Shown: positions 1-48,921 of the stretch, piece by piece
How positions within the stretch are numbered: the first letter of the stretch is position 1
How the letters are laid out: the number at the start of each line of letters is the position of its first letter
IMG/VR virus record: IMGVR_UViG_3300028569_002827
Coordinates: 1 to 48,921 of that record
DNA from: a virus
Reading direction: 5' to 3' (one strand)
DNA: 48,921 nucleotides
Position numbers and translations under genes: made by a program
Notes under the pieces: generated by a model
The model's database searches: none
The model's input: only the letters and a program-made list of their open reading frames with translations
Told to the model about the DNA's origin: nothing

Positions 1-291
1 ATGTCTTTTTGGCAAATCTTGGGGCGATTCGCTGTCTCCGATTCAGGGGAGACTTTGCAAAAAGTCTCGGATACCACCAGCGTATCGTCCGATGGCACGA
101 CCTACACAAAGATGGGCTCAACCACCTTTGGGTCAGATGGGTCTGTTTTCACTCAGATGGGAAGCTTTAGCACTGACGGCAGCACCCGCTTGGGAAGCTC
201 GGCCACAGGACTCGGAGCCGTTTTTAACGACAAAGATGACTGGCCAAACTCAAAAGCCGATAAGTTTGGCATGAGCGACGACAACTGGTAA
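1..291 (+). CDS. Small unknown protein with Ser/Gly/Thr-rich degenerate repeats
   Basis: Open frame of 96 codons starting at the first base of the window, so an upstream start cannot be excluded. After an N-terminal MSFWQILGRF stretch, the protein has three degenerate copies of a roughly 17-residue unit built around S-D-G-[TS]-x-[YFT], rich in Ser, Gly and Thr, and ends in an acidic, Asn/Trp-containing tail. No signal peptide, catalytic motif or known family is recognised. It lies outside the recognisable prophage genes and is followed by other small unknown genes on the same strand. Function unknown; the coding call rests on the long open frame and non-random composition. Confidence 0.55.
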   Translation: MSFWQILGRFAVSDSGETLQKVSDTTSVSSDGTTYTKMGSTTFGSDGSVFTQMGSFSTDGSTRLGSSATGLGAVFNDKDDWPNSKADKFGMSDDNW

Positions 292-311
292 AAAATGAAT
301 GAAAGTCCCGA

Positions 312-737
312 GTGAATACTGCCCCGCATTTGCCTCCTAACCTTCAAGCTCTCGCGGACACTGCATTGCGAGAATTTTCGGCTGGTGTAGAAGCGCCTGA
401 GGGGCTAAGTCTTATCTACGAGTGGCTGGAGGTCGATGGATGGGACTTTTTGATAAACGATCTTGGGGAGCAATCTGCCCTTAAGTTGGGTTACATCGCT
501 CAACTTGAATTTTCAGACTCAGAGACTCGTTACAACCTTGAAATCCCCAAGGAAGTTGAAGTTCAAGATGCCGATCGTGTGAATTGGGCGCGACAACGAA
601 TTGAATATGCGCAAGCCGGTGACGATGGTTATTTGCTTGCTTCGTTACACGCTTACCGTTTGATTGGCAGTGACGGATCTCATGCTTTTGTAGGCTGTCT
701 GATTGAAATACATGGGCAAGGCGGGCCAGTTTGTTAA
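312..737 (+). CDS. Unknown protein, probably the N-terminal part of a stop-interrupted gene
   Basis: A GTG-initiated frame of 141 codons rich in acidic and aromatic residues. No ATG is available: the ATG at 296 hits a stop after six codons. The frame closes at TAA 735-737, but the same frame stays open for 51 further sense codons up to TGA 891-893. That continuation has protein-like composition (GLWKTPDEFYEAV and similar) and its end overlaps the start of the next gene at 883, the spacing expected of an intact operon. I infer that a full-length protein of about 193 residues has been interrupted by one nonsense codon. No family recognised. Confidence 0.5.
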   Translation: MNTAPHLPPNLQALADTALREFSAGVEAPEGLSLIYEWLEVDGWDFLINDLGEQSALKLGYIAQLEFSDSETRYNLEIPKEVEVQDADRVNWARQRIEYAQAGDDGYLLASLHAYRLIGSDGSHAFVGCLIEIHGQGGPVC

Positions 738-893
738 TGGTGGGGACTTTGGAAGACCCCCGACGAATTTTATGAAGCCGTGGGCGATGGCGGCTTCAAT
801 TGGGTCATTCCACGTATGGGCGATATTTCGGATCAGGTGATTTTGTCGATGTGGGAAAAGAAGAAATCTCGAGGGAAAAAGCGTGCGCATTGA
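738..893 (+). pseudogene. In-frame continuation of the preceding gene beyond TAA 735-737
   Basis: Fifty-one sense codons in the same frame as 312-737, beginning WWGLWKTPDEF and ending in a basic tail (KKKSRGKKRAH) at TGA 891-893. It has no plausible start or ribosome binding site of its own in this frame. Its end overlaps the GTG of the macro-domain gene at 883 by 11 bases, as coupled genes often do. The simplest reading is the C-terminal part of a gene broken by a single stop. A sequencing error is the main alternative. Confidence 0.45.
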
Positions 894-1404
894 AATCGTC
901 GTAGGTAACATCGTCCATCAACCTGACGTCGATGCCTTGGTTAATTCAGCAAATGCCAACCTTCGCTTTGGATCAGGTGTTGCCGGTGCCATTCATACGG
1001 CAGCCGGGCCAGAACTCGAGCAGTATTGCCGACGCCATTCGCCTATTGCGCTGGGTGAGGCGGTTGTGACCCCCGGCTTTGAATTGCCAAACCCCTTTGT
1101 GATTCACACTAGGGCAGCCAGCTTCATCAATGACGATCACCCCGAGAAATACCTCGACCTTGCTGTTGCGCAGACTCTCCGTGTGGCCAAAGAAGCAGGA
1201 ATCAAATCAATGGCCATGCCCGCGATCGGAACTGGCGTTTTCAAGTTCCCACCAGAGTTGTCGGCTGAAATCATCATTAACGGCCTAGTGAGTCGAAGTG
1301 AGGACTACCCAGAGATCCATTTGGTACGGATTTGCGTTGGCACGCAAGAAATGAAGGCCGTTTTCGCTTCTACTTTGGCCGCAAAAATATCTTCTCCTGC
1401 ATAG
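883..1404 (+). CDS. Macro-domain protein (ADP-ribose binding or hydrolysing)
   Basis: A single macro domain of 173 residues occupying the whole protein. It begins with the typical strand MRIEIVVGNI, followed by the ligand-binding segment ALVNSANANL and a glycine-rich loop GSGVAGAIHTAAG. A second conserved loop, AMPAIGTGVFKFP, lies near residues 108-120. Macro domains bind ADP-ribose and many remove ADP-ribose or O-acetyl-ADP-ribose from substrates; the Asn and Gly loops needed for ligand binding are present here. The GTG start overlaps the end of the broken gene upstream. A terminator-like hairpin follows directly. The actual substrate cannot be told from sequence. Confidence 0.9.
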   Translation: MRIEIVVGNIVHQPDVDALVNSANANLRFGSGVAGAIHTAAGPELEQYCRRHSPIALGEAVVTPGFELPNPFVIHTRAASFINDDHPEKYLDLAVAQTLRVAKEAGIKSMAMPAIGTGVFKFPPELSAEIIINGLVSRSEDYPEIHLVRICVGTQEMKAVFASTLAAKISSPA

Positions 1405-1405
1405 A

Positions 1406-1431
1406 CCATTTGATTTTAGAAATGGCTTTTT
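1406..1431 (+). terminator. Intrinsic terminator after the macro-domain gene
   Basis: CCATTT (1406-1411) pairs with AAATGG (1420-1425) and is followed by a run of five T at 1427-1431. The stem is short and AT-rich but sits directly after the macro gene stop, so it probably ends that transcript. Confidence 0.55.
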
Positions 1432-1459
1432 CCTTTGTCATAAATCGTAAACCTAGGGC

Positions 1460-1894
1460 TTGAGTTTGATAAATTCTTCTGTAATTTCTCCTGAGACCAT
1501 ACAGGCATACCGTGAGACAGAATTCCGTGTTTTTTCAGAAGCTTCGTTGGTCCTGAAGATCTTTGAAAAATGTGAAGCTCTGATGGGCTTGTACAAAAAG
1601 CACCGAAGCGAGACCTGCGCCTTCATTACTGCCTGCAATCCTTTTGGCGAGCTTCTCAGTAATGAGCAAAATTCTGATTTGCATAAGCAGCTTGAAGAAG
1701 AGATCCAATTCAGGGGTCTAGTGCTCATTGCCGGAGAAGGCAAACACCCTGTTGGGGATTGGCCCGGTGAACCAAGCTACCTCGTCTTTGACCTCTCTTT
1801 AGAGGCGGCAAAAACGCTGGGCAGAAAATTCAATCAGAACGCCATTGTTTGGTGCGGTCCAGATGCTGTACCTCAATTGATTTTGCTTCGATGA
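1460..1894 (+). CDS. DUF3293 family protein
   Basis: 144 residues matching the DUF3293 pattern: an N-terminal helix, then AFITACNPFGELLSNEQN (about residues 53-70), a GEGKHP.GDWPGEPSYLVF block (about 94-112), and a C-terminal block with LGRKFNQNAIVW. The family is widespread in proteobacteria and its function is not known. The only start available in this frame is TTG at 1460, with a weak purine stretch upstream. It is not coupled to its neighbours: a terminator precedes it and a gap of about 85 bases follows. Likely a host or accessory gene rather than phage. Confidence 0.8.
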   Translation: MSLINSSVISPETIQAYRETEFRVFSEASLVLKIFEKCEALMGLYKKHRSETCAFITACNPFGELLSNEQNSDLHKQLEEEIQFRGLVLIAGEGKHPVGDWPGEPSYLVFDLSLEAAKTLGRKFNQNAIVWCGPDAVPQLILLR

Positions 1895-1979
1895 GAGTTT
1901 CACCTACGTCCCCAAAAATCCAAGCAGAAGGCCATTCGGAAATGGTTTGCTGTTGTCGACACACAAGCAAAGGCACCAA

Positions 1980-2795
1980 ATGACCCTTCGGGAAATGCTT
2001 CACAAGGACTTTGGAATTGATTTTCCAATAACTGGGGGGTGGGGCCAATCCGCTGATGACCCTATTGTGTTGACCTCTCAAGACCCTGCTGAGGCCGCTC
2101 TTGTTCAATTGGAAATCGCACGACGTATCTATGGTGTGCAGGGGTGGTATTGGCGGCAAATTGAACGAACATCCGCTGGCGTAGTTGGAGCAGTTGTCGA
2201 AAAATTTTCCAGTGAAGTCAAATACGTTGAAGGCGACCAGATCGTCACTGAGAAAAGAAACTTATATTTCGATTTGAGTTCAGTCATCAGTGCTGATGCT
2301 GCACGTCTAGAAAATCTATCTGTACCAGTTGGTCCACCCGCAGAGCTTAATTTTCCGAGACAAATCGGATGGTTTCACTTTGACGGCATTACCAACAATG
2401 AACCGGAACACCCTGGGCTTGGGGTCTCGGTTGCGTACTCCGCTCCCAAAGCAAAAATGATGGTCTACGCCTACGACAAGGGCATCTCGGATCAAATTCG
2501 CGATAGACCTGATGAATACGCATCCTTGGAGTACGCCCAAGCTATTGCAGACTTTCGGTCCGTGAATCCTGAAGCGCGACCTGCACGTGAGCATGAACAA
2601 GGTGGCGTTCGCTTAACAATTTTTGAAAACGGTGAGATCTTGTCAGTTGTACTGGTATCGCCATTTCGCGATTTTTTCTTCAAGTTACGACTGACCCTTG
2701 ACGATCGCAGCGAGCAGTACATGGTCGACTGTGTCATGAGCACATTGGCAAATTTTGTGTCAATGGTCGGAACAAGCAATCAGACAAAGCATTGA
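1980..2795 (+). CDS. Unknown protein (271 residues)
   Basis: I choose the ATG at 1980 over the TTG 33 bases upstream because AAAGG at 1969-1973 is correctly spaced from it. The protein is soluble-looking, with no signal peptide or membrane segment. It contains an N-terminal helical part, a central strand-rich part with YFDLSSVI, and a later segment IGWFHFDGITNNEPEHPG with several conserved-looking Trp/Phe/His residues. No family was recognised. It is followed by a second unknown gene only 8 bases downstream on the same strand, suggesting a two-gene operon next to the integration module. Confidence 0.6.
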   Translation: MTLREMLHKDFGIDFPITGGWGQSADDPIVLTSQDPAEAALVQLEIARRIYGVQGWYWRQIERTSAGVVGAVVEKFSSEVKYVEGDQIVTEKRNLYFDLSSVISADAARLENLSVPVGPPAELNFPRQIGWFHFDGITNNEPEHPGLGVSVAYSAPKAKMMVYAYDKGISDQIRDRPDEYASLEYAQAIADFRSVNPEARPAREHEQGGVRLTIFENGEILSVVLVSPFRDFFFKLRLTLDDRSEQYMVDCVMSTLANFVSMVGTSNQTKH

Positions 2796-2803
2796 GGAAT
2801 GTG

Positions 2804-3571
2804 ATGCACAACATTGAAATGGCTGAAGTGACCGAGGACTTTGCTCGTTGCTGGAATGCGGCTGGCTTGCGAATTCAAAATCAAGCGCAAGGTCAATTGC
2901 AGAGTTGGCTTCGTTCGCACCTCAACCCTCCATTTTTAGAACACCTGTCTTTTCGTCTCGGCAACCAGTTGTTCTACATTCAAGTTGAAGATGTTGAAGG
3001 CGTTCTTCAAACTCCGGGCAGCCAGGAAGGGTTGCTGACGATCGCAGATGGTTGCGCAGGCCATGCGTGTTTGATGCCTATGAAACGAGTTGGCCAAGAC
3101 TGGGAGCCCACTGAAAGTGGCTGGGGTCTTATCGACGCGCGAACACGACTACCTGTTAATCCGCCTGCGCTGATTACCGATGAGATGTTGGAGATGACCG
3201 ATTGGGAGCTGCAAGACCTTGCGGTACAAGTTGTACGGCAGCAAATTGAAAAAGAGGGGCATCAGCTTATGTCGTGGAATGGTGATCCACGCATTGATCC
3301 CTCGGTCTGGTTTGTCGGTTCCTCTGGTGGCCCAGAGTGGGTACTCGTTCGAGCTGTTCGCCACCCGGAAAAAGAAGCCACTGAGCCAGAGAATAAGTCT
3401 GAACTCAAATCGCATTTCGGCAAGATGGGCTTTCCTGGACACTTTGCTTCAGTAGCCGTAGCGAGTGCTGATGATCCTTTTGATCCCGGTGCTAAAAGCA
3501 ATGGAAATTACGCTCCCCTTAACAGGGGTGTTGGTATGCACATCCGTTATGAAGGCCTGAGATCTTTTTAA
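2804..3571 (+). CDS. Unknown protein (255 residues)
   Basis: The ATG at 2804 is preceded by GAGG at 2795-2798 with 5-base spacing, which favours it over the TTG at 2792 inside the preceding gene's stop region. The protein has a helical N-terminus, a central acidic segment (ITDEMLEMTDWELQDLAVQ) and a C-terminal part with two glycine-rich loops. No recognised domain. It forms a likely operon with 1980-2795. Its TAA (3569-3571) overlaps the stop of the convergent recombinase-associated gene, so it directly abuts the integration module and marks the apparent left limit of recognisable prophage genes. Confidence 0.6.
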   Translation: MHNIEMAEVTEDFARCWNAAGLRIQNQAQGQLQSWLRSHLNPPFLEHLSFRLGNQLFYIQVEDVEGVLQTPGSQEGLLTIADGCAGHACLMPMKRVGQDWEPTESGWGLIDARTRLPVNPPALITDEMLEMTDWELQDLAVQVVRQQIEKEGHQLMSWNGDPRIDPSVWFVGSSGGPEWVLVRAVRHPEKEATEPENKSELKSHFGKMGFPGHFASVAVASADDPFDPGAKSNGNYAPLNRGVGMHIRYEGLRSF

Positions 3572-3978
3572 GCGACGTGGTTGCTTTCAATTCCAAAATG
3601 CCTGGCCTGCGCATCCCACTCCATTGGAAACGGCTCCATCAGATCTTTCATCGTTAGTTGCGCCGGGTACTTTCCGTCTAGGATGGCTTCAATGACTGTG
3701 GGTGACAGATAGGCCAGGCGCAGTATTCTGCTGACAAACGATGGACTGATGTTCTCTGACTTGGCCATGTCTTCAATTGAAGCGTGGGTACCGTCAAATA
3801 GTTTCCGGTGCCAGCGGTGGCCGCGAGCCAGCAGTTTGACCATGGCGTTGTCAATCAGTGCCTCGCGCCGCTCGATCGCCCGAGAACCGTCGGGCATTAC
3901 GATCACCGCCTTGCCCCCACGCCTGCGAAAAGTCATCGGAATCTCGGTGGTGAATCCCGCTTCGGTATCGGTGCTCAT
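3568..3978 (-). CDS. Recombinase-associated helix-turn-helix protein
   Basis: 136 residues. The centre (about 60-90) reads like a helix-turn-helix: SIEDMAKSENISPSFVSRIL, followed by a helix LRLAYLSPTVIEAIL. The N-terminus is basic (FRRRGGKAVIV). Small proteins of this type regularly follow large serine recombinases in proteobacterial prophages and integrative elements, so a directionality-factor or regulatory role is plausible but unproven. Its ATG overlaps the recombinase TGA in an ATGA, indicating translational coupling. Its stop overlaps the stop of the convergent gene at 2804-3571. Confidence 0.75.
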   Translation of the reverse strand: MSTDTEAGFTTEIPMTFRRRGGKAVIVMPDGSRAIERREALIDNAMVKLLARGHRWHRKLFDGTHASIEDMAKSENISPSFVSRILRLAYLSPTVIEAILDGKYPAQLTMKDLMEPFPMEWDAQARHFGIESNHVA

Positions 3979-5318
3979 GCAGCCTCCATTTCTTTTTGTG
4001 GTTCAAGCGTGTCGCGCAACAGCTTGTTCAAGCCCTTGTCGTGCCATTTGATTGCGATGCCGTCCTTGCGCACTGTGATTCGATCAACCAGGGTATGCAG
4101 AACCTTGGCCTGCTCCGCTGGGAAGAGTTCGTCCCAGACCGCGTCGATGGACTGCAATGCGCTGATGGCGTTTGTCTCTTCAACTTTGGGCCGCTGAGTA
4201 TTTACCTCACGCACCGCGTGGGCCAGCACCTCTGGTGAGCGCAGGATACCGCGCATCTTCTCAACCACCACCTGTTCGATCTCACCGGCGGGGATGCGGC
4301 AGATGTCGCAGCTTTCTTTGCCGATCTTGATCGAGTCGGTGTTGATGTAGTAGCGGTAGGTCTTGTGCTGCTTGCGCGTCCAGCCAGGCGTGAAGGCCCG
4401 TCCTTGCTCAGAAAAAATAAGTCCGCGCAGTAGAGAGGGCGCGCTGCCCCTACCCGCCAGCCTCGCCTTATTCATAGGGGTGCCGTTTTTCAGGTGCGTC
4501 TGCACCGTATCCCACAGCTCTTGCGTGATGATGCCGTCATGCTCACCAGGGAAGTGCTGACCCTTGTAGGCCGCAATGCCAATGTAGACCGGGTTGCTGA
4601 AGATCTTGTAGACAAGGCCTTTAGTGATCAACTTGCCTTCGCGGACAACGCCCTTGGCTGTTGTCCATGATTTGGAGGTGACACCGCGCTTGCGCAGGTC
4701 TTTGACGATGGTGGACATCGAGGGCGTAGCCGCAAAGCGAGCAAAAATCTCCTGAACAATGGCTGCTTCTTTGGGGTTGGGCACCAGTTTTCGCTCAACC
4801 ACGTCATAGCCCAAAGCGGGCATCCCACCCATCCAGATGCCACGCTTGCGTGAGGCAGCAATCTTGTCGCGCACCCGTTCACCTGACAACTCACGCTCAA
4901 ACTGCGCAAAGGACAGCAGGATGTTGAGCGTCAACCGCCCCATAGATGTGGTGGTATTGAAGGACTGGGTGACCGAAACAAAGGTCACCTTGTGCTGATC
5001 AAACAGCTCAACCAGCTTTGCAAAGTCGGCAAGCGACCGTGATAACCGATCAATCTTGTAAACCACGATGGTGTTCACCAGACCCTTCCGGACGTCTTCG
5101 AGCAGACGCTTGATGGCCGGGCGTTCAAGCGTGCCTCCTGAGAAGCCGCCGTCGTCATACCGGTCCTTGAGCGTTACCCAGCCCTCAGACTTTTGGCTGG
5201 CAATGTAATTTGCGCATGCATCGTGTTGGGCGTCCAGTGAGTTGAAGTTTTGGTCCAAGCCTTCTTCTGTGGACTTGCGCGTGTAGATCGCGCACAGGAC
5301 TTTAGGGGTGGTAGCCAT
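3975..5318 (-). CDS. Large serine recombinase (phage integrase)
   Basis: 447 residues from the ATG at 5318; a start 39 bases upstream lies inside the previous gene, whereas GGAG precedes 5318 at good spacing. The N-terminal resolvase domain (about 1-145) carries the catalytic serine in YTRKST (Ser16) and the arginine-bearing segment VVYKIDRLSRSL. A recombinase domain follows (about 160-260, with GLVYKIFSNPVYIG), then a zinc-ribbon-like region with C-x2-C (CDICRI) and a C-terminal helical region. It catalyses site-specific integration and excision through a 5'-phosphoserine intermediate. It is coupled at both ends to its neighbours in a four-gene minus-strand operon. attP/attB sites could not be identified from a single sequence. 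Confidence 0.93.
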   Translation of the reverse strand: MATTPKVLCAIYTRKSTEEGLDQNFNSLDAQHDACANYIASQKSEGWVTLKDRYDDGGFSGGTLERPAIKRLLEDVRKGLVNTIVVYKIDRLSRSLADFAKLVELFDQHKVTFVSVTQSFNTTTSMGRLTLNILLSFAQFERELSGERVRDKIAASRKRGIWMGGMPALGYDVVERKLVPNPKEAAIVQEIFARFAATPSMSTIVKDLRKRGVTSKSWTTAKGVVREGKLITKGLVYKIFSNPVYIGIAAYKGQHFPGEHDGIITQELWDTVQTHLKNGTPMNKARLAGRGSAPSLLRGLIFSEQGRAFTPGWTRKQHKTYRYYINTDSIKIGKESCDICRIPAGEIEQVVVEKMRGILRSPEVLAHAVREVNTQRPKVEETNAISALQSIDAVWDELFPAEQAKVLHTLVDRITVRKDGIAIKWHDKGLNKLLRDTLEPQKEMEAA

Positions 5319-5761
5319 CAGACGCTCCTTCCAGAAGACATGCCAAAAAAGGTCCAACCGTTTCGGTTGGTGCCTGTAATCACCATGGCTATGCGTGAAA
5401 TGGACTTGTAGCGTTGACCTGCGTATTCGAAATCGTCAACGTGCACCACCACCTCGTGGCGCTCACCATCCCATTCCCGAATCAGGCGCGTTCCGCAGAT
5501 GGGCCTGCCATCAACTCTGCGGCGGCGGACATCGGCTTTGCCGCCATCGAGTTGTTCCCCAAGCTTCTCCAGGCGCTTGACGGTCTCGCGGCGTAGGCCC
5601 CCAAGGGCCAGCTCCTGAATCCGGTATGCCAGACGCGTTTCAAGGAAGCGCCGGTTAAACGGTGGTGGTTCGGTCTGAAACATTTCTCGCCACATTTGCT
5701 TGAGGTCAGGTGTGGGCGAGGTTTTAAGGGCTGCAACGCGTGCAACAAGTGAGTCATTCAT
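5318..5761 (-). CDS. DUF2924 domain protein
   Basis: 147 residues with the diagnostic DUF2924 blocks: PPFNRRFLETRLAYRIQELA near residues 33-52, then RPICGTRLIREWDGERHEV and a C-terminal ISRIAMVITGTNRNGW-FFG block. DUF2924 proteins are recurrent neighbours of large serine recombinases in alpha- and betaproteobacterial prophages; their molecular role is unknown. The basic, Arg-rich composition would suit DNA binding. Its TGA shares one base with the recombinase ATG (TGATG), and its own start overlaps the upstream small gene by 8 bases. Confidence 0.88.
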   Translation of the reverse strand: MNDSLVARVAALKTSPTPDLKQMWREMFQTEPPPFNRRFLETRLAYRIQELALGGLRRETVKRLEKLGEQLDGGKADVRRRRVDGRPICGTRLIREWDGERHEVVVHVDDFEYAGQRYKSISRIAMVITGTNRNGWTFFGMSSGRSV

Positions 5762-5948
5762 GGGTGTTGTCCTTGGTAGTCAAAACAACTGTATGAACGC
5801 TCTCTTCGGTACGGTTAGCAAGTTGAGCTTCGCGTTTTTGGCGGTCCAGCAGGCGAATTGCGCCTTGGGCCAGGATTGCACCGACGACTGCCATTGGGCT
5901 TGGCTCGGCGGGTATGTTTTGTTGTGGGGTGTGTTTTGGGGCGGTCAT
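5754..5948 (-). CDS. Small protein upstream of DUF2924
   Basis: 64 residues with a Pro-rich N-terminus, a hydrophobic or amphipathic helix (AVVGAILAQGAIRLL) and a charged C-terminus. No family assigned. It overlaps the DUF2924 start by 8 bases and would be the first gene of the integration operon, with the operon promoter in the adjacent 5949-6372 region. The Shine-Dalgarno sequence is weak. The conserved position upstream of DUF2924 and the coupling support it being real. Confidence 0.55.
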   Translation of the reverse strand: MTAPKHTPQQNIPAEPSPMAVVGAILAQGAIRLLDRQKREAQLANRTEESVHTVVLTTKDNTHE

Positions 5949-6070
5949 GCAGGTTCATACCGCCGTTGGGGGGTGTTTTTCTCAGATAGGGCAGTGCTTT
6001 GAAGCCCAAAACTGCGCCCACGTGCAATGTCAGAGGGGGGTTGAAGGGGGTATTTGGGCAATTTGGCTGC

Positions 6071-6101
6071 ATCCTGTGCCCGCCCGTGGCGGGCACAGGA
6101 T
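6071..6101. repeat. Perfect 14-bp inverted repeat with 3-base loop
   Basis: ATCCTGTGCCCGCC (6071-6084) and its exact complement (6088-6101) flank CGT. There is no T-run on either side, so it is more likely a protein-binding palindrome, an mRNA-stabilising hairpin or a REP-like element than an intrinsic terminator. Confidence 0.7.
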
Positions 6102-6242
6102 AACTAAGGAGCACAGAATCACAAGATCACTGAGTACGCTGAGCACAGCAAAAATTTTATAAGCCATTGATTTAAATAGGAAAAGTGATTTTTTGATGCA
6201 ATATTTTGCGCATCTTAATTACTTTGAAAGCGATGAAAATAA

Positions 6243-6270
6243 TTAACTCAACATCTTAGTTACCTATATT
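6243..6270 (+). promoter_or_regulatory. Candidate rightward early promoter
   Basis: TTAACT (6243-6248), 16-base spacer, TATATT (6265-6270) matches the sigma-70 consensus at 4 and 5 positions. The second copy of the CATCTTAGTTAC direct repeat (6252-6263) lies in the spacer, which would suit repression by a bound regulator. Predicted only from consensus. Confidence 0.35.
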
Positions 6271-6372
6271 AGACGAGCACTGGGTGTCAAAAGCGCTGCT
6301 TTAATCATGGCGAGTTTGAGTATCTGGCCCTAGAATTTGGGCACTGAAATCGAAAACCCAAAGGAAAACCAA

Positions 6373-6912
6373 ATGTCCGCTGCATCAAACGCCAAAAAGA
6401 TCTCCAAGGGCCAAGAAAAGGCCAAAGCGCTGCGTGACAGCTGCTGGCCAGACCTGGACGATGAAAAGCTCTGGAACCGAAAGCTGGTGAAGGGCTTCAC
6501 CACCATCCCCCGCACGATGCCCTTGATCATGAACATCATCGATTCGCTGACCAAGAACAAACCGGCAGGCATGGTCTATTTCGTTTTGTGGTGCCGCACT
6601 TTTGACGAGTCACTGTTAGCAATCGACAACCCGATGACCTTGGCGTTTGAGTCCGGATTTACCGGCGAGAGGGCATTGAGCACCTGGAAAGACCGGATGC
6701 GCTCCTTGGTTGAGCTGGGCTTTATCGATGCCAAGGAAGGCCCCACTGGCGCGCACCACTATGTGTTGCTCTTCAACCCACACAAGGTGGTGTGGGACCT
6801 GAAGGATCGCATTCAGGAGGGCATGTTTAGGGAGCTGCAGACACGTGCCATAGCTATTGGCGCAAGCGACATGGAACCCGCAAAGCCTGCAGAAGACAGC
6901 AACCCAACATAA
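6373..6912 (+). CDS. Winged-helix-like early phage protein, function unknown
   Basis: 179 residues from the ATG at 6373, chosen because AAGGAA (6361-6366) is well spaced; a GTG/TTG-type start 36 bases upstream lacks one. A basic helical N-terminus precedes a core (about 35-150) with GFTTIPRTMPLIMNIIDSL and later ALSTWKDRMRSLVELGFI plus a strand pair, the order expected of a winged helix. Proteins of this kind occur in betaproteobacterial mobile elements without assigned function. As the first rightward gene after the regulatory region it could be a regulator or an initiator. That role is inferred from position. Confidence 0.6.
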   Translation: MSAASNAKKISKGQEKAKALRDSCWPDLDDEKLWNRKLVKGFTTIPRTMPLIMNIIDSLTKNKPAGMVYFVLWCRTFDESLLAIDNPMTLAFESGFTGERALSTWKDRMRSLVELGFIDAKEGPTGAHHYVLLFNPHKVVWDLKDRIQEGMFRELQTRAIAIGASDMEPAKPAEDSNPT

Positions 6913-6953
6913 CCGTAGCGCCACCACAGGCACATAAATGAAAAGAGACAAAT

Positions 6954-7721
6954 ATGAAAAAAACATGGGAAAACGACAGTTGTGAAGCAGTCCAGTCTTA
7001 CTTCACGGTGTATCGCGTGCCGGTTGCTGCAGCGTTGTGGTGTGGCATCGAGCCAGGTGAAGTGGAAGAACATCTGGCACTGTCCACGGAAGTCGCAAGG
7101 GGCGTTTTGAAGCACCCATACATCAACTGCCTCGAACCGAGGTGCCGGGCGATCCACGACGCAATCGTGACTGGACTTCTTCCTTACAGCAGGGAGAACG
7201 GAAAAGTCGTGCCCAAAGAAGAACACGTTGCCCCAGAGCGACGTCACATTTCTCGGCAACACCTCAAGGACTGGATTGCGGCGCAGTTCCCGTCTGACAA
7301 GCCTAAGTTCCTGTTTGACGAAATCGAGCGCAACACCCATACAGCCATCAATAAAGATGCCTACCAGTCATTGCAAGCCGAACGCGATGGATTACGGGCA
7401 CGACTTGAAAAAGCTGCCGATGAGTACCGTAAGTTGAGGAGCGAGCGTGACGAGTTGGTTGTCGAAAAAGCAAAACTCACTGAACAGATTAAGCCCGCCA
7501 AAGAACTTGGGCTCAGAGCTGAGACCACTTACCTGAACATCATCGGTGGAATGCTGAACTTGTTCCTGATGAAAAGCCCTGCAGGTAAAGCACATTCGGT
7601 GTTCTCAAACCAAGCATCTGTGATTGAAGCACTAGTTATTAACTTTGGGAACCAGCCTGGAATCTCAAAACGAGGGCTTGAAACCAAGTTCGCAGATGCC
7701 AAGAAGAGCCTGGACCCGTAA
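6954..7721 (+). CDS. Coiled-coil early protein, function unknown
   Basis: 255 residues. The N-terminal half contains CGIEPGEVEEHLAL, like a small DNA- or protein-binding helical domain. The middle (about 140-190) is a strong heptad coiled coil rich in Glu, Arg and Lys. The C-terminal part (about 195-255) carries the segment VIEALVINFGNQPGISKRGLE, a C-terminal module I recall in many unannotated betaproteobacterial element proteins. No enzymatic motif. It lies 41 bases after the preceding gene and is probably co-transcribed with it. Confidence 0.6.
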   Translation: MKKTWENDSCEAVQSYFTVYRVPVAAALWCGIEPGEVEEHLALSTEVARGVLKHPYINCLEPRCRAIHDAIVTGLLPYSRENGKVVPKEEHVAPERRHISRQHLKDWIAAQFPSDKPKFLFDEIERNTHTAINKDAYQSLQAERDGLRARLEKAADEYRKLRSERDELVVEKAKLTEQIKPAKELGLRAETTYLNIIGGMLNLFLMKSPAGKAHSVFSNQASVIEALVINFGNQPGISKRGLETKFADAKKSLDP

Positions 7722-7738
7722 CCCAAATACATACCCTG

Positions 7739-7774
7739 CTACCGCAGTTGCGGTAGTGCTTGCCGCATTTGCGG
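7739..7774. other. Two consecutive hairpins sharing a CCGCA/TGCGG stem
   Basis: CTACCGCA (7739-7746) pairs with TGCGGTAG (7749-7756). A second hairpin, CCGCA (7763-7767) with TGCGG (7770-7774), follows at once. Neither has a T-run. They sit between two early genes and could act in mRNA processing, attenuation or protein binding. Confidence 0.4.
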
Positions 7775-7837
7775 TGATTTCATGAAGTAACCCCGGTCCA
7801 ATGGCTTCATGTAAACGAAAACGAAAAAGGTGATGAC

Positions 7838-8536
7838 ATGTTGCAATTCGAAGACGGACAGGAAAATACTTCATACACGACTGCCATGCGCAGTCCCCGC
7901 ATCATCCGCGATGCGGCCAACGACCCTTACTTCCGGGCTGCAATCAATGCAGCCAAGACCCGCACATACAGAGCAGCGGTTTCTGCCCGGCTGAGCACCT
8001 CGGAGCGGGAAGACCTGTATCAGGAAATCTTGCTTGACCTTCTCGAACGTGAGGCTCAATTTAATCCCGAGAAGGGCAGCCCCGGAACATTTACCGGTTT
8101 TGTGTCCGAGCACCGAACCGCCGAATTTCTCAAGGCCCGCAAGACAGACAGAGAGCGCTTGACCTTTGCCTCGGGTGAAGACGTTGACACGTTGGAGATT
8201 GTCAACATCAGCCAAGTACGACAAGGAATGGACCAGACGCAGGACGCGGCCAATGACGACGATGCTGCGCCGATCGGTTCAAGTGGATCAAATCACCGAT
8301 CTCAATGGTTTGATGGGGACGACGATCTCTTTTCAAACTCCAACACTCTCCACGACCTGGAGACAGCACTGGCGCACATGAGCGAAGAACAAGCCGAACT
8401 CTTGGACTTGCTTGCTTCGCACCAGGACCTACCCACGGCATCCAAAGCCTGCGGTATGTCTACCGCCACCTTCTACCGCCGCGTCGCCGAACTGCAAATG
8501 CACCTTCGCATGTTCGGTATCAGGACTGCCGCCTGA
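7838..8536 (+). CDS. Sigma-70-family-like factor
   Basis: 232 residues. Residues about 48-90 read as sigma region 2: STSEREDLYQEILLDLLER, then FNPEKGSPGTFTGFVSEHR-AEFLK, matching the helix that contacts the -10 element. An acidic low-complexity linker (about 120-165) separates it from a C-terminal HTH (about 175-225: MSEEQAELLDLLASH, followed by STATFYRRVAELQMHL), placed like region 4. Phage-encoded sigma-like proteins can redirect host RNA polymerase or act as atypical regulators. This could control later operons, although no matching promoter motif was established. Its divergence from host sigma factors makes DNA binding without sigma activity the main alternative. Confidence 0.75.
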   Translation: MLQFEDGQENTSYTTAMRSPRIIRDAANDPYFRAAINAAKTRTYRAAVSARLSTSEREDLYQEILLDLLEREAQFNPEKGSPGTFTGFVSEHRTAEFLKARKTDRERLTFASGEDVDTLEIVNISQVRQGMDQTQDAANDDDAAPIGSSGSNHRSQWFDGDDDLFSNSNTLHDLETALAHMSEEQAELLDLLASHQDLPTASKACGMSTATFYRRVAELQMHLRMFGIRTAA

Positions 8537-8542
8537 CCGATC

Positions 8543-8573
8543 GCGGGGTGGCTGAGAAAAACGCCCACCTCGC
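8543..8573. other. Stem-loop after the sigma-like gene
   Basis: GCGGGGTGG (8543-8551) pairs with CCACCTCGC (8565-8573), nine pairs with one G-U. It is followed by an A-rich rather than T-rich stretch, so it is not a canonical rightward terminator; on the minus strand it would be preceded by T residues. A processing or pause signal is possible. Confidence 0.4.
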
Positions 8574-8652
8574 TCAGTAAAAACCTTTAACACCTGCAAA
8601 CTCCGCGCCCCCTTGGGCAGCGGTGGTAGGCCAACTCACGCCCGGAGATTTG

Positions 8653-9078
8653 ATGAATTACAAAAACGACCTAATTGAAACCTCACGCAGCCACTTGGGT
8701 CTGGGTGTGGATATTGGCCGCGCAGCGTTGCAGCCGGTTTACGTCCCTATTGAAAAACTGTCGGAGGCCAATCTGTGTGACTGGGTGGCTAGTGCGCTGG
8801 TTGGCCATTGCATTCAGTACCACGAGGGCCTGCTGCTGCGCGATCGCTCTGAGACAAGTAGCGACCTGACCACCAAAGATCGCGCACGAATTCACTCCGT
8901 CGCACGGCGCGCCTGGATCGCCTGTGAACTTGGGCTGGTTCACCTCTTTAGCCAAAAGGTGGGCGATGACCACTACCGATACATGGCCATGCGCTCCAGT
9001 TCCCCTCTGAAGCCCCCCGAAATCCGTACCCAGCTGCGTATCGCGCAGATGGCTCCAAGCAACCCAAAGCCCCACTGA
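8653..9078 (+). CDS. Unknown early phage protein
   Basis: 141 residues from ATG 8653, which has GGAGA (8644-8648) at correct spacing; the GTG 30 bases upstream does not. Mixed alpha/beta composition without recognised motif. The segment DLTTKDRARIHSVARRAWIACELG suggests a helix-rich core. It lies at the start of the tightly packed replication/recombination block and is separated from the next gene by only 14 bases, so it probably belongs to that operon. Confidence 0.55.
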   Translation: MNYKNDLIETSRSHLGLGVDIGRAALQPVYVPIEKLSEANLCDWVASALVGHCIQYHEGLLLRDRSETSSDLTTKDRARIHSVARRAWIACELGLVHLFSQKVGDDHYRYMAMRSSSPLKPPEIRTQLRIAQMAPSNPKPH

Positions 9079-9092
9079 AAGAAAGAGCACCC

Positions 9093-9617
9093 ATGACGCC
9101 CGAACCAGAAGTGCTGGATGAAATAGGCCAGCTTTACATGAATGAGCTGGACAAGCTCCCGCTGCAAGACCTTGACCGGATGATCAAACAGGTCACTGCT
9201 GCCAAAGACACTGCCGCTTTGTACCTCAACGCATTGCAGTCCACCTTGCACAGTCGCTTGGGCGGCCATGCCCAACAGCTTCGCCAAGAGGCTGGCAAAT
9301 CCACCGGCACTGTGCGCTTTGAGGTCGATGGCTACATGGTCGTCGCCGATTTGCCTAAGCGCCCTGAATACAACCAGGTCAAGCTCAAAGAAGCCGTGGA
9401 AGCGCTGCGTAAATGGGGCGAGGACCCGGAGAACTATGTCGGCATCGAAATCAAAGTCGCCGAGTCCAAGTACACCGCCTGGCCACCCGGTATCCGCGAC
9501 TTATTCGAGCCTGCACGCACGCTCAAAACGGGCAAGCCCAGCTACAAGCTCGAGCAGATCAAGACCGGAGAAATCCCCGACGCTGCCAACGACAGTCACT
9601 TTGGCGGGGGTGTTTGA
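9093..9617 (+). CDS. Early phage protein preceding the Sak4-like ATPase
   Basis: 174 residues: an N-terminal helical hairpin (LYMNELDKLPLQDLDRMIKQ, then a second helix) and a mixed C-terminal half with KWGEDPENYVGIEIKVAESKY. No assigned family. Its TGA shares a base with the ATG of the RecA-fold ATPase (TGATG), strongly suggesting coupled expression and a role in the same recombination/replication step. A host-nuclease inhibitor or recombination partner would fit the position, but nothing in the sequence proves it. Confidence 0.6.
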   Translation: MTPEPEVLDEIGQLYMNELDKLPLQDLDRMIKQVTAAKDTAALYLNALQSTLHSRLGGHAQQLRQEAGKSTGTVRFEVDGYMVVADLPKRPEYNQVKLKEAVEALRKWGEDPENYVGIEIKVAESKYTAWPPGIRDLFEPARTLKTGKPSYKLEQIKTGEIPDAANDSHFGGGV

Positions 9618-10411
9618 TGGCAATCTCACTTGCACAACTCACCCGCGCCAATACGCCCAAGCCACCCCGCATTCTGATTCACGGTGTTGCAGGCGTTGGT
9701 AAAACCACCTTCGCCGCAGAAGCCAGCAAACCTGTGTTCGTGCAAACGGAAGACGGTCTGGGAACAATTCCGGCAGCTAGCTTTCCGCTTGCACGCACGT
9801 TTGAGGAAGTCCTTGAGTCACTGGCCTCGCTCTACACCGAAGACCATGACTTCAAAACCGTGGTCATTGACAGCGTTGACTGGCTCGAGCCCTTAGTTTG
9901 GGGCAAGGCCTGCCGCGACAACGGCTGGGGATCGATTGAAGACGCCGGGTACGGCAAAGGCTACGTGGCCGCTTTGAGCCTATGGCGTCAGTACATCGAC
10001 GGCCTGAACGCACTGCGTGACGACCGTGGCATGACCGTTGTGCAAATCGCGCACACCGACATCAAGCGTTTTGACTCGCCCGAGCACGACCCCTATGACC
10101 GGTACGTCATCAAGTTGCACACCCGTGCAGCGGCGCTGATGCAGGAGCACTCCGACATCGTGCTGTTTGCCAACTACCGCATTTCCACCGTGAAGGCCGA
10201 TGTCGGCTTCAACAAAAAAGTAAACCGCGCCATGGGCTCGGGGGAGCGGGTGATTCACACCGCCGAGCGCCCAGCCTTTTTGGCCAAGAACCGCTATGGC
10301 CTTCCCGAGACCCTGCCACTGGACTGGCAGTCCTTTGCCCAGGCCATGCCCGATGTGATCAAGCCCATGTTGATCACCAACCCAGTTACCCCCACCAACC
10401 CCACCACCTGA
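9617..10411 (+). CDS. RecA-fold ATPase, phage Sak4-type recombination protein
   Basis: 264 residues from the ATG at 9617. Walker A is HGVAGVGKTTFA (about residues 22-33), and the Walker B strand is KTVVIDSVDWLEPL (about 79-92). The overall length and early Walker A fit the phage AAA_24/Sak4 group of minimal RecA-like single-strand annealing ATPases rather than full-length RecA. It is followed by a DUF669 protein, a Cas4-like nuclease and an SF2 helicase, the usual company of such recombinases. Likely role: homologous strand annealing or exchange during phage replication, in the cytoplasm. Confidence 0.8.
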   Translation: MAISLAQLTRANTPKPPRILIHGVAGVGKTTFAAEASKPVFVQTEDGLGTIPAASFPLARTFEEVLESLASLYTEDHDFKTVVIDSVDWLEPLVWGKACRDNGWGSIEDAGYGKGYVAALSLWRQYIDGLNALRDDRGMTVVQIAHTDIKRFDSPEHDPYDRYVIKLHTRAAALMQEHSDIVLFANYRISTVKADVGFNKKVNRAMGSGERVIHTAERPAFLAKNRYGLPETLPLDWQSFAQAMPDVIKPMLITNPVTPTNPTT

Positions 10412-10433
10412 AATTGAAAAAGGAGAAATCACC

Positions 10434-10946
10434 ATGGCTTCATTCGGACAAACTTTCGACGCATCCTCAGTTGAACCCAGCAGCGGCTACGAAGTCCTGC
10501 CACCCGGTAAATACCTCGCCCAAATTGTTGCAAGCGAAATGCGTGCAACCAAAGACGGCATGGGCCAGTACCTCTACCTTGAGGTAGATGTCATTGAGGG
10601 GCAGTACGCAGGGCGCAAGCTCTTTGACCGCCTGAACCTCATCAACGCCAATGCAGATGCTGTGCAAATCGCACAGCGCACGCTGTCATCTATCTGCCGT
10701 GCCGTTGGCAAGTTGCAGGTCAGCAATTCGGAGCAGTTGCACCTCATTCCATTGATTGCTGATGTGCGTGTGCGCCCCCCGAAGGGTATGTATGGCGAGA
10801 GCAACTCGGTCCGCTACCTGCCTCGCAGCGGTCAGGCTGCAAACGCCCCCACATTCAGCACTGGTCCAGCCAACCCGCCAGCGCGTCCTGCCGTTGCTAC
10901 AGCAACGCCTGCTGCCAACGGACTGCCCTGGAAGCGCCAAGCCTGA
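10434..10946 (+). CDS. DUF669 protein (probable phage ssDNA-binding protein)
   Basis: 170 residues with the DUF669 core: YEVLPPGKYLAQIVASEMR, a strand set with LYLEVDVIEGQYAGRKLFDRLN, and VRVRPP-GMYGESNSVRYL. The C-terminal 45 residues are Pro/Ala-rich and disordered, as in many single-stranded-DNA-binding proteins, although the usual acidic tip is absent (it ends KRQA). The gene lies immediately after the Sak4-type ATPase with AAGGAG upstream of its ATG. DUF669 proteins are found next to phage recombinases and are thought to act as SSB-like partners. That role is inferred from family and context. Confidence 0.82.
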   Translation: MASFGQTFDASSVEPSSGYEVLPPGKYLAQIVASEMRATKDGMGQYLYLEVDVIEGQYAGRKLFDRLNLINANADAVQIAQRTLSSICRAVGKLQVSNSEQLHLIPLIADVRVRPPKGMYGESNSVRYLPRSGQAANAPTFSTGPANPPARPAVATATPAANGLPWKRQA

Positions 10947-10957
10947 GGTCCCACTGC

Positions 10958-11359
10958 ATGCACGAACACTTCACATTGCATCAACACGCGCTTGAGCCGG
11001 TTCACCTGCCGGACTCAGCGCAGGGCTGTCGGGAGCGAATGGCAGCGCTGCAAGGCGAGATTGCCTCCATCCGCATCCAGATTGCCACAACCGATATTCG
11101 GCGGCAGACGGAGAAAAAGACGCTTGATGCTGCCTGGTTCCACCGCGCCAAAACCGCGCTGCGTTTAAAGCAGCAGGAGCTGGCGCAGGTGACTGTGCAT
11201 CTTGCGACCTTTGATAAACGCGCTGCGCCCAATCACCGTGATGCCTTCAAAGACACCTTGATTGAAGTGGTGCGTGAAAACTGCAATGACCAAGAGTGGG
11301 CGGGCCTGGTGCAGCGTGCGCGTTACTTACACGCGAGCCAAGGAGGAAACCATGGCTGA
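10958..11359 (+). CDS. Unknown helical protein of the recombination operon
   Basis: 133 residues with a His-rich N-terminus (HEHFTLHQHALEPVHL), a long central helical/coiled-coil stretch rich in Gln, Arg and Ala, and a short C-terminal part. GAGGT precedes the ATG at 8 bases. Its stop overlaps the start of the PD-(D/E)XK nuclease by 8 bases, so expression of the two is coupled. No family recognised; a nuclease accessory role is possible from coupling alone. Confidence 0.55.
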   Translation: MHEHFTLHQHALEPVHLPDSAQGCRERMAALQGEIASIRIQIATTDIRRQTEKKTLDAAWFHRAKTALRLKQQELAQVTVHLATFDKRAAPNHRDAFKDTLIEVVRENCNDQEWAGLVQRARYLHASQGGNHG

Positions 11360-12305
11360 ACTGCCCGTCATCACAAGCCTCACCCGCGAGGCCATCTTCT
11401 CGGGCTATGAAGCGGATGCCAGTGACGGGTTTCGCAGCCACCTTGGCGCGTCCCTCATTGGCAAGGAATGCGAGCGTGCGCTTTGGTACGACTTTCGGTG
11501 GGTGACGCGCAGCAAGCACCCAGGACGGTTGTTGCGCTTGTTTGAAACCGGTCAACTGGAGGAAGCACGTCTGGTGCTCAACCTGCGGCGCACCGGTGCA
11601 ACCGTGCTCGAAGTCGATCCCGAGACCGGGCGTCAGTTTCGAGTGCAGGCCCATGGCGGCCACTTTGGTGGCTCGCTTGACGGTCTTGCCATCAATTTGC
11701 TTGAAGCACCCAAAGCCTGGCACGTGCTGGAGTTCAAGACGCACTCCAACAAGAGCTTTGGCGATCTGGTGGCCAAGAAGGTGCGCGAGTCCAAGCAGCA
11801 GCACTTTGCCCAGATGCAAATCTACATGCACCTGATAGGCATTACCCGAGCGATGTACTTGGCTGTGAACAAGGACACCGATGACCTGTATGTCGAACGC
11901 GTGGAGGCAGATGTCACTTATGCGGAACTTCTTCTGGAAAAAGCCCGTCGAATCATCTTCGTCCAAACCCCACTGCCACGCATCAGCGAGGACCCCAGTT
12001 GGTATCAGTGCCGCATGTGTGACCACGCACCGGTTTGCCATGCAAGCGGAAACAGCGTGGTGGCACCTGCGATCAATTGCCGTACTTGCCTGCACTCAAC
12101 ACCCGTGGATGGTGGTTGGCATTGCGACCGGCATCAAAAACGCCTGACCGAAGTCGATCAGCGCACCGGCTGTGAGCAGCACCTGTATTTGCCGCCACTT
12201 GTCCCTGCAACGCAAGTCGATGCAGGTGACGACTGGGTTGACTACGAATTTTCCAACGGGGTGCGCTGGCGCGATGCCGGTTTGAACAAGCACGCCGCCA
12301 ACTGA
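11352..12305 (+). CDS. Cas4/RecB-like PD-(D/E)XK nuclease with Fe-S cysteines and extra zinc-finger-like tail
   Basis: 317 residues with AGGAGG upstream. The nuclease core shows Asp110 (GSLDGLA) and Glu127-x-Lys129 (LEFKTH), the D...ExK metal site. Cys40 (GKECERALW) plus a C-x2-C-x5-C cluster (CRMCDHAPVC, about 229-238) reproduces the split four-cysteine pattern that holds an Fe-S cluster in Cas4, AddB and Dna2. A further C-x2-C ... C-x2-H set (CRTC, then CDRH) follows, which could bind zinc. Likely role: 5' or 3' end resection feeding the Sak4-type recombinase. It lies between that module and the SF2 helicase and is co-transcribed with them. Confidence 0.85.
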   Translation: MAELPVITSLTREAIFSGYEADASDGFRSHLGASLIGKECERALWYDFRWVTRSKHPGRLLRLFETGQLEEARLVLNLRRTGATVLEVDPETGRQFRVQAHGGHFGGSLDGLAINLLEAPKAWHVLEFKTHSNKSFGDLVAKKVRESKQQHFAQMQIYMHLIGITRAMYLAVNKDTDDLYVERVEADVTYAELLLEKARRIIFVQTPLPRISEDPSWYQCRMCDHAPVCHASGNSVVAPAINCRTCLHSTPVDGGWHCDRHQKRLTEVDQRTGCEQHLYLPPLVPATQVDAGDDWVDYEFSNGVRWRDAGLNKHAAN

Positions 12306-12350
12306 ATCCCCAACCGCAAACCTAAACGCAATTGAAATAGGAGTCCCGTC

Positions 12351-13925
12351 ATGAGCTTTTCCCTTCGCCCCTACCAAAGCGCTGCCATTCAAGGCATCTA
12401 CAACTACTTCCAAGATGAGAGCGGCAACCCGCTGGTGGTGATCCCCACCGCTGGTGGCAAGTCCCTCGTCATGGCCACCTTTGTCGAAGGCGTGCTCAAG
12501 GCTTTTCCCGATCAGCGCATTCTGATCGTGACGCATGTGCGTGAGCTGATTGAGCAGAACTTTGCCGAACTCCAAAAGCTCTGGCCTCAGGCACCGGCAG
12601 GCATTTATTCAGCAGGCCTTAAAAAGCGAGAGATCCGCGCACAGATTTTGTTCGCTGGTATTCAGTCCATCCACAAGCGCGTGTACGACGTTCAGCAATG
12701 CGATCTGGTGTTGATCGATGAAGCGCATCTGATACCACGTTCTTCGAACACGATGTACCGCAAATTTCTCGATGGTTTAAAGCGCCTGAACCCCGACCTT
12801 AAAGTCATTGGGTTGACGGCAACGCCGTACCGCTTGGACTCAGGGTTGTTGCACGAAGGCGAAGAGGCCATCTTCACCGACATCGCCTACGAGGTGTCGG
12901 TGCGCGAGCTGATCGACGACCACTACCTCTCGCCACTGATCTCCAAGCGCATGGCAACGCAAATTGACCTCACTGGTGTGGGCACGCGCGGCGGCGAGTT
13001 CATCCCTAAGGATCTTGAGGCGGCCATTGACCAGGACGCCATCACGCAAAGCGCGGTCAATGAAATTTTCTCGTACTCAACTAACCGCAAAAGCTGGCTG
13101 ATCTTTTGTGCTGGCGTGGACCACGCGTACCACGTGCGTGATGCGGTGCGAAGCAGAGGTGTGACCTGCGAGACGATTGTGGGCGATACGCCCAGCGCCC
13201 AGCGCGAGGCCATCATCAACGACTTCAAGGCCGGGCGTATTCAATGCCTGACCAATGCCAATGTGCTGACGACCGGCTTCAATGCACCTGCGGTAGACCT
13301 GATTGCGATGCTGCGCCCGACCAAGTCAGCGGGTTTGTATGTGCAGATCGTGGGTCGTGGCTGCCGCCTTGCACCGGGCAAGACCGACTGTCTGGTACTC
13401 GACTTTGCCGGGAATATTGCCCGTCACGGCCCGATTGACGCCATCAAGCCTAAAACGCCAAAAGCGGGTGAAGACGGTGATGCGCCCACCAAAGCCTGCC
13501 CAGAGTGCGACAGCATCGTTCATGCGGCGGTGCGCCAGTGCCCGGACTGCGGCCACATGTTTCCTGAGCCGCAAATCAAAATTGATGCAAGGGCCAGCAC
13601 TTTGGACATCCTGTCCGGTGGCCCACCCGAGTGGGTCCCGGTGACACGGGTGAGCTATGCCCGGCACGACAAGAGTGGCAAACCGCCGTCACTTCGGGTC
13701 GATTACTGGAGTGGCCTGAGTTCCCACAGCGAGTGGGTTTGCATTGAGCACCAAGGCTATGCCCGGCAAAAGGCAGCCAGTTGGTGGGCCAACCGGGCAC
13801 CGGGCCTACCGCTTCCCCGTGGTGTTGACGAGGCGCTGGCGGTGTCGCAGCGGCTTAAGTGCCCTTCACAGATCGCGGTGCGCCCGAGCGGGCGCTACAC
13901 AGAAATCGTTGGCGCACGCTTTTGA
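12351..13925 (+). CDS. SF2 DEAD/DEAH-box helicase with C-terminal zinc ribbon
   Basis: 524 residues; AGGAG precedes the ATG. Motifs in order: Q-tip/LRPYQ near residue 6, Walker A PTAGGKS (about 32-38), DEAH (about 124-127), TATPYR (about 156-161), and in the second RecA domain TTGFNAP and QIVGRGCR. A zinc ribbon, CPECDSIVHAAVRQCPDCG (about 385-403), follows the helicase core, and a ~110-residue C-terminal domain ends the protein. It should unwind or remodel DNA during phage replication or recombination. It is part of the same rightward operon as the nuclease and primase. Confidence 0.92.
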   Translation: MSFSLRPYQSAAIQGIYNYFQDESGNPLVVIPTAGGKSLVMATFVEGVLKAFPDQRILIVTHVRELIEQNFAELQKLWPQAPAGIYSAGLKKREIRAQILFAGIQSIHKRVYDVQQCDLVLIDEAHLIPRSSNTMYRKFLDGLKRLNPDLKVIGLTATPYRLDSGLLHEGEEAIFTDIAYEVSVRELIDDHYLSPLISKRMATQIDLTGVGTRGGEFIPKDLEAAIDQDAITQSAVNEIFSYSTNRKSWLIFCAGVDHAYHVRDAVRSRGVTCETIVGDTPSAQREAIINDFKAGRIQCLTNANVLTTGFNAPAVDLIAMLRPTKSAGLYVQIVGRGCRLAPGKTDCLVLDFAGNIARHGPIDAIKPKTPKAGEDGDAPTKACPECDSIVHAAVRQCPDCGHMFPEPQIKIDARASTLDILSGGPPEWVPVTRVSYARHDKSGKPPSLRVDYWSGLSSHSEWVCIEHQGYARQKAASWWANRAPGLPLPRGVDEALAVSQRLKCPSQIAVRPSGRYTEIVGARF

Positions 13926-13939
13926 TGACGAGCGCATAA

Positions 13940-14263
13940 ATGTTGTGTGCTATTTGCAGGCGTGATGCCCGAGGGTATGGGTTCGCGCCTTGTTTGATCC
14001 GTATTGATGCGCCGAGCGTGAAGTTGTGCTCCAGGCGCTGTCAAAACATTGCAGCAAGGCTAAAGGGAATGATTGATCCAAACCAACACGAAACCAATGC
14101 GCTGGCAACGGCCTGTCAGACAGGGGGCGAGTACGTCGAGTCACTCGCCAAAACAGATCTGGCCAGTTTCACCGCAGTGGAGTGGTCAACCTTGATTGAT
14201 GTGGTCGTGACCGCGTTTCAAGACTCACTTCGTACTGCCTATGCAGACGATCCACCATTTTGA
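13940..14263 (+). CDS. DUF6511 family protein
   Basis: 107 residues. The N-terminus has a CxxC pair and downstream Cys pair (MLCAICRRDARGYGF, then LCSRRCQNI), a likely zinc-binding knuckle. It is followed by a helical half with MIDPNQHETNALATACQTGGEYV and VVTAFQDSL. This pattern matches DUF6511 proteins, which occur in phages between helicase and primase genes. Function unknown; nucleic-acid binding or a helper role in priming is plausible. It ends within a few bases of the primase start, consistent with coupling. Confidence 0.7.
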   Translation: MLCAICRRDARGYGFAPCLIRIDAPSVKLCSRRCQNIAARLKGMIDPNQHETNALATACQTGGEYVESLAKTDLASFTAVEWSTLIDVVVTAFQDSLRTAYADDPPF

Positions 14264-14271
14264 AGGAACGC

Positions 14272-16581
14272 ATGAATCCAAATAATTACATGGCCCATCT
14301 TGGGGCCACGCTCGTAGATCGCGGTTATGCCATTTTGCCGATCCAGCCTAGCACTAAGAAGCCGGGCATGTTTCGCCTGGGTGCCTGGCAAGACTATCCC
14401 AAGTGGAGCCGTCACTGTGAGCGCGACACGACTGAAAACGAAGTCGATATCTGGGGCGACTGGCCCGAAGCTGGCATTGGTATTGCCGCAGGCAAGGTGA
14501 TTGGCATCGACATTGATGTGCTGCAGTCCAAAGACATCGCGGTTCAGATTGAGGGCTTAGCTAAGCGGCTGCTGGGCGACACACCTGCAGTTCGTATCGG
14601 CAACGCCCCCAAGCGATTGCTGGTGTACCGTGCGGCCCAGCCCTTCAGTGGCTTTAAGTTCCCGCCCATTGAGGTCTTGGGTGTGGGGCAGCAGTTCATC
14701 GCCTATGGCATTCACCCGGATACCGGCAAGCCCTACGAGTGGCCCGTGCAAACCTTGGCCGACCTGAAAATCGAAGAACTGCCTGTCATCACCGAGGCAC
14801 AGGCTCGAGAGTTTGCGCGCCAGGCGTACGAGATGGTCCCCGAATCTATGCGCCCCAAAAGTCTGGCTGTAGGTTTGAAGTCTCCAGAGGCGTTCGCCAA
14901 TCTGCCCGAGCAACGCGGCACGTTCGAGGCAGTGCAAGACGCGCTTCAGTACATACCCAACCAGGACCTGGACTACGACAGTTGGGTGCGCATTGGCATG
15001 GCCATCAAAGGTGCGCTTGCCGAGCAGGGGTGGCCGCTCTTTGAGTCCTGGTCTGCGTCGTCCAGTAAAAACGATGCCAAGACAACCGCTAAAAGTTGGG
15101 GGAGCTTTTCACCTCAGCGCATTGGGGCGGGCACCATCTACAAGCTGGCGCTGGACAACGGTTGGATTCCGGACCCGGACCTGCAACTCAACGGTGAAAT
15201 TGTGATGAACGGACACCACCCGGCCAAGGAGATGCTGCAAACGCTGCAAACATCAAACCCCATCACGATTGATGGATCAGGTGCACCGCCAGTGCTGCCA
15301 CCACCCAAACCACTGCCTACGGGCTGGGACCAGGTGGGCGGCGTGATTGCCGACATGATGACGCTCATGGCGGCGACGGCCAAACGTCCCCAGCCCGTGC
15401 TGGCGCTCGGAGCCAGCCTATGCGCCATCGGCGCGCTAATGGGGCGCAAGTACCGCACTGAGAGCAACACGCGCTCAAACCTGTATGTCGTAGGCATCGC
15501 TGAAAGCGGCGCAGGAAAAAACCACAGCCGCGTGGTGATCAATGAGTTGTTTCGCAAAGCCGGGCTGCTGCAATACCTGGGCGGCAATAAGATCGCATCG
15601 GGTTCCGGTCTTTTGACGGCCATCCAGCGTCAGCCCGCCATTCTGTTTCAGCTTGATGAGTTCGGTATGTTTTTGTCGGCAGCCGCTGACCGTAAACGCT
15701 CGCCACGCTATGTGTGTGAAATCCTGGACCTGATGACCGAGCTGTACACCACATCAGGCACGACTTACTTTGGCATTGAGTACGCAAGCAACCAGCTCAA
15801 CAACGCGCACCGGGCCATTCACCAGCCCTGCGCCTGCATCTACGGCACCACCACGCCGATTCACTTTTGGCAGGCGCTCCAAGCATCCAATGTGGCCGAC
15901 GGCTCTTTGGCGCGTTTTCTTATTCTGGAGAGCGAGGACGATTTTCCCGACAGCAACGAGCTTTTTGGCACGATCGATCCGCCGCAAGACCTGATCGACC
16001 GGCTGCTGCTGATCCACCAGGGCGGTGGGCAGTTGAGCGGCAACCTCACGGATGTGGGTGCGATTGACGAGGTGCTTGTCGATCCGCGCGTGGTGCCTAT
16101 GAGCGCGCAGGCGCGTGACGCGTTTCGCGTGCTGGACCACGAGTTGCTGGTGCGGCTTCGCTTGTCGCGAGGCACCGGTTTTTCATCGATCCTGGCGCGC
16201 ATTGAGGAGAACGCCACCAAATTGGCGCTCATCCGCGCTGTGTCGCGCGATGCAGTGACGCCGCAGATCGAGGACCACGATGCGCATTGGGGGATTGCGC
16301 TCTCGCGCCACTGCGCTGAACTGACAATCCGAGAAGCCACTGCGCGCGTCTCAGAAAATCAGGTCGAGTCCAACCACAAACGCGCCCTGCAAATCCTGCG
16401 TGATGGCGACGCCGCTGGAATGTCCAAGAGCGAGTTCACCCGGCGCACCCAGTTCATGGACCACCGCCAGCGGGACGGCGTGCTGCGCACCTTGACCGAT
16501 GCCCATCTGGTCGAGGTTTTCGCCAAGCCAACGGGCGGCAGGCCCAGCCAATGGGTCAAACTGGCTGACGCATATGAGTAG
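14272..16581 (+). CDS. Bifunctional primase-polymerase / DUF3987 helicase-type replication protein
   Basis: 769 residues from the ATG at 14272, with AAGGA just upstream; the TTG at 14260 overlaps the preceding stop. The N-terminal prim-pol domain (about 1-180) holds the metal-binding GIDIDV near residue 80 and a conserved KRLLVYR. A PriCT-like segment with SWVRIGMAIKGAL lies around 235-300. The C-terminal half is DUF3987-like, with an atypical P-loop (GIAESGAGKNHSR, about 405-417) and FQLDEFGMF as Walker B. The C-terminus includes a winged-helix stretch. It should synthesise primers and unwind DNA at the phage origin. A repeat-rich gap that could be that origin follows directly. Confidence 0.88.
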   Translation: MNPNNYMAHLGATLVDRGYAILPIQPSTKKPGMFRLGAWQDYPKWSRHCERDTTENEVDIWGDWPEAGIGIAAGKVIGIDIDVLQSKDIAVQIEGLAKRLLGDTPAVRIGNAPKRLLVYRAAQPFSGFKFPPIEVLGVGQQFIAYGIHPDTGKPYEWPVQTLADLKIEELPVITEAQAREFARQAYEMVPESMRPKSLAVGLKSPEAFANLPEQRGTFEAVQDALQYIPNQDLDYDSWVRIGMAIKGALAEQGWPLFESWSASSSKNDAKTTAKSWGSFSPQRIGAGTIYKLALDNGWIPDPDLQLNGEIVMNGHHPAKEMLQTLQTSNPITIDGSGAPPVLPPPKPLPTGWDQVGGVIADMMTLMAATAKRPQPVLALGASLCAIGALMGRKYRTESNTRSNLYVVGIAESGAGKNHSRVVINELFRKAGLLQYLGGNKIASGSGLLTAIQRQPAILFQLDEFGMFLSAAADRKRSPRYVCEILDLMTELYTTSGTTYFGIEYASNQLNNAHRAIHQPCACIYGTTTPIHFWQALQASNVADGSLARFLILESEDDFPDSNELFGTIDPPQDLIDRLLLIHQGGGQLSGNLTDVGAIDEVLVDPRVVPMSAQARDAFRVLDHELLVRLRLSRGTGFSSILARIEENATKLALIRAVSRDAVTPQIEDHDAHWGIALSRHCAELTIREATARVSENQVESNHKRALQILRDGDAAGMSKSEFTRRTQFMDHRQRDGVLRTLTDAHLVEVFAKPTGGRPSQWVKLADAYE

Positions 16582-17035
16582 ACGGTCCAAACAGACTCCA
16601 CGTTTGAAAGATGAAGTATTGAAAGAAGCCCTCGCGGTGACTTCTTTCAATTACGACCTTCTTTCAATGGGGGTGCCTCTATATACAAATAAATATTCGG
16701 GGGCCCTATACACACAAAAAATCCCTCGCGCGCGCGAAAACGTGCGCTCTGGAGGGGTCAGAGAGGGTAGAGAGAGACATAGGTATATATATTGAAAGAA
16801 GAAGTATTGAAATAAGTACCTCCCAGACCCGGACTCCACCTTTGAAAGATGAAGTATTGAAGAAAGCCCCCGCCACCTGTTGACGACTTTTTGCCAGCCC
16901 TGATAACCGCATCCGATTGAGCAAATCGGCAATGACAGACATGAGGGAGCCGCACCCGCCCTGACACGGCCTTGGTGCCAGCGCTCCTCCAGGTCGCACA
17001 AGAACCCTTGTACGAACCCTTGGAGGACATCCCTG
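16582..17035. other. 454-base repeat-rich gap after the primase, candidate origin or RNA element
   Basis: No convincing gene. A frame of 73 codons from an ATG at 16574 would overlap the primase end, but its composition follows the DNA repeats and it lacks a ribosome binding site. The interval contains a 42-base direct repeat (16594-16635 and 16832-16873, five mismatches), exact copies of ATTGAAAGAAG at 16618 and 16791 in one orientation and at 16641 and 16658 in the other, and a variant ATTGAAATAAG at 16806. It also has an AT-rich segment near 16678-16712 and 16782-16800, and alternating CG around 16727-16737. These features suit iterons plus an unwinding element. Confidence 0.5.
16594..16873. 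repeat. Direct and inverted repeat array (ATTGAAAGAAG family)
   Basis: The 42-base unit at 16594-16635 recurs at 16832-16873. Inside and between them, the 11-mer ATTGAAAGAAG is present at 16618-16628 and 16791-16801, and its exact complement at 16641-16651 and 16658-16668. Near-copies are at 16603-16613, 16806-16816, 16841-16851 and 16856-16866. The opposed copies could form alternative hairpins. Confidence 0.75.
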
Positions 17036-17578
17036 ATGAATACCGAATCCACCCCGCGCCTTGTGATCCTCGCCCTGGACCTGGGCACCACTACCGGCTG
17101 GGCGCTGCGCTCGGCCAACGGCCCTGTGGCGCATGGCTTTGTGAGCTTCAAGTCCCAGCGCTTTGAGGGTGGCGGCATGCGCTACCTGCGCTTTGGCCGG
17201 TGGCTCGCTGACATGCTGACCTTGAATGCGCCAAAGACTTGCGCACAGCCCAATTTAACGGGCATTGGAGCCGTTTACTTTGAAGAGGTGCGCCGTCACC
17301 TCGGCGTGGATGCCGCGCACGTCTACGGCGGCCTGCTGGCCACGCTGACCGCCTGGTGTGAGCACCACCAGATCCCCTACCAAGGCGTGCCCGTGGGCAC
17401 CATCAAACGCCATGCCACTGGCAAGGGCAACGCGGGCAAGGCCGAGGTGATTGCGGCCATGAAAGCGCTGGGCCACCCAGTCACCGACGACAACGAAGCG
17501 GATGCGCTGGCACTCTTGCACTGGGCGCTGGCGCAGTGTACGGATCCCGCCTTGAGCAAGGAGGTGCGCCATGGCTAA
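17036..17578 (+). CDS. RuvC-like Holliday-junction resolvase
   Basis: 180 residues. RNase-H-like fold signatures: the first strand LALDLGTTTGWAL (about 12-24) with the catalytic Asp, YFEEVRRHLG (about 81-90) with a catalytic Glu, and the C-terminal DDNEADALALLHW (about 149-161) with the final acidic residues. This order and spacing match RuvC-type resolvases found in phages. GGAGG lies 9 bases before the ATG. Probable function: resolving recombination intermediates and branched DNA before packaging. Its TAA lies inside an 8-base overlap with the next gene. Confidence 0.82.
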   Translation: MNTESTPRLVILALDLGTTTGWALRSANGPVAHGFVSFKSQRFEGGGMRYLRFGRWLADMLTLNAPKTCAQPNLTGIGAVYFEEVRRHLGVDAAHVYGGLLATLTAWCEHHQIPYQGVPVGTIKRHATGKGNAGKAEVIAAMKALGHPVTDDNEADALALLHWALAQCTDPALSKEVRHG

Positions 17579-18092
17579 AAAGCAAGTTGCACAACCATTA
17601 ACCCATGGCACTTTGGTGAGTCTGCCCGGCGGTCGGGTTGGTGAGTGGATCAGTGAGGCGGAGGAAGGCACCAGCTACCGCACCGAGCATTTCCGGACCG
17701 TGGACTCGCTGGGACTCTTGATGCGCAACGGCGCGATCACGGCGCAGATGCATGACGCGGGTCAGGACTTCTCTCGCACCTTTGTGTTCGCGCAGCTAAG
17801 TTCTGCGGGCTCACCGCCGCTTGATCGCATCCCCGGCGGTCATTGGCAGGACACGATGACCGAGCGTTGTGCTTGGGCCAGAAAGCGCCTGGGCGAGGCG
17901 CTTGATGCGGTGGGCGGCATCGGCAGCCCCGGCGGCTGCGCGGTCTGGCATGTGGCAGGTTTGGGTCAAAGCGTGAGGGAGTGGTCAGCCCAAGAGGGGT
18001 GGAATGGACGAACGCTCAACCAGTACGAGGCCAAGGGCATTTTGGTTGGCGCTTTGGGGGTGCTGGCTGTTCACTACGGGTACAGTAGGTGA
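17571..18092 (+). CDS. Unknown phage protein coupled to the RuvC-like gene
   Basis: 173 residues, starting 8 bases before the RuvC-like gene ends. A strand-rich N-terminus is followed by HFRTVDSLGLLMRNGAITAQMHDAGQDF and a C-terminal helical region ending GVLAVHYGYSR. The latter resembles the DNA-binding-like ends of small phage regulators that sit at the close of early operons, but I could not assign a family. As the last gene of the long rightward early block it might be an antiterminator- or late-regulator-like factor. That is position-based inference only. Confidence 0.55.
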   Translation: MAKKQVAQPLTHGTLVSLPGGRVGEWISEAEEGTSYRTEHFRTVDSLGLLMRNGAITAQMHDAGQDFSRTFVFAQLSSAGSPPLDRIPGGHWQDTMTERCAWARKRLGEALDAVGGIGSPGGCAVWHVAGLGQSVREWSAQEGWNGRTLNQYEAKGILVGALGVLAVHYGYSR

Positions 18093-18117
18093 CACAAATA
18101 TCATCCGGTGATATACT
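18089..18117 (+). promoter_or_regulatory. Promoter and palindromic operator of the toxin-antitoxin pair
   Basis: GTGACA (18089-18094), 17-base spacer, TATACT (18112-18117) is a good sigma-70 promoter. A palindrome, ATATCA (18098-18103) and TGATAT (18109-18114), covers the spacer and part of the -10 element, placing a bound repressor directly over RNA polymerase. The predicted start, about 7 bases after the -10 element, falls at the A of the toxin ATG (18124), so the mRNA may have no leader. Confidence 0.6.
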
Positions 18118-18123
18118 GAGACC

Positions 18124-18483
18124 ATGGAAGAACACCAAATCCGTACGCTCCTTGACCTCCATGACCAGATCATCGATCAGGAGGACGGCTATTGGCTCAA
18201 GATCGAGGCTTGGGAAGTTGCGCCCAGCAAGGATATTCCTCACGGAATCAGGTACACGCTTACGCTGCACGCGCCCAGTGGAAAAAGGATATTGGGGTAT
18301 GACAACGCGCACGCTGTCAAAGTGAAGGGGAAGAAGTACTCTGGTCAGCGACTCCCGTTTGACCACAAGCACCGGCATGTAGCCGATAAGGGCGTGCCTT
18401 ATGAATTCAAGGATGCGAATCAGTTGTTGTCAGATTTTTTTACCGAAGTCGATTCGGTTTTGAAAGAGGTGAGGTCAAAATGA
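18124..18483 (+). CDS. tumE: TumE-family toxin (DUF6516)
   Basis: 119 residues matching the TumE/DUF6516 pattern: GYWLKIEAWEV near 22-32, HGIRYTLTLHAPSGKRILGYDNAHAV (about 40-65), FDHKHRHVADKGVPYEFKDANQLLSDFF (about 79-106). Family members are toxins of type II pairs that act with a HTH antitoxin encoded downstream, the arrangement seen here. There is no Shine-Dalgarno before the ATG, consistent with leaderless translation from the promoter at 18089-18117. The stop overlaps the antitoxin start (ATGA). Molecular target not established. Confidence 0.85.
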   Translation: MEEHQIRTLLDLHDQIIDQEDGYWLKIEAWEVAPSKDIPHGIRYTLTLHAPSGKRILGYDNAHAVKVKGKKYSGQRLPFDHKHRHVADKGVPYEFKDANQLLSDFFTEVDSVLKEVRSK

Positions 18484-18827
18484 AAGTCATAAAAATTGGT
18501 ATTGCTCCGCAGGAGAAGATCCGCGAGAGGGTTTTGGCTATCGCCAAAGGCGAGATCAAGCCTAAGGCATCAGACCCCAAAATCTGGTTCACCTCAATGC
18601 GATCTTTATCCCAAGTCTTAAGCGATGAGAATCGCGCGCTCCTGGACGTTATTCGCACCGCTCGACCGGCATCAATCAGTGAACTGGCGGACATAACCGG
18701 GCGTAAGCAGGGTAATTTGTCTCGCACCCTGAAAACTATGTCCCGGTATGGGCTGGTGAAGATGGAAAAGAACGAACGCTCGGTGCGTCCGATCGCTCAT
18801 GCCGAGAGCTATCAAATCATGGCGTGA
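18480..18827 (+). CDS. tumA: TumA-type HTH antitoxin and autorepressor
   Basis: 115 residues. A winged-helix HTH occupies about 50-105: ENRALLDVIRTARPASISELADITGRKQGNLSRTLKTMSRYGLVKM, with recognition helix KQGNLSRTLKTM. GAGG lies 6-9 bases before the ATG, inside the toxin gene. Antitoxins in this family bind the toxin and repress their own operon; the ATATCA/TGATAT palindrome upstream of the toxin is the natural operator. Having a Shine-Dalgarno only before the antitoxin would bias production toward it. Confidence 0.83.
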   Translation: MKVIKIGIAPQEKIRERVLAIAKGEIKPKASDPKIWFTSMRSLSQVLSDENRALLDVIRTARPASISELADITGRKQGNLSRTLKTMSRYGLVKMEKNERSVRPIAHAESYQIMA

Positions 18828-18856
18828 ATCTGATTTAAAAATCGTACGAAAACCCC

Positions 18857-18886
18857 TTGACGGGGTATATATCGAAGCGGTAGCAT
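18857..18886 (+). promoter_or_regulatory. Candidate promoter before the methyltransferase
   Basis: TTGACG (18857-18862), 18-base spacer, TAGCAT (18881-18886). The -35 element is strong and the -10 moderate. A terminator at 18906-18942 lies just after the expected start, so transcripts would be only about 50 nt unless they read through. It could be an attenuator, a short RNA or a chance match. ACCCC and GGGGT also form a small hairpin around the -35. Confidence 0.35.
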
Positions 18887-18905
18887 TCTGCTAATCACTC
18901 AAATT

Positions 18906-18942
18906 ACGCCCACACTGTTCGCGCCTTGTGGGCGTTTTGTTT
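18906..18942 (+). terminator. Intrinsic terminator after the toxin-antitoxin pair
   Basis: ACGCCCACA (18906-18914) pairs with TGTGGGCGT (18927-18935), 12-base loop, then TTTTGTTT. A strong canonical terminator separating the toxin-antitoxin unit from the methyltransferase. Confidence 0.8.
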
Positions 18943-19029
18943 GGGTCTTCACTTCCCCGCATCTATCGCGCTTGCAAGCAACCCTCGCTGGTTGACCTGC
19001 ACGCCGCACCCCAACCCGAAAGCTTTCCT

Positions 19030-20316
19030 ATGACACCCGAGATCCGAATGGTCCCGGTGGATTCGCTCATCCCGTATGCGCGAAACGCCCGCACCCACAG
19101 CGAAGACCAGGTGGCACAGATTGCCGCCTCGATCGCTGAGTTTGGCTTCACCAATCCGATCCTCACCGACGGCGACAAAGGCGTGATCGCAGGGCATGGA
19201 CGCCTGGCTGCGGCGCGCAAACTTGCACTGACACAAGTGCCCGTGATCGAGTTGGGCCACCTCACCGCAATTCAAAAGAAAGCCTACATCCTGGCCGACA
19301 ACCGCATCGCTGCCAACGCTGGCTGGGACGAAGAGTTGCTCAAGCTTGAGATTGCCGAACTCGATGAGGCTGACTTCAATCTGGATCTGATGGGCTTTGG
19401 TGACGAAGAACTCGAGCGTTTGCTCAATGGCGACGGCGACACCACGGGACTGACCGAAGACGATGCAGTACCCGATGTGCCAACTGACCCTGTCTCCAAA
19501 ACAGGCGATGTGTGGGTCCTGGGTCAGCACCGTTTGCTGTGCGGCGACTCCACTGTGCTCTCCGATGTCGAGCGCCTGATGAACGGTCAGCTCGCCGACA
19601 TGGCCTTCACCGATCCACCCTACAACGTGGACTACGGCAACAACGCCAAGGACAAGATGCGCGGCAAGGACCGCCGCATCATGAACGATGCGCTCGGAGA
19701 CGGCTTCTACAAGTTCCTCTACGACGCCTGCGTTAACTTGTTGGTGGTCACCAAAGGTGCCTGCTACGTGTGCATGAGCTCCTCTGAGTTGCACACCTTG
19801 CAAAAAGCCTGGCTTGATGCGGGCGGCAAGTGGTCCACATTTGTGATCTGGGCCAAGAACACTTTCACGCTCGGTCGCGCCGACTACCAGCGCCAGTACG
19901 AGCCCATCCTTTATGGTTGGAAAGATGGCGCAAAACACTTCTGGTGCGGTGACCGCGACCAGTCAGACATTTGGAATTACAACAAGCCCCGTGTGAACGA
20001 TTTGCACCCGACGATGAAGCCGGTGGAGTTGGTCGAGCGTGCCATCAAGAACTCATCCAAGACACGCGACATCGTGATCGATTTGTTTGGCGGATCTGGC
20101 ACAACGCTCATTGCCTGCGAGAAAACCAATCGCCAGGCAAGGCTCATGGAGATGGACCCCAAGTACGTGGACGTGATCGTCAAGCGTTGGGAGGACTTCA
20201 CAGGACAGAAAGCCACCCGTGAATCGGATGGCTCTGCGTTTGCGGATCTTTCGCCGCAGGCTCAGTCGGTTTTAGTTGATGCTGTGGGGAGCGAGCTGGA
20301 GGGTGAGACCCTGTAG
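19030..20316 (+). CDS. ParB-like / adenine- or cytosine-N DNA methyltransferase fusion
   Basis: 428 residues from the ATG at 19030; a longer start would run into the upstream terminator. The N-terminal ParB/Srx-like domain (about 1-95) shows VPVDSLIPYARNARTH, IAEFGFTNPILTD and GVIAGHGRLAAA. The methyltransferase domain follows, with DPPYNVDYG (about 196-204) before FGGSGTT (about 355-361). That order places it in the beta class of amino (N6-adenine or N4-cytosine) methyltransferases. Fusions of this kind are common in prophages and may protect phage DNA from host restriction. No cognate endonuclease is adjacent. The 3' end overlaps the convergent DUF3489 gene by 55 bases. Confidence 0.9.
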   Translation: MTPEIRMVPVDSLIPYARNARTHSEDQVAQIAASIAEFGFTNPILTDGDKGVIAGHGRLAAARKLALTQVPVIELGHLTAIQKKAYILADNRIAANAGWDEELLKLEIAELDEADFNLDLMGFGDEELERLLNGDGDTTGLTEDDAVPDVPTDPVSKTGDVWVLGQHRLLCGDSTVLSDVERLMNGQLADMAFTDPPYNVDYGNNAKDKMRGKDRRIMNDALGDGFYKFLYDACVNLLVVTKGACYVCMSSSELHTLQKAWLDAGGKWSTFVIWAKNTFTLGRADYQRQYEPILYGWKDGAKHFWCGDRDQSDIWNYNKPRVNDLHPTMKPVELVERAIKNSSKTRDIVIDLFGGSGTTLIACEKTNRQARLMEMDPKYVDVIVKRWEDFTGQKATRESDGSAFADLSPQAQSVLVDAVGSELEGETL

Positions 20317-20738
20317 ACCCGCTCACCACCGCTCTCCTTGACGGAGTCGATGGTCAGGCCCAGTTTCTTTTTCAAAGTCCCTGCCATGCAGCCGCGCACC
20401 GTGTGCGCCTGCCAACCGGTGGCTTCCACCATTTGCGCAAGGGTTGCACCCTCGGGGCGTTTCATCAAATCGATGAGCACCGACTGCTTGCTGCCTTCGC
20501 GTTTGGATTTGGCTGGCGGCTCAATGCCGATGGCCTGCAACCCTGCGACGGTGATGGCAAAGCGGGTCGAGCCCGCAGCGCCTTTGCTGTGGGGTCGGAT
20601 CAGGCCTTCATTACCAAGGCTGGTCAGAACCTTGATCAACGCACCACCTTTGAGGTTGGGCGGGAAGTCGGTCAGCACATGCTGAGGATGGATGGCAGCG
20701 GCGTTGAGAAGCAAGGTTTGGCTGGGTGTGAGTTTCAT
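20262..20738 (-). CDS. DUF3489 protein
   Basis: 158 residues: an N-terminal HTH-like half (TPSQTLLLNAAAIHP, then LIKVLTSLGNEGLIRP) and the DUF3489 half (about 85-150), KQSVLIDLMKRPEGATLAQM and GWQAHTVRGCMAGTLKKKLGL, itself HTH-like. GGAGG precedes the ATG. DUF3489 genes often neighbour DUF2924 and serine recombinases; here it is 15 kb away from that cassette and runs against all its neighbours. Its last 55 bases overlap the methyltransferase 3' end, so the two transcripts are antisense there. Probable DNA-binding regulator, function unproven. Confidence 0.82.
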   Translation of the reverse strand: MKLTPSQTLLLNAAAIHPQHVLTDFPPNLKGGALIKVLTSLGNEGLIRPHSKGAAGSTRFAITVAGLQAIGIEPPAKSKREGSKQSVLIDLMKRPEGATLAQMVEATGWQAHTVRGCMAGTLKKKLGLTIDSVKESGGERVYRVSPSSSLPTASTKTD

Positions 20739-20752
20739 GTTGACCTCCGGTA

Positions 20753-20941
20753 TCAGTTTGGTTGGGTTGTTTGTTTGGATTTCTGGCCAGCCGTGAATGC
20801 GGCTTGCAGGGCTTCTTTGAGGCCCCAGACGCTGACTTCGTGAAAGTCCAAGCGGTCGCTGTTGCGTGTTGCTAGCGTGTCGATGTGCAGATGCTCTGCG
20901 GCGATTTGGTTGAGCAGACGCTCAAATGTTTTGGCGTCCAT
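20753..20941 (-). CDS. DUF6900 protein
   Basis: 62 residues from the ATG at 20941, which overlaps the TGA of the upstream gene (TGATG); a GTG one codon earlier is an alternative. The sequence fits DUF6900: FERLLNQIAAEHLHIDTLATRNSDRLDFHEVSVWGLKEAL. The family is small, alpha-helical and of unknown function, often found in mobile elements. It is the middle gene of the minus-strand three-gene cassette. Confidence 0.72.
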   Translation of the reverse strand: MDAKTFERLLNQIAAEHLHIDTLATRNSDRLDFHEVSVWGLKEALQAAFTAGQKSKQTTQPN

Positions 20942-21147
20942 CACTTGGCACCCCGCACCTGGTGGATCTGTCGGGCGCGGTCAAAGCCGACCCACTCGCC
21001 TTGGGTGTCAAGGCCGCGTGAGGCCAGCTCTTCGCGTGCCAGTAGATTGAGGTCAAGCTCACCGCGTGCGGCGGCTGCCAGCACCTTGGTGAGTGCGATC
21101 TGGATGAACCCGACCTCGTCGACGGTGAACTGTGTGGTGTAGGTCAT
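20941..21147 (-). CDS. Small unknown protein, first gene of the reverse cassette
   Basis: 68 residues from the ATG at 21147, chosen because AGGAG lies 6-10 bases upstream; a start 63 bases further out lacks one. Composition is helical, with VDEVGFIQIALTKVLAAAARG and a charged C-terminus. No family recognised. Its stop is coupled to the DUF6900 start. The divergent gap at 21148-21265 that it shares with the HNH gene contains a CGTTC/GAACG inverted repeat (21175-21188), a possible operator. Confidence 0.55.
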   Translation of the reverse strand: MTYTTQFTVDEVGFIQIALTKVLAAAARGELDLNLLAREELASRGLDTQGEWVGFDRARQIHQVRGAK

Positions 21148-21265
21148 TTGCAAAGCTCCTTGGGTTGTTGATGACGTTCCTATGAACGCTCTGAACCCCA
21201 GTGAAGCCAAGCAATACCCGCATCAAATCCGATTAGTTTTTTGAATGAGTTGGGAATAAGCCGCA

Positions 21266-21631
21266 ATGTCCCGCAGTGCCCCAACACCCTGTCGACATCC
21301 CGCCTGTGCGCTGGTGCTGGACAAGCCCGGCTACTGCGACCAACACCGCGCCCAGGCGCACCGGGACTACGGGCGTGCCAGGCGTGGCTTTGATGCCGAG
21401 GTGGGCTTCTATCAGTCGGTGCGCTGGCGTGAGGTACGTGCTGCGTTCCTGCGCGAACACCCGTTGTGTGTGGCGTGCAAGGGGGCGGGTCTGGTGGTGG
21501 CAGCCAAGGTTGCCGACCACATCAGGCCGCTCAAGGACGGCGGCGAGCGCTTTGACTGGGTCAATCTGCAAGGGCTGTGCGTCTCATGTCACAACCGAAA
21601 GACGGCGCGTGAGACCGCAGGTCGGCGTTGA
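21266..21631 (+). CDS. HNH endonuclease of the packaging module
   Basis: 121 residues. An N-terminal Cys/His segment (CRHPAC, then CDQHR) precedes the HNH core: C-x2-C in HPLCVACK, then ADHIRPLKDGG with the catalytic His, and LCVSCHNRKTARE with the second Cys pair and the final N/H. HNH proteins directly upstream of the small terminase subunit are characteristic of HK97-like phages, where they are required with the terminase for cos-site cleavage. The GC palindrome at 21634-21650 between this gene and the small terminase is a possible cleavage region. Confidence 0.9.
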   Translation: MSRSAPTPCRHPACALVLDKPGYCDQHRAQAHRDYGRARRGFDAEVGFYQSVRWREVRAAFLREHPLCVACKGAGLVVAAKVADHIRPLKDGGERFDWVNLQGLCVSCHNRKTARETAGRR

Positions 21632-21749
21632 CTACCCCCCCCGGGGGGGTCTCAATCTCTACAGACGGCGGCCAAAGATGCGTGCGCCTGCCAAGATTTT
21701 TGCGCGTGCAAATTGAAACCTAGGGGGGTTACCCCAGAACGGAATATTG
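21632..21749. other. Candidate cos region between HNH and small terminase genes
   Basis: A non-coding 118-base gap with an eight-C/seven-G palindromic run (A at 21634 to T at 21650) and a second CCTAGGGGGG stretch near 21719-21728. The run is near-perfectly self-complementary and would make a cohesive-end site or a terminase-binding element. Position next to HNH, small and large terminase genes supports a packaging role; the exact cleavage site cannot be read from the sequence. Confidence 0.4.
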
Positions 21750-22208
21750 ATGGCCGGAAGAAAGCCACTGCCCACAGAGATTAAAAAGCTCAGGGGCACC
21801 CTGCAAAAGTGCAGGTCCAACCCGCTTGAGCCACAGCCCCACGGTGATCTGGTTGCGCCGCCAGAGTACATGTCTGACGGTGCAAAGCAGGCTTGGCGTT
21901 ACGCCATTGAAAGTGCGCCAGAGCATTTGCTGCGCAAACTCGATATGTCGGTGCTGGAGGTTTGGTCCTGCGCGGCTGACCTGTACCGCAAGGCACAAAT
22001 TGGCATCACCAAGACTGGACTGCTAATCAAAGCGCCGAACACCGGCGTGCCGATGCAGTCGCCATATCTCGCCATTGCCAACAAGCAGGCCCAGATCATG
22101 ACCAAGGCAGCGGTGGAAATGGGCTTTACGCCAGCATCGCGCTCTCGCATCACACAGCCCACAGATACGCAGGTTGATCTGGATCCCTGGGCCGATATTG
22201 CAGGCTGA
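21750..22208 (+). CDS. terS: Terminase small subunit (P27 family)
   Basis: 152 residues from the ATG at 21750. The opening GRKPLPTEIKKLRGTLQKCR is the hallmark of the P27-type small subunit. It is followed by LEPQPHGDLVAPPEYMSDGAKQAWR and a helical core to about residue 125, with a C-terminal QVDLDPWAD tail that may contact the large subunit. It recognises the packaging site and recruits the large subunit. The upstream GGAAT is a weak ribosome binding site. The next gene begins 9 bases after its stop. Confidence 0.9.
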   Translation: MAGRKPLPTEIKKLRGTLQKCRSNPLEPQPHGDLVAPPEYMSDGAKQAWRYAIESAPEHLLRKLDMSVLEVWSCAADLYRKAQIGITKTGLLIKAPNTGVPMQSPYLAIANKQAQIMTKAAVEMGFTPASRSRITQPTDTQVDLDPWADIAG

Positions 22209-22217
22209 GACTGATTC

Positions 22218-23930
22218 ATGGCAGAAGGAAATTACGTCGCTATTGCCCGTCAGTATGCGCAGGCAGTCGTTGCCGGTGAGATCCTGACCTGCAAATGGGT
22301 CCAGCATGCATGCCAACGACAGTTGAACGACCTGGCAAGGTTTAAAGGCAAGTCCAGTCCGTACCAATTCAATCCAAAGCTAACCGACAAGGACGGGCGT
22401 GTATTCCATCCCGCCGACAACCTGTGCGCGTTCATTGAGCGGTTGCCCCACGTTAAAGGACCGCTGGCAGGCGAGACGATCAAGTTGGAGCCTTGGCAGG
22501 TATTCATCCTGACCACCGTGTTCGGCTGGGTCAAGCCCGACGGCAACCGCCGCTTTCGGCGTTCGTACATCGAAGTGCCGCGTGGCAACGCCAAGTCGAC
22601 CCTGTCGTCTGCGCTTGCGCTGTACATGCTGGCTGCCGACGGCGAAGGTGGTGCGGAGGTCTACTCGTTGGCCACAACCCGTGATCAGGCGCGCATTGTT
22701 TTTGGTGATGCCCAGACCATGGCGCGCAGGTCACAGGGATTTCGAAGCCGGTTTTCTGTCAATGTCGGTGCGCACAACATGAACGTGCTGCAGACGGGAT
22801 CGAAGTTTGAAGCGCTCTCTGCAGAGGGTTCGACGCTTGATGGCCTGAACATTCACTTCGGCTGCATCGATGAATTGCACGCCCACAAAACCCGCACCGT
22901 CTATGACGTGGTGGAGACCGGGACCGGTAAACGAGACAACTCACTTCTGTGGGTGATCACTACCGCAGGTAGCAACCGCTCAGGTATTTGCTACGAGGTG
23001 CGCACTTTTGTGACCCGGCTGCTCGATGGCGTGTTCGAGGACGACAGCCAGTTTGGCATCGTCTATGGCCTGGATGATGGGGACGATTGGACCAGCGAAG
23101 ACTCGCTTATGAAGGCCAACCCCAACTGGGGCATCTCGGTGCGCCCGGAAATTCTGGGACCGCTGCAGGCCAAGGCCATGCAGTTGCCCAGTGCGATGAA
23201 TAACTTCAAGACCAAACACTTGAACGAGTGGGTCAATGCCGACACCGCATGGATGGACATGCGCTCCTGGGACGCCTGTGCTGATCAGGACCTGGACATC
23301 GAGTCCTTTGTGGGCCAGCCCTGTTGGGTGGGCCTGGACTTGGCCAGCAAGACGGACATTGCGGCACTGGTGATTGTGTTTGCCCATCCCGAGATTGCTG
23401 ACGCATTCGCTGTCTTTGGCAAGTACTACCTGCCCGAAGACACGGTGAACGCCAACGGTAACAGCCAGTACCCCGGTTGGATGCACACCGGACGTCTCAC
23501 CGTGACGCCGGGCAATGTGATTGATTTCAGTTGGATCGAAGCGGATTTGAACGACTTGTCTTCGCGATTTGCCGTGCAGGCCGTCGCGTTTGATCCATTT
23601 CAGGCGACGCAACTCTCGACTCGAATGATGAGTGAGGGTCTGCCCATGATTGAAGTGCGTCCAACGGTGCTGAATTTCTCAGAGCCGATGAAGACGCTTG
23701 AAGCCTTAGTGCTTCAAAAGAAATTGGTTCACGACGGCGACCCGGTACTCGGCTGGATGGTCAGCAACGTGGTGGCCCATCTGGACGCCAAAGACAACAT
23801 TTACCCACGCAAGGAGCGAGCAGAAAACAAGATCGACGGCATCGTGGCACTGATCATGGCGCTGTCGCGCGCGATCAAACCGGGCGACTCGGTGGTGCTG
23901 GGATCCGACTACGAGTTGATGTTGCTCTGA
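22218..23930 (+). CDS. terL: Terminase large subunit
   Basis: 570 residues. The ATPase domain carries EVPRGNAKST (Walker A, about 119-128) and a Walker B-like strand before GCIDELHAHK (about 214-223). The nuclease domain begins near VGLDLASKTD, where Asp374 is a likely metal ligand of the RNase-H-like fold, followed by VAFDPFQATQL and a C-terminal NKIDGIVALIMAL. It powers DNA translocation into the procapsid and cuts concatemers. It is of the HK97-like type normally paired with a P27 small subunit. Confidence 0.95.
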   Translation: MAEGNYVAIARQYAQAVVAGEILTCKWVQHACQRQLNDLARFKGKSSPYQFNPKLTDKDGRVFHPADNLCAFIERLPHVKGPLAGETIKLEPWQVFILTTVFGWVKPDGNRRFRRSYIEVPRGNAKSTLSSALALYMLAADGEGGAEVYSLATTRDQARIVFGDAQTMARRSQGFRSRFSVNVGAHNMNVLQTGSKFEALSAEGSTLDGLNIHFGCIDELHAHKTRTVYDVVETGTGKRDNSLLWVITTAGSNRSGICYEVRTFVTRLLDGVFEDDSQFGIVYGLDDGDDWTSEDSLMKANPNWGISVRPEILGPLQAKAMQLPSAMNNFKTKHLNEWVNADTAWMDMRSWDACADQDLDIESFVGQPCWVGLDLASKTDIAALVIVFAHPEIADAFAVFGKYYLPEDTVNANGNSQYPGWMHTGRLTVTPGNVIDFSWIEADLNDLSSRFAVQAVAFDPFQATQLSTRMMSEGLPMIEVRPTVLNFSEPMKTLEALVLQKKLVHDGDPVLGWMVSNVVAHLDAKDNIYPRKERAENKIDGIVALIMALSRAIKPGDSVVLGSDYELMLL

Positions 23931-23934
23931 ACTG

Positions 23935-25452
23935 ATGGGACTGTTTACCTTTTTTGATCGCTTTCGCGGATCTGGTAGCTCCAACGCCTCTGGTGGAGAT
24001 CGTTCGCCATGGGGTGACTTTTCATTTGAGTCGATATCTGCGCGTACCAGCAGTGGCATGCGTGTCTCGCCCGATAGCGCGCTGCGCCTAGCTGCTGTGT
24101 ATGCATGCGTGCGGATCCTGGCCGAAACAATTGCATCACTGCCGTTGGTGGTTTACCAGCGCCGCCCTGACGGCGGCAAGGACAGGGTCACGGACCACTG
24201 GCTTTACCGCTTGATGGCCAAGCGGCCGAACCGGTTTCAAAATCCTTTTGAGTGGCGTGAGATGCTGCAAGGACACCTGGCTTTGCGAGGTAACGCCTTC
24301 AACCAGATCATCACCAACCCGCGTGGCGAGATCATCGAACTCATGCCGATCCACCCGGACCGGGTCAAGATTGAGTTGTTGCCATCAGGTGAATACCGCT
24401 ACCGAATTAGCGACCGCTCTGGCACTGAGGTGATCTTGCCAAGAGGTGAGGTCTGGCATTTGCGTGGCCTGTCCTCGGACGGCTTGATGGGTATGAGCCC
24501 GATTGAGCTTGCCCGGGAGAATCTGGGTACTGCACTAGCAGCCCAAGGCTATGGCGCACGTTTCTTTGCCAATGACGCCAAGCCTACAGGAGGGTGGATT
24601 GAATTTCCTGGCTCGTTCAAGGACTCCGAGGCCAAGAAGGTGTTTCGTGAGTCTTATCAGCAGGCGCAGTCCGGCTCCAACCGGGGCAAGGTCCTGGTGT
24701 TAGAAAACGGCATGAAGTTTCACGAAGTGGGCGTCACAAACAAAGACGCCCAGTTTCTGGAACTGCGCAAGTTTCAGATCACCGACGTGGCCCGGCTCTT
24801 TCGTGTACCACCGCACATGATTGCTGATCTTGATAGAGCGACCTTCTCCAACATCGAGCAGCAGAGTCTGGAGTTCGTCATGCACACCATGACGCCCTGG
24901 GCTGAGCGCTGGGAGGCCAGCATTCAATCTGAGTTACTTCTTGAGAGTGACGATATAGAAATTGAGTTTGATTTCGCCAATCTGATGCGCGGCGATGCGT
25001 CCAGCCGCTCAAGCTACTACCAAAGCGGAATTCAGAACGGCTGGCTCACCCGCAACGAAGCACGCATTGCAGAAAACCTCAATCCCATTGACGGACTTGA
25101 TCAGCCACTGCGACCACTCAATATGGTCGAGGAGGACGTGGCAGAGGATTTGGAAATCGATATAAAAGCAGAAGCGGCAGAGCCACTGGAGCAAAAAGCG
25201 ATCGAGCCTTCGGAGGATGAGAGTGTTGCCCGTCTCAATGGGCGATTTAACGCACTTGTTCAAACGACCTCTGAGCGACTTGCTCGCCGCATCGGCCGAT
25301 CAGATCATCTGGCAGAAAAAGACATCTTATTGATCTCCCAAGCCTTGGCCGTACCGCTAGACCAGGTTCAGCTTTGGGCAAGCCAAATAGACGAGCCGCT
25401 AGATCAAAAACAGCTCACCGAATCACTTATCTCTCTCGGACAGAATTTATGA
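23935..25452 (+). CDS. Portal protein (HK97 family)
   Basis: 505 residues. Typical elements include ALRLAAVYACVRILAETIASLPL (about 44-66), a stretch HLALRGNAFNQIITN and ELMPIHPDRV, then FQITDVARLFRVPPHMIADLDRATFSNIEQQSLEF near 280-310. The C-terminal 100 residues are acidic and helical, longer than a minimal portal and probably lining the capsid interior. The protein forms the dodecameric DNA gate at the capsid vertex. Its TGA overlaps the protease ATG. Confidence 0.95.
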   Translation: MGLFTFFDRFRGSGSSNASGGDRSPWGDFSFESISARTSSGMRVSPDSALRLAAVYACVRILAETIASLPLVVYQRRPDGGKDRVTDHWLYRLMAKRPNRFQNPFEWREMLQGHLALRGNAFNQIITNPRGEIIELMPIHPDRVKIELLPSGEYRYRISDRSGTEVILPRGEVWHLRGLSSDGLMGMSPIELARENLGTALAAQGYGARFFANDAKPTGGWIEFPGSFKDSEAKKVFRESYQQAQSGSNRGKVLVLENGMKFHEVGVTNKDAQFLELRKFQITDVARLFRVPPHMIADLDRATFSNIEQQSLEFVMHTMTPWAERWEASIQSELLLESDDIEIEFDFANLMRGDASSRSSYYQSGIQNGWLTRNEARIAENLNPIDGLDQPLRPLNMVEEDVAEDLEIDIKAEAAEPLEQKAIEPSEDESVARLNGRFNALVQTTSERLARRIGRSDHLAEKDILLISQALAVPLDQVQLWASQIDEPLDQKQLTESLISLGQNL

Positions 25453-26408
25453 AAAACCAACTTATAAAAAACCAACTTCTGGTCGCTGAATTTTTGGCAA
25501 CGCCATGGGCCTTGATGCCCGAGCGTTTGAGTGCCCTGGCTACGGTCATTTCCCGATGGACACAAGGCGCGCCTGCTAGCGACGCTGCCATGTTTCAGGT
25601 CCAAACAGACCGTGTACTGCGTGACACTCGCAGACAGACCTCGGCCGCCATTTCAGGTGGCGGCATTGCCGTCATCCCTATTTATGGCGTCATCACACAG
25701 CGTGGAAATATGGTGGATGACGTCTCCGGCCCTGGCATGGTCAGCACCCAGATCGTCACGCAAATGCTCAGACAAGCCGTTGCCGATGACGCGGTCAGTC
25801 AGATCTTGCTGGACATTGATAGCCCTGGCGGCAGTGTCTATGGCGTTTCTGAATTGAGCGATGCGATTTTGAGTGCCCGTGCACAAAAGCCCGTGGTGGC
25901 GATTGCGAACAGTCTGGCAGCTTCGGCTGCTTACTGGGTCGGCTCCCAGGCCAGTGAGTTCTACGTCACCTCCGGTGGAGAAGTCGGCTCAATTGGCGTG
26001 TGGCAGGCGCACCAGGATTACAGCAAAGCCATGGACGAGGCAGGCGTTAAGACCACGCTCATATCGGCGGGCAAGTTCAAGGTCGAGGGCAATCCATATG
26101 CACCGCTGGACGAAGAAGCACAAGGATTTATGCAGTCCCGCGTAGATGACTATTACGCCGCATTTACCAAGGCTGTGGCCAAGGGGCGTGGTGTGCCCAT
26201 CACTCAGGTACGAGATGGCATGGGTCAAGGCCGTGTCTTGGGGGCTGATGCAGCCTTGGCTCAAAACATGGTGGACGGCATCGCCAGCTTCGATCAGGTC
26301 TTGAGCAAGATGCATAAAGACGCAGCGTCAAGTGCTATGTCCAGTCCACCTGCCAAGCCCAAAACCTCCCGATTGGCCCAAGCCCGCTCAGAGCTTGGGA
26401 TTTTGTAA
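25449..26408 (+). CDS. S49-family (SppA/protease-C-like) prohead maturation protease
   Basis: 319 residues from the ATG at 25449, overlapping the portal stop (ATGA). A ClpP/crotonase-type core: IYGVITQRG, ILLDIDSPGGSVYG (about 117-130), then SLAASAAYWVG with Ser159 in the nucleophile position, and ISAGKFKVEG with Lys209 as the general base. This Ser-Lys arrangement is that of S49 peptidases used as prohead proteases. It should cleave the scaffold-like N-terminus of the major capsid protein encoded next. An intergenic structured region separates the two genes. Confidence 0.92.
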   Translation: MKNQLIKNQLLVAEFLATPWALMPERLSALATVISRWTQGAPASDAAMFQVQTDRVLRDTRRQTSAAISGGGIAVIPIYGVITQRGNMVDDVSGPGMVSTQIVTQMLRQAVADDAVSQILLDIDSPGGSVYGVSELSDAILSARAQKPVVAIANSLAASAAYWVGSQASEFYVTSGGEVGSIGVWQAHQDYSKAMDEAGVKTTLISAGKFKVEGNPYAPLDEEAQGFMQSRVDDYYAAFTKAVAKGRGVPITQVRDGMGQGRVLGADAALAQNMVDGIASFDQVLSKMHKDAASSAMSSPPAKPKTSRLAQARSELGIL

Positions 26409-26411
26409 TTT

Positions 26412-26504
26412 GGACTGCTCAGGAGTTGCTCCGTTGAGCGCCTCCAGTCCGAGCGGCGACCCGTAGGTCGCAACCCTGATGCGTGACTAGCTTCGCGCAT
26501 TTTT
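26412..26504 (+). promoter_or_regulatory. Three consecutive stem-loops in the protease-capsid gap
   Basis: First, GGACTG-CTCA-GGAG (26412-26425) pairs in order with CTCC (26429-26432), TGAG (26435-26438) and CAGTCC (26445-26450) as one extended bulged hairpin. Second, GCGACC (26456-26461) pairs with GGTCGC (26466-26471) around a four-base loop. Third, ATGCG (26479-26483) pairs with CGCAT (26496-26500) and is followed by T residues, a weak terminator form. With the terminator at 26521-26543 this fills the gap and suggests a regulatory leader for the capsid gene. Confidence 0.5.
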
Positions 26505-26520
26505 CAATCTTTTCAATCCC

Positions 26521-26543
26521 GCCACCCAAGAGGTGGCTTTTTT
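26521..26543 (+). terminator. Intrinsic terminator upstream of the capsid gene
   Basis: GCCACC (26521-26526), five-base loop, GGTGGC (26532-26537) and six T (26538-26543). Only 18 bases separate it from the capsid ATG at 26562. It would cut late transcription ahead of the capsid gene unless antiterminated, or it shapes mRNA ends by processing. Confidence 0.7.
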
Positions 26544-26561
26544 ACGTCTGGAGAAACCCAA

Positions 26562-27899
26562 ATGAGTAAGCAATTGCGCGAGCTTCAAGCTCGCAAGTCT
26601 GATCTTGTCAAAGAGGCTCGTGCCTTAACTGACATTGCCGCCCAAGAAAACCGTGACCTCTCAGATGAGGAGGTGATCAAGTTCAATGCACTTAAGAGTC
26701 GAATTGAAATCGCTTCGGCGGCAATTGACCGCGAGTCGGCTTTGATTTCCGAAGAGGTTCAGATGGGGGCGCATGTAGGCAACCACTCTGGTGTTGGTCA
26801 AGGTTCGGTATTCCCAAGCGTCGTGGTGAGCGATAACCGCGAACTCGACCCTAAACATGGCTTTCAAAGCTTGGGCGACTTCTTGCAAAACGTCTGCCAT
26901 GCGCAAAAGCCAGGCAACCCGATTGACGATCGCCTGCTGATTGGCAGTGGTCGTGGTGCTGCCGCTCCAGCCACCTTTGGCAGTGAAGGCTCCGGTCAGG
27001 ACGGTGGCTTCTTTGTGCCGCCACAGTTCTCCAAGGAGATTTTCCAGCTGTCTTTGGGCGAAGACTCGTTACTGCCGCTGACCGATAACGTGGAAATCAG
27101 CGGAAACACCATGGCGTTCCCCAAGGATGAAACCACACCCTGGGGCACCAACGGTATTCGCGCTTACTGGCAAGGCGAAGCGGCTCCAGCGGTCACCACC
27201 AAGCCCGTTTTGGGACTGTCTACTTTGCGGCTGAAGAAGTTGATGGCCCTGGTGCCCACGACCGATGAGTTGCTGGAAGACGCCAATGCCTTGTCGACTT
27301 ATCTGCCCGAGAAGATTGCACTTTCCATTCGCTGGAAAACCAATGAATCTATCCTGTTCGGCTCCGGCTCTGGCGTACCGGTAGGTGCTCTCAATGCTGG
27401 CGCTACGGTCAGTGTTGCCAAGGAGACTGGGCAGTTGACGCAAACGCTGCTTCCACAAAACTTGGCCAAGATGATTGCTCGTCTGCCGACGGGCTCATTC
27501 GCCAATGCGGTGTGGATCGTCAATAACGACGTGTTGCCAGCATTGTTCACTCTGACCTTGGGTAACTACCCGATCTACCTGCCCACCGGATTGAACGTTG
27601 GCGGGATTCAGGTATCGCCCTACGGCACGCTGCTGGGTCGCCCGGTGTTTGTGTCCCAACACGCCAACACTTTCTCCGCACAGGGTGACATCTTGCTGGT
27701 GGACCTGAAGTACTACCAGACCATCACCAAAGCGGGTGGCATGCAGACCGCCACGTCGATGCACCTGTACTTCGATGCCGATCTCACGGCGTTTCGAACC
27801 ACCTTCCGCATGGATGGCCAATCGAAGATTTCTACCGCCATCACGCCTGCCAAGGGCAGCGCCACGATGTCGCCATTTATTCAACTTGGCGCTCGCTAA
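26562..27899 (+). CDS. Major capsid protein (HK97 fold)
   Basis: 445 residues. The first ~110 residues form a coiled-coil delta domain (LRELQARKSDLVKEARALTD and ENRDLSDEEVIKFNALKSRIE) that acts as internal scaffold and is removed by the prohead protease. The remainder holds the HK97-fold core, with GGFFVPPQFSKEIF, LKKLMALVPTTDELLEDA and the C-terminal DILLVDLKYYQTITKAGGMQ. GGAG precedes the ATG. It assembles the icosahedral shell. Confidence 0.95.
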   Translation: MSKQLRELQARKSDLVKEARALTDIAAQENRDLSDEEVIKFNALKSRIEIASAAIDRESALISEEVQMGAHVGNHSGVGQGSVFPSVVVSDNRELDPKHGFQSLGDFLQNVCHAQKPGNPIDDRLLIGSGRGAAAPATFGSEGSGQDGGFFVPPQFSKEIFQLSLGEDSLLPLTDNVEISGNTMAFPKDETTPWGTNGIRAYWQGEAAPAVTTKPVLGLSTLRLKKLMALVPTTDELLEDANALSTYLPEKIALSIRWKTNESILFGSGSGVPVGALNAGATVSVAKETGQLTQTLLPQNLAKMIARLPTGSFANAVWIVNNDVLPALFTLTLGNYPIYLPTGLNVGGIQVSPYGTLLGRPVFVSQHANTFSAQGDILLVDLKYYQTITKAGGMQTATSMHLYFDADLTAFRTTFRMDGQSKISTAITPAKGSATMSPFIQLGAR

Positions 27900-27926
27900 A
27901 CCCCAGAACCTCAAAGGAGAAAACAC

Positions 27927-28373
27927 ATGTTTCCCAATGCAAAAGGCAGTGAACTGCTTTCAGTGCTCGCCACGATCGATCCTGCTTCGCAGACTGCTGG
28001 CGCAGCCAGTACCGGCTGGGTGCCCGTCGCCAACTACTTTGGCTTTCTGGCGTTGGTGCAAACCGGCGTGCTTGGCACCTCGGCCATTGTCGACGCTAAG
28101 TTGCAGCAGGCGCTGGACAGTTCAGGCACCGGTGCCAAAGACATCAGCGGCAAAGCGATCACCCAGATCGTCAAAGCCACGGGTGACAACAAACAGGTGC
28201 TTGTCAATGTCAAGCCTGAAGAGCTCGACACCGTGAACGGCTTCGGGTTTGTGCGCGTCACAGTGACCGTTGGCGTGGCCGCCAGCATCACCTCGGCCCA
28301 GCTGCTCGGACTCAACCCCCGTTATGCACCGGCTGACGTGGGCAATCAGGCTGCTGTGGTTCAGGTGATCTAA
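27927..28373 (+). CDS. Probable head decoration or structural protein
   Basis: 148 residues, Ala/Val/Gly-rich, strand-dominated, with SGTGAKDISGKAITQIVKATGDNKQVLVNV in the middle. AAGGAG precedes the ATG. It sits between the major capsid protein and the head-tail connector, the usual place for a decoration or stabilising protein in HK97-like phages. No family assignment, so the role is positional inference. Confidence 0.65.
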   Translation: MFPNAKGSELLSVLATIDPASQTAGAASTGWVPVANYFGFLALVQTGVLGTSAIVDAKLQQALDSSGTGAKDISGKAITQIVKATGDNKQVLVNVKPEELDTVNGFGFVRVTVTVGVAASITSAQLLGLNPRYAPADVGNQAAVVQVI

Positions 28374-28997
28374 ATGCCATTGCAACTCGTCACACCACCT
28401 TCAGAGGAGCCGGTGTCCCTGTGGGAAGCCAAACTCCATCTGCGGGTGGATTTTGACGAGGATGACATGCTGATCGCATCGCTCATCACTGCTGCCCGTC
28501 AAGCAGCCGAAACTCTGACCGGCAGGCAGTTCACCACTGCCCGCTGGAAGCAAGTGCTCGACTGCTTTCCCGGACCGTCTCTGATGGGCGTACCCGCTGG
28601 TCAAGCTTTCAGCTTGCCCGGGCACGCCATTTTGTTGTTCAAGACGCCGGTGCAGTCTGTCGTCTCGATTAACTACCTGGACATGGGATCTGCGCTGCAG
28701 GTCATGCCTGGGGCCACCTACACGGTGGACACCGCCTGTGAGCCCGCACGCATCACCCCCGTGTTTGGTCAGATCTGGCCGATCTCCTTGCCGCAGATTG
28801 GTGCGGTATCGGTCACCTTTGACGCTGGGTACGGCAGTGCCGCCCAGGTACCAGAGGGAATCAAGAGCTGGATCAAGTTGCGTGTCGGCAGCCTTTATGC
28901 CCACCGCGAAGAGATTGCAGTTCTAAGTCGCGGCCGTGTGGAAGCGCTTTCATTCATTGATGGTTTGCTTGACCCCTACAAGGTCGCTTTCGTATGA
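28374..28997 (+). CDS. Head-tail connector protein (gp6-like)
   Basis: 207 residues. The N-terminus LVTPPSEEPVSLWEAKLHLRVDFDEDDMLIASLITAARQAAETLTGRQ is characteristic of the gp6-like adaptor that docks under the portal. A beta-rich middle with PVQSVVSINYLD and a C-terminal helix (WIKLRVGSLYAHREEI) follow. The gene starts immediately at the preceding stop. It forms the first connector ring. Confidence 0.88.
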   Translation: MPLQLVTPPSEEPVSLWEAKLHLRVDFDEDDMLIASLITAARQAAETLTGRQFTTARWKQVLDCFPGPSLMGVPAGQAFSLPGHAILLFKTPVQSVVSINYLDMGSALQVMPGATYTVDTACEPARITPVFGQIWPISLPQIGAVSVTFDAGYGSAAQVPEGIKSWIKLRVGSLYAHREEIAVLSRGRVEALSFIDGLLDPYKVAFV

Positions 28998-29007
28998 AGG
29001 CGATCCC

Positions 29008-29358
29008 ATGAGTTCATTACGAGCGGGTCAGCTAAACCGGCGCATTACCTTGCAGCGACAAAGCAATGTGCAAGACAGCTATGGCGGTCCGGTCCGCACT
29101 TGGCTGAACGTGGCCACCGTTTGGGCCGACATACAGCCCTTGACGGGGCGCGAGCGGACAAGTGCGCAGCACATGGCCAGCGAAATTTCCCACCAAATCA
29201 CGGTGCGGTATCAGGCAAGTCTGACCGATACCCGGGTGGTATCTGGATACCGCGCACTTTACAAAGCTCGGATCTTCAACATCCACGCGGCGTTGAACGA
29301 GGACGAGAGCAATGTTCTGGTCACGCTGCTGGCGTCAGAGGGTCTGGACGATGGCTAA
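29008..29358 (+). CDS. Phage head closure protein
   Basis: 116 residues from ATG 29008. The family pattern is clear: RAGQLNRRITLQRQSNVQDSYGGPVRTW at the N-terminus, then WADIQPLTGRERTSAQHMASEISHQITVRY, with a short C-terminal beta segment. This small beta-barrel protein (SPP1 gp16/HK97 gp7 type) plugs the connector after packaging. Its stop overlaps the next gene by 8 bases. Confidence 0.9.
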   Translation: MSSLRAGQLNRRITLQRQSNVQDSYGGPVRTWLNVATVWADIQPLTGRERTSAQHMASEISHQITVRYQASLTDTRVVSGYRALYKARIFNIHAALNEDESNVLVTLLASEGLDDG

Positions 29359-29836
29359 GTACGAGAGCGTTCAGATTGAGGGCCTTGATGCTTTGGCCAA
29401 GGCTTTGAAAGAGTTGCCTGACCGCGTTGCCAAAAACGGCTTGCGAGCAGCGGTCTATGCCGGAGCCAAGCTGATCCGGGATGAAGCCAAGTTGCAAGCT
29501 CCCGTTGCAACGGGCGATCTGGGACCCAACCAGCCACCACCCGGCACTTTGAAGCGCTCGGTGATTTTGAAACAAATCCCAGAGTTGTCGAACAAGAACA
29601 AGCAGACCTTCTTTGTCACGGTTCGGCATGGCAAGAAGTACCGCAAGCAAGGCAAGAAGGGCAACTTGTCCCAGGACGCCTGGTACTGGCGCTTTGTGGA
29701 GTTCGGGACCGTAAAGATGTCCGCGCGCCCCTTTTTGCGGCCTGCTTTTGACATGAAGAAAAACGATGCGCTAACGGCCATCAAGACTCGACTTGCTGAG
29801 CGCATTGAGCAAGCCGCACGTGAATTGAAAAAGTAG
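29351..29836 (+). CDS. HK97 gp10-like tail/neck protein
   Basis: 161 residues from the ATG at 29351, inside the end of the head closure gene. The sequence matches the gp10 family: GLDALAKALKELPDRVAKNGLRAAVYAGAKLIRDEAKLQAP, and FVEFGTVKMSARPFLRPAFD near 115-135. It is highly basic. It serves as tail completion or neck protein joining head and tail. Confidence 0.9.
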   Translation: MAKYESVQIEGLDALAKALKELPDRVAKNGLRAAVYAGAKLIRDEAKLQAPVATGDLGPNQPPPGTLKRSVILKQIPELSNKNKQTFFVTVRHGKKYRKQGKKGNLSQDAWYWRFVEFGTVKMSARPFLRPAFDMKKNDALTAIKTRLAERIEQAARELKK

Positions 29837-29844
29837 TTCAAAAA

Positions 29845-30183
29845 ATGATTCAGCAAGACCTTTTCGCGGCCCTCGCAGGTGTGGCCGGGGGAAGGGTATT
29901 TCCGAACGTTGCGCCCAACAACGTGTCAAAGCCCTACGTGGTCTACGGCCGCGTATCCAGCGCACCAGAAAACACCCTGGCCGACGGCGCACCCATTGAA
30001 AACACCCGCCTGCAGGTGGACTGCTTTGACACCACCTACGCCGCCGCAGTTGCTTTAGCCGAGACGGTCAAGGCCGCTATGAAAAGCAGCGCCATCACCC
30101 ACGTTTTGCTCCTTGAGCAAGACCAATTCGAGCCCGAGGCATTGCTGCACCGGGTGATTTTGGATTTTTCGATCTGGAATTAA
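29845..30183 (+). CDS. DUF3168 tail terminator-like protein
   Basis: 112 residues with the DUF3168 pattern: an N-terminal helix (DLFAALAGVAGGRVFPNVAPN), then YVVYGRVSS, LQVDCFDTTYAAAVALAETVKAAM and a C-terminal strand. DUF3168 proteins are lambda gpU/HK97 gp10-context tail terminators that cap the tail tube. It lies between the gp10-like gene and the tail tube gene as usual. Confidence 0.87.
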   Translation: MIQQDLFAALAGVAGGRVFPNVAPNNVSKPYVVYGRVSSAPENTLADGAPIENTRLQVDCFDTTYAAAVALAETVKAAMKSSAITHVLLLEQDQFEPEALLHRVILDFSIWN

Positions 30184-30213
30184 TTAACAGGCCATAACTT
30201 TTAGGAGAACTCT

Positions 30214-30861
30214 ATGCCAAGCACCGCCATCTCAGCCCAAGGCTCCACCGTCAGTATCGGCACGACCACCGGGTCGGCGCTCACCATCACCGCCGTCTCG
30301 CTCACCAACCCTTGCCGGGTCACGCTCTCAGCGGTCACGGCATTAAACAAGGGTGATGTGATCACTATCGCTGGCCTCGTTGGTACCACGCAGCTCAACG
30401 GCAACAGCTTCGTTGTTCAGTACATCGAACCTACGACCAAGATCGTCACCCTCGCTGGACTGGACGCGACTGGATATACGACCTACACCAGCGGCGGTAC
30501 TGCAACCCCTGTGCAGTGGACCAAGATTTCCAACGTCAAGAGCTACAGCGGCTTTGACGGCTCAGCCTCCGAGATTGAGCGAACCAACTTTGACTCAACG
30601 GCCAAGGAATTCATTCTTGGCCTCTTTGACCCGGGTGCGTTTGCCATCGAGGTCGACCAGGACAACAGTGATGCAGGCCAGCTGGCCCTGATGACTGCGC
30701 TGGTGACCGGTGTGGCCAAGAGTTTCAAGTTGCTATTGCCCAACGGCAACACAGCAACCTTCACCGCCTACGTGAAGAAATTCAACAGCCAGGGCGCAGT
30801 GGATCAGGCGATCCGACGTTCGGCTGAACTGCGTATTTCCGGCTCAATCACCTGGGCTTAA
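30214..30861 (+). CDS. Major tail tube protein with N-terminal insertion
   Basis: 215 residues. The tail-tube core lies in the C-terminal 120 residues: SGFDGSASEIERTNFDSTAKEF, GLFDPGAFAIEVDQDNSDAGQ, and FTAYVKKFNSQGAVDQAIR-SAELRISG. Ahead of it, residues about 20-90 form an additional Thr/Val-rich strand domain (VTALNKGDVITIAGLVG...) that looks like an inserted ubiquitin-activating-like or decorating beta domain. AGGAG precedes the ATG. It polymerises to form the tail tube. A CCTGAG/CTCAGG hairpin (30871-30890) follows. Confidence 0.87.
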   Translation: MPSTAISAQGSTVSIGTTTGSALTITAVSLTNPCRVTLSAVTALNKGDVITIAGLVGTTQLNGNSFVVQYIEPTTKIVTLAGLDATGYTTYTSGGTATPVQWTKISNVKSYSGFDGSASEIERTNFDSTAKEFILGLFDPGAFAIEVDQDNSDAGQLALMTALVTGVAKSFKLLLPNGNTATFTAYVKKFNSQGAVDQAIRRSAELRISGSITWA

Positions 30862-30906
30862 ATACCTGGTCCTGAGGGCTCTTGCTCAGGGAAGAAGCCG
30901 CCCGCC

Positions 30907-30935
30907 TTGACCTTTGGCTTTGTGAAGTGGATAAT
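30907..30935 (+). promoter_or_regulatory. Promoter of the inserted toxin-antitoxin pair
   Basis: TTGACC (30907-30912), 17-base spacer, GATAAT (30930-30935), each hexamer with one mismatch. Downstream, TGTATTACA (30940-30948) is a short palindrome and ATGCAC is repeated, both plausible antitoxin sites. This allows expression in the lysogen independent of the late operon. Confidence 0.65.
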
Positions 30936-30969
30936 GCACTGTATTACACATGCACAGGAGTGTTACGCC

Positions 30970-31206
30970 ATGACCGCCAGAACCATCAACGTACGCCTGC
31001 CCGAGGCGCTTTACAACCAGATCGAAGAGCTGGCCAAGGCGACCGCCCGGACCAAGAGCTTTTTGGCCATCGATGCGCTGACCAACTATGTGCAAAGTGA
31101 ATCCTGGCAGATTCGTGACATTCACGAAGGCATCAAGGAGGCCGATGCAGGCGAATTCGCAACCGATAAGCAGGTCAAAGCGGTGTTCGCCAAATACGGC
31201 GCTTGA
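30970..31206 (+). CDS. Ribbon-helix-helix (CopG/ParD-type) antitoxin
   Basis: 78 residues from the ATG at 30970, with GGAG at 30957-30960. The N-terminus TINVRLPEALYNQIEELAKATARTKSFLAIDALTNYV is a ribbon-helix-helix DNA-binding fold. The C-terminus (IRDIHEGIKEADAGEF) is a typical toxin-neutralising tail. It pairs with the ParE-like toxin starting 4 bases after its stop. It should repress the promoter at 30907-30935 and inactivate the toxin. Confidence 0.88.
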   Translation: MTARTINVRLPEALYNQIEELAKATARTKSFLAIDALTNYVQSESWQIRDIHEGIKEADAGEFATDKQVKAVFAKYGA

Positions 31207-31209
31207 TCC

Positions 31210-31479
31210 ATGTTGATCAAGTGGACTAGGGCGGCGCTCGCGTCTGTTGATGAAATCGCTGGCTTCATCGCCAAAGACAACCCGACCCGTGCCACCAGCT
31301 TTGTGCTGGAGCTGCAGGCCGCTGTGACCAAACTTCAGGCCCATCCTGGCATGGGCCGGGCTGGCCGCGTCCCTGGCACGCGCGAGCTGGTCCTGCACAA
31401 GAACTACATCGCCATTTACCGCGTTCGTGGCGACGATGTTGAAATTTTGAGGTTGCATCACGCAGCCCGAAATCTATGA
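31210..31479 (+). CDS. RelE/ParE-family toxin
   Basis: 89 residues in the ParE-type fold: IKWTRAALASVDEIAGFIAKDNPTRATSFVLEL with helical hairpin, then LQAHPGMGRAGRVPGTRELVLHKNYIAIYRVRGDDVEILRLHHAARN at the C-terminus. That ending (ILRxxHxAR) is typical of the superfamily. ParE members inhibit gyrase; RelE-like ones cleave mRNA. The lower similarity to ribosome-dependent RelE and the ribbon-helix-helix partner favour the ParE group. It is positioned in the tail operon, an unusual site. Confidence 0.88.
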   Translation: MLIKWTRAALASVDEIAGFIAKDNPTRATSFVLELQAAVTKLQAHPGMGRAGRVPGTRELVLHKNYIAIYRVRGDDVEILRLHHAARNL

Positions 31480-31521
31480 CGAACTGGGTCAGCCCCTGAA
31501 GCTGACCTTTGACCGCAAACC

Positions 31522-31556
31522 AACCCGCCTCAGGCTAAAACCTCGGCGGGTTTTTT
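31522..31556 (+). terminator. Intrinsic terminator after the toxin
   Basis: AACCCGCC (31522-31529) pairs with GGCGGGTT (31545-31552), with a run of T at 31551-31556. It lies inside the late operon just ahead of the tail chaperone gene at 31573, so late transcription must read through it. Confidence 0.8.
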
Positions 31557-31572
31557 CATTTCTGGAGTACAT

Positions 31573-32016
31573 ATGACACTACTTTCTAAATCCGCCATCC
31601 TTTGTGCCAACGACCTGCAGACCGAAGATGTCGATGTCCCCGAATGGGGTGGTGCCGTGCGTGTTCGCAGCTTCACCGGTCGCGAGCGTGATGCCTTTGA
31701 GGCCAGCATGGTCCGTGGCGATGGCAAGGACCGCAAGGTCGATCTGACCAATATGCGTGCGCGTCTGGTGGGGCTTACTGTGATTGATGAGGGCGGCCTG
31801 CGCCTCTTCACCGACGATGAGGTGGATCTGCTCGGTGCCAAATCTGGAGCGGCACTGGACCGGGTGTTTGCCATTGCGCAAAAGCTCAATGGTCTGTCGG
31901 GCGCAGATGTGGATGAACTCACAAAAAACTCCAGCGGCGTCCCGAGCGCCGTTTCTATTTCCGACTCTGCCTTGCCCTTGGATTCCAACACCCTGACCAT
32001 CTCCTCGCAAACCTGA
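31573..32016 (+). CDS. Tail assembly chaperone, short form (lambda gpG-like)
   Basis: 147 residues. The core AVRVRSFTGRERDAFEASMVRGDGKDRK, NMRARLVGLTVIDEGGLRLFTDDEVDLLGAKSGAALDRVFAIAQKLNG is the standard phage tail chaperone pattern. The last 28 codons after the frameshift site (31923-31929) read SGVPSAVSISDSALPL and are the zero-frame tail. A fraction of ribosomes shifts back one base to make a G-T fusion. TGGAG lies 7-11 bases before the ATG. Confidence 0.88.
   Translation: MTLLSKSAILCANDLQTEDVDVPEWGGAVRVRSFTGRERDAFEASMVRGDGKDRKVDLTNMRARLVGLTVIDEGGLRLFTDDEVDLLGAKSGAALDRVFAIAQKLNGLSGADVDELTKNSSGVPSAVSISDSALPLDSNTLTISSQT
31923..31951 (+). promoter_or_regulatory. Programmed -1 frameshift signal
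   Basis: The heptamer A AAA AAC (31923-31929) is in phase with the zero frame (AAA AAC codons). A stem-loop follows after a five-base spacer: CGGCG (31935-31939), seven-base loop, CGCCG (31947-31951). In the -1 frame the reading continues without a stop to 32288. Confidence 0.85.
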
Positions 32017-32288
32017 GTTCGCAGCAGGTCGCGGAGTGGATGGCATTTGCCTCTCTGGAAGGTCTGCCGGACATGCGCGCTGACTTTGGCTTCGGTCAGG
32101 TCTGCGCCACGCTGGCCAACGTCCACCGCCGCGAAGGTCAGGACGCGTACCAGGCCGATGACTTTATGCCGGGACTGCGTACTTCAGAGCCTACCGCCAC
32201 CAATGACGCCGATGCACCGCCAGATGAAGTCTTTGATGTTGAGGCGCATAGCCGTTTGATCTCAGCCCTCTTGGGTAAAAAGGAATAA
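31929..32288 (+). CDS. Tail assembly chaperone, frameshift extension (lambda gpT-like)
   Basis: Read in the -1 frame from 31929, so the fusion with the G part (from 31573) is about 238 residues. The extension shows RRFYFRLCLALGFQHPDHLLANLSSQQVAEWMAFASLEGLPDMRADFGFGQVCATLANVHRR, in line with the DUF4035/T-type second half of tail chaperones. The ATG at 32040 would lose the conserved RLCLALGF-ANLSSQQ part, so frameshifting is the better reading. The G and G-T products guide tail tube assembly around the tape measure encoded next. Confidence 0.83.
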   Translation, partial: LQRRPERRFYFRLCLALGFQHPDHLLANLSSQQVAEWMAFASLEGLPDMRADFGFGQVCATLANVHRREGQDAYQADDFMPGLRTSEPTATNDADAPPDEVFDVEAHSRLISALLGKKE

Positions 32289-32295
32289 CGCCCCC

Positions 32296-35094
32296 ATGGC
32301 AACCCTCGCCAATCTCGTGGTCAGCCTCGAGGCCAATGTCGCTCGCTTTGAATCCGACCTGAATAAGGCCGAGTTCATGGCCAAAAAAGCCATGGACACC
32401 ATCGGCAATGTGTCGGAGACCGCCATGAAAACGGTCAAAGGCGCAGTGATGGCCATGGCGGCGGCATACACCTTTGACGCCTTTGCCGAAGGCATCAAGG
32501 GGGCGATTGCGTCTGCGGGTGAACTCGACCAGATGGCCAAGAAGACCGGTGCCACGGTGGAAGCCCTCTCTGGCTTGAAGTCGGCAGCCAAACTCTCGGG
32601 TACCAGTTTGGAAGAGGTCGGTGGCGGGCTGCAAAAGCTCTCTAAAGCCATGTTCGAAGCGGCAGGCGGCAGCCAAAAACAGTCCGACTTGTTCAAATCG
32701 CTCGGCGTTGAGGTCACCGATTCTTCTGGCAAGTTGCGCGACTCGGGTGAAGTCATGCTGGATCTGGCCAAAAAGCTCGACTCCATGGACAGCAGCACAC
32801 AGGCGGTAGCCACTGCCCAGATGCTGCTGGGCAAACGCGGCGCAGAACTGCTGCCCTTCATGCAGGACTTGGCAGAAATCGGCGAACTCAACGCCAAGGT
32901 CACCTCCGAGATGGCGGCAGAAGCAGACCTGTACGAAAAGAACCTGGTGCGCCTGGAGGGCAGGAAAAAATCCCTATACAACACCATTGCCTCGGCATTG
33001 CTACCGGTCATGCGTGACTTCACTGACGCCTTGCTGGATTCAGGCAGCATGACCGAGCGGCTCAATGACACGACCAAGCAACTCAAGCAAGACAACGTGA
33101 TCGAGACCTGGGCGCGGGAAGGCATGCGCGCGGTGGCGGCTTTCATTGATATTTTTGACGCCATCATTCGCGTGGTGCGAATCGTGGGCAACTCCTTTGC
33201 AGCGGTCGCCGCCGACATCGTCTCGGTGCTTGCCTTCATGGACGGCATTGGCGCAGAGATGATCAGTGAAAAGTCACTCGATCCGGTCAAGCGTCGCTTT
33301 GCGACGCTGACCTCAGACCTCAAAAGCCACGCCGAGTCCTTCAACCAGGACATGGTCAAGATTTGGACCGCGCCGCTGTTTCTCACCAAACTCGACGAGC
33401 AGTTTGCTCAGCGTGATGCGGGTCTGAAAAAACCTGTCGATTCGCCAAAGCGCTCGTTTGCCATTCCTGACCAGAGGCCCGACAAAACCAGCCCGTTCGA
33501 TTCGTACCTGGACTCGCTCAATGTCGAATCCATCAAAGACAAGTTGGGAAAGTACGAGGCGATGATCGAAAAAGGCCGCCTACTGGCGGTCAAGGAAGGC
33601 CGTCTAGGTGACATGGCCAAGGTGACGGCCACAGTGTCGAGCATCCAGTCAATCGACGAAGGCAAGCGCATCGATGCCTTCGCCCACAGCCTGAATGTGG
33701 CCAACCAGCAGTATGAGTTTCAAAACACCCTGATTGGACTGAATGCCCGCGACCAAGCGCTTGCTACCGAGGGTCGCAAGAACTTCCTGACCGTTGAGCA
33801 GCAAATATGGGATGCAGAAAAGAACGGCTCCAAGTTGTCTTTAGAGGCGCAGCAGAGATTGCGCAACGAGGCTACCAAGTCCACAGCCGCCCTGGTGCAG
33901 GCCGTCAACGAGCGTTTCGATGCCCAGCAGAAGTTCGATGAGTCCAAGCAGATCAATGCATTCACCCGCAGCCTGGAGCAGGCCAATGAACAGTACCAAT
34001 TTCAGAACACGCTGATTGGCCAAAATGCCCGCGATCAGGCACTGGCTACCGAGGGCCGCAAAAACCTCTTGGCTGTTGAACAGCAAATCTGGGATGCAGA
34101 AAAGAGCGGTACCAAATTGTCCGTTGAGGCTCAACAACGTCTTCGTTCTGAGGCAATCAAGTCGACCGCGACCTTGGTCCAGGCGGTGAATGATCGTTTC
34201 GATGCCCAACAAAATTTTGATGAGACCAAGCGCATCAATGCCTTCACCTACAGCTTGGAGCAGGCCAACGATCAGTACATCTTCCAGACCCAACTGATTG
34301 GCATGAACGCCCAGGCGCAGGAGATTGCAAACGTCAAGCGCAAGAACTTCCTTGCCGTCGAGCAGCAGATCTGGGATGCCGAGCAAAGCGGCACCAAACT
34401 GACAGCAGATACCCAGCAGCGCCTGCGCGATGAGGCCGTCAAGTCCACGGCGGTCATGATCAAAGCGATTGAAGCCCGCTGGGATGCTGAGCGTTCTTGG
34501 GAGACGGGCGTTACCAGGGCGCTTAACAACTACATCGACACCGTCTCCAACGCTGCATCCCAGTCCGAGCGGCTCTTTACCAATGCATTCAAGGGCATGG
34601 AGGACGCGCTGGTGAGCTTTGTGCAGACTGGCAAGCTCGACTTCAAGAGCCTGGCCAATTCCATCATCGCGGATCTGATTCGAATCCAGATTCAAAACAG
34701 CATCATGAAACCACTGGCGCAAGCGACCAGCGGCATGTCGCTTTCAGGGATGTTCAGTAGCGCGGGAAACTTCCTGTCGGGCCTGTTCAAGGCCGATGGC
34801 GGTTCGGTCGCAGGTGGCCAGCCCTACATCGTGGGCGAGCAAGGCCCCGAGTGGTTCGTGCCCAACGGCGCGGGAACGATCGTCCCCAACGGGAAGTCGG
34901 CTGGCACAACATCATCGCCCGGCAGCAGCGACAGCAGTACGGCCACAGCCCAAGCGCCAATCAACATCAATTTCTCGGTGCGTGCCATGGATGCACGCAG
35001 TTTCCAGTCCGCCATGGTGCAAAACAAGGCCGTGGTAGTGGGCATCGTGAACCAGGCGCTCAACATGCGCGGGCGCTACGGAATCACGGGATAA
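32296..35094 (+). CDS. Tail tape measure protein
   Basis: 932 residues. An N-terminal helical domain (about 1-330) includes ELDQMAKKTGATVEALSGLKSAAKLSG, a typical tape-measure motif. Residues 457-738 hold three 94-residue repeats (see the repeat entry). The C-terminal part carries the lambda-family end: VTRALNNYIDTVSNAASQSERLFTNAFKGMEDALVSFVQTGKLDFKSLANSIIADLIRIQIQ, a glycine-rich stretch, and GEQGPEWFVPNGAGTIVPN. It sets tail length and is ejected ahead of DNA. It begins 7 bases after the chaperone stop. Confidence 0.94.
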   Translation: MATLANLVVSLEANVARFESDLNKAEFMAKKAMDTIGNVSETAMKTVKGAVMAMAAAYTFDAFAEGIKGAIASAGELDQMAKKTGATVEALSGLKSAAKLSGTSLEEVGGGLQKLSKAMFEAAGGSQKQSDLFKSLGVEVTDSSGKLRDSGEVMLDLAKKLDSMDSSTQAVATAQMLLGKRGAELLPFMQDLAEIGELNAKVTSEMAAEADLYEKNLVRLEGRKKSLYNTIASALLPVMRDFTDALLDSGSMTERLNDTTKQLKQDNVIETWAREGMRAVAAFIDIFDAIIRVVRIVGNSFAAVAADIVSVLAFMDGIGAEMISEKSLDPVKRRFATLTSDLKSHAESFNQDMVKIWTAPLFLTKLDEQFAQRDAGLKKPVDSPKRSFAIPDQRPDKTSPFDSYLDSLNVESIKDKLGKYEAMIEKGRLLAVKEGRLGDMAKVTATVSSIQSIDEGKRIDAFAHSLNVANQQYEFQNTLIGLNARDQALATEGRKNFLTVEQQIWDAEKNGSKLSLEAQQRLRNEATKSTAALVQAVNERFDAQQKFDESKQINAFTRSLEQANEQYQFQNTLIGQNARDQALATEGRKNLLAVEQQIWDAEKSGTKLSVEAQQRLRSEAIKSTATLVQAVNDRFDAQQNFDETKRINAFTYSLEQANDQYIFQTQLIGMNAQAQEIANVKRKNFLAVEQQIWDAEQSGTKLTADTQQRLRDEAVKSTAVMIKAIEARWDAERSWETGVTRALNNYIDTVSNAASQSERLFTNAFKGMEDALVSFVQTGKLDFKSLANSIIADLIRIQIQNSIMKPLAQATSGMSLSGMFSSAGNFLSGLFKADGGSVAGGQPYIVGEQGPEWFVPNGAGTIVPNGKSAGTTSSPGSSDSSTATAQAPININFSVRAMDARSFQSAMVQNKAVVVGIVNQALNMRGRYGITG
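33664..34509 (+). repeat. Three tandem 94-residue repeats in the tape measure gene
   Basis: Units start at 33664, 33946 and 34228, a constant 282-base period. Each contains FQNTLIG or FQTQLIG, a central [KN]FL-VEQQIWDAE segment and QRLR[NSD]EA-KSTA, and ends near F/W-DA. DNA has diverged (the repeats are clearer in protein), so the duplications are old. Confidence 0.9.
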
Positions 35095-35097
35095 GTC

Positions 35098-35697
35098 ATG
35101 AGCGGAACATTTCCTCTGACCCCCGCGCCCAGCGCCATCAAGATTCAGTCCTACCAGCCCACGCGCGTCTCGATCTCACACAACCTGCGCCGCAGTGTGC
35201 GCACCAATGGCGCTCAGCGCTGGGTGATTACTGCCGACTGGGTGGGCTTGACCCGTGCTCAATTCGCGCCGATTCAGGCCTTTGTTGTAGCCCAGCGCGG
35301 CCAGTGGGACAGCTTCACCGCTGTGCTGCCTGCGCACAAACTGCCTCGAGGGGCGGCTACCGGCACACCGCAGATCAACGGAGCGAACCAGCAAGGCAGA
35401 AGCATCTCCACGCGCGGCTGGACGGCAGGTCTTTCCGGCGCACTTAAAGCGGGTGACTTCATTGGCGTTACTGGCCAGACCAAGGTTTACATGGTCACTG
35501 CTGATGTGAATGCCGATGCCTTTGGCCTGGCTACCGTGGCGATTGAGCCTGCCTTACTGGCTGTTCCTGCCGACGGCGCAGTGATTACCGTGCGCAACGT
35601 GCCGTTCACGCTGGCTTTGGGTACGGACACGATGGAGTCTGCCGTGGCTCCGGGGTCGATTTACAACTTCAGCTTGCAGTTGGTGGAGGCCTTTTAA
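35098..35697 (+). CDS. Distal tail / tail-tip structural protein
   Basis: 199 residues, strand-rich. HNLRRSVRTNGAQRWVITADWVGLTRAQFAPIQAFVVAQRGQWDSF near the N-terminus and VRNVPFTLALGTDTMESAVAPGSIYNFSLQLVEAF at the C-terminus flank a middle insertion. Genes in this position (directly after the tape measure) encode the ring joining tube and tip in siphophages. Family not assigned. It starts 3 bases after the tape measure stop. Confidence 0.7.
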   Translation: MSGTFPLTPAPSAIKIQSYQPTRVSISHNLRRSVRTNGAQRWVITADWVGLTRAQFAPIQAFVVAQRGQWDSFTAVLPAHKLPRGAATGTPQINGANQQGRSISTRGWTAGLSGALKAGDFIGVTGQTKVYMVTADVNADAFGLATVAIEPALLAVPADGAVITVRNVPFTLALGTDTMESAVAPGSIYNFSLQLVEAF

Positions 35698-35709
35698 GGT
35701 CAATTTTTT

Positions 35710-36273
35710 ATGGATCGTGGAGCAAGTTCAGAGTTCATCGCCGAGATCCTCAAATCCAGCAACCAGCCTGTCTATTTGGTTGAGGCCTGGTTTGACGACG
35801 GCACGATCCGCATGACGGACGCTTGGATCAACGTGCTGTGGAGCACCAACACCTACACGGCCAACGGTCACTTTCTCGGGTTCTCCGGTCTGTCAGAGAC
35901 CAGTGACATGAGCATCCCCAATGTCACGGTTCAAGTCTCGGCTGTGGATCAGACTTGGATTTCAATTGCGCTGTCCAAGCCCTATATCGACCGGCGCATT
36001 GCCATCTACAAGGCTTTTCTGGATTACCGCCTGGCCATCATCAGCAACCCATTGCTGGTGTTCGATGGTCGGATTGACAGCATGGAAATCTCCGACGACC
36101 CCAACAACGGCACCTGCACGATCGCAGTCACTGCCAGCTCGCAATGGGTGGATTTCCAACGCACGCCGGGCAGGCACACCAATGACCCGGAAGAGCAGAT
36201 CTGGTTTCCGGGCGACCGGGGGTTTCAGTTCGTCACCAACATCAACCGTGAAATCAAGTGGGGATCCCTGTGA
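35710..36273 (+). CDS. Tail-tip hub-like protein (DUF2163-like pattern)
   Basis: 187 residues. The N-terminus LVEAWFDDGTIRMTDAWINVLW and the C-terminus FQRTPGRHTNDPEEQIWFPGDRGFQFV, then INREIKWGS, resemble small hub-associated phage proteins of the DUF2163/DUF1833 type. I am not certain of the family. It lies between the distal tail protein and the GNAT gene, where lambda-like phages place their baseplate hub proteins. Its stop overlaps the next start (GTGA). Confidence 0.65.
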   Translation: MDRGASSEFIAEILKSSNQPVYLVEAWFDDGTIRMTDAWINVLWSTNTYTANGHFLGFSGLSETSDMSIPNVTVQVSAVDQTWISIALSKPYIDRRIAIYKAFLDYRLAIISNPLLVFDGRIDSMEISDDPNNGTCTIAVTASSQWVDFQRTPGRHTNDPEEQIWFPGDRGFQFVTNINREIKWGSL

Positions 36274-36752
36274 AGAGCGGACGATCTTTCTACACATATG
36301 CGCGTATTCCGATTGCGACGGCGACCCAAGAACTGCAAGCCCTGGCCGAACGTGAGTACGAAGAAGTCGGCCAAAAGGATCTCGAACGCCTGAACATCGA
36401 CTGGGCTCGGTACGGCGAACTCGATGCCGCCGGGAAACTCGCCACCTTCATCGCCAAACGTGATGGCGTGATCGTGGGCTACGCCGCATTCATCGTGCAG
36501 ACCCACATCCATTACCAGGATGCGCTGGTCGCCGCCAACAGCGCTGTTTATGCCGTACCCGAGGTACGTGCTGGGCGTGTCGTTCTGAAGCTGCTGCGCT
36601 TTGCCGAGCTGGGCCTCAAAGCCCAGGGCGTGCAAAAGATTTATTACCACGTTAAACAGACCAAAGACTTCGGTCGCCTGCTCGGACACCTGGGCTACCA
36701 GGACGTCGAGCGCATGTACGCCAAGGTAGTTCAGGACAGGGAAGACGCGTAA
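36270..36752 (+). CDS. GNAT-fold acetyltransferase encoded in the tail-tip operon
   Basis: 160 residues from GTG 36270, which overlaps the previous TGA and has GGGGA at suitable spacing; a GTG 12 bases upstream is possible. GNAT signatures: KRDGVIVGYAAFIVQ (about 67-81), AVYAVPEVRAGRVVLKLLRFAELGLKAQGVQKIYYHV (about 92-128) covering motif A with a modified R/QxxGxG/A loop, and LLGHLGYQDVERMYAKVV at the C-terminus. Its position, where many siphophages carry a peptidase, suggests acetylation of a tail protein or host target. The loop RAGRVV lacks the second glycine, so activity is uncertain. Confidence 0.8.
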   Translation: MKSGRSFYTYARIPIATATQELQALAEREYEEVGQKDLERLNIDWARYGELDAAGKLATFIAKRDGVIVGYAAFIVQTHIHYQDALVAANSAVYAVPEVRAGRVVLKLLRFAELGLKAQGVQKIYYHVKQTKDFGRLLGHLGYQDVERMYAKVVQDREDA

Positions 36753-39721
36753 TGGCAGGCATCGTCATTGGAGCCATCGTTGGATCGGTGGTGTCCGAGG
36801 CCGTGGGTATCGTGGTGGCCGATGCCGTACTTGGCATGGTCATTGAGTCGGGCATCACGGCTGTAGCGGCTGACGTTCTTGGCGCATCGCTTGCCACTGC
36901 CAGTTTCATCGGCGGTGCGACCGGTTTGGTCGCCGGTGGTGTTGCCAACTTGGCGGTGCAGTCACTGATCGGCTCGAACTCGCCATCAAGCGCGCAGTCA
37001 GCGCTGTCTTCGGCCCAGGCGCAAGGCATCCTGATCAACTCTCAGAGCAATGTCGACCCCATTCCAGTGATTTACGGTCGCCGCCGGGTGGGTGGCACAC
37101 GGGTGTTCATTGAGGTCTCAGGCAGCAGCAACGAATACCTGCATCTGGTGCTGGTGCTCTCAGAAGGCCCAGTGACCGCGATCGATAACGTTTATCTGGA
37201 CGATGTGCTTTCTACGGACGCCAAGTTCACCGGGTTGCTCACTGTCACCAAGCATCTAGGTACACCCGGTGAAGCAGCCGATGCAGCACTAACCGCCGAT
37301 GTACCCAAGTGGACCAGCGCCTGCAAACTTTCCAACTGCGCCTACCTGTACGTCAAGCTCAAATACGACCGCAACGCATTCTCCGGCCTGCCCACAATCA
37401 CAGCCGACGTGCGTGGCAGAACTTTGTTCGACCCGCGAGACGGACAGACCCGGTATTCCAATAATCCAGCACTCGTCCTGCGGGACTACCTGAGCAACAC
37501 GATCTACGGGCGAGGCATCGCCAGCAGCGCGATCGATGACACGAGCATTTCGGCAGCCGCGAACGCCTGCGATGTGAGGATCACCGCTCCAAGTTTCTCT
37601 GACATTTTTACGGTCAGCACCACAACCGAAGCGTTGACTTTCTCCCAGCCGATACCTATCGACACAGGGGATGGCGTCAAGGTGAGCAGTACCGCCACCG
37701 TGCCCAGCCCGTTGGTGGCAGGGACAACTTATTACGCGATCAAGGCAACTGACACCAGCTACCAACTCGCCACCACGATGGCCAATGCCGTTGCTGGGAC
37801 CGCGATCGATCTGACATCGGCAGGCTCTGGCCAGCACACGCTCGCCCAGGTGAACTACGCGGCTTACGCCTGCGACGGCACGATCGACACCAACCAGACG
37901 GCGTATGACAACGTGCGCGCACTGCTTACCGCGTGCCGGGGCATGCTGGTGTTTAGCGGCGGCAAGTACCGGTTGGTGCTTGACGTTGCCACTACAGCCT
38001 CGAGCTTTGGGTTCACCGAGAGCAACATTACCGGCTCCTGGGTCATCAGCCAGGCCGGTAAACGCGCCAAGTACAACCGGGTCACCGCTGGTTTTTATAA
38101 CCCAGCCAAGAAGTGGCAGCCCGATCTGGCCATGGTCGAGTCCACAGCTTTGCGTGCCACCGATAACGGTCTGATTTTGGAAGCCAAGATCGACCTGCCG
38201 TTCACAGCCAACAGCTACCGGGCGCAGAACATCGGTCAGTTGACGCTGAACCAAAGCCGCTACGGCTTGGTCGTGAAGTTCTCCGCTTTTCAGGAAGGCT
38301 TGCGATGCGAGGTGGGGGATGTGGTGCCCATCACACATACAACGCCGGGTTGGTCCGCCAAGTTGTTCCGGATCATGCAGATCGAGATCAAGGACAACGA
38401 CGAGGTCTATGTCGTGGCCCGTGAATACAGCGCCAGTATTTACACGCAAGCGGTCCTGTCGCCTGCCGCCGTCATCGCTCAGTCCAATTTGCCAGACCCG
38501 TTCAGCGTGCCTGCCGTGTTGGGTCTCACCCTGGCCTCCGGAACATCTGAATTACTGCGACTGGCTGATGGCTCTGTCATTTCCCGCATCCGCGTGGGCT
38601 GGACCGCACCTACCGAGGTCTACGCTCAGAAGGGGCAGGTCGAAGTTCAGACCCAAGCTACGACCGATCTGGGATGGTCGCCGGTGGACATTGTTGCTGC
38701 CGAGTTGGGTGTGGCTTGGGTGTCACCTGTGCAAGACGGAGCCAGCTACAACGTGCGCATTCGGGCGATCAACTCGATCGGCGTACGCGGAGCATGGAGC
38801 CAGGGGACCGTTCAGGTGGTGGGTAAAACTGCACCACCGTCCGATGTCCCGTGGCTGCGCCTGGACGGCGAGCGCCTGACTTGGGGGCCAGTCTCAGATA
38901 TCGATCTTGCCGGTTACCGCGTGCGTTGGCAGCCGGGTGGCAGCCGTTCCTGGTCGGACGCGCTGGAATTGCACACCGGCCTGCTGGCTGTCTCCCCATG
39001 GGATTTGGTGACCATTCCTTATGGTGCAGGTCAGATCTTGATCAAAGCGTTCGATACCACCGGCAATGAGAGCCTGAACGTCAGGGCACTAGCCTGCAAC
39101 TTAGGTGATGCGCCGGTGGAGAACGTGTTTGCAAGCTACCCGCTCAACACGACGCCGGTGGTGGCACCCGATTCATCGCGCATGTGGAGCAACGATTCTG
39201 CTCAACTCTGGACCAACACTACGGCGGTGTTTCTGGTACCTCAGTACCAGGCTATTTTCTGGACCGGCAGCGTCACATTTACCGAGAGCGGCAGTCTCAC
39301 GATCGCGGCCACCGTCAGTGGGTATGCCTGGAAGATCACTTGGAAGAAGTCATCGGACGTGGCCTATGTGCCATTCCCGGGTCGGGCTTGGGCTGACGCA
39401 GGAACGACCTACCAGTTCCGCATCGATGTAGATCAGAGCAATTTGCAAGGCCTGATTGGCTCGGTGGTTGCGCAAATCGATGTGCCCGATAAAACGATTC
39501 GCCTACCCGATGTGGTGATTGCCTCGGGCGGTTCGCGCTTGTCGATTGGCACCGGCTGGCGAAACGTGGTGATTGTGAGTCTCACTTTGCATTCAGACGG
39601 TGGCACTGCCACCACGGCCCGCGTGGTCGATAAATCAACTTCGGGTCCCCTGATCCAGTGTTTCAACGCCAGTGGCGCTGCAACCGCTGGGACGGTGGAC
39701 GCCTTCGTTCAAGGATATTGA
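36752..39721 (+). CDS. Tail tip / central fibre protein (gpJ-like)
   Basis: 989 residues. A hydrophobic Ala/Gly/Val-rich N-terminus (about 1-85) is followed by DPIPVIYGRRRVGGTRVFIEVSGSSNEYLHLVLVLSEGPV, the conserved start of siphophage tip proteins. A tail-tip core with YNRVTAGFYNPAKKWQPD and a fibronectin-like pair (about 590-800) lead to a C-terminal lectin-like beta region. It is shorter than lambda gpJ and probably acts as the hub carrying separate fibre proteins encoded next. The ATG overlaps the GNAT stop (TAATG). Confidence 0.87.
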   Translation: MAGIVIGAIVGSVVSEAVGIVVADAVLGMVIESGITAVAADVLGASLATASFIGGATGLVAGGVANLAVQSLIGSNSPSSAQSALSSAQAQGILINSQSNVDPIPVIYGRRRVGGTRVFIEVSGSSNEYLHLVLVLSEGPVTAIDNVYLDDVLSTDAKFTGLLTVTKHLGTPGEAADAALTADVPKWTSACKLSNCAYLYVKLKYDRNAFSGLPTITADVRGRTLFDPRDGQTRYSNNPALVLRDYLSNTIYGRGIASSAIDDTSISAAANACDVRITAPSFSDIFTVSTTTEALTFSQPIPIDTGDGVKVSSTATVPSPLVAGTTYYAIKATDTSYQLATTMANAVAGTAIDLTSAGSGQHTLAQVNYAAYACDGTIDTNQTAYDNVRALLTACRGMLVFSGGKYRLVLDVATTASSFGFTESNITGSWVISQAGKRAKYNRVTAGFYNPAKKWQPDLAMVESTALRATDNGLILEAKIDLPFTANSYRAQNIGQLTLNQSRYGLVVKFSAFQEGLRCEVGDVVPITHTTPGWSAKLFRIMQIEIKDNDEVYVVAREYSASIYTQAVLSPAAVIAQSNLPDPFSVPAVLGLTLASGTSELLRLADGSVISRIRVGWTAPTEVYAQKGQVEVQTQATTDLGWSPVDIVAAELGVAWVSPVQDGASYNVRIRAINSIGVRGAWSQGTVQVVGKTAPPSDVPWLRLDGERLTWGPVSDIDLAGYRVRWQPGGSRSWSDALELHTGLLAVSPWDLVTIPYGAGQILIKAFDTTGNESLNVRALACNLGDAPVENVFASYPLNTTPVVAPDSSRMWSNDSAQLWTNTTAVFLVPQYQAIFWTGSVTFTESGSLTIAATVSGYAWKITWKKSSDVAYVPFPGRAWADAGTTYQFRIDVDQSNLQGLIGSVVAQIDVPDKTIRLPDVVIASGGSRLSIGTGWRNVVIVSLTLHSDGGTATTARVVDKSTSGPLIQCFNASGAATAGTVDAFVQGY

Positions 39722-39722
39722 G

Positions 39723-40076
39723 ATGACTGCACAAACAACGCACTCCCAAACAACTCCTCCATTTAAGCGGGGCGATACCTTCGCTTTGTCTGGCGTTTAC
39801 CGCATCAACGGTGTGGCGAGCCAGTTGACCAACCAAACCATTCGTTCCCAACTGCGCACGAGTGTCGGTGCATTGGTTGCCAATCTGTCGGTGGCGATTG
39901 ACCCCGACCAGAGCGTGAACCCTGGCCGCTTTTACCTCTCGCTTGTCGATCCGGCGCAGTCGGCCACATTCCCGGCACCCGCCAATCTGTACTGCGATGT
40001 GGAAGTGCATGGCGGCGGGACGGTGCGATCGACTGAAACATTCATCGTGCCGGTCGTGCCCGATGTGAGCCAGTAA
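39723..40076 (+). CDS. Fibre-associated protein
   Basis: 117 residues from ATG 39723, one base after the tip-protein stop, with GGA upstream. Thr/Gln-rich N-terminus, then FKRGDTFALSGVYRINGVASQLTNQTIRSQLRTSVGALV, a strand-rich fold like the N-terminal domains of accessory baseplate or upper-fibre proteins. No family assigned. Its position at the head of the fibre set suggests that it links fibres to the tip. Confidence 0.6.
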   Translation: MTAQTTHSQTTPPFKRGDTFALSGVYRINGVASQLTNQTIRSQLRTSVGALVANLSVAIDPDQSVNPGRFYLSLVDPAQSATFPAPANLYCDVEVHGGGTVRSTETFIVPVVPDVSQ

Positions 40077-40090
40077 ATGGAGGCCGATCC

Positions 40091-40279
40091 ATGACCACAA
40101 CGATTGCAGCCTCCACAGAAGTCAGCCTCACCCTGCAGCCGCAATGGGACAGCACCTCTGTCGAAGTCACGCTCACCGTTCCCGGGCCTCAAGGCCCAAA
40201 GGGCGATCAGGGGGCGGTCGGTCCGCCCGGCCCCTTGCCTGATGTCACTGCCTTGGCCCTGGACGCGGGCTATTTCTAA
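40091..40279 (+). CDS. Small collagen-like fibre protein
   Basis: 62 residues: a beta-type N-terminus (VSLTLQPQWDSTSVEVTLTV) followed by a short collagen-like run, GPQGPKGDQGAVGPPGP (six Gly-X-Y-like triplets with an imperfect frame), and a hydrophobic end. Collagen-like linkers trimerise phage fibres. GGAGG lies upstream, and the next gene follows in 18 bases. Probably a trimeric linker segment made as a separate chain. Confidence 0.65.
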   Translation: MTTTIAASTEVSLTLQPQWDSTSVEVTLTVPGPQGPKGDQGAVGPPGPLPDVTALALDAGYF

Positions 40280-40297
40280 ATTCCAACGGAGAACCTC

Positions 40298-41743
40298 ATG
40301 CCCAACCTCATTCAAATCAAACGATCCGCCACCACCGCTACGCCTCCAACGCTGGCAGTGGGTGAACTGGCCTGGTCCGAAGTCAGCAAGACCCTGTTCA
40401 TTGGCGAGTCTGGCAGTGTTGTCACTGCCGCCGCTGGCTCGGGAGTCTTTGCCAAGAAGGCTGACAGCTTCGCAGTCAGTGGAGATGCGACCGGCACAGG
40501 TACTCTGTCGGGCGGCGTGGTGCTGGCACTGGCGGCCAGTGGTGTCAGCGCAGGCAGTTACTCCAACGTCACGGTGGATGCCAAGGGACGCGTGACTGGC
40601 GGCTCAAATCCGGGTTACCTCACTGCCAACCAGAACATCACGGTGTCTGGTGATGCAACGGGTTCAGGCACAACAGCGATTGCACTGACTCTGGCCAGCA
40701 GCGGTGTTACGGCGGGGACTTACAACAACGGCGTCACGGCGCACACGCCATTCACTGTTGATGCAAAAGGCCGCATTACCGCCATCGGTACAGCCGTAAC
40801 AGTGACGCCCGCCTGGGCCAGTGTCACCGGCAAGCCAACTACGCTGTCTGGCTACGGGATCACCGACGCACTGTCGCTCACCGGAGGCACGCTAACTGGC
40901 GCTTTGACTTTAGCGGCGGACCCTACCAACGCACTTCACGCAGCAACCAAGCAGTACGTGGACAACGCCATCACCGGGCTGGACTTCAAAGCGTCGGTTC
41001 GCGCGGCCACCACGGCCAACATCACGCTCTCTGGAACACAGACGATTGACGGTGTAGCGCTCATCGCAGGTGACAGGGTGCTGGTCAAAGACCAGACGAC
41101 TCCAAGCCAGAACGGTTTGTATTTGGTGGCCGCAGGCGCATGGACGCGCACGGCAGACGCCGACAACTCTCCTGCAGGCGAGGTCTCCTCCGGGCTATAC
41201 ACCTTTATAGAGGAAGGGACTACCTACGCTGATTCAGGTTGGGTGCTTGCCAGCAACAACCCGATCACGATAGGCACTACCGCCTTGACTTTTCAGCAAT
41301 TCAACGGTCTGGGACAACTCACTGCGGGCACAGGCCTGACCAAGTCCGGCAATACGCTGTCGATCACCGCCTCGGGCGTCACGGCGGGCACCTATTCCAG
41401 CATGACGGTGGACGTCACCGGACGGGTCACTGGGGGCACCAACCCAGGCTACATCACAGCCAACCAAAACATCACGGTCTCAGGCGATGTCACTGGTTCG
41501 GGCACAACATCGATGGCGCTCACCCTGGCTGCCAGCGGCGTGACGGCGGGCACATACAACAATTCAGCCACGGCGCATACGCCATTCACCGTTGATGCCA
41601 AAGGCAGAGTCACAGCCATTGGTGCGGCTGTCACGGTCACGCCCGCATGGACCAGCGTCAGTGGCAAACCTACAACCCTGTCTGGCTTTGGTATCACGGA
41701 CGCCTTGTCCACCAGCGCCACGATTGACGGAGGCTCGTTCTAA
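40298..41743 (+). CDS. Tail fibre protein with internal duplication
   Basis: 481 residues. It opens with MPNLIQIKRSATTATPPTLAVGEL, a fibre-anchor segment shared with the small gene at 41746. A long Ser/Thr/Gly/Ala-rich beta-structured shaft follows, interrupted by HAATKQYVDNAITGLDFKASVRAATTAN (about 210-240), a phage fibre connector motif. Two nearly identical 114-residue blocks flank it (see the repeat entry). No cysteine tail and no chaperone domain. Likely a trimeric side or tip fibre involved in host attachment. Confidence 0.85.
   Translation: MPNLIQIKRSATTATPPTLAVGELAWSEVSKTLFIGESGSVVTAAAGSGVFAKKADSFAVSGDATGTGTLSGGVVLALAASGVSAGSYSNVTVDAKGRVTGGSNPGYLTANQNITVSGDATGSGTTAIALTLASSGVTAGTYNNGVTAHTPFTVDAKGRITAIGTAVTVTPAWASVTGKPTTLSGYGITDALSLTGGTLTGALTLAADPTNALHAATKQYVDNAITGLDFKASVRAATTANITLSGTQTIDGVALIAGDRVLVKDQTTPSQNGLYLVAAGAWTRTADADNSPAGEVSSGLYTFIEEGTTYADSGWVLASNNPITIGTTALTFQQFNGLGQLTAGTGLTKSGNTLSITASGVTAGTYSSMTVDVTGRVTGGTNPGYITANQNITVSGDVTGSGTTSMALTLAASGVTAGTYNNSATAHTPFTVDAKGRVTAIGAAVTVTPAWTSVSGKPTTLSGFGITDALSTSATIDGGSF
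40535..41709 (+). repeat. Duplicated 341-base block in the fibre gene
   Basis: 40535-40875 and 41369-41709, offset by 834 bases, encode closely similar segments (GRVTGG-NPGY-TANQNITVSGD, TVDAKGR-TAIG-AVTVTPAW, GKPTTLSG-GITDALS). Recombination between them could delete or duplicate the middle of the fibre. Confidence 0.85.
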
Positions 41744-41745
41744 CC

Positions 41746-41940
41746 ATGCCCAACACCATCCTGCACAAGCGCAGCAGTACGGCAGCCGCTGTGCCCACCG
41801 CTGCGCAAGTCACGCTGGGTGAGTTGGTACTCAACGTGGCGGACGGAAAAATTTATCTCAAACGCGCAGACGGCGTGATCGTTACCTTTGAGCCGGGCTA
41901 TGTGCCGGGCCAGGGGAACTCCGCGCCCATGTGGAAATAA
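41746..41940 (+). CDS. Small fibre-anchor paralogue
   Basis: 64 residues. PNTILHKRSSTAAAVPTAAQVTLGELVLNVADGKIYLKRADG matches the first 40 residues of the fibre at 40298 (PNLIQIKRS... GELAWSEVSKTLFIGE), a domain known from phage tropism-determinant proteins. The rest is a short linker. It looks like a stand-alone copy of the anchor domain, possibly capping or replacing the fibre N-terminus. It starts 2 bases after the previous stop. Confidence 0.7.
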   Translation: MPNTILHKRSSTAAAVPTAAQVTLGELVLNVADGKIYLKRADGVIVTFEPGYVPGQGNSAPMWK

Positions 41941-41952
41941 CCGGAGGCATTC

Positions 41953-42570
41953 ATGGCAGCTATTCCATCCAAGGCCAGTTTCACTGGCACTACCGTAACC
42001 CAAGGGCAGTTCAAGACTGCCCTTGATTCTTTAAACGACTACCTTACGGGTTTGCTGGGCTCAGACGGTACAGCAGCGACAGCGCGAACGGCATTGGGCG
42101 TGATCAATGCGACAGCGCCGACGTATGCGCAGGTGATTGCCGCACTCGGTTTCACGCCTCCGCAGCCCGGTGGCACCGGCGCATCAGGGACCTGGCCTAT
42201 CAGCGTAAGCGGCAATGCGGCCACCGCATCCAAACTCAATTCAACGGCGGGCGCTGGCACGTACAACTGGACGGGGCAGTCCGGTCAGCCGACCTGGGTT
42301 TGGGGTGGTAACGACGGAACCAATTTCTATGTCTACAACCCGTCTAACTTCTCGGTGAACTACGCGGGTAGCGCAGGCACTGTGCCCTGGACTGGCGTGA
42401 GTGGACGCCCCACTGCGGTTGCAGATTTTCAGTACAGCGGAAACGTTGGGGATGGCATCGGAGGTGCGTTAGCTGTCAACGCACTGGTTCAAGTCGCGAC
42501 CGATAACACGGTGCGCATTTATCGAAACACGAACTGCAATTGCAATTGCGATTGTGCTTGCTGCTGCTAA
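41953..42570 (+). CDS. Tail fibre protein ending in a seven-cysteine tail (putative maturase substrate)
   Basis: 205 residues. The body is a fibre-type sequence: a helical N-terminal segment (TQGQFKTALDSLNDYLTGLLG), TARTALGVIN, then Gly/Ser/Asn/Trp-rich strands with repeated NW-G/PTWVWGG patterns. There is no cysteine in residues 1-194. The last twelve residues are NCNCNCDCACCC (Cys at 195, 197, 199, 201, 203, 204, 205). The three genes that follow encode an Ig-like protein, a 2OG-oxygenase-like protein and a radical SAM/SPASM enzyme. I infer that this tail is enzymatically crosslinked or otherwise modified. Metal binding or disulfides without enzyme action are alternatives. Confidence 0.8.
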   Translation: MAAIPSKASFTGTTVTQGQFKTALDSLNDYLTGLLGSDGTAATARTALGVINATAPTYAQVIAALGFTPPQPGGTGASGTWPISVSGNAATASKLNSTAGAGTYNWTGQSGQPTWVWGGNDGTNFYVYNPSNFSVNYAGSAGTVPWTGVSGRPTAVADFQYSGNVGDGIGGALAVNALVQVATDNTVRIYRNTNCNCNCDCACCC

Positions 42571-42581
42571 GGACCCACAAC

Positions 42582-43373
42582 ATGAAAATCATTGCAGTGC
42601 GAAACGCAAAAATTCATCCCCAGTTTCAACCCACCGTTCACCTTGGTTTCGACCCTGTCACGAGCGACCTGAGCGTGTCTCTGTATCTGCCATCGCTTGC
42701 GACAGAGGAGGCGGCCACGGGTGTCGCTGGCTTGACGTTGATTGAGTCGGTGGTTGTCAACATCGGCGATCTGCGAAAGAGATACGACTGGTGCGATCAC
42801 CAGACCTACTTCGTGGCTGTTCATGCCGGGGCGTTTCTTCCAGTCTTTGCGCTGTACCCGGAGACCCTTCCCAATCGCGAGACAGCTGTTGACTACGCCC
42901 AGCGCCTCAAGAGAAATCTGCTGGTGGGCATCAACGTGCCATTTGCAAACGCCAATGACGATGAGTTGTTCATCACGGTGAACCTCAACGCGCAGGCAAC
43001 AGACGCCAATATTCAGGTCGATGAGAACTGCACGTTGGTTTGGAGCGAAGCAGCTAGCAGCGGCGCTGTTCGCACCATGGCGTTTCCGTTCATTCATGTG
43101 CAAGCGCCAGCCAGTATTCCGGTGGGCGGCATTGCCTCGATCGAATTGCGCATAGAGGATGTGGCAGGCCAACTGCTTGACCGAGAGGCTGTTGTCTACC
43201 TGGAAGCTGTGAGCGGACTGGTGCCTTTTGCACGCGTGCGTGCGAACCATGGCTTGGCTACTGTTCCCGTCTCGGCAGCAGGCATGTCTGCTGGTGATGA
43301 AATCCGGGTGAAGTTTGGATGGAAATATTTCCCAGGCGCAGAGGATGCGCGGATTGCGGTGGTGGCCGCATGA
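42582..43373 (+). CDS. Unknown protein with C-terminal Ig-like domain, in the fibre-maturation operon
   Basis: 263 residues from ATG 42582, with AAGGA 10-14 bases upstream. The N-terminal 165 residues are a mixed domain with YDWCDHQTYFVAVHAGAFLPVFALYPE and are not recognised. The C-terminal ~90 residues (IHVQAPASIPVGGIASIELRIEDVAGQLLDREAVVYLEAVSGLVP to the end) match the rhythm of a bacterial Ig-like fold. Only two cysteines are present. It lies between the Cys-tailed fibre and the two putative enzymes and is coupled to the second by an ATGA overlap. It may be a second fibre subunit, a substrate carrier or a chaperone. Confidence 0.6.
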   Translation: MKIIAVRNAKIHPQFQPTVHLGFDPVTSDLSVSLYLPSLATEEAATGVAGLTLIESVVVNIGDLRKRYDWCDHQTYFVAVHAGAFLPVFALYPETLPNRETAVDYAQRLKRNLLVGINVPFANANDDELFITVNLNAQATDANIQVDENCTLVWSEAASSGAVRTMAFPFIHVQAPASIPVGGIASIELRIEDVAGQLLDREAVVYLEAVSGLVPFARVRANHGLATVPVSAAGMSAGDEIRVKFGWKYFPGAEDARIAVVAA

Positions 43374-43927
43374 TGCAACTGCTTTTTCCTACACCTGTCG
43401 TTCGCACCCAGCTTGGGCTGACGAACGAAGAGCGTCAAGTCCTCAAAGAAAAGACGCTCGCAGTCTATGGCGATCTCAACCCCGATAGAAAACCTTGGAG
43501 CCGCTCGACCCGTGAGTCACTCGAATCCATGGATCCTGCATTTGCAGACCTGTTCGCACGAATCAAAACCGTGACCAGCGAGGCTTTCGGTATTGGCATC
43601 GCATCCATCACCGGCAGGGAAGTGGTTCAGTTCAAAGGTGACTTCGTACCGCCCCATGTGGAGTCAGCCCATCTGTCTGCCATTTACTGGATTGATGGGG
43701 ACGCCCACCCTGACCCTGAGAGAGGCGAGCATGACGGCGCACTGGTTTTGCAAAGCCCAATCGGCCCCTTTGGCAGCAAGGCGCTGCCCGGTGAAAAGCG
43801 CGTGTCCATGATCAACCCTCAGCCGGATTTGCTGCTGGTGTTTCCGAGCCACTTGCTTCATTTCGGGCATGTTTACCTGGGCGAGCGTCCCAGCGTTGAA
43901 ATCCACATTGAGATGGAGGTGCTCTGA
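43370..43927 (+). CDS. 2OG-Fe(II) oxygenase-like protein (PF13759-like)
   Basis: 185 residues from ATG 43370, overlapping the preceding stop. The pattern fits the putative 2OG-Fe(II) oxygenase family: LLFPTPVVRTQLGL at the N-terminus, PPHVESAHLSAIYWIDGD (His96, Glu98), then PQPDLLLVFPSHLLHFGHVYLGERPSVEIHIEM (His161/164/167, Arg173). His96-x-Glu98 and one of the later histidines could bind iron, and Arg173 the 2-oxoglutarate. Family members hydroxylate amino acid side chains. It may act on the fibre tail or the neighbouring protein. It is coupled to the radical SAM gene by TGATG. Confidence 0.75.
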   Translation: MMQLLFPTPVVRTQLGLTNEERQVLKEKTLAVYGDLNPDRKPWSRSTRESLESMDPAFADLFARIKTVTSEAFGIGIASITGREVVQFKGDFVPPHVESAHLSAIYWIDGDAHPDPERGEHDGALVLQSPIGPFGSKALPGEKRVSMINPQPDLLLVFPSHLLHFGHVYLGERPSVEIHIEMEVL

Positions 43928-45294
43928 TGGCCCAGTTCAAGATCAAGCTCATTGCGCCGGACAACACAGAGCGCGAACTGCTGTACGACAACCAGACCAG
44001 CAGCCTGACTTGGGGAGCGGATGGGTTTGGCTCCCTGGTACTGGAAGTCAATCCCAAAACGTTTCAGGACGCCACGGTCGTGAGTACCACCCAGCCAGGC
44101 CGAAAAGGCCTAATCAAAACCCTCAAAATCAGCCTCGGTTTGTCCTGCAACTACGAGTGCAACTACTGCAGCCAGCGCTTTGTGCCCCACGCTGAAAGCA
44201 CCAACCCCGAGGATGTAGAGAATTTTCTGCAGCAATTGACCACCAGCCTAAGTCAGGCTCCCGAACGGATTGAATTTTGGGGCGGTGAACCACTGGTCTA
44301 CATCAAGACCTTAAAGCCCTTGGCTGAGCGCCTGCGAGTGCTCTACCCGGATGCTGAGTTCCTGATCATCACCAACGGCTCATTGCTCAGTCTTGAGACC
44401 AACGAGTGGCTGGACCGCATAGGCTTCGTCGTCGGGCTCTCCCACGATGGGCCTGGCTACCACGCACGCGGTGCAGACCCGCTGGACGAACCAGAGAAGC
44501 GTGCAGCCATCATGGATCTGTACGCGCGCCTCCATCCGCAGGGGCGCATCAGCATCAACGCGATGATCAGCAATCAAAACCCGAGCAGGGCAGCAGTACA
44601 GATTTGGCTGCAAGAACGCTTTGGTGCCGATGTTCAGATTGGTGAAGGTGCTTTTATTGACCCCTACGATGAAGGTGGGCTGGCTGCCACCTTCAAGACC
44701 ACCGCTGAGCACGCACAGTTTCGCAGGCAAGGGTTTGGCGAGATCCGCACTGGCCTTGCCAGTCGCTTTGACCTCACCAACCAAAAGATCCAAGACTTCA
44801 TCGATTCCATTCGCTACCAGCGCCCAGCCTCTGCGCTTGGGCAAAAGTGCGGCATGGACCGCAGCAACAACCTAGCTGTGGATCTCAAAGGCAATGTCGT
44901 CACGTGCCAAAACGTGAGCGCCGCTGCCACGGCTCCGAATGGCCAGAGCCATCTGATCGGCCAGCTTTCAGATCTGTCCGCCGTGCGCATGAAAAGCGCC
45001 ACGCATTGGAGCGAGCGCCAAGGCTGCTCGTCTTGCCCGGTGCTTCAAATGTGCAAGGGCTCGTGCATGTTCTTGGAAGGGCCGCTTTGGGATGCTGGGT
45101 GCGACGCCGCCTATTCGGACAACTTGGTGTTCTTTGCGGCGGCCATTGAGTTCCTCACGGGGTGCATGCCGGTCTTTATCGATGGCGATTTACCGCCAGA
45201 GCGCAAGGACATCTTTGGCCTTGCAAAGAGCACCGTGGAGTCGCCTCCAACAAGGCGAGTGATTCCGATCCTTGCCGCGCAGCAAACAGCCTAA
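43927..45294 (+). CDS. Radical SAM/SPASM peptide-maturase-like enzyme
   Basis: 455 residues. Residues 1-65 form a short strand-rich leader domain. The radical SAM cluster motif is C74-x3-C78-x2-C81 (SCNYECNYCSQ), followed by GGEP at 119-122 for SAM binding. The SPASM domain is complete: C308-x13-G-x4-C327, gap, C367-x2-C370-x5-C376-x3-C380, gap, C392, enough for two auxiliary Fe-S clusters. This arrangement is found in enzymes that crosslink or oxidise ribosomal peptides (sactipeptide, ranthipeptide and related maturases) and in anaerobic sulfatase-maturing enzymes. It is the last gene before the operon terminator, co-transcribed with the Cys-tailed fibre. Confidence 0.92.
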   Translation: MAQFKIKLIAPDNTERELLYDNQTSSLTWGADGFGSLVLEVNPKTFQDATVVSTTQPGRKGLIKTLKISLGLSCNYECNYCSQRFVPHAESTNPEDVENFLQQLTTSLSQAPERIEFWGGEPLVYIKTLKPLAERLRVLYPDAEFLIITNGSLLSLETNEWLDRIGFVVGLSHDGPGYHARGADPLDEPEKRAAIMDLYARLHPQGRISINAMISNQNPSRAAVQIWLQERFGADVQIGEGAFIDPYDEGGLAATFKTTAEHAQFRRQGFGEIRTGLASRFDLTNQKIQDFIDSIRYQRPASALGQKCGMDRSNNLAVDLKGNVVTCQNVSAAATAPNGQSHLIGQLSDLSAVRMKSATHWSERQGCSSCPVLQMCKGSCMFLEGPLWDAGCDAAYSDNLVFFAAAIEFLTGCMPVFIDGDLPPERKDIFGLAKSTVESPPTRRVIPILAAQQTA

Positions 45295-45321
45295 GCCACC
45301 CAGCAAACCGTTTCATCAATC

Positions 45322-45370
45322 GCCCGCCTGGAGCACCTTTTGTGTGTGCCAGCGCGGGCTTTTTCTTTTT
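45322..45370 (+). terminator. Terminator closing the tail/fibre operon
   Basis: GCCCGC (45322-45327) pairs with GCGGGC (45354-45359), with an inner TGG/CCA and a long loop, then TTTTTCTTTTT (45360-45370). It places the radical SAM gene inside the late structural operon and the lysis genes downstream of a terminator. Confidence 0.75.
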
Positions 45371-45380
45371 GGAGATGCCC

Positions 45381-45680
45381 ATGACAGAAGAATCCACCAG
45401 CAACCAAAGCGCTGACATCCTGAACCTGCGCCCTGAGGACCTTGATGAGTTGCTCACCCGCGCCGCCGAGCGGGGTGCCGAGCGCGCGTTGGCCTGCCTT
45501 GGCCTTGAAAACGGCCACGCCGCCGCCGACATCCGCGACCTGCGGGGTCTCATCGATGCGTGGCGGGAAGCGCGCCGAACGGCTTGGCAAACCTCGATCA
45601 AGGTACTGACCACCGGTGTGTTGGCAGCACTTTTGGTTGGAATCGCCATCAAGTTGCGCCTGATGGGGGGTTCCCAATGA
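45381..45680 (+). CDS. DUF6127 family membrane protein of the lysis module
   Basis: 99 residues from the ATG at 45381, six bases after GGAG; an ATG two codons earlier overlaps that GGAG and is less likely. The pattern LNLRPEDLDELLTRAAERGAERALACLGLENGHAAADIRDLRGLIDAWREARR matches DUF6127. A single C-terminal transmembrane helix (VLTTGVLAALLVGIAIKLRL, about 75-94) follows. Genes of this family sit at the start of phage lysis modules and may act as holin partner. Its stop overlaps the next start. Confidence 0.78.
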   Translation: MTEESTSNQSADILNLRPEDLDELLTRAAERGAERALACLGLENGHAAADIRDLRGLIDAWREARRTAWQTSIKVLTTGVLAALLVGIAIKLRLMGGSQ

Positions 45681-46153
45681 TCGAGACACTGTTGGGTGGC
45701 TTGCTGGGCGGCGCGTTTCGCCTGGCTCCCGAGGTCCTGAAATGGTTCGACCGCCAAGGCGAGCGTGGCCATGAATTGGCTATGCAGGACAAGGCGTTGG
45801 AGTTTGAGAAACTGCGCGGTGCCCAGCGCATGTCCGAGATCGGCGCGGCTGCCGACAGCGCTTGGAACACCGGCTCAATAGAAACCCTACGAGATGCCGT
45901 GCGCACCCAAGGTGAGAAAACTGGGGTGGCCTGGGCTGATGCACTTTCCAGCACTGTGCGCCCGGTGATCACCTACTGGTTCATGGCACTTTTCTGTGCG
46001 GCAAAGACTGCGGCATTCGCGGCGGCACTTTCTGCAGGTGCTGATTGGGGCACAGCAGTTATGCACGCATGGACTGAAGCTGACCAGGCTCTTTGGGCCG
46101 GTGTGCTGAACTTCTGGTTTTTGGGCCGCGTGTTTGACAAGGTCCGGCCATGA
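45677..46153 (+). CDS. Holin-like (3TM type) protein
   Basis: 158 residues, ATG overlapping the previous stop (ATGA). An N-terminal hydrophobic/amphipathic helix (IETLLGGLLGGAFRLAPEVL), a charged middle (QDKALEFEKLRGAQRM), then two or three membrane helices: VRPVITYWFMALFCAAKTAAFAAAL and ALWAGVLNFWFLGRVFDKV. This matches the 3TM holin arrangement common in proteobacterial phages. It would permit release or activation of the lysozyme encoded next. Confidence 0.78.
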   Translation: MIETLLGGLLGGAFRLAPEVLKWFDRQGERGHELAMQDKALEFEKLRGAQRMSEIGAAADSAWNTGSIETLRDAVRTQGEKTGVAWADALSSTVRPVITYWFMALFCAAKTAAFAAALSAGADWGTAVMHAWTEADQALWAGVLNFWFLGRVFDKVRP

Positions 46154-46608
46154 TCGAAGTGCCGCAGGCGGCGATCGATTTGGCCAAGCGGTTCGAAGGG
46201 TTCTGCCGGGTGCCCAAGTCAGACCCTGACCGCGCTTATCCGTATGTCTGTCCGGCAGGGTTTTGGACCATCGGGTATGGCCATCTTTGCGATGCCAAGC
46301 ATCCGCCGATCACTATGGAAGAGGGCGAGGCTTATCTTGCTGCTGACATGGCCGACTCGCTGAAGGCCACGCTGCGGTACTGTCCGGTGCTGGCAACTGA
46401 GCCGGAGGGACGGCTTGCGGCTATCGTTGACTTCACGTTCAACCTTGGAACCGGCCGTCTTCAGACCTCAACACTCCGACGGCGGGTGAACCAGAGAGAT
46501 TGGCAAGGGGCTGCTTCAGAACTAAAAAGATGGGTTTACGGCGGTGGTGTGATATTGCCAGGTCTTGTGACTCGACGAGCGGCGAACGCTGCATTGCTTC
46601 TGCCATAA
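46150..46608 (+). CDS. Phage lysozyme (endolysin)
   Basis: 152 residues of the GH24/phage lysozyme family: IDLAKRFEGF with catalytic Glu16, AGFWTIGYGHLCD (about 35-47), and GRLAAIVDFTFNLGTGRLQTSTLRRRVN (about 88-115). The position of the second acidic residue is occupied by Cys-Pro (YVCPAG), a known variant in many phage lysozymes. No N-terminal signal, so the holin is needed for access to the wall. ATG overlaps the holin stop. Confidence 0.92.
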   Translation: MIEVPQAAIDLAKRFEGFCRVPKSDPDRAYPYVCPAGFWTIGYGHLCDAKHPPITMEEGEAYLAADMADSLKATLRYCPVLATEPEGRLAAIVDFTFNLGTGRLQTSTLRRRVNQRDWQGAASELKRWVYGGGVILPGLVTRRAANAALLLP

Positions 46609-46653
46609 GACCAGCGACTTAACCCTTAAAACGTGCAAAGGTCAGTTCCCCGC

Positions 46654-46673
46654 TTGTGAGCACCCCCTCACAA
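46654..46673. other. Hairpin between lysozyme and the convergent gene
   Basis: TTGTGAG (46654-46660) pairs with CTCACAA (46667-46673) around a six-base C-rich loop. It has no T-run. Placed between convergent genes, it may reduce read-through from both sides. Confidence 0.4.
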
Positions 46674-46681
46674 TCTGTGCA

Positions 46682-48265
46682 TCAGTTCAGCAGTACTGAA
46701 TTTAGTTTTCTCAGGCTTGGTAAAACCATCTTGATGGTGAATGCATCAGGCCGTGGTTGCCCTTTTCTTGTTGAACAAGTCATCAACTTTACGAGCATAT
46801 CTTGTGGGATCTTGTCGACGCCATGAAGCGTGCCGATCAGCCCTCCTACGATGCATGCATTGGTGTCGGTGTCTCCGCCCCGTTCCAGAGTTTGTGTCAA
46901 CGCATCTTCGTAGCTATCTTTGCATCGAAGGTGATAGAAGGCGAAAGTAAAAGCATGTTTGACAAAGCCTGCTAGTGGGTAGGCTGGTGCAGGTTTATTG
47001 GTGATGATGCTTTCCATCCACTCAGTCACTTCTTCGCTGCTTTCCCGGACATACGTCATCGCGACCGCGAAGGCGCCTTTGGCGTCACCAGGGTGACGAA
47101 TTAGATGTCGGATCGCCAGAACATATGCCGCAGTAGCGTGCTGACAAGTTTCGTTAGGGTGCGTCAGACATGCATCTTTTCTGGCAACCTGAATTGCATC
47201 TTCTTGGCTTAGAGCTGCAGAAATAATCCCTAGCGGAGTGGCTCTCATCAAACTGCCGTTTGCTTTAGATTCGCTGTTGAAAGTGGTAGCTTGTTTTTTT
47301 ACCTTTACCTCAATTGCATCCGTGCTTTCATCGTAGGGGTACTCCATCAGTGCACTTGAAGTAGCCATTCCGATGTCAAATGGTTTGGAACGCTCCCAAC
47401 TGCAATAGGCATTGGCCACTTGGTTCACCAAGTAGCTTCCATTTGACTGGGCAAGGCTGTTCAAAAGGGCGACAGTCATTTCACCGTCATCTGTGAACTG
47501 CCCAGGAGCTAGATTGAAAACTCCGCCTCCAGGCATGTCGAGCGCCTTTTGCACCTCCTCTTTCGTTGGCTTACGACCCATGAACTCCAGCACCCCACCG
47601 GCTGCGTCGCCAATCAGTGCGCCGAAAACACTACCGTACATTGCGCGTTCAGCGCTAGTTAACTCATCAGTCTCCATCATTTTTTCAGGAAGGTTACCAA
47701 GAAGGGTTTTCAGTTCTTTAGATTGGCGCACCAGTTGCGCTGATGGGTAGGTGGTACATGCGCCATTACTACGGTTAACAATTTCAGCAATACCCTGAGT
47801 GGTCTCCAAGACCATTTTCAGCTTGTCATAGGTATTTTCGCCCAAAAGGATGTTCCAGGCCTTGACCAGGCTTGTCTTGTTGTTGTCGATCAGCCCTTGA
47901 CCTGCGTGCAGCCAGAACTGTTCTTTTGCTGCTCCTTCGGCCAGTTCTCTTTCTACTCGGTAATTTTCAAATGAACTTTCTTCACTGCATCGCTTAATTT
48001 GTTCAGCATTAAGGACGTATGAACACTCTTTCCCCTCCGGGCCTTCAATTGCGCGATACGTGGCAGTCAATTTAACGGGGTCAACCTCAATACATTGCCA
48101 GCACCCCCCACCCTCGGCAGTTACCATGTTGTAAGACTTACCAATGCAGGCCCAGAGTTCAAAGACACCCCAGCCGCCACAGACCCACTCAGGCTCCAGG
48201 CACATCGAAATATTGCCGTTTTCCACCCGCAAAGCGCCTGCCTTCAGTGTTTTTCTTCTACGCAT
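46682..48265 (-). CDS. ADP-ribosylglycohydrolase-family protein with a novel N-terminal half
   Basis: 527 residues. Residues about 206-527 are the ADP-ribosylglycohydrolase fold: MYGSVFGALIGDAAGGVLEF, then FTDDGEMTVALLNSLA (the metal-binding TDD), ANGSLMRATPLGI, and the C-terminal ERGGDTDTNACIVGGLIGTLHG. All the acidic metal ligands appear present. The first ~200 residues, with MVTAEGGGCWQCIEVDP and several cysteines, are not recognised. Such enzymes remove ADP-ribose from proteins, DNA or small molecules. It lies on the opposite strand after the lysis genes, a common position for added cargo. It could defend the host or the phage against ADP-ribosylating effectors, or be a host gene. Confidence 0.85.
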   Translation of the reverse strand: MRRRKTLKAGALRVENGNISMCLEPEWVCGGWGVFELWACIGKSYNMVTAEGGGCWQCIEVDPVKLTATYRAIEGPEGKECSYVLNAEQIKRCSEESSFENYRVERELAEGAAKEQFWLHAGQGLIDNNKTSLVKAWNILLGENTYDKLKMVLETTQGIAEIVNRSNGACTTYPSAQLVRQSKELKTLLGNLPEKMMETDELTSAERAMYGSVFGALIGDAAGGVLEFMGRKPTKEEVQKALDMPGGGVFNLAPGQFTDDGEMTVALLNSLAQSNGSYLVNQVANAYCSWERSKPFDIGMATSSALMEYPYDESTDAIEVKVKKQATTFNSESKANGSLMRATPLGIISAALSQEDAIQVARKDACLTHPNETCQHATAAYVLAIRHLIRHPGDAKGAFAVAMTYVRESSEEVTEWMESIITNKPAPAYPLAGFVKHAFTFAFYHLRCKDSYEDALTQTLERGGDTDTNACIVGGLIGTLHGVDKIPQDMLVKLMTCSTRKGQPRPDAFTIKMVLPSLRKLNSVLLN

Positions 48266-48334
48266 ATATCTCTTTCATAACCTATCAGCCTTCATAATTT
48301 CACTTAACAGATTTAGAAAATTAGCAAAAACATG

Positions 48335-48346
48335 GACACTAGTGTC
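48335..48346. promoter_or_regulatory. Perfect 12-base palindrome upstream of the last gene
   Basis: GACACTAGTGTC lies 18 bases ahead of the ATG at 48364, followed by a possible -10 element TAATAC (48351-48356). No clear -35 element. It may be an operator for the downstream gene or for the divergent ADP-ribosylglycohydrolase gene. Confidence 0.4.
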
Positions 48347-48363
48347 ACTTTAATACAAGAAGC

Positions 48364-48921
48364 ATGAAAGAAACTGACCCCAAACCTGCCTTAAGAATCA
48401 GCCACATAGTCCACGGCCGAAAGCTTTTGGGTAACCGCGTGTACTACCAAGTGGACCCTAAGGGCATGAACGAACTTATGGCCGTACCTGAGACCGTGGT
48501 TCTTAAGCGTTGGCGTGCCCGTCAGTTTCCTGGGTACTCGTTTTCAGGTACTCGCCTGAGTTCAACACTTTGGCGAGCTGTCGGGCTGGCTCTAGGTGCT
48601 GAAGCCCGATCCTTGTGCCGCATGTCTTCTGCAATAATTTCAGATGTCATCGACAAGCAACGTACTGAACTCAGATCGCACTATTTTGCATTGCCTGCAC
48701 CTGAAGCCTTGCATGCATTGTTTGCGGTATGCGGTCCTGATAGGTTGCAAGCCATTCTTAACCGCCATCTTGCTCCAGAGCGAGGCAATATTTCAGGCAT
48801 TCCAGATCTTTTCCTCTTTGCCACACCTCTTGGCTCCAACAAGCCGGGAATAGCGCGTTTTGTTGAAGGGCGGATTCAAGTACGAGGTGCAACAAAGATG
48901 AACCCGGTGATGGGTGGCTGA
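48364..48921 (+). CDS. VRR-NUC-type nuclease-like protein, apparently truncated
   Basis: 185 residues. The C-terminal region LAPERGNISGIPDLFLFATP (about 137-156) and IARFVE (about 163-168) match the VRR-NUC signature G-x-PDL ... E-x-K. In complete family members FVE is followed by VK and about 35 more residues. Here FVE is followed by GRIQVRGATKMNPVMGG and a stop, so the lysine of the E-x-K motif and the end of the domain are missing. A frameshift, a stop mutation or a recombination junction near 48868 are possible. The window ends at the stop codon, so the next sequence is not visible. Probably inactive as a nuclease. Confidence 0.65.
   Translation: MKETDPKPALRISHIVHGRKLLGNRVYYQVDPKGMNELMAVPETVVLKRWRARQFPGYSFSGTRLSSTLWRAVGLALGAEARSLCRMSSAIISDVIDKQRTELRSHYFALPAPEALHALFAVCGPDRLQAILNRHLAPERGNISGIPDLFLFATPLGSNKPGIARFVEGRIQVRGATKMNPVMGG

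Follow-up and report, generated by a model that had tools for sequence, protein, structure and literature searches.

A phage gene cassette in which a radical SAM/SPASM enzyme probably modifies the Asn-Cys tail of a tail-fibre-like protein

We describe a phage gene cassette that probably modifies the tip of a tail-fibre-like protein after translation, with a radical SAM/SPASM enzyme acting on C-terminal Asn-Cys units and a thioether as the most likely bond. It was found in IMG/VR virus record IMGVR_UViG_3300028569_002827, the whole of which (48,921 nucleotides) is called the window here, and the window represents a system that is widespread among phages. Tail and enzyme genes are linked in both directions of search, the catalytic and cluster cysteines of the enzyme are conserved, the Asn-Cys run occupies a constrained position in its protein, and the enzyme model resembles known maturases in fold. 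From these genomic data, the fibre tip is very probably rebuilt chemically after it has been translated.

Results

Layout of the cassette

The features of the cassette are collected in Table 1. Upstream of the fibre-like gene lies a lambda-J-like gene (36752-39721; phrog_31, 1e-75). Read directly, the genes are spaced as the initial annotation had described, with 11 bases between the fibre-like and Ig-like genes, an ATGA overlap at the start of the third gene and a TGATG overlap at the start of the enzyme gene. Of the terminator proposed there, the GC-rich inverted repeat and T-run are visible by eye, but the terminator scan, which allows loops of up to 8 bases, did not list it; the loop here looks longer.

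Table 1. Position of the cassette features within the window
Feature	Position	Strand	Length	Remark
Tail-fibre-like protein, putative substrate	41953..42570	+	205 aa	
Coding sequence for the Asn-Cys tail NCNCNCDCACCC at the C-terminus	42532..42567	+		residues 194-205
Ig-like (beta-sandwich) protein, probable structural partner	42582..43373	+	263 aa	conserved
2OG-Fe(II) oxygenase-like protein	43370..43927	+	185 aa	
Radical SAM/SPASM enzyme, putative maturase of the tail	43927..45294	+	455 aa	
Terminator-like inverted repeat and T-run, 3' of the cassette	45322..45370	+		by eye

The first cysteine of the fibre-like protein is residue 195 and its C-terminal end is NCNCNCDCACCC, as had been reported. 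The label 'fibre' is weaker than the initial annotation made it: residues 86-154 resemble annotated tail-fibre proteins of two phages, and 28-32% of the protein length aligns with annotated tail fibres, but Pfam and PHROG profile searches gave no family match. Many of the putative fibre-like targets in the family have several hundred residues.

Tail and enzyme genes occur together

We assembled 120 enzyme loci, each with at least 4 kb of upstream sequence. A strict Asn-Cys tail was encoded upstream of the enzyme in 104 of them and a shorter or just-out-of-range tail in 9 more (113/120 in all). Enzymes without a tailed neighbour, which the initial annotation had named as evidence against the pairing, do exist, but only 7 of the 120 lack a tail in reach, and three of these 7 are enzyme fragments; the other four, with a nearly full-length enzyme, are L037, L097, L133 and L135. 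For the reverse search we used 60 loci identified solely by DNA encoding a protein end of the form NCNC[N/D]C[N/D]C and with 3 kb of downstream sequence present. In all 60, a radical SAM gene followed on the strand of the tail, so that the converse exception, a Cys tail lacking the enzyme, was found in none. At 70% identity the enzymes of this set form 29 clusters. Of the 60 tails, 45 were new relative to the forward set, and in 8 loci the nearest distance from tail to enzyme was 1-32 bases.

The strict pattern was absent from 16,193 opposite-strand ORFs and from 70,090 shuffled ORFs, and the forward, reverse and shuffle tests together exclude chance. A looser pattern had matched the minus strand in 40 of the 120 loci; this was taken as an artefact, because the complement of an Asn-Cys repeat can itself read Asn/Ser-Cys/Tyr, and it was replaced by the stricter filter. 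Among 16 loci of the reverse scan in other contexts, each with 3 kb downstream, 6 had the enzyme, all of them with Asn-Cys proteins, and the 10 lacking it appear to be spurious ORFs, 25-210 aa long. As in RiPP pathways, the enzyme thus stands beside a candidate precursor with a conserved core motif (104 to 113 of 120 forward loci and 60 of 60 reverse loci). The earlier proposal is supported in part: its core, that the Cys tail of a structural protein is the dedicated partner of the SPASM enzyme, does well against this two-way linkage, with exceptions in 7/120 and 0/60 loci, and the 2OG enzyme is not obligatory.

The repeat unit of the tail

Tails across the family contain 3 to 21 cysteines, and the number differs even between the window and its near relatives (NCNCDCCC, NCNCNCDCCC and NCNCNCDCACCC), cysteine being the most constant tail element. 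The sequence before the tail is diverse, the preceding 90 residues forming 12 single-linkage clusters, and the same tail is found on different protein ends. In 130 distinct tail DNAs, cysteine is encoded by TGC (547) and TGT (191) and asparagine by AAC (303) and AAT (183); both codons are used for each residue, which indicates that the protein sequence is what is kept. Asn or Asp precedes the first Cys directly (position -1) in 101 of 116 tails but stands three residues before it (-3) in only 24 of them, and is found at -3 of none of the 126 later Cys that break the alternation. Judged by these positions, the repeat unit is the dipeptide Asn-Cys. The N-x-x-C cross-link geometry of NxxcA comes free from any alternation but is lost at the irregular cysteines, and was dropped as the preferred geometry.

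Self-cleaving domains behind the run

In some members a further domain follows the run. In the cultivated Achromobacter phage JWF, a Hint domain starts directly after it (PF05203, 47.5 bits, cut-off 32.1; the match covers the first 37 profile positions, from residue 308), and in L233 an S74 domain does so (PF13884, 22.4 bits, cut-off 22). Of the other-context loci with the enzyme, L224 has Hint behind the run, and L188, L233 and L256 have S74. L165, like L171, has a domain behind the run that is neither Hint nor S74, and the ORF of L177 is cut by the contig end. On the enzyme tree the Hint label changes at least five times. As a self-cleaving Hint or S74 domain starts right after the run, its removal would make the run the C-terminus again, and we infer autocleavage in these tailed proteins from the presence and position of the domains.

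The enzyme and its relatives

The enzyme carries the C74xxxC78xxC81 motif, GGEP and the seven SPASM cysteines (C308, C327, C367, C370, C376, C380 and C392) that were first read from the window. The SPASM pattern is CX9-15GX4C - CX2CX5CX3C - C, to which the enzyme conforms with C308..G322..C327, C367..C370..C376..C380 and C392, and all ten cysteines are invariant in 39 of 39 rows of an alignment that includes the window and otherwise rows picked for intact frames. It matches TIGR04085 (SPASM; 35.2 bits, cut-off 27), PF04055 (30.3 bits, cut-off 29.5) and phrog_1802 (4e-59), which PHROGs names only 'radical SAM domain-containing protein'. In Campylobacter and Thermus phages, radical SAM genes match only 26-38% of two divergent enzyme queries; a record of an Enterococcus phage and one of a faecal phage cover 70-76% of the query, at 23-24% identity to the enzyme.

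The closest structural match (VIA) of the enzyme model (pLDDT 89.4) is CteB, which forms thioethers, with Z 23.7 and rmsd 4.2 over 359 aligned residues. It is followed by anSME (Z 20.2, 3.9 A, 319 aligned), SuiB (15.5) and the epimerase EpeE (13.2), the gap between CteB and anSME being only 3.5 Z units. The alignment with CteB starts at model residue 1, and the N-terminal 60 residues were folded only within the whole enzyme; a Pfam search of the sequence gave no match to an RRE (PqqD-like) peptide-recognition domain, which many but not all RiPP pathways have in or near the enzyme. By sequence profile the order differs, TigE (76.4 bits) and anSME (54.6 bits) scoring above CteB (45.9 bits). Among the best 25 NCBIfam families, the enzyme lies far under the cut-off of every peptide maturase. 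Its best score is to the PapB ranthipeptide maturases (NF047865; 52.7 bits against a cut-off of 340). Scores were also far lower than the cut-off for the maturases of SCIFF (TIGR03974; 25.7 against 425), anaerobic sulfatases (TIGR03942; 39.1 against 349.45) and QHNDH (TIGR03906; 41.5 against 453), and for HxsB (36.5 against 370) and HxsC (31.8 against 267.9) of the His-Xaa-Ser system, the tails being Asn-Cys with no H-x-S.

It is possible, at a clearly lower probability than a thioether, that the enzyme modifies the tail in another way, by converting Cys to formylglycine as anaerobic sulfatase maturases do, by epimerising the alpha-carbon of alternate residues or by some other change of Asn. 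The closeness of anSME in fold and its higher profile score would agree with this, an enzyme that acts in turn on every second residue would fit the strict alternation, and an Asn-Cys dipeptide misfits the known N-x-x-C thioether spacing. According to PMC8326336, anSME targets Cys or Ser in proteins. Formylglycine is disfavoured by the low score against the sulfatase maturases, and epimerisation by the much lower similarity to EpeE and by the constancy of cysteine, which it would not explain. Moreover, anSME has eight auxiliary-cluster cysteines, and the set of seven seen here better suits an open cluster site such as that of CteB.

The intervening genes

The Ig-like protein belongs to a cluster of 133 members (c0). 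The C-terminal domain of its AlphaFold2 model (pLDDT 91.8) resembles Ig-like domains of GH2 enzymes (VIA Z 12.6) and of intimin and the phage Chi neck (VIA Z 10.9), matches that cover mainly residues 168-263 and barely reach the N-terminal part. The next protein had been likened to a PF13759-type 2OG oxygenase; its PF13759 score (21.3 bits) is below the cut-off of 27, but it matches phrog_81 (2OG-Fe(II) oxygenase) at 3e-11, and by these profiles it is a 2OG-oxygenase relative. Its cluster (c1) also has 133 members, and all 24 representatives examined share two invariant His. A second 2OG type (c3) scores 25 bits to PF13640 (cut-off 27), and another cassette protein (c2, 61-77 aa) had no Pfam match. 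Between the tail gene and the enzyme, no gene was called in 11 of 187 loci and the Ig-like gene stood alone in 14; the 2OG protein is frequent, not obligatory. The conserved Ig-like gene, the self-cleaving domains behind the tail and the breadth of the family go beyond what the initial annotation had seen.

We consider it improbable that the tail stays unmodified, as a metal, iron-sulfur or disulfide tip, and that the enzyme targets another cassette protein. Metal-tipped phage spikes exist, and both Cys and Asn can bind metals. In a trimeric fibre each layer would hold three stacked Cys, and in a strand the alternation would face all Cys one way. However, no gene was called between tail and enzyme in the 11 loci, and a cysteine number that varies from 3 to 21, and also among close relatives, is more easily explained by an iterative enzyme than by a metal site of fixed size. 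Radical SAM genes lacking an assigned use are reported for Campylobacter phages CP220 (11) and CPt10 (12) in PMC2853527, but that the enzyme gene is an unrelated cargo (moron) gene beside the fibre gene by accident is refuted, as far as genomics can, by two-way co-occurrence over the 12 pre-tail and 29 enzyme clusters.

Discussion

In the reading that we prefer, modification of the tail with a thioether as the likely bond, the C-terminal Asn-Cys run would be the substrate region. The enzyme would bind a tail Cys, probably at an open site of an auxiliary iron-sulfur cluster, take a hydrogen from one residue within the Asn-Cys unit, and form the bond, iteratively, along the run. The run would be needed at or near the C-terminus, either translated there or bared by self-removal of a Hint or S74 domain. 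The Ig-like protein probably either helps to assemble the tip or lies next to it, and the 2OG oxygenase, where present, would probably hydroxylate that tip too. The modified tip, which would meet the host surface, would be rigid and withstand reduction. Related bonds are described in PMC8326336, where NxxcA joins Cys to Asn, freyrasin is formed by joining Cys to Asp, and QhpD makes thioethers from Cys to Asp/Glu in an enzyme subunit.

More tentatively, each Asn-Cys dipeptide might become a small ring in which the Cys sulfur is joined to the adjacent Asn, with self-cleaving domains repeatedly recruited to bare the tip, in phages of many Proteobacteria. A thioether between neighbouring residues would be unusual. 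If such an Asn-linked ring is formed, we know of no earlier virion protein matured by a radical SAM enzyme, and its bond geometry would differ from that of the N-x-x-C thioether. Among the matches listed in our literature search, which largely left aside subscription journals and bioRxiv, no paper dealt with phage tail proteins modified by a radical SAM enzyme.

Should the tail be modified, phages would carry dedicated enzymes that change the chemistry of their host-contacting part. Host recognition would then have a layer that gene sequences do not reveal, and RiPP-like maturation would extend to a virion protein. The tail gives phrog_1802 a testable candidate substrate. A short Asn-Cys tail and one enzyme, adjacent in the smallest cassettes, would make a compact tail-tag system. 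Enzymes 95-96% identical were found within long Limnohabitans contigs, and the cultivated members, Achromobacter phages JWF and 2-1, make the system directly testable.

CteB and PapB (ranthipeptide/SCIFF) are also radical SAM enzymes with a SPASM domain and a Cys-rich target adjoining the enzyme; here, in contrast, the putative target is a phage structural protein, the unit is Asn-Cys, scores are far below the family cut-offs and sequence reveals no RRE. We know of no QhpD, the maturase of quinohemoprotein amine dehydrogenase, from phages. Like the phage enzyme in our proposal, QhpD introduces thioethers into a protein that has a function of its own and is not a secreted peptide (PMC8326336), but the phage enzyme is remote from its family (TIGR03906, 41.5 bits, cut-off 453). 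In NxxcA/NxxcB, Asn and Cys are likewise joined by a radical SAM enzyme, through a thioether from Cys to the Asn beta-carbon (same source). There a single bond spans N-x-x-C, whereas here Asn adjoins Cys and that spacing is lost where the repeat breaks. HxsA, with HxsB and HxsC, is a short-repeat target predicted, in PMC9062424, to be matured by radical SAM enzymes; its repeat is His-x-Ser, that of the phage tails Asn-Cys. Finally, the S74 intramolecular chaperone (PF13884), known as a self-cleaving domain of phage fibres, and Hint (PF05203), both absent from the window protein, stand directly behind the Asn-Cys run in some members, where their removal would expose the target of an enzyme.

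Gene content of the window

The window is a virus record of 48,921 bases. We re-read the sequence and translations of the cassette and found its coordinates, reading frames, gene overlaps and cysteine pattern as in the initial annotation, whereas the terminator and the label 'fibre' are weaker than had been written there. In the tail-fibre-like protein, cysteines begin at residue 195, and the C-terminus reads NCNCNCDCACCC. Elsewhere in the window, the translations contain what we take to be integrase (serine-recombinase type), terminase, portal, capsid and tape-measure genes. The GNAT-like gene sits within the tail-tip gene block, immediately 5' of the J-like gene, and the ADP-ribosylglycohydrolase gene, which follows the lysozyme gene on the opposite strand, is likely a cargo or counter-defence gene.

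Features of the window and of loci (L-numbers) found by tail DNA
Locus	Coordinates	Strand	Feature	Remarks
Window	36258-36752	+	GNAT acetyltransferase-like protein	PF00583, 23.4 bits against a cut-off of 20.7
Window	41953-42570		Tail-fibre-like protein	
Window	42582-43373		Ig-like protein	
Window	43370-43927		2OG protein	
Window	43927-45294		Radical SAM/SPASM enzyme	
Window	46682-48265	-	ADP-ribosylglycohydrolase-domain protein, 527 aa	Full PF03747 domain, 202.5 bits
L165	4633-5631	-	Run with a ~170-180-residue domain behind it	No Pfam match to the domain
L171	41-943	-	Run with a ~170-180-residue domain behind it	No Pfam match to the domain
L240	13487-13930	-	Tailed protein	Tail also with many CQxC-type repeats

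Association between the Asn-Cys tail and the enzyme

Of 151 enzyme loci, taken from the Achromobacter phages, viral contigs and genome contigs described below, with the window copy excluded, 120 are preceded by 4 kb or more of sequence, and in these we looked for the tail. A strict filter (three or more alternating Cys, three or more [N/D]C, at most 16 residues from the stop or with a Hint domain starting next) found it upstream of the enzyme in 104 of the 120. Reading the other 16 by hand gave shorter or odder tails in L051, L055, L058, L105, L127, L129, L132 and L145 and, in L026, a tail slightly beyond the examined flank, so that the total is 113 of 120, nine of these by reading and not by the strict filter. 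No tail was found in the examined flank of the remaining seven, of which L037, L097, L133 and L135 have a nearly full-length enzyme and L143, L144 and L150 enzyme fragments; a short tail pattern elsewhere in the records of L097, L133 and L143 was excluded from the count. At 70% identity the enzymes of the 120 loci collapse into 26 clusters, so the loci do not count as 120 independent cases. Outside this count stand the 31 loci with shorter upstream flanks; a looser filter showed a tail in 11 of them.

The same strict filter matched none of 16,193 opposite-strand ORFs, a control that needs such strictness because AAYTGY repeats, once complemented, can themselves read as Asn/Ser-Cys/Tyr repeats, and none of 70,090 shuffled ORFs. 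Among enzyme-strand ORFs downstream of the enzyme it matched once, in a Hint-bearing Asn-Cys protein of L152.

The reverse search queried viral contigs for DNA that encodes NCNC[N/D]C[N/D]C and gave at least 120 stretches and 117 new loci (L153-L269). In the main class, the pattern lies no more than 20 residues from the C-terminal end of an ORF that measures, stop to stop, 60 aa or more and is followed by 3 kb of sequence; among the matches listed, all 60 such loci carry a same-strand radical SAM gene downstream. The forward set lacks 45 of these 60 tails, and the enzymes form 29 clusters at 70% identity, of which 19 had not turned up in the forward test. The nearest tail-enzyme distance was 1-3,094 bases and the best profile scores were 61-720 bits, the 12 lowest (61-244 bits) coming from radical SAM genes that are more divergent or fragmented and need not belong to the same subfamily. 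Also among the matches listed, the enzyme was present in 12 of 27 loci with less than 3 kb downstream, in two of three of the Hint class, in one of seven other-context loci with less downstream DNA, and in six of 16 other-context loci with 3 kb downstream (L165, domain without Pfam match; L177, short ORF at a contig end; L188, L233 and L256, S74; L224, Hint); four loci gave no ORF match. The enzyme was not found in the other ten of these 16 listed loci, in which the runs were C-terminal in ORFs of 25-36 aa (L203, L210, L243) or internal, and we judge these ten to be low-complexity or wrong-frame matches.

Distribution of the enzyme

With the enzyme as query, a scan of viral contigs gave 422 confirmed stretches; the best 80 of these were used. 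Genome contigs contained 69 enzyme loci, to judge by record names mostly from Proteobacteria, with some bins bearing names of other phyla; Limnohabitans sp. 15K and 2KL-1 have copies of 95-96% identity far inside their contigs, which suggests prophages. Among annotated phage records, 80% or more of the enzyme was covered only in Achromobacter phages JWF (two records) and 2-1, at 47.9% identity, and two more divergent enzyme queries found no further record at that coverage. The PHROG family of the enzyme is phrog_1802, labelled 'radical SAM domain-containing protein'.

Composition of the tail

Of 125 unique tails, 91 have Cys as their final residue. In those no longer than 60 residues, Cys was preceded by N 542 times out of 790, by D 73 times and by A 61 times, and the Cys-Cys spacing was 2 in 532 of 670. 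In tails of up to 40 residues, N/D occupied position -1 of the first cysteine in 101 of 116, and Asn the same position in 79 of 126 later alternation-breaking cysteines, while Asn/Asp at -3 fell from 24 of 116 to 0 of 126. Since Asn is constant at -1 and not at -3, the unit of the tail is Asn-Cys itself. Its DNA uses both codons of each residue, and the number of units varies among close relatives of the window. The 90 residues preceding the tail split into 12 single-linkage clusters (131, 35, 16, 7, 5, 3 and six single), so the same tail is borne by different sequences; whole protein bodies chain into nine clusters, one holding 173 of 203. Three small tailed proteins stand in tandem in each of L066, L071, L072 and L074.

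Tails like ACNCNCNCNCTRGIL occur near radical SAM ORFs with low profile scores (50-247 bits) in L166 (four ORFs), L226 (three), L172 and L267 (one each), perhaps a separate multi-enzyme branch. In the Polynucleobacter necessarius genome (L145) the enzyme gene matches over its full length with a best single open frame of only 274 bits, beside the tail NCNCDRNCGC; both may be decaying together.

Neighbouring genes and domains behind the run

Gene order, with genes called simply as longest open frames, was compared across the 187 loci that have both tail and enzyme, counting the window and overlapping contigs. The commonest, tail gene, Ig-like gene, 2OG gene, enzyme, occurred in 63; the 2OG gene alone intervened in 20, the Ig-like gene alone in 14 and nothing in 11, with other orders in 79. 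A second radical SAM gene lies between tail gene and enzyme in L113, L196 and L231. The Ig-like protein was modelled with confidence, and in structure its C-terminal domain is close to Ig-like domains from glycosidases, intimin, invasin and a phage Chi neck protein; its seven best matches among predicted viral structures are phage or unnamed proteins with no assigned function. Two histidines of the 2OG protein are kept in 24 of 24 representatives.

Hint and S74 chaperone domains are self-cleaving, and a run in front of either would therefore again become a C-terminus. In JWF the internal run NCNCDCNCNCS passes directly into Hint (PF05203 from residue 308, profile position 1); phage 2-1, by reading, has the same layout, and L224, L242, L250, L060 and L136-L139 a similar one, scoring below the Pfam cut-offs in L224, L242, L138, L060 and L250 and by motif only in L136, L137 and L139. 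Six Hint rows on the enzyme tree require at least five changes. L188, L233 and L256, which share the same ORF, carry S74 directly after the run (L233: PF13884, 22.4 bits against a cut-off of 22, residue 138). Against a strict rule of C-terminal runs stands the domain behind the run in L165 and L171, which is neither Hint nor S74; there the enzyme lies upstream of the tail gene, not downstream.

Predicted modification and comparison with known systems

In all 39 chosen enzyme rows the cysteines are conserved, three of the radical SAM motif and seven of SPASM, as are SHDGP and QKC. To our knowledge, no thioether between neighbouring residues has been described. The solved structure closest in sequence is TigE (8vpo, 2e-20, mainly over residues 60-219), followed by anSME (8e-14) and CteB (3e-11). 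The predicted model (pLDDT 89.4) matched CteB best (Z 23.7, 4.2 Å, 359 aligned), then ChlB (Z 21.5), anSME (20.2), TigE (18.1), SuiB (15.5), viperin-like enzymes (~15) and EpeE (13.2). According to a review, the single auxiliary cluster of CteB leaves a site open to which a substrate cysteine can bind; the best structural match together with this site favours, rather than proves, thioether chemistry. Enzymes of this class that form thioethers to Asn or Asp are also on record in a review (NxxcA, freyrasin, QhpD).

We predict that the enzyme very probably modifies the tail; granted this, a thioether is the probable product, and tail modification by thioether, taken as one claim, appears fairly likely. 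Cys-rich targets matured by radical SAM enzymes are a known kind; as far as shown by the literature searched, with subscription journals and bioRxiv largely outside it, what is new is the target, a virion protein, together with the Asn-Cys unit and the recruiting of self-cleaving domains.

Follow-up and report, generated by a model that had tools for sequence, protein, structure and literature searches.

A phage radical-SAM/SPASM enzyme probably modifies the C-terminal Asn-Cys repeat of a tail fibre from the same gene block

The window analysed here is a stretch of viral DNA of 48,921 nucleotides. It harbours a block of genes, all on the plus strand, that encodes from 5′ to 3′ a J-like tail tip, fibre-like proteins, a 205-aa fibre, a 263-aa beta protein, a 2OG oxygenase-like protein and a radical-SAM/SPASM enzyme. 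The central tail fibre J-like tip protein (36752-39721) places this cassette in the receptor-binding region, and a 481-aa tail-fibre-like protein (40298-41743), encoded upstream, contains no cysteine. The 263-aa protein (42582-43373) is an accessory component, present in 104 of 152 loci; its model (pLDDT 94.8) shows two beta domains, the C-terminal one Ig-like, with Ig-like, intimin and macroglobulin matches. The 2OG-Fe(II) oxygenase-like protein (PHROG 81; 43370-43927) is a frequent but optional partner (120/152 loci), and its His95 and His163, numbered from the Met at 43373, are invariant in the sampled set. An essential role for the oxygenase was ruled out, because its gene was gained or lost at least 12 times on the tree and is absent from Achromobacter phage JWF. 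Stop and start codons overlap between the 263-aa gene and the oxygenase gene, and again between the oxygenase gene and the enzyme gene (TGATG, 43925-43929), which suggests that these three genes are translationally coupled.

Directly 3′ of the enzyme lies a gene for a DUF6127 protein (45378-45680), followed by a lysozyme gene, an arrangement common to 33 loci. Elsewhere in the window we noted a minus-strand ORF (46682-48265) that by eye resembles an ADP-ribosylglycohydrolase and faces the lysis genes, and a ParB-like nuclease fused with a DNA methyltransferase (18928-20316). Two Limnohabitans genomes (L081, L082) encode enzymes 95-96% identical to that of the window, and the window is therefore probably derived from a phage of the Limnohabitans group.

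The 205-aa fibre, the proposed substrate, mentioned in the original reading, is a real ORF (41953-42570). Encoded three genes upstream of the enzyme, it ends in NTNCNCNCDCACCC. All seven of its cysteines fall within the last 12 residues, and this Cys tail, NCNCNCDCACCC (42532-42567), is the proposed cross-linking site. Across the window's 333 ORFs, the second-highest count of cysteines in the last 12 residues is three, and shuffled sequence, with about 8,400 ORFs, never yielded more than five. In tails of relatives the repeats vary in synonymous codons, with both Asn codons used in 85 of 107 tails, which indicates selection on the protein and rules out an origin of the tail by slippage of a DNA repeat.

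The reading frame of the enzyme (43927-45294) is open throughout and encodes 455 aa. Its assignment as a radical-SAM/SPASM protein and proposed maturase of the fibre tail is based on Pfam, NCBIfam and PHROG profiles, a family alignment, an AlphaFold2 model and comparison with PDB folds. The protein matches Pfam Radical_SAM (PF04055) above the cut-off, the SPASM profile TIGR04085 at residues 308-382 (35.2 bits against a cut-off of 27) and PHROG 1802 (E=3.9e-59), to which it belongs and which is annotated as radical SAM domain-containing protein and nothing further. The radical-SAM cluster motif is C74-x3-C78-x2-C81 (44146-44169), and the SPASM cysteines (44848-45102) are arranged as C308-x13-G322-x4-C327 ... 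C367-x2-C370-x5-C376-x3-C380-x11-C392, which agrees with the canonical motif CX9-15GX4C...CX2CX5CX3C...C (PMC5715301). All ten cysteines are invariant in an alignment of 60 family sequences with 37-90% identity to the window enzyme. When two remote homologues were added, six of the SPASM cysteines stayed invariant and C392 nearly so (at least 90%). The original count of seven SPASM cysteines with canonical spacing was thus right, and with both the CxxxCxxC and the seven-Cys motif the enzyme belongs to the full SPASM subfamily of radical SAM proteins. Judged from this cysteine pattern, it would carry two auxiliary clusters. The AlphaFold2 model, built from 62 sequences, has a mean pLDDT of 91.3 and a pTM of 0.88, and its nearest PDB folds are anSMEcpe (the top match) and CteB. 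Over the full length the enzyme resembles characterised maturases only weakly; the best NCBIfam match is the ranthipeptide maturase PapB, far under the cut-off.

The N-terminal 65 residues had been described as strand-rich and as a possible RRE-like recognition domain. The first part of this description holds for residues 1-30, which form a sheet of three beta strands (3-9, 15-21 and 26-29), and fails for residues 30-64, which are mostly coil. An RRE consists of three strands and three helices (PMC8326336). As residues 1-64 (43927-44118) contain no helix of four or more residues in the model, the module is not a winged-helix RRE, and the enzyme falls outside the RRE-dependent RiPP maturases, which have such a domain at the N-terminus. 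The 263-aa protein was likewise rejected as an RRE acting in trans, its model being a two-domain beta protein with Ig-like matches. In the alignment the N-terminal segment is short in Rhodobacterales relatives, and the radical-SAM enzymes of L231 and L233 start at the core, yet adjoin Cys-tailed fibres. Within the 60-sequence family Y20 and S25 are nearly invariant. The segment is a conserved accessory sheet in the family of the window enzyme and may contribute to recognition or binding of the tail.

We then related enzyme and tail in both directions. Starting from the enzyme only, we collected the best 80 of 422 viral loci, 69 genome loci and two cultured phages, Achromobacter phages JWF and 2-1, whose enzymes have 48% identity. 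A tail was counted when at least three X-Cys units occurred in a run near the C-terminus or immediately ahead of a Hint domain. Upstream sequence of 4.5 kb or more was available for 119 loci, whose viral part comes from the best 80 of 422. In 108 of them a protein with an [N/D/A]-Cys repeat tail was encoded within 5.5 kb on the same strand, and only one locus had a tail-like ORF on the opposite strand. After dereplication, 92 of 106 enzymes had a tail. Most of the 11 tail-less loci are enzyme fragments or break off short of the fibre; the repeats of L052 and L142 are imperfect, and L130 and L132 are unexplained exceptions. Only 19 loci share a recognisable form of the window's fibre body, so that the tail is the common feature, borne by unrelated carriers.

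For the reverse direction, a viral collection was scanned for DNA encoding NCNCNC[ND]C, a scan blind to the enzyme. Of the tails found at a C-terminus or ahead of a Hint domain, 52 had 4 kb or more of downstream sequence, and every one of these was accompanied by a radical-SAM gene on the same strand, compared to 3 of the 25 pattern matches that failed the tail definition. Two of these three (L169 and L175) carry close family members, and some true tails may therefore have been missed. When only distinct tails were considered, the enzyme was found in 37 of 38, a median of 1.3 kb away; the lone exception lies at a contig edge. The enzymes reached from the tail include the divergent ones of L161, L164, L231 and L233, and their best profile is often PapB.

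The pairing of the enzyme family with the Asn-Cys tail, found in both search directions and on otherwise unrelated fibres, is strongly supported, and it bears out the proposal that the fibre Cys tail is the likely substrate of a full-SPASM enzyme. The enzyme could instead act on a small molecule or a host protein, with an incidental neighbourhood. Other phage radical-SAM genes would fit such a role, for example that of Campylobacter phage F379, which has no such tail in the neighbouring genes that were read. However, two-way pairing across unrelated fibres and divergent enzymes makes this highly improbable, and we consider it very likely that the enzyme acts on the tail.

Some further arrangements were seen in the course of these searches. 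L063 (3549-4473) and L068 (3717-4572) each have three small ORFs in succession, of 89-107 aa and all ending in an Asn-Cys repeat, that adjoin one radical-SAM gene and resemble a multi-precursor peptide cluster. In L164 (3051-10408), L216 and L170, proteins of 67-79 aa ending in HTHIFYDDYST-ACNCNCNCNC adjoin several radical-SAM-type genes in a row. In Thermus phage phiMa (L276, 4994-7281) a His-x-Asp-x repeat protein adjoins a radical-SAM/SPASM-like gene whose own product ends in similar repeats at its C-terminus; this is perhaps a different repeat handled similarly.

The window itself encodes no Hint domain. In JWF, 2-1, L057, L133-L136, L149, L214, L225, L233 and L246, a Hint-type sequence with its initial Cys follows the repeat directly or after a few residues, as in the junction NCNCDCNCSC-FPAGTMVLMADGT. 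Pfam Hint matched above the cut-off in L150 and below it in other loci. The position of the Hint N-terminal Cys right after the tail, together with the profile match, points to intein-like Hint processing in these relatives, and cleavage there could free the repeat as the C-terminus. Hint and plain tails interchange at least six times on the enzyme tree, which indicates repeated arrival at, or departure from, a form in which the tail would become the C-terminus upon cleavage.

The composition of the tail gives an indication of the chemistry. As statistics on tails selected by the pattern are biased by that pattern, positions were counted in an enzyme-anchored set, selected without reference to the tails. 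In the 74 distinct tails of this set, Asn precedes Cys in 95% of first units, 67% of middle units and 36% of last units. Such a fall is expected if each Asn joins a later Cys and the last Asn has no partner, as in overlapping Asn-x-x-Cys units: in NCNCNC, each N except the last has a C three residues later. It also fits other models. In the small peptide NxxcA, Asn20 and Cys23 are joined by a beta-carbon thioether (PMC8326336), and PapB accepts Cys-Xn-Asp with n=0-6 and forms nested rings (PMC9413430).

At the tip of the fibre, the same tails might instead coordinate a metal or an iron-sulfur cluster, the enzyme only preparing or tuning them or making another residue change such as epimerisation or methylation. 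A parallel is known from some phage fibres, in which iron is held by His-x-His motifs. A tail dense in cysteines makes a good ligand, many thiols would come together in a trimeric fibre, and an accessory oxygenase is encoded nearby. On the other hand, metal binding needs neither the Asn-rich, regular X-Cys spacing nor the gradient of Asn from first to last unit, and the pairing from tail to enzyme is near absolute, so that the enzyme is not optional. We therefore regard a metal-binding tail as unlikely.

With regard to the active site, both auxiliary clusters of anSMEcpe are fully ligated by cysteines, with the help of one extra cysteine, Cys261 (PMC5715301), whereas an auxiliary cluster of CteB has an open site that is proposed to bind the substrate thiol (PMC8326336). 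No cysteine is present at the position of Cys261 in the alignments of the window enzyme's family, and its first auxiliary cluster therefore probably has an open site, as in CteB. This result also bears on the oxidation of Cys or Ser to formylglycine, which had been put forward as an alternative on account of the shared cysteine pattern of anaerobic sulfatase maturases. It would be in line with anSMEcpe as the top structural match and with the deposition of the JWF relative (L151, 8001-9365) as 'anaerobic sulfatase-maturating enzyme'. However, in agreement with the earlier motif reading, the 205-aa fibre contains no C/S-x-P/A-x-R site, neither with Cys nor with Ser, and the few S-type matches in other genes of the window are unconvincing. 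Moreover, anSMEcpe Asp277, which follows Cys276 and which we take to be the catalytic base, aligns with Gln328 of the window enzyme. On substrate motif and cluster ligands we therefore reject formylglycine formation, which has a very small probability, and the label of the JWF enzyme is probably a misannotation.

Sactipeptide-type thioethers, in which sulfur is joined to the alpha carbon, would involve the same substrate and a different carbon. Sactisynthases have a SPASM architecture too, Asn and other residues serve as acceptors in sactipeptides (PMC8326336), and Ala, Gly or Ser occupy some X positions of the tails. The best family scores, though weak, are nevertheless those of the beta-carbon enzyme PapB and of QhpD/PeaB, and we give alpha-carbon linkage a rather low probability. 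Given the Asn gradient, the NxxcA and PapB precedents, the absent Cys261 counterpart and the nearest folds anSMEcpe and CteB, we rank beta-carbon thioethers first, followed by alpha-carbon thioethers, a metal-binding tail and formylglycine.

Taken together, the phage enzyme probably is a maturase acting on the Asn-Cys repeat at the C-terminus of a tail fibre from the same gene block, and by analogy its product can reasonably be expected to contain Cys thioethers. In the mechanism that we propose, SAM-derived radicals would join the Cys sulfur to the beta carbon of a preceding Asn or Asp. The acceptor would most likely be the residue three positions before the Cys (N-x-x-C, as in NxxcA), although this Asn-x-x-Cys beta-carbon register is advanced tentatively. 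A sequence such as NCNCNCDC would then become a ladder of overlapping thioether rings, with the donor thiol held by the auxiliary SPASM cluster that lacks a fourth Cys ligand, as proposed for CteB. The result would be a rigid, reduction-insensitive tip on the host-binding fibre, and in some phages the same C-terminus would arise once a Hint domain behind the tail has cleaved itself off. A role in adsorption or in tip stability is about as likely as not. The accessory oxygenase could act on the same tail residues as the enzyme. All chemistry of the enzyme on the tail is argued by analogy, and its product is one that we infer rather than one that was observed.

A literature search that left aside most subscription journals and all preprints returned no paper describing the pairing of this enzyme with an Asn-Cys tail, and the pairing is likely new to the literature. 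The system appears to be radical-SAM/SPASM peptide maturation, known elsewhere, moved onto a phage fibre, and with this enzyme phages probably cross-link their own host-binding fibres at the tip. This type of maturation has been described mainly for antibiotics, signals and cofactors; here it appears linked to the part of a phage that contacts the host, both across hundreds of environmental phages and among prophages from several groups of bacteria. Whether it amounts to a widespread form of virion maturation, in which radical-SAM enzymes turn fibre Asn-Cys ladders into fused thioether rings and some lineages expose or activate the tip by Hint, is a proposal that we hold with neither belief nor disbelief prevailing. 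If true, it would represent a ranthipeptide-like modification of a viral structural protein by an enzyme that works without a leader and cross-links a large folded protein at its end, and would add a post-translational layer to host recognition. It would also explain many phage radical-SAM genes that are annotated by domain only or as sulfatase maturases. The cultured Achromobacter phages JWF and 2-1 make the proposal directly testable.

Among known systems, PapB, the maturase of the ranthipeptide freyrasin, combines radical SAM and a full SPASM domain like the window enzyme, and its substrate is Cys-rich with regularly spaced acidic or amide residues, as here. The window enzyme nevertheless lies outside the PapB family (NF047865; 52.7 bits against a cut-off of 340), and PapB is proposed to select a small peptide by its leader through an RRE (PMC9413430), whereas the candidate substrate here is a virion fibre. 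A Cys-rich candidate substrate encoded close to the enzyme is one feature of ranthipeptide synthases, a functional class whose members join the Cys sulfur to a carbon other than the alpha carbon. The Asn-x-x-Cys unit of NxxcA from Streptococcus orisratti has the spacing between alternate N and C of the phage tail, but forms a single ring in a small peptide, unlike the proposed ladder; the likeness is one of substrates. CteB, the SCIFF maturase (PDB 5WGG), matches the fold of the enzyme model with E=1.2e-11. Its auxiliary cluster has an open site, and the corresponding cluster of the window enzyme has three likely Cys ligands; CteB has an N-terminal RRE, where the window enzyme has three strands only. 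QhpD/PeaB, the maturase of quinohemoprotein amine dehydrogenase, forms Cys-Asp/Glu thioethers inside a large protein, as proposed here, but is a non-phage enzyme with about 23-25% identity over 70%. Finally, anSMEcpe (PDB 4K36-4K39), the top fold match, shares the same seven SPASM cysteines, but its extra ligand Cys261 is absent from the window enzyme and its substrate motif from the fibre. In line with this, the window enzyme scores 39 bits against a cut-off of 349 for the anaerobic sulfatase maturases (TIGR03942) and stands apart from that family.
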